Shown: piece by piece, positions 1-12,062 of the stretch | Numbering within the stretch: the first letter of the stretch is position 1 | Layout: the number at the start of each line of letters is the position of its first letter | Assembly (NCBI GenBank): GCA_024691045.1 | Contig: JAILOC010000058.1 | Coordinates: 1 to 12,062, forward strand | DNA: 12,062 nt | Reading direction: 5' to 3' | Source of the DNA: Lachnospiraceae bacterium | GTDB taxonomy: Bacteria > Bacillota_A > Clostridia > Lachnospirales > Lachnospiraceae | Program-made: the position numbers and the translations under genes | The notes under the pieces: generated by a model | Told to the model about the DNA's origin: nothing | Seen by the model: only the letters and a program-made list of their open reading frames with translations | Database searches by the model: none

Positions 1-114
1 TGCATTTGCTCCGCCCTGAAATCTGATGATGATATCGGAATCCTGGGCAAGCATATCGGTGATCTTGCCTTTTCCTTCATCACCCCAGTTAGCGCCTACG
101 ATCGCTGTGACCAT
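1..114 (-). CDS. purA: Adenylosuccinate synthetase PurA, N-terminal part only (runs off the left edge)
   Basis: PurA condenses IMP and aspartate using GTP to give adenylosuccinate, the committed step to AMP, in the cytoplasm. Only the first 38 residues are visible. They contain the family's N-terminal GTP/IMP-binding loop, read here as [11 protein letters not shown] (residues 7-17), followed by [11 protein letters not shown], which matches the conserved region just before the GHT motif of the family. The ATG at 112-114 is preceded by AAAGGCGG seven bases upstream, a usable ribosome binding site. The gene lies 95 bp downstream of purB on the same strand and appears to have its own promoter in that gap. 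Nothing can be said about the rest of the enzyme. The identification itself is secure. Confidence 0.95.
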
Positions 115-150
115 TTAATTTCCGCCTTTCAAATCTAAAACAACTTGTTC

Positions 151-165
151 CGGGGATAAGCCCCG
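151..165 (-). promoter_or_regulatory. GC hairpin at the 5' end of the purA leader
   Basis: The minus strand reads CGGGG-CTTAT-CCCCG, a 5-bp all-GC stem with a 5-nt loop, beginning two or three bases after the predicted start of the purA transcript. It has no T-run after it, so it is not a classical terminator. A stem at the extreme 5' end could protect the message, but that role is an inference. Confidence 0.45.
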
Positions 166-172
166 ACTGTCT

Positions 173-201
173 ATTATATGTTAATGCTTTATTTTAGTAA
201 A
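173..201 (-). promoter_or_regulatory. Predicted sigma-A promoter for purA
   Basis: On the minus strand the gap between purB and purA holds TTTACT (196-201), a 17-bp spacer and a perfect TATAAT (173-178). This is the same -35/-10 pair and spacing as the promoter at 9926-9954. Transcription would start near 167-168, giving a purA leader of about 53 nt. The -35 hexamer lies within the inverted repeat 181-208, so factors or structures acting on that repeat could affect this promoter. purA could therefore be transcribed both from here and by readthrough from purC-purB. This is predicted from sequence only. Confidence 0.7.
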
Positions 202-208
202 GCATTAA
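181..208. repeat. Perfect 11-bp inverted repeat between purB and purA
   Basis: TTAATGCTTTA (181-191) and TAAAGCATTAA (198-208) are exact inverse complements around a 6-nt loop. The repeat starts 1 base downstream of the purB stop and overlaps the -35 and spacer of the predicted purA promoter. The stem is AT-rich and no uninterrupted T-run follows it on the minus strand, so it would be a weak terminator at best. It could be the purB 3' hairpin, an operator over the purA promoter, or both. Confidence 0.6.
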
Positions 209-209
209 A

Positions 210-1667
210 TCAAACATTTATCTCGGCGCCCATTCCGAGCACGTCCGCATTGGCCTTAAGCACAGGATCCACCACATCCCTGAGGTAAACCTCGACCTGT
301 CTGGGAGCACGTCCGACATAGTTTTCGGGCTTTAATGTCTTCTTAAGATCGTCAAGGTTCATTCCGAAGCCGGGATCGGCTGCGATCATCTCGAGAAGGT
401 CGTTGTCACGTCCCTCTTCCTTGACATGCCTGCCCGCTTCCATGGAAAGGGTTCTGATCTTCTCATGAAGCTCCTGACGGTTTCCGCCGTTCTTTACGGC
501 ATCCATCATGATGTTCTCGGTAGCCATGAAGGGGATCTCTGCCATGAACTGCTTCTCGATGACCTTGGGATATACCTTCATTCCGCCGGGAGCGGTGATG
601 TTCATGCACAGATCGAGTATTCCGTCGGTTGCAAGGAAGCCCTCGGGAACGGAAAGTCTCTTATTTGCGGAATCGTCGAGGGTTCTCTCAAACCACTGTA
701 CGCTGGATGTGATCGCAGGATTGAGCGCATCTACCATTACGTATCTTGCAAGGGAAGCGATCCTTTCGCTTCTCATGGGATTTCTCTTGTAAGCCATTGC
801 GGAAGATCCGATCTGGGTCTTCTCGAAGGGCTCTTCAACCTGCTTTAAGTGCTGGAGAAGTCTGATATCGTTGCTCATCTTGTGAGCTGAAGCGGCGATA
901 CCTGCAAGTACGTTGACCACTCTTGTATCAACCTTACGTGAATAGGTCTGCCCGGATACGGGATAAACCGCATCGAATCCCATCTTCTTAGCGATCATGG
1001 GATCGATCTTGTCTATAGTCTCATCATCTCCGTTAAAAAGCTCCTTGAATGAAGCCTGGGTTCCGGTTGTTCCCTTTGAACCGAGGAGCTTGAGAGAACC
1101 GAGGACATAATCAAGGTCCTCAAGATCGATCATGAACTCATTCATCCACAGCGTCGCTCTCTTGCCTACGGTAGTGGGCTGAGCGGGCTGGAAATGGGTA
1201 AATGCGAGTGTGGGAAGATCCTTATATTCATCGGCAAATTTCGCGAGATTGGAGATGACATTGAGGAGCTTCTTACGGGTAAGCTCAAGCGCTTCCTTCA
1301 TAAGAATGATGTCGGTATTGTCACCCACATAGCAGCTGGTCGCGCCGAGGTGGATGATGCCGGCAGCCTTGGGGCACTGCTGTCCGTATGCATAAACATG
1401 GCTCATTACGTCGTGGCGTACGACCTTTTCCCTTTCGCGTGCCACATCGTAATTGATGTCCTCTGCATGGACTTTAAGTTCATCTATCATTTCCTGAGTG
1501 ATGACGGGCTTGCCGTTTTCGGAAAGTCCGAGTTCCATCTCAGTCTCAGCAAGTGCGATCCAGAGCTTCCTCCAGGTACGGAACTTCTTGTCCTGTGAAA
1601 AGATGAACTGCATCTCCCTGCTTGCGTATCTCTCGGAGAGCGGGCTTGAATAGCAATCTGTAGCCAT
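210..1667 (-). CDS. purB: Adenylosuccinate lyase PurB, long eukaryote-like form
   Basis: PurB cleaves SAICAR to AICAR and adenylosuccinate to AMP, releasing fumarate in both steps. It is a cytoplasmic homotetramer of the fumarase/aspartase superfamily. Visible hallmarks are RHDVMSH with the family histidine H85, LGATSCYVGDNTD (107-119), THFQPAQ with the catalytic-type H158, TTGTQASF (200-207) and the mobile signature loop GSSAMAYKRNPMRSER (287-302), which carries serines S288/S289. At 485 residues it is about 50 longer than the Bacillus enzyme and close to human ADSL in length and motif spacing. From memory, the human loop reads GSSAMPYKRNP; here alanine replaces proline. The ATG at 1665-1667 has AGAAAGG seven bases upstream. 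It lies 48 bp downstream of purC and 95 bp upstream of purA, so cotranscription with purC is likely. Confidence 0.97.
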   Translation of the reverse strand: MATDCYSSPLSERYASREMQFIFSQDKKFRTWRKLWIALAETEMELGLSENGKPVITQEMIDELKVHAEDINYDVAREREKVVRHDVMSHVYAYGQQCPKAAGIIHLGATSCYVGDNTDIILMKEALELTRKKLLNVISNLAKFADEYKDLPTLAFTHFQPAQPTTVGKRATLWMNEFMIDLEDLDYVLGSLKLLGSKGTTGTQASFKELFNGDDETIDKIDPMIAKKMGFDAVYPVSGQTYSRKVDTRVVNVLAGIAASAHKMSNDIRLLQHLKQVEEPFEKTQIGSSAMAYKRNPMRSERIASLARYVMVDALNPAITSSVQWFERTLDDSANKRLSVPEGFLATDGILDLCMNITAPGGMKVYPKVIEKQFMAEIPFMATENIMMDAVKNGGNRQELHEKIRTLSMEAGRHVKEEGRDNDLLEMIAADPGFGMNLDDLKKTLKPENYVGRAPRQVEVYLRDVVDPVLKANADVLGMGAEINV

Positions 1668-1715
1668 AATAAAACCTTTCTAATAATGCTTGCTTCTTTA
1701 CGTACCGTTTATGTA

Positions 1716-2588
1716 TCAGAGCTCTTTTCCGGTAAGGAGTCTGTATCCCTCAAGGTACTTGGCGATGGTCTTGTCAACGATGTCCTGAGGAAGTGTCCAG
1801 TCATGGTTTCCGTCGTTAGCCTTGAGCCAGTCACGTGCAAACTGCTTGTCAAAGGAAGGCTGTCCCTTTCCTGCCTCATAGCCTTCGAGAGGCCAGAATC
1901 TGGAGGAATCGGGAGTGAGCATCTCATCGCCGAGTACTACATTGCCGTTTTCATCAAGTCCGAACTCGAACTTGGTATCGGCGATTATGATGCCTCTGGT
2001 AAGTGCATAATCGGCACACTTCTTATAAAGAGCAATGGTAAGATCCTTAAGCTGCTTTGCGAGCTGCTCGCCCTTTCCGGGATAGTACTTCTCAAGATGT
2101 GCGATGGACTGTTCATAAGAGATGTTCTCGTCGTGATCGCCGATCTCAGCCTTGGTGGAAGGGGTGTAGATGGGCTCAGGGAGCTTCTCGCTCTCTTTGA
2201 GTCCCTCAGGAAGCTTAATTCCGCAGACGGTGCCGTTCTTCTGATATGAAGCCCAGCCGCTTCCGGTGATATATCCTCTTACGATGCACTCAAGGGGAAG
2301 CATCTCGAGCTTCCTGCACATCATGGAATTGCCGACAAACTGAGGCTGTCTGAAGAATTCGGGCATCTCATTATTATCAACGGTGATCATATGGTTGGGA
2401 ACGATGTCCTTAGTGTAATCGAACCAGAATTTAGACATCTGGGTAAGGACGGTGCCTTTCTTGGTGACGATATTATGAAGGATCACGTCGAAACAGCTGA
2501 TCCTGTCGGTTGCCACCATGATGAGGGAATCCCCGTTATCATAGATCTCTCTTACTTTTCCTGCTTTTACCGGCTTAAGTTCTTCCAT
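1716..2588 (-). CDS. purC: SAICAR synthetase PurC, long Ade1-like form
   Basis: PurC joins CAIR and aspartate using ATP to give SAICAR, the substrate of PurB encoded next in the operon. Motifs seen in order: GKVREIY (10-16, glycine-rich ATP-binding start), TDRISCFDV (27-35), LPLECIVRGYITGSGW (97-112, first family signature), IIIADTKFEFG (200-210, second signature) and DEMLTPDSSRFW (221-232). At 290 residues it is longer than the roughly 240-residue Bacillus form. Its C-terminal QPSFDKQFARDWL segment resembles the yeast Ade1-type enzymes. The ATG at 2586-2588 is preceded by a very strong GGAGGAG (2596-2602) seven bases upstream. It is the first gene of the purC-purB(-purA) cluster and has its own promoter. 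Confidence 0.97.
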   Translation of the reverse strand: MEELKPVKAGKVREIYDNGDSLIMVATDRISCFDVILHNIVTKKGTVLTQMSKFWFDYTKDIVPNHMITVDNNEMPEFFRQPQFVGNSMMCRKLEMLPLECIVRGYITGSGWASYQKNGTVCGIKLPEGLKESEKLPEPIYTPSTKAEIGDHDENISYEQSIAHLEKYYPGKGEQLAKQLKDLTIALYKKCADYALTRGIIIADTKFEFGLDENGNVVLGDEMLTPDSSRFWPLEGYEAGKGQPSFDKQFARDWLKANDGNHDWTLPQDIVDKTIAKYLEGYRLLTGKEL

Positions 2589-2605
2589 TTTCTATCTCCT
2601 CCAAA

Positions 2606-2623
2606 TGGTCTTTACAAAGACCA
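2606..2623 (-). promoter_or_regulatory. Inverted repeat / hairpin at the purC transcription start
   Basis: TGGTCTTT (minus strand) and AAAGACCA pair perfectly around two bases (7-8 bp stem). The repeat begins at the predicted transcript start and ends 3 bases before the GGAGGAG ribosome binding site. It could be a 5'-protective hairpin, a structure that tunes ribosome access, or a DNA operator just downstream of the -10 box. The leader is only about 33 nt, too short for a purine riboswitch. Confidence 0.5.
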
Positions 2624-2627
2624 AAAT

Positions 2628-2656
2628 ACTATACACTTTTATACCCGTTGATGCAA
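2628..2656 (-). promoter_or_regulatory. Predicted sigma-A promoter for purC-purB
   Basis: The minus strand holds TTGCAT (2651-2656), a 17-bp spacer and TATAGT (2628-2633). Transcription would start near 2621-2622, immediately before the ribosome binding site region. I see no paired PurBox motifs of the Bacillus type upstream, so any purine control is not evident from sequence. Confidence 0.65.
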
Positions 2657-2677
2657 ACCTTAATAGATTGACGAACG

Positions 2678-2900
2678 CCGTTGCGGGGACACATCTGTTT
2701 TTATGCGATTTTAGAGCGATGCTTTAGCTGTTCTTAGGAATGCATCTACCTCAGCACAATTTCGCCGTGACGGCGAAATTAGCGAACCTGAGCAATGGAT
2801 TGCGAATGTGAGCGGTGCGGGGCCATCGGAGTATATGCATTCCTTAGAACAGCTTAGCGAGCGACCAATGAGCATAAAAACAGATGTGTCCCTGCGACGG
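2678..2900. repeat. 223-bp nested imperfect palindrome (MITE/REP-like element)
   Basis: The outer arms 2678-2706 and 2872-2900 are inverted complements over 29 bp with two mismatches (core GGGACACATCTGTTTTTATGC). A second pair, 2726-2745 and 2835-2854 (AGCTGTTCTTAGGAATGCAT), matches with one mismatch. The centre carries a perfect 10-bp hairpin at 2758-2780. The arms are separated by less well paired stretches, so the element folds as an interrupted long hairpin. It has no open reading frame of its own and I see no obvious target-site duplication. It sits between the stop of the membrane coiled-coil gene (2914) and the purC promoter (2656) and is the only strong structure there, so it may also end or stabilise the upstream operon's transcript. 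A non-autonomous mobile element or REPIN-like repeat is my best reading. A cis-acting structured RNA is the alternative. Confidence 0.7.
2758..2780. repeat. Central perfect hairpin of the palindrome
   Basis: AATTTCGCCG (2758-2767), loop TGA, CGGCGAAATT (2771-2780): a perfect 10-bp stem with a 3-nt loop. It is flanked by CTCAG (2750-2754) and CTGAG (2788-2792), which can extend the structure after an internal loop. Just to the right, GCGAACCTGAGC (2782-2793) is echoed by GCGAATGTGAGC (2802-2813), 10 of 12 bases identical and 20 bp apart. Confidence 0.65.
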
Positions 2901-2913
2901 TTACAGCAATGAT

Positions 2914-4095
2914 CTACAATTCGTTTTCGGGTTCGAATTTTTCGGTCATTTCAAGGATCTCCTGTGCGTACATCGGATAAGTCCTGGCAACATCCGTGAT
3001 CTCATCCTTGGCAGAGCGTGCCCTGGTCTCGTTGTAGTCGATCTGTTCGCGGAGTGCCTGACGTCTCAGGATCAGTCCGTGGCGGAGCTCCACCATCTCT
3101 CTTTTATCAAGAAGTGCGGCAATCTGGTCGATCCATCTGGCGGGGCTGGTCACATGATATCTTGCAAGAAGCCTTATGAGGTCCTCCTTGGCCTGGTGAA
3201 GGCCGGTTGTGTTCTCATTGAACTGCCTGCGGTCCTCCGCTTCCTGCTTATACATTCCCCAGAGCTGCTCAAGCTCCTGACCGTTCTTGCACTCGTACTT
3301 GATGTAGAGATATGACAGGAGATTCCTGTTATTGACATATCTGATCTTGACAGTGTTCTGGAGCTGAATGAGCTTGCCCATGTTGCCGGACGCGCGGCCG
3401 AGCTCCTTGTCCGCATCGATGTACCTGACGCATACAACGGTTATCGCGATCGCCGCCGCGGCAATGCAAAGGAAATATCCGATATAGACGTTCATATCAA
3501 GTGCAAACTGCATGACCGCAAGGATGACCATAAGGCCTGCCGCTGCCGCAGCAAATATCACGGCCATACCGCGAAGATTCTCCATCGAATCCTTAAGCTC
3601 ACTCTTTCTGAATGCGACCGCTTTTCTCTCACCGTCAAGTCGTTTTAAGTCCTTCTTGATGAGAACAGCCATGCGCTCGTTTTCCTTGATCGAAGCAAGA
3701 CCGCCCTCGATCTCATTTTCCCTTCGTCTGAGCGAAGCAAACTGTTCATCGGTAAGAGGTGATTTTCTGGTACGGAATTTCTCGATATCGCTCTCATAGG
3801 AAAGGAGCTTTCTCGCAACCGAATTAACCTCGGCTCTCTGGGCATCGGGAAGAGCTTCTATCTCCTCCATGTCCTTGAGATATGAGGTTACCTTTTCGTA
3901 TTCGCCCTTGAGCATGTCAATCTCACGGCTGCCTTCTGCTATCTGCTCAAGGCATTCCGCGATATATCTGGTACGCTGCTGCTGATCGTGGAAGTTTATT
4001 CCTTCACGTTCATAGACTATATCTTCAAATATGAGCTCATCGTCCGAAGATATGGCATGTGATGCTTTTTTGAAAAGTTTAGAAAAGAATCCCAT
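2914..4095 (-). CDS. Unknown coiled-coil protein with two membrane segments, last gene of the four-gene operon
   Basis: I do not recognise a named family. The 393-residue protein begins with a short basic amphipathic stretch (MGFFSKLFKKASHAI). A long, charged, probably coiled-coil region follows (about 36-175), rich in Glu, Lys and Arg. Two closely spaced hydrophobic segments come next (about 176-198, Ala-rich, and 202-223), then a second helical charged region to the end. There is no cleavable signal peptide. A hairpin of two membrane helices would leave both coiled-coil arms in the cytoplasm, so it looks like a membrane anchor or tether. Its ATG directly abuts the TAA of the TPR gene (TAAATG) and the upstream ribosome binding site is weak, which suggests coupled translation. 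A membrane partner for the other operon products is inferred from context. Confidence 0.85.
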   Translation of the reverse strand: MGFFSKLFKKASHAISSDDELIFEDIVYEREGINFHDQQQRTRYIAECLEQIAEGSREIDMLKGEYEKVTSYLKDMEEIEALPDAQRAEVNSVARKLLSYESDIEKFRTRKSPLTDEQFASLRRRENEIEGGLASIKENERMAVLIKKDLKRLDGERKAVAFRKSELKDSMENLRGMAVIFAAAAAGLMVILAVMQFALDMNVYIGYFLCIAAAAIAITVVCVRYIDADKELGRASGNMGKLIQLQNTVKIRYVNNRNLLSYLYIKYECKNGQELEQLWGMYKQEAEDRRQFNENTTGLHQAKEDLIRLLARYHVTSPARWIDQIAALLDKREMVELRHGLILRRQALREQIDYNETRARSAKDEITDVARTYPMYAQEILEMTEKFEPENEL

Positions 4096-4956
4096 TTAGT
4101 TCACCGGAACCATGCTTCTGTATTTTTCCTTAAGGCCTTCGAGGATATGCTCGTTATCGGCGTGCTCATCATCTTCTGCGATCTGCTGTCTTATATTCTT
4201 CATGATCATATGGGAGATGCCTTCGCCGGTTGCTTCGTATTCCTTTTTCAGTGCATCGATCTCACTTTCGATGGCTATCGAATCGGGACCGAGGTCCTGA
4301 TTCTCCGCTACGTATTTGATGAACTGTGTTCCCGTCATTGAAAGCCTGAGTGCCGCGATATAGCTGTGACGGTGTTCGGGTGTTGCATCGTATTCAAAGG
4401 CCTTCCTGAAGCTTTCGGCGGCAAGACGGTACTTCATCATGCCGGCATACGAATAGCCGAGGTTGTGATATATGCTTCCCATAAAAGCGGTCTTGGCAGG
4501 GGAATTATCGCTCCCTTCCGCACTCCACTTATCGATTATGTTCCTGTAAGCGTGGATCGCGGCATCGTAATTTCCTGATTCCGCAAGATTGTCTGCCTGT
4601 TTTTTCTGGCGCTCCATTACAGACATGCCGGCGCCCATGGTGAGAGTCTTAACGGTCTCGAAGACAACGCTTCTTTCAAAAAGACCGGTGTATTCAAGAA
4701 TGTATCTGCAGAAATCACCGAGGTTTGCCTTGCCGTGCAGCATGCCCATAAGCGCATCCGCAAGCTCGCGCAGGGCAAGGTCCCTGTAGATCCATTCGAT
4801 CAGGTTCTTGTTCATTATCTGGTCATCTATCAGCACGGCATTTTCACGGAATGCAACGCAAAGCTCCTCTATGCAGTATACCGGTATCTCAATGCCGGGT
4901 ATCACATAGGGGACCTGAGAATATATTCCGATGCCGAGTGAAATCCTTGATGCCAT
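4096..4956 (-). CDS. TPR-repeat protein of unknown function, third gene of the operon
   Basis: The 286-residue soluble protein has an N-terminal helical region with IEIPVYCIEELCVAF (22-36) and no family I recognise. It is followed by two TPR-like units: about 115-145 (NLAESGNYDAAIHAYRNII, with the typical G-Y/A-A spacing) and about 160-190 (YHNLGYSYAGMMKYRLAAES). The C-terminal 60 residues are charged and helical. TPRs normally bind other proteins, so an adaptor role is likely. I chose the ATG at 4954-4956, which overlaps the upstream stop as TAATG. The frame stays open to a TTG at 4981-4983 (nine residues longer), but that start would lie inside the previous gene. GAGGAG lies about 14 bases upstream of the ATG, rather far, which also points to coupling. 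Confidence 0.85.
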   Translation of the reverse strand: MASRISLGIGIYSQVPYVIPGIEIPVYCIEELCVAFRENAVLIDDQIMNKNLIEWIYRDLALRELADALMGMLHGKANLGDFCRYILEYTGLFERSVVFETVKTLTMGAGMSVMERQKKQADNLAESGNYDAAIHAYRNIIDKWSAEGSDNSPAKTAFMGSIYHNLGYSYAGMMKYRLAAESFRKAFEYDATPEHRHSYIAALRLSMTGTQFIKYVAENQDLGPDSIAIESEIDALKKEYEATGEGISHMIMKNIRQQIAEDDEHADNEHILEGLKEKYRSMVPVN

Positions 4957-6260
4957 TACGGTAATGTTATCTCCTCTTCCCAAGTATTGGCCTTGGTGTG
5001 CGTAAATGCCCCGAGGCCCATGTCTTCTATCTGTATGCTGAGTGTCTTTATGCCTGACATAGATGCACTCAGCTTCATTCTTGTAAGCTCTCCCTCATAT
5101 CCTTCGAGGGTAATGATGACGTCCGAATTGCCCGCGCCCGTAATTGACGAGACGGTAAGCGTGATATCGTTGCCTCCCGAGATATAGAACTCCACGGAGG
5201 CTACCGCTTCATACCAGCAGGTTCCCGCATCGAGCAGGGCATAGTACACATCGGATCCCTGACTCAGAAGATGCATTCCGATATTGCTGGAAAGCTTGTC
5301 ATCTCCGAGGAATATATGATCGGGATGATCCTGAAGGGAGGGCTTATCCTTACCGGGACGTCCGTCATCAAGAAGGTTCTTGTCGAGCAGTGCATAAACC
5401 GCACCCTTGGAAAAGAGATTGGTTCCGCCGAATACCTTGCCCTTGCTGCACATATACTTGAGCGAATTGGGAAGGCCCTCGCTGTCGAAATCCTCACCTA
5501 CGAGATAGTAGGAATAATCCTGTCCGAAAGAGCATCCGCTCTGTACAGCTCTGAACAGTATCGCATCAAATTCGTCGGGAAGAGTACCCCTGTCCTGAGG
5601 CAGTTCGAAATATGTGGTATCCGCATGTACAACCTGGGGTCTGGTGTGCTTGTTGACCGGAAGTGTTGTCATGCAGAGCTTTCTGTCATCTACGGTGAAA
5701 AGCATCGGATTTGAATAGATCTTGTCCTCACCCTGATGTGACACGTAATGATAGAAGCTTTCCGAATGGGTCATGAAATAGATCTTGTCGGTCTTGATAT
5801 GAAGACTCTTCAGCGATTCCCTGATCAGATCCATCGCAAATGTCGTGACCTCGGGAAGTGTGAACATGACCGCTTCCATCCTGTCGGACGATCCGATATT
5901 CTGGAGAAGTCCGAATGCTCTCTTCAGATAAAGAGTGAAAAGGGAATCCGCGCCGTAGACCAGTCCGTCTATCTGGGTATCTTCACCCTCAAGCGCCTTG
6001 CGGTAGATATCCTCGACAAGAACACTCTCTCCGGCATCCGATGAAGCAAATGCTTCTTTGCCGAAGAACCACTGTCCGGCACCGTGCCTCTTGGAAAGAG
6101 CCATGGGAATGACATACTCCTCCGATCCCGCGACAAGCGAAACGGTTCTGATCTCGCCGTGATCGGAACTGTAGCTGATGCCGCAGGAAGTGTCATTAAT
6201 GTCAAATCCCACAATATATCTTTTTCCGCTTCCGCCGAAGCCGCCGGGAAGTTTTAACAT
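4956..6260 (-). CDS. Degenerate Hsp70/actin-fold protein (DUF5716-like), second gene of the operon
   Basis: The 434-residue N-terminus reads YIVGFDINDTSCGISY (15-30), laid out like the phosphate-1 loop of Hsp70-type ATPases (DnaK: GIDLGTTNS). It is followed by VIPMALSKRHGAGQWFFGKEA (from 50), like the IPS...VGxxA segment. Later elements are eroded. The place expected for the second phosphate loop (DLGGGT in DnaK) reads MLFTVDDRKLCMTT (186-199) with no glycines, and the adenosine-motif region is plausibly VFGGTNLFSKGAVYALL (276-292). The C-terminal third (about 345-434) is beta-rich and could replace the substrate-binding domain. ATP binding is therefore uncertain and hydrolysis doubtful. From memory it resembles Pfam DUF5716, unverified. 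There is no signal peptide or membrane segment. The start is 1 bp after the upstream TGA, with GGAG four bases before the ATG. Confidence 0.8.
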   Translation of the reverse strand: MLKLPGGFGGSGKRYIVGFDINDTSCGISYSSDHGEIRTVSLVAGSEEYVIPMALSKRHGAGQWFFGKEAFASSDAGESVLVEDIYRKALEGEDTQIDGLVYGADSLFTLYLKRAFGLLQNIGSSDRMEAVMFTLPEVTTFAMDLIRESLKSLHIKTDKIYFMTHSESFYHYVSHQGEDKIYSNPMLFTVDDRKLCMTTLPVNKHTRPQVVHADTTYFELPQDRGTLPDEFDAILFRAVQSGCSFGQDYSYYLVGEDFDSEGLPNSLKYMCSKGKVFGGTNLFSKGAVYALLDKNLLDDGRPGKDKPSLQDHPDHIFLGDDKLSSNIGMHLLSQGSDVYYALLDAGTCWYEAVASVEFYISGGNDITLTVSSITGAGNSDVIITLEGYEGELTRMKLSASMSGIKTLSIQIEDMGLGAFTHTKANTWEEEITLP

Positions 6261-6261
6261 A

Positions 6262-9200
6262 TCACTCCAGACTGAACAGTTTTCTGTTCATGAACTCCTT
6301 TTGATAGTATTCGTCGTAAAGCTTGTCGAAGGTCTTGCCGTCCTGAAGGGTGTTGCTTACGAGCATATCGGTTATGAGACCGAATCTCGTTCCTTCCGCG
6401 GGACCGAGAACATCATTCTTCCTGAGCACTCCGCTCGTACGAAGCTCCGATGCCGAACCCGTCTCTTCCGTGATGTAGTACTGTACGCACTCTCCGAAAA
6501 AGAGGATGAATTCCTTGAAGCATACACCTCCGCACACTTCTCTCATGCGTTCTTCTCTGTATTTTCCGGTCTCGCCGGAATCACTTGCAAAGGTGTAATG
6601 GATGATCGCGCTGTTTCCTTCGGATGCCCTGTAATCTATGATCGTTCTGTCGCACATGACATCGAGGACTTCAAGCAGCTTCATCCTCAGCTCACCCTCG
6701 GGGAACGAATCCTCGGAAAGGAAGCTCTGGAACATTCCGAGATGTATCCTCTCCTTCATCATCATGCCGAGAAGCTTTATAATTCTGACACGTATGTCAT
6801 CATTTATCTCTTTGGGATTCTCCGAATAATACTTCAGGTATGCGAGTGCCGCTTCCTTGGGGAACTGCTCTCCTTCGCCTGCGAGTTTGCCAAGCTCTTC
6901 GAAAACATTCGGGGATATCAGCTTCTCGTGAACGAAATAGTCATAGCAGGACTGGAGCAGGAATGCCTTGACAACTTCCGTATCGGGATTCATCGTCAGA
7001 TAATCGGCAAATATCTCATTCCTTTCACCGACAAACGCACCGCTGTAGAGCATCTGGATCAGCATGCGCTCTTCAAGACTTCTGCGGTCAACTCCGTAGC
7101 CTCCCGCCATCTTCCAGATATTCCTGAGGTCCTTGCACTGTCCGCGGTAATACTTCGAAAGATGCGAAAGGATGATGCCGTCCTTTTTGCCGAGGCTGAT
7201 GCAATAGATAGCCGATGCGGTAAGAACGGGATCTTCTTCCTCGGCGGGTTCGGACAGCTGCCTGTCAAGGAAGGTCTGCATATATCTGGGATCCGCAAAA
7301 TAAGGTCCGCAGTATTTGATCAGGTCATATATGGGCCTGTAGTCGGCGGTCATCAGCATGAGTCTCATGACTTCGCATCTGTTCGCGGGAGTCATAAGCT
7401 CGGGATGTGCTCCCTTAAGACCCGTTATGAGTGACGAACGGTCACCCTTCTGGGCGAAATGATCGAGAAGCTTGAGAAGGTATTCATCCGATGTATTTCT
7501 GTCAAGCTCCGCGGAAGCCGCAAGATTCTGATACCTGAGAATGTTGCTGTCATCGATCCTGTCATCCTTCTTCGATGAAGCAAGTGTGATCATATTGAAT
7601 CTGTCGTTGTCATATACACAGTCGGATACGGCCTTCATGAACTTGCCGGGAAGCATGAGCTTTTCGAGAGTGTATTCACCGCTCTTTACAAATCTGTTCC
7701 CGTTTACATCCTCGAGTGCGATCACATAATCGCTGCCGTATACCGATATCCAGCCTCCGCCTTCCCCGAGCTTGTACTCCCAGGGATGCCTGAAGCCCTT
7801 CTGGTAAACATACGCCTTGACGAACCTGGGATCCGATGACTGGAGCCATACGGAAAAGAGCATGTCCGCGAAGATCCTCGCATTGCTCCTGTCGAGCGAT
7901 GCGGGGCTTAAGACATCATAATAAACGGCCGCAAGATGTCTTGTGATGATCCCCTTTGAAATCTGGTCCATCGCAAAGCTTTCCATCTTGGGCTGATATA
8001 CTTCGATGAGATTTCCGAGTTCTCTTTTATGCCTGATCACATAGTGATACAGATAAGCGGTATGAAGAGGATCGAGAGTATCGGACATCGAGAAATATTT
8101 AAGAACGTTCATGGGGATATCCTCGAAGGAATCCTCATCAAGGCTCATAACATAATTCTCGTAAAGATTGGTAAGTCTGATATCTTCAAGAGTTGCTTGC
8201 TTGTACCAGGCTGCGGATTCACTGTCACGCCTGAAGCTCCTGATGAGCTGTGAACAGATCTCTTCAAGTATGCGGTTATCGGGACTGACCGTATACATTG
8301 CCTCAAGATCCTTAAGAAGGAGGGGAAGTGCAGTCCTGCTTCTGCCGGAGATATAGAGAAGGTTTTCTTTCATCTCCTCCCCGAGCACATTTTTCCTGAG
8401 TCCGAAAAGGATAGTCTGAAGCGTATATCTGTCGGGCTCCGATGCAAGGGAAGGTTTATCCTTGAGAATGATCGCACCTTCGGCAAATATCGCAGGGCTG
8501 TTATGTCCTTCCTCGCAGAGCTTTCTCATTGCATTCCACATACCCTCCGCATCACCGTTTTCGGCGAAGCGTACCTTGGCGTGGAGCCATCTTACTCTCC
8601 AGTCATCGCTGAAGCGCTTGGACATATCATCTAAATGTCTCCGGGAACGCTTAGCTATCGTCTCGTTAGGAAGTGAGGTGCTGAGGAAATCAAGATATGC
8701 CATATCAAGGACGAAGGTCCTGGAATTGGACGCACGTCCGCTTTCGTTCTTTTCCAGTAGTTCGCTTGCATATCTGCAGGTCCACTCAGCTTCACTGTCC
8801 CTTCCCTGGATAAGGAGAAGATGTGCCTGCATCAGCTTGGCGGTGATATCGTATTCATCAAGCGTGAGCATCTGGTCGATCAGCCTGCCCATCTCGGCAA
8901 TGAAAGCACTGCCTGCAGTGATGCCGAGCATACTGCGGATATAGCACTCCGTCACCTTTATGTTGAGGTTCTTTCTGGCGCGCTGCGTTTTGGAACTCTG
9001 CACGCCCCTGTCAATGCTCAGCCATACCGGAATGACGAGCTCCGTATATGAATTATAAAGAATGACTTTGCCGGGATGGAGTCCGGGAGCACATCCCGAA
9101 GGATCCACGAAAAGTCTTAAGGGACAGATGTTGCCGGAAAAGTCGGCACCCGAAAGTGTCTTGGCTTCCGTGAAGATAAATCCGCCTTCGCACTTTACGG

Positions 9201-9891
9201 AAAGACCGGTATATCCCCAGCCGTCCTTGCCTATTTCTATGCTTATCTCCTTGAGGTCGGAGGTTCTGTTCCTGGATGATACATTGACGTTGATCTCGCC
9301 GCCCCTGTAGGTGTAAGTGACACGGTTTTTCTTTCCCGCGTAGATAAGGAATTCCTCAACACCCTGCTCCGCTCCGCGCTTATGCGAAAGAGCCTTGTAG
9401 GAAAGCTTGGTCTGCGTATCGGCATCCGCAATTACATAGGGGAATTCCTTGGAATAGAAAAGCTCTACGGCCTCATCCCAATTCGATCTTGCAAGATTGG
9501 TGAAATGAAAGAGATTTTTAACAGGCCCGATGGATGACTCGGGTACGGACCTGATGATGTTTACGGTAAAAGGGATATAGTACTCTCCCATATTCGAGAT
9601 AACGGAAAATACACCCTTTATGGTGTCTCCTTCGTTACAGTATTCCTTTTTGAGAAGATATGTGATCTCGGAATCGGAACCGGTTAGCGTGTCCGAAATA
9701 AGCTCCATCCTCAGGTCAGAGGATATGACCTTACCCTCGGGAACGGTGCCCGCCGGCGAATAAACGTGAAATGACCCTTCATATTCCTCCCCCATCGGAA
9801 TATCAAGCTCAATCCTGGAACAGGAAAAATCAAGAGACAGATCTTCAGATGTGTAATTGCCCTGTAAAATCCTCGAAAGAACCCGGCGCAT
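6262..9891 (-). CDS. Very large beta/alpha-solenoid protein (DUF5717-like), first gene of the operon
   Basis: The 1209 residues contain no signal peptide or membrane segment, so the protein is probably cytoplasmic. By eye there are five zones: an N-terminal beta-rich part (1-295) that looks like two Ig-like sandwiches (first about 15-112, ending IPFTVNI; second about 195-295, ending LVIPVWLSI); a helical, TPR-like solenoid (about 310-685, e.g. AKLMQAHLLLIQGRDSEAEW); a small beta insert (about 690-755, WEYKLGEGGGWISVYG); a second helical stretch (about 785-1090); and a mixed C-terminal region with TFASD and FFGECVQYYITEE. No catalytic motif is evident, so a scaffold is the likeliest role. From memory it matches the size and Lachnospiraceae distribution of DUF5717 proteins, unverified. 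The ATG at 9889-9891 has GAGGGG three bases upstream. A consensus-like promoter lies just beyond it. Confidence 0.85.
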   Translation of the reverse strand: MRRVLSRILQGNYTSEDLSLDFSCSRIELDIPMGEEYEGSFHVYSPAGTVPEGKVISSDLRMELISDTLTGSDSEITYLLKKEYCNEGDTIKGVFSVISNMGEYYIPFTVNIIRSVPESSIGPVKNLFHFTNLARSNWDEAVELFYSKEFPYVIADADTQTKLSYKALSHKRGAEQGVEEFLIYAGKKNRVTYTYRGGEINVNVSSRNRTSDLKEISIEIGKDGWGYTGLSVKCEGGFIFTEAKTLSGADFSGNICPLRLFVDPSGCAPGLHPGKVILYNSYTELVIPVWLSIDRGVQSSKTQRARKNLNIKVTECYIRSMLGITAGSAFIAEMGRLIDQMLTLDEYDITAKLMQAHLLLIQGRDSEAEWTCRYASELLEKNESGRASNSRTFVLDMAYLDFLSTSLPNETIAKRSRRHLDDMSKRFSDDWRVRWLHAKVRFAENGDAEGMWNAMRKLCEEGHNSPAIFAEGAIILKDKPSLASEPDRYTLQTILFGLRKNVLGEEMKENLLYISGRSRTALPLLLKDLEAMYTVSPDNRILEEICSQLIRSFRRDSESAAWYKQATLEDIRLTNLYENYVMSLDEDSFEDIPMNVLKYFSMSDTLDPLHTAYLYHYVIRHKRELGNLIEVYQPKMESFAMDQISKGIITRHLAAVYYDVLSPASLDRSNARIFADMLFSVWLQSSDPRFVKAYVYQKGFRHPWEYKLGEGGGWISVYGSDYVIALEDVNGNRFVKSGEYTLEKLMLPGKFMKAVSDCVYDNDRFNMITLASSKKDDRIDDSNILRYQNLAASAELDRNTSDEYLLKLLDHFAQKGDRSSLITGLKGAHPELMTPANRCEVMRLMLMTADYRPIYDLIKYCGPYFADPRYMQTFLDRQLSEPAEEEDPVLTASAIYCISLGKKDGIILSHLSKYYRGQCKDLRNIWKMAGGYGVDRRSLEERMLIQMLYSGAFVGERNEIFADYLTMNPDTEVVKAFLLQSCYDYFVHEKLISPNVFEELGKLAGEGEQFPKEAALAYLKYYSENPKEINDDIRVRIIKLLGMMMKERIHLGMFQSFLSEDSFPEGELRMKLLEVLDVMCDRTIIDYRASEGNSAIIHYTFASDSGETGKYREERMREVCGGVCFKEFILFFGECVQYYITEETGSASELRTSGVLRKNDVLGPAEGTRFGLITDMLVSNTLQDGKTFDKLYDEYYQKEFMNRKLFSLE

Positions 9892-9925
9892 TTACCCCTC
9901 ACCATACATTCACAAAGTTACTGAA

Positions 9926-9954
9926 ATTATAGCAAATTTTCTGAATTTAGTAAA
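9926..9954 (-). promoter_or_regulatory. Predicted sigma-A promoter of the four-gene operon
   Basis: The minus strand reads TTTACT (9949-9954), a 17-bp spacer and TGCTATAAT, an extended -10 with perfect TATAAT (9926-9931). Start of transcription is expected near 9918-9919, giving a leader of about 28 nt. The -35 hexamer sits in the T-rich tail of the htpG terminator. I see no CIRCE or other heat-shock operator here. Confidence 0.75.
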
Positions 9955-9959
9955 CAAAA

Positions 9960-9984
9960 AAGCCCCGTAAAATACGGGGCTTTT
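9960..9984 (-). terminator. Intrinsic terminator after htpG, sequence-symmetric
   Basis: AAGCCCCGTA (9960-9969) and TACGGGGCTT (9973-9982) form a perfect 10-bp stem with a 3-nt loop. On the minus strand it is followed by a T-run (CTTTTTTG, into 9955), and it starts 18 bp after the htpG stop. On the plus strand it is followed by TTTT, so it could work both ways, although no plus-strand gene ends here. Confidence 0.9.
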
Positions 9985-10000
9985 CGGTATTTTCCGATAT

Positions 10001-12062
10001 TTATTTTTCGCCTGCCAAAAGCATCAGGATGTCGTTGCTCCTGGCGATGAAAGTTGCCATGTCATCGGCGGAAAGAGGAGCCTGCTGGATCTTGGCAAGG
10101 TCATAGAGCTGCTCACAGATAAGGCGGGTGTTTTCACCATCCTCATGCTCTGTCACATACTTTACGAGAGGATGTCCGGCGTTCAGGATGAGTGTCTCTC
10201 CCTCGCTTCCGAAATCGCCCATATCCATGCCTCTTGCAGCATACATCTTCATCATATCCTGCATACGCCTGGTCTCTTCGGAAAGAGTGAGCATGGAAGC
10301 GACCTTCTTATTCTTGAGCTTCTCTACCTTGATAGTGATCTTATCCTTCTTGAGGGCCTTCTTCATGATGCCTTCGACGGTCTTGGTAAGCTCACCGAGT
10401 TCTTCCTCGGTCTTCTTGGACGTCTTGGTCTTCATCGCATCGGTGACATCCGCATCGATACGCTTGAACCTTACACCCTCATTCTTGCTCTCAAGCTGCT
10501 GTATGAAGGGCATATCGATATTGTGCGTAAGGATGACCGCATCCATCTTGGCAGCCTTGAACATTGCGATGTACTGGCTCTGCTGTGTGGGATCGGTGAC
10601 GTAGTAGATGGTCTTTTCCTTCTTTTCGTCTTCCGCTGCATCTTCCGATGAATCAGCTTCGGCAGCCTTATCCCCGGTCTCGCCGTCTGTCTTCTCTGCG
10701 TCCTCGTCCTCCGTGTCGATAGGCTTTACTTCAAGGCACTCGGGAAGCGTTAAATACTTACCGTCGATATTCTTGAAGAGGATGTAGTCGTTGATCTTGG
10801 TGCAGAACTTGTCATCCTTGAGGCATCCGAACTTGATGAAGGGAGCGATGTCGTCCCAGTACTTCTCGTACTCTTCCTTGTCGGTCTTGCACATTCCGGA
10901 GAGTTTCTCGGCAACCTTCTTGGTGATGTACTCGGAGATCTTGGTGACAAAGCCGTCGTTCTGAAGTGCACTTCTGGAGACGTTCAGAGGAAGGTCGGGG
11001 CAGTCAATGACACCCTTAAGAAGCATAAGGAACTCGGGTATGACCTCCTTGATATTGTCTGCGATAAATACCTGGTTATTGTAAAGCTTGATGGTTCCCT
11101 CAAGAGAGTCGTACTCCATATTGATCTTGGGGAAGTAAAGGATTCCCTTGAGATTGAAGGGATAATCCATATTCAGATGGATCCAGAACAAAGGCTCCTT
11201 ATAATCCTGGAATACCTTGCGGTAAAATTCGAGATACTGATCCCTGGTGCACTCGGAGGGATTCCTTGTCCAAAGAGGATTGGGCTCGTTGATGAGTTCG
11301 GGGCGCTTCTTGATCTTAAGACGCTCCTTGCCCTTAACTTCCTCGGTTCCGTCATCTTTCTTTTCTACCGTGGGATGGATCTCTTCAACTACGACATCAT
11401 CTTCTCTCTTATCCTCGAGATCGATGGTCTCGGTAGCATCGTCATCCTTCTTGGTGAGATATATTTCCGTGGGCATGAAGCCGCAGTACTTCTTAAGCAC
11501 TTCCCTGGCCTTGTACTCATTGCAGAACTCAAGGCAGTCCTCATTTACATAAAGAGTGATCGTGGTTCCGACCTCTTTTCTGTCACCGTCCTTAATGCTG
11601 TATGAGGTGCTTCCGTCGCACTCCCAGTGAACGGGCTTAGCATCCTTTTTGTATGAAAGGGTGTCAATATGGACCTCATTTGCGACCATAAATGCGGAAT
11701 AGAATCCGAGTCCGAAATGTCCGATGATCTGGTCCGAATTGCTCTTGTCCTTATACTTTTCGATGAAATCAGTAGCGCCGGAAAATGCGATCTTGGTTAT
11801 ATACTCCTCAACCTCATCGGCTGTCATTCCGAGTCCGTTATCGGTGATGGTAATGGTCTTGGCTGTGGGGTCGACCTCTACGCCTATTCTGCCCTTGAAA
11901 CCTTCGGGAAGCTCATACTCGCCCATCATGTCGAGCTTCTTAAGCTTGGTAACGGCATCGCATCCGTTCGAAACAAGCTCACGATAGAAAATATCGTGGT
12001 CCGAATACATCCATTTCTTGATTATCGGGAATATATTTTCGCTGTCTATCGAAAGATTTCCC
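10001..12062 (-). CDS. htpG: Chaperone HtpG (bacterial Hsp90), first few residues beyond the right edge
   Basis: HtpG is an ATP-driven dimeric cytoplasmic chaperone. The frame stays open to the window edge; the 17 residues before the first in-window ATG (12008-12010) read GNLSIDSENIFPIIKKW, the expected Hsp90 start, so that ATG is internal. Numbering from it: GHKL N-box ELVSNGCDA (11-19), DNGLGM (57-62), GHFGLGFYSAFMVA (97-110), GTTITLYV (148-155), middle-domain NVSRSALQ with the ATPase-supporting arginine (R346), and C-terminal dimerisation helices (about 611-669). A charged linker lies between the N and middle domains (about 187-235). A second, strongly acidic low-complexity stretch sits at about 430-466 (bases 10613-10723), near the end of the middle domain. 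The stop is TAA at 10001-10003, followed by a strong terminator. Its upstream control lies outside the window. Confidence 0.97.
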   Translation of the reverse strand, partial: GNLSIDSENIFPIIKKWMYSDHDIFYRELVSNGCDAVTKLKKLDMMGEYELPEGFKGRIGVEVDPTAKTITITDNGLGMTADEVEEYITKIAFSGATDFIEKYKDKSNSDQIIGHFGLGFYSAFMVANEVHIDTLSYKKDAKPVHWECDGSTSYSIKDGDRKEVGTTITLYVNEDCLEFCNEYKAREVLKKYCGFMPTEIYLTKKDDDATETIDLEDKREDDVVVEEIHPTVEKKDDGTEEVKGKERLKIKKRPELINEPNPLWTRNPSECTRDQYLEFYRKVFQDYKEPLFWIHLNMDYPFNLKGILYFPKINMEYDSLEGTIKLYNNQVFIADNIKEVIPEFLMLLKGVIDCPDLPLNVSRSALQNDGFVTKISEYITKKVAEKLSGMCKTDKEEYEKYWDDIAPFIKFGCLKDDKFCTKINDYILFKNIDGKYLTLPECLEVKPIDTEDEDAEKTDGETGDKAAEADSSEDAAEDEKKEKTIYYVTDPTQQSQYIAMFKAAKMDAVILTHNIDMPFIQQLESKNEGVRFKRIDADVTDAMKTKTSKKTEEELGELTKTVEGIMKKALKKDKITIKVEKLKNKKVASMLTLSEETRRMQDMMKMYAARGMDMGDFGSEGETLILNAGHPLVKYVTEHEDGENTRLICEQLYDLAKIQQAPLSADDMATFIARSNDILMLLAGEK

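Follow-up and report, generated by a model that had tools for sequence, protein, structure and literature searches.

The window, meaning here the whole 12,062-nucleotide stretch of Lachnospiraceae DNA analysed, carries four tightly packed genes on the minus strand, the strand to which all coordinates of operon parts below refer. They encode a DUF5717 protein of 1209 aa (9891-6262) and a DUF5716 protein of 434 aa (6260-4956), both recognised as ORFs and by Pfam, a TPR protein of 286 aa (4956-4096; ORF and Pfam scan) and a coiled-coil protein of 393 aa with two membrane helices, hereafter CC (4095-2914; ORF and hydrophobicity). Our ORF calls reproduced the genes and tight junctions reported in a preliminary description of this DNA: one base separates DUF5717 from DUF5716, DUF5716 and TPR share one base within a TAATG, and TPR and CC abut directly as TAA/ATG. 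A longer TPR ORF with a TTG start, from 4983, is also possible. Upstream of the operon lie htpG (12061-10001; NCBIfam match) and then its intrinsic terminator (9957-9985, minus strand). The best site in a promoter scan, TTTACT-17-TATAAT with an extended -10 (9926-9954, minus strand), is a candidate operon promoter. The single promoter proposed earlier is plausible in that this site follows the htpG terminator, but the scanned region held no excess of promoter-like sites (8, versus a mean of 9.3, sd 3.3, in shuffled sequences). Downstream of the four genes are two that we take, from their sequences, to be purC and then purB. The gap between CC and purC contains two nested, MITE-like inverted repeats (2678-2900; 29 nt at 93% and 24 nt at 92%); an exact 20-mer from one arm occurred in 0/206 loci, and Rfam gave no match in the window.

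Pfam matched DUF5716 to PF18980 (E 4e-62) and the DUF5717 protein to PF18984 (E 1e-204) and PF18983 (E 1e-78), with bit scores above the curated cut-offs (210.1 versus 34.7, 682.5 versus 25 and 264.6 versus 25); the Pfam entries say only "unknown function". An AF2 model and PDB matches placed a Hsp70/actin-fold, nucleotide-binding-like domain at DUF5716 residues 13-298 (5367-6224), followed by an SBD-beta-like domain at residues 315-433 (4962-5318). The PDB matches extend across the SBD-beta of DnaK and Ssz1, and a profile alignment with sister Hsp70, from the sister operon described below, agrees; confidence in the model is lower here, with pLDDT from 48 to 86 in 10-residue blocks from residue 311 on. 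The SBD-alpha lid is absent, since the protein ends straight after SBD-beta, the last modelled strand spanning residues 426-432. Furthermore, the catalytic residues have been lost (Lys 0/116, Glu 0/116, phosphate-2 Thr 3/116), while the Asp of the first phosphate loop (102/116) and the adenosine-side Gly (115/116) are kept. With these two nucleotide-site residues kept, some nucleotide binding may remain. The model, the PDB matches and the catalytic positions thus bear out the degenerate Hsp70 fold previously proposed.

The beta/solenoid scaffold-like architecture attributed to DUF5717 was likewise recovered in its AF2 model (pLDDT 86), which comprises two apparently Ig/PapD(ASH)-like domains at residues 27-113 (9553-9813) and 192-293 (9013-9318), a TPR-like solenoid with a beta insert, and a C-terminal beta-sandwich at residues 1082-1157 (6421-6648). 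Fold matches of these domains were to ASH/SPD-2 and PapD-type domains, several of them from the ciliary central apparatus. The TPR protein scored just below the cut-offs of the Pfam TPR models and has about two TPRs; its N-terminal part is conserved and matches no Pfam family. TPR clamps bind the EEVD tail motif, and no such tail was present on DUF5716, on HtpG or on the sister Hsp70 ends examined (six per group); a TPR-EEVD adaptor reading was rejected on this basis.

CC matched no Pfam family above cut-off. Its two hydrophobic stretches, at residues 177-195 (3511-3567) and 205-223 (3427-3483), recur about nine residues apart in 18/19 family proteins, that of the window included, and in 4/4 sister proteins. 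With helices so closely spaced, most of CC should lie on one side of the membrane, presumably in the cytoplasm.

To assess conservation we compared a near set, the best 80 genome loci, with a spread set of 40 further loci spaced down the family listing. The nearest relatives of DUF5716 in named genomes, at 90-94% identity, come from Lachnospiraceae, several of them from the rumen (L001-L004, L011). DUF5717, DUF5716 and TPR, hereafter the trio, were adjacent on one strand in 79/80 near loci, the contig ending in the 80th, and intact in 39/40 spread loci. Adjacency at this frequency makes the arrangement more than chance and upholds the conserved gene order expected from the initial reading. In the remaining spread locus (L182:9246-11387) DUF5716 and TPR form a single ORF of 713 residues, with the two domains at 2-423 and 454-710, and this natural fusion argues for physical contact between both proteins. 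Median intergenic gaps were 14, 9 and 3 bases in the near set and 14.5, -4 and 4 in the spread set.

CC followed the trio in 71/80 near loci but was present in only 18/40 spread loci. It is strongly conserved where found (62% mean column identity), and a whole-genome search with its profile recovered it in both positive genomes and returned nothing in 18 genomes with a CC-less operon; as it is missing genome-wide from these, CC looks truly optional. The hydrophobic stretches of the membrane protein proposed earlier are real, but CC is lacking in many clades and its role as a general membrane anchor did not hold.

The pur genes and htpG varied between loci while the trio stayed: purC occurred in 61/80 and purB in 67/80 near loci, and purB in 15/40 spread loci. 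HtpG was rejected as a fixed partner, htpG lying directly upstream in only 16/80 near loci and 1/40 spread loci (and within the locus in two more spread loci), with a terminator intervening in the window. Two further neighbours were noted. An ORF of about 880 residues, which in L124, the one locus where it was identified, encodes a class I tRNA synthetase of the valyl type, often lies 3' of the operon (L124, L125, L131, several of L162-L175, L188) and is perhaps the older neighbour that the operon had before it gained the pur genes. Just upstream of the operon in one large clade (L030:4597-6152 and many near loci) sits a gene for an ABC-transporter ATPase (233 aa) with a 7-base overlap to that of a protein of about 288 aa that matches no Pfam family.

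Taxonomic range was examined in a sample of 199 genomes from the family of Lachnospiraceae bacterium AC2028, a family prominent in gut and rumen. PF18984 was found in 197/199 of these and in 0/14 control genomes; PF18980 was also missing from the two family genomes lacking PF18984, in a search that had no positive of its own. Across the phylum, 5/398 genomes had PF18984, three of them from the family draw and the other two (G426 and G561) carrying family-type proteins and also belonging to the order draw. A profile of the sister-type DUF5717 matched in 19/293 class genomes: all 13 long matches were in genomes also in the order draw, and the other 6, which are short (E 5e-7 to 9e-4), resemble common TPR similarity. 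Together, these counts indicate a system that is near-universal in the family and confined to the order in our samples, so that the spread over Clostridia envisaged earlier was not borne out. DUF5717-like proteins also occur in four records labelled 'Bacteriophage sp.' (MT835486.1, MT835988.1, MT837190.1 and MT835719.1). These are unannotated faecal contigs, probably bacterial, and their DUF5717-like genes are only 21-25% identical; a phage or mobile origin was set aside.

Searching the order with PF18980 gave matches in 92/196 genomes, about 35 strong and family-type and about 57 weaker, many of the latter occurring as ORF pairs (about 530 and 550 residues). We examined 20 order regions (L120-L139), of which one (L127) was family-type and 19 were sister-type, with a larger operon. 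Using names coined here, its gene order is DUF5717 (often two genes), HSPa, GrpE-type, HSPb, HSPc, HSPv and TPR, with CC in four loci. The genes, seven to nine in number, are colinear on a single strand as far as present; all seven core genes occurred in 15/19 loci and three to six in the other four. Three of the Hsp70s have intact ATPase motifs and one is degenerate. In L139, HSPa, HSPc and HSPv are Hsp70s by both Pfam and NCBIfam, with a vWA domain at the C-terminus of HSPv. The GrpE-type protein, 560-645 residues long in most loci, has its GrpE domain at the C-terminal end, as supported by a match to GrpE of 4ani (E 0.003) and by precomputed PF01025 assignments on 19/25 homologues. Its profile matched in 17/398 phylum genomes, in 16 through the GrpE domain only and in one through an unrelated helical stretch. 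One homologue came from [Clostridium] colinum (P0125), and the full-length protein was present in 11/39 genomes of that family.

In profile comparison DUF5716 matched HSPb over 418 columns at 2e-35 and HSPc at 1.5e-10, which places it nearer to HSPb. A tree of 72 Hsp70s, to be read with caution for its long branches and one stray row, recovered DUF5716 as one group (100/98) within HSPb; the HSPb of L125 was sister to it (99/97), followed by the HSPb of L124 (96/97). The larger operon persists in L125, in a form with split genes. Most simply, these sequences suggest that the family ancestor lost HSPa, GrpE-type, HSPc and HSPv and kept the one Hsp70 already devoid of catalytic residues. The window operon thus seems to be what is left, in reduced form, of a bigger machine with four Hsp70-type proteins. 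The overall reading in the preliminary description, a membrane-tethered Hsp70-like complex, is supported in part; it missed the larger operon with its four Hsp70-type genes.

We lean towards the view that the trio forms a cytoplasmic complex around a lidless, Ssz1-like Hsp70 without an ATP cycle, reduced from the larger operon. DUF5717, with its Ig/PapD-like domains and superhelical solenoid, would serve as scaffold and the TPR protein as adaptor, while the beta substrate-binding domain of DUF5716 would bind, at low affinity, a stretch of a partner or client in extended form. In some clades, including that of the window, CC may hold the complex against the inner membrane face. The energy-driven part, three ATPase-type Hsp70s and an exchange factor with a GrpE domain, would have been lost by reduction, and any client would be passed to cellular DnaK (or HtpG), the hand-over to DnaK being the least certain step. 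Ssz1 is described as an Hsp70 that has no lid and binds ATP without being able to hydrolyse it, yet still aids chaperoning, through low-affinity binding by its SBD and subsequent hand-over to a working Hsp70 (PMC7083937). Since DUF5716 is built like Ssz1 and a canonical DnaK was found in 3/3 family genomes checked, an ATP-independent holding or scaffold role is favoured by analogy. More tentatively, the operon may represent a family-wide core Hsp70 machine independent of ATP, in which a lidless dead Hsp70, a PapD-solenoid scaffold and a TPR adaptor were left after the loss of the ATPases.

The main rival is a purely structural role, in which the Hsp70 and PapD-like folds act as interaction modules in cytoskeletal, cell-cycle or envelope assembly, not as a chaperone; we regard this as possible, with a rather low probability. 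It would account for the lost catalytic residues of DUF5716 and for the resemblance of the DUF5717 domains to ASH/SPD-2 and PapD-type folds, and the ciliary central apparatus contains both Ig/ASH proteins and Hsp70. Its retention by 197/199 family genomes and the strong conservation of CC where present also fit. However, the three intact-motif Hsp70s and the GrpE domain of the sister operon are components of a chaperone cycle driven by ATP, and the scan of operon products revealed no filament-forming protein.

That same retention, with a stable gene order unlike that of patchy defence islands, makes a role in biological conflict unlikely. Hsp70 and GrpE have been described in GTPase-centred conflict systems (Kaur et al. 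2020; PMC7159879), where TPR parts recur as well, and the sister operon is itself patchy in the [Clostridium] colinum family (11/39). Of the five sister-operon proteins scanned, four matched candidate PADLOC models weakly (E 5e-5 to 8e-9); 0/4 window proteins did so, and the operon proteins included no recognisable effector, nuclease or GTPase. An anti-phage system of this kind is, in our judgement, quite improbable. Equally doubtful is that the genes act separately and are packed because they are co-regulated with purine synthesis or because the genome as a whole is compact. The pur genes do accompany most near loci, yet they and htpG differ between clades while the trio is constant, and two of its members exist as a fusion. 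The preferred reading remains a complex with an ATP-independent holding or scaffold role.

We found no description of the DUF5716/DUF5717 operon in the open-licence papers searched, including searches on Hsp70 with vWA, GrpE, the operon and family signature genes; the two family names brought up a single paper, whose title and abstract concern a different topic, and a term search of the main text of a DnaK-paralogue survey gave no instance of Lachnospir- (PMC11019930). An operon of undescribed function that is near-universal in a common gut and rumen family makes an obvious candidate for gene deletion. Moreover, the sister operon could show how Hsp70s divide labour inside one complex, and the reduced operon shows which subunit survives when the ATPases go. 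If the tentative reading above holds, we know of no other bacterial Hsp70 system that has been cut to its non-catalytic subunit and yet kept nearly family-wide.

Among known systems, the GAP1-N2 conflict systems share the linkage of Hsp70, GrpE, TPR and beta-rich repeat proteins, as described in PMC7159879. The operon differs in that no GTPase, tubulin or effector was recognised and in being near-universal in its family; neither a GTPase nor a MoxR core, as in GAP1-N2 and MoxR-vWA systems, was present in the operon proteins scanned. CnuD of the CoCoNuT systems is also a degenerate Hsp70-like protein, with an Hsp70-like NBD and SBD, degenerate motifs and linkage to helical repeats (PMC11090510), whereas the operon showed no recognisable McrBC, nuclease or cold-shock domain. 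With the DnaK-GrpE system DUF5716 shares its fold, and the sister operon shares three intact-motif Hsp70s and a C-terminal GrpE domain. However, DUF5716 has neither the lid nor the catalytic residues, and in the sister operon the GrpE domain ends a protein of 560-645 aa, one Hsp70 carries a vWA domain and no DnaJ was recognised. DUF5716 resembles Ssz1 of the yeast RAC in build, at 12-13% identity; with the lid absent and the catalytic residues lost, it may, like Ssz1, be non-hydrolysing. No Zuotin or J-domain partner was found in the window proteins or the sister-operon proteins scanned, and as the operon showed neither a recognisable J-domain nor a ribosome-binding part, the likeness stops at DUF5716. 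Given the descent of DUF5716 from a bacterial operon Hsp70, its likeness to Ssz1 is probably convergent.
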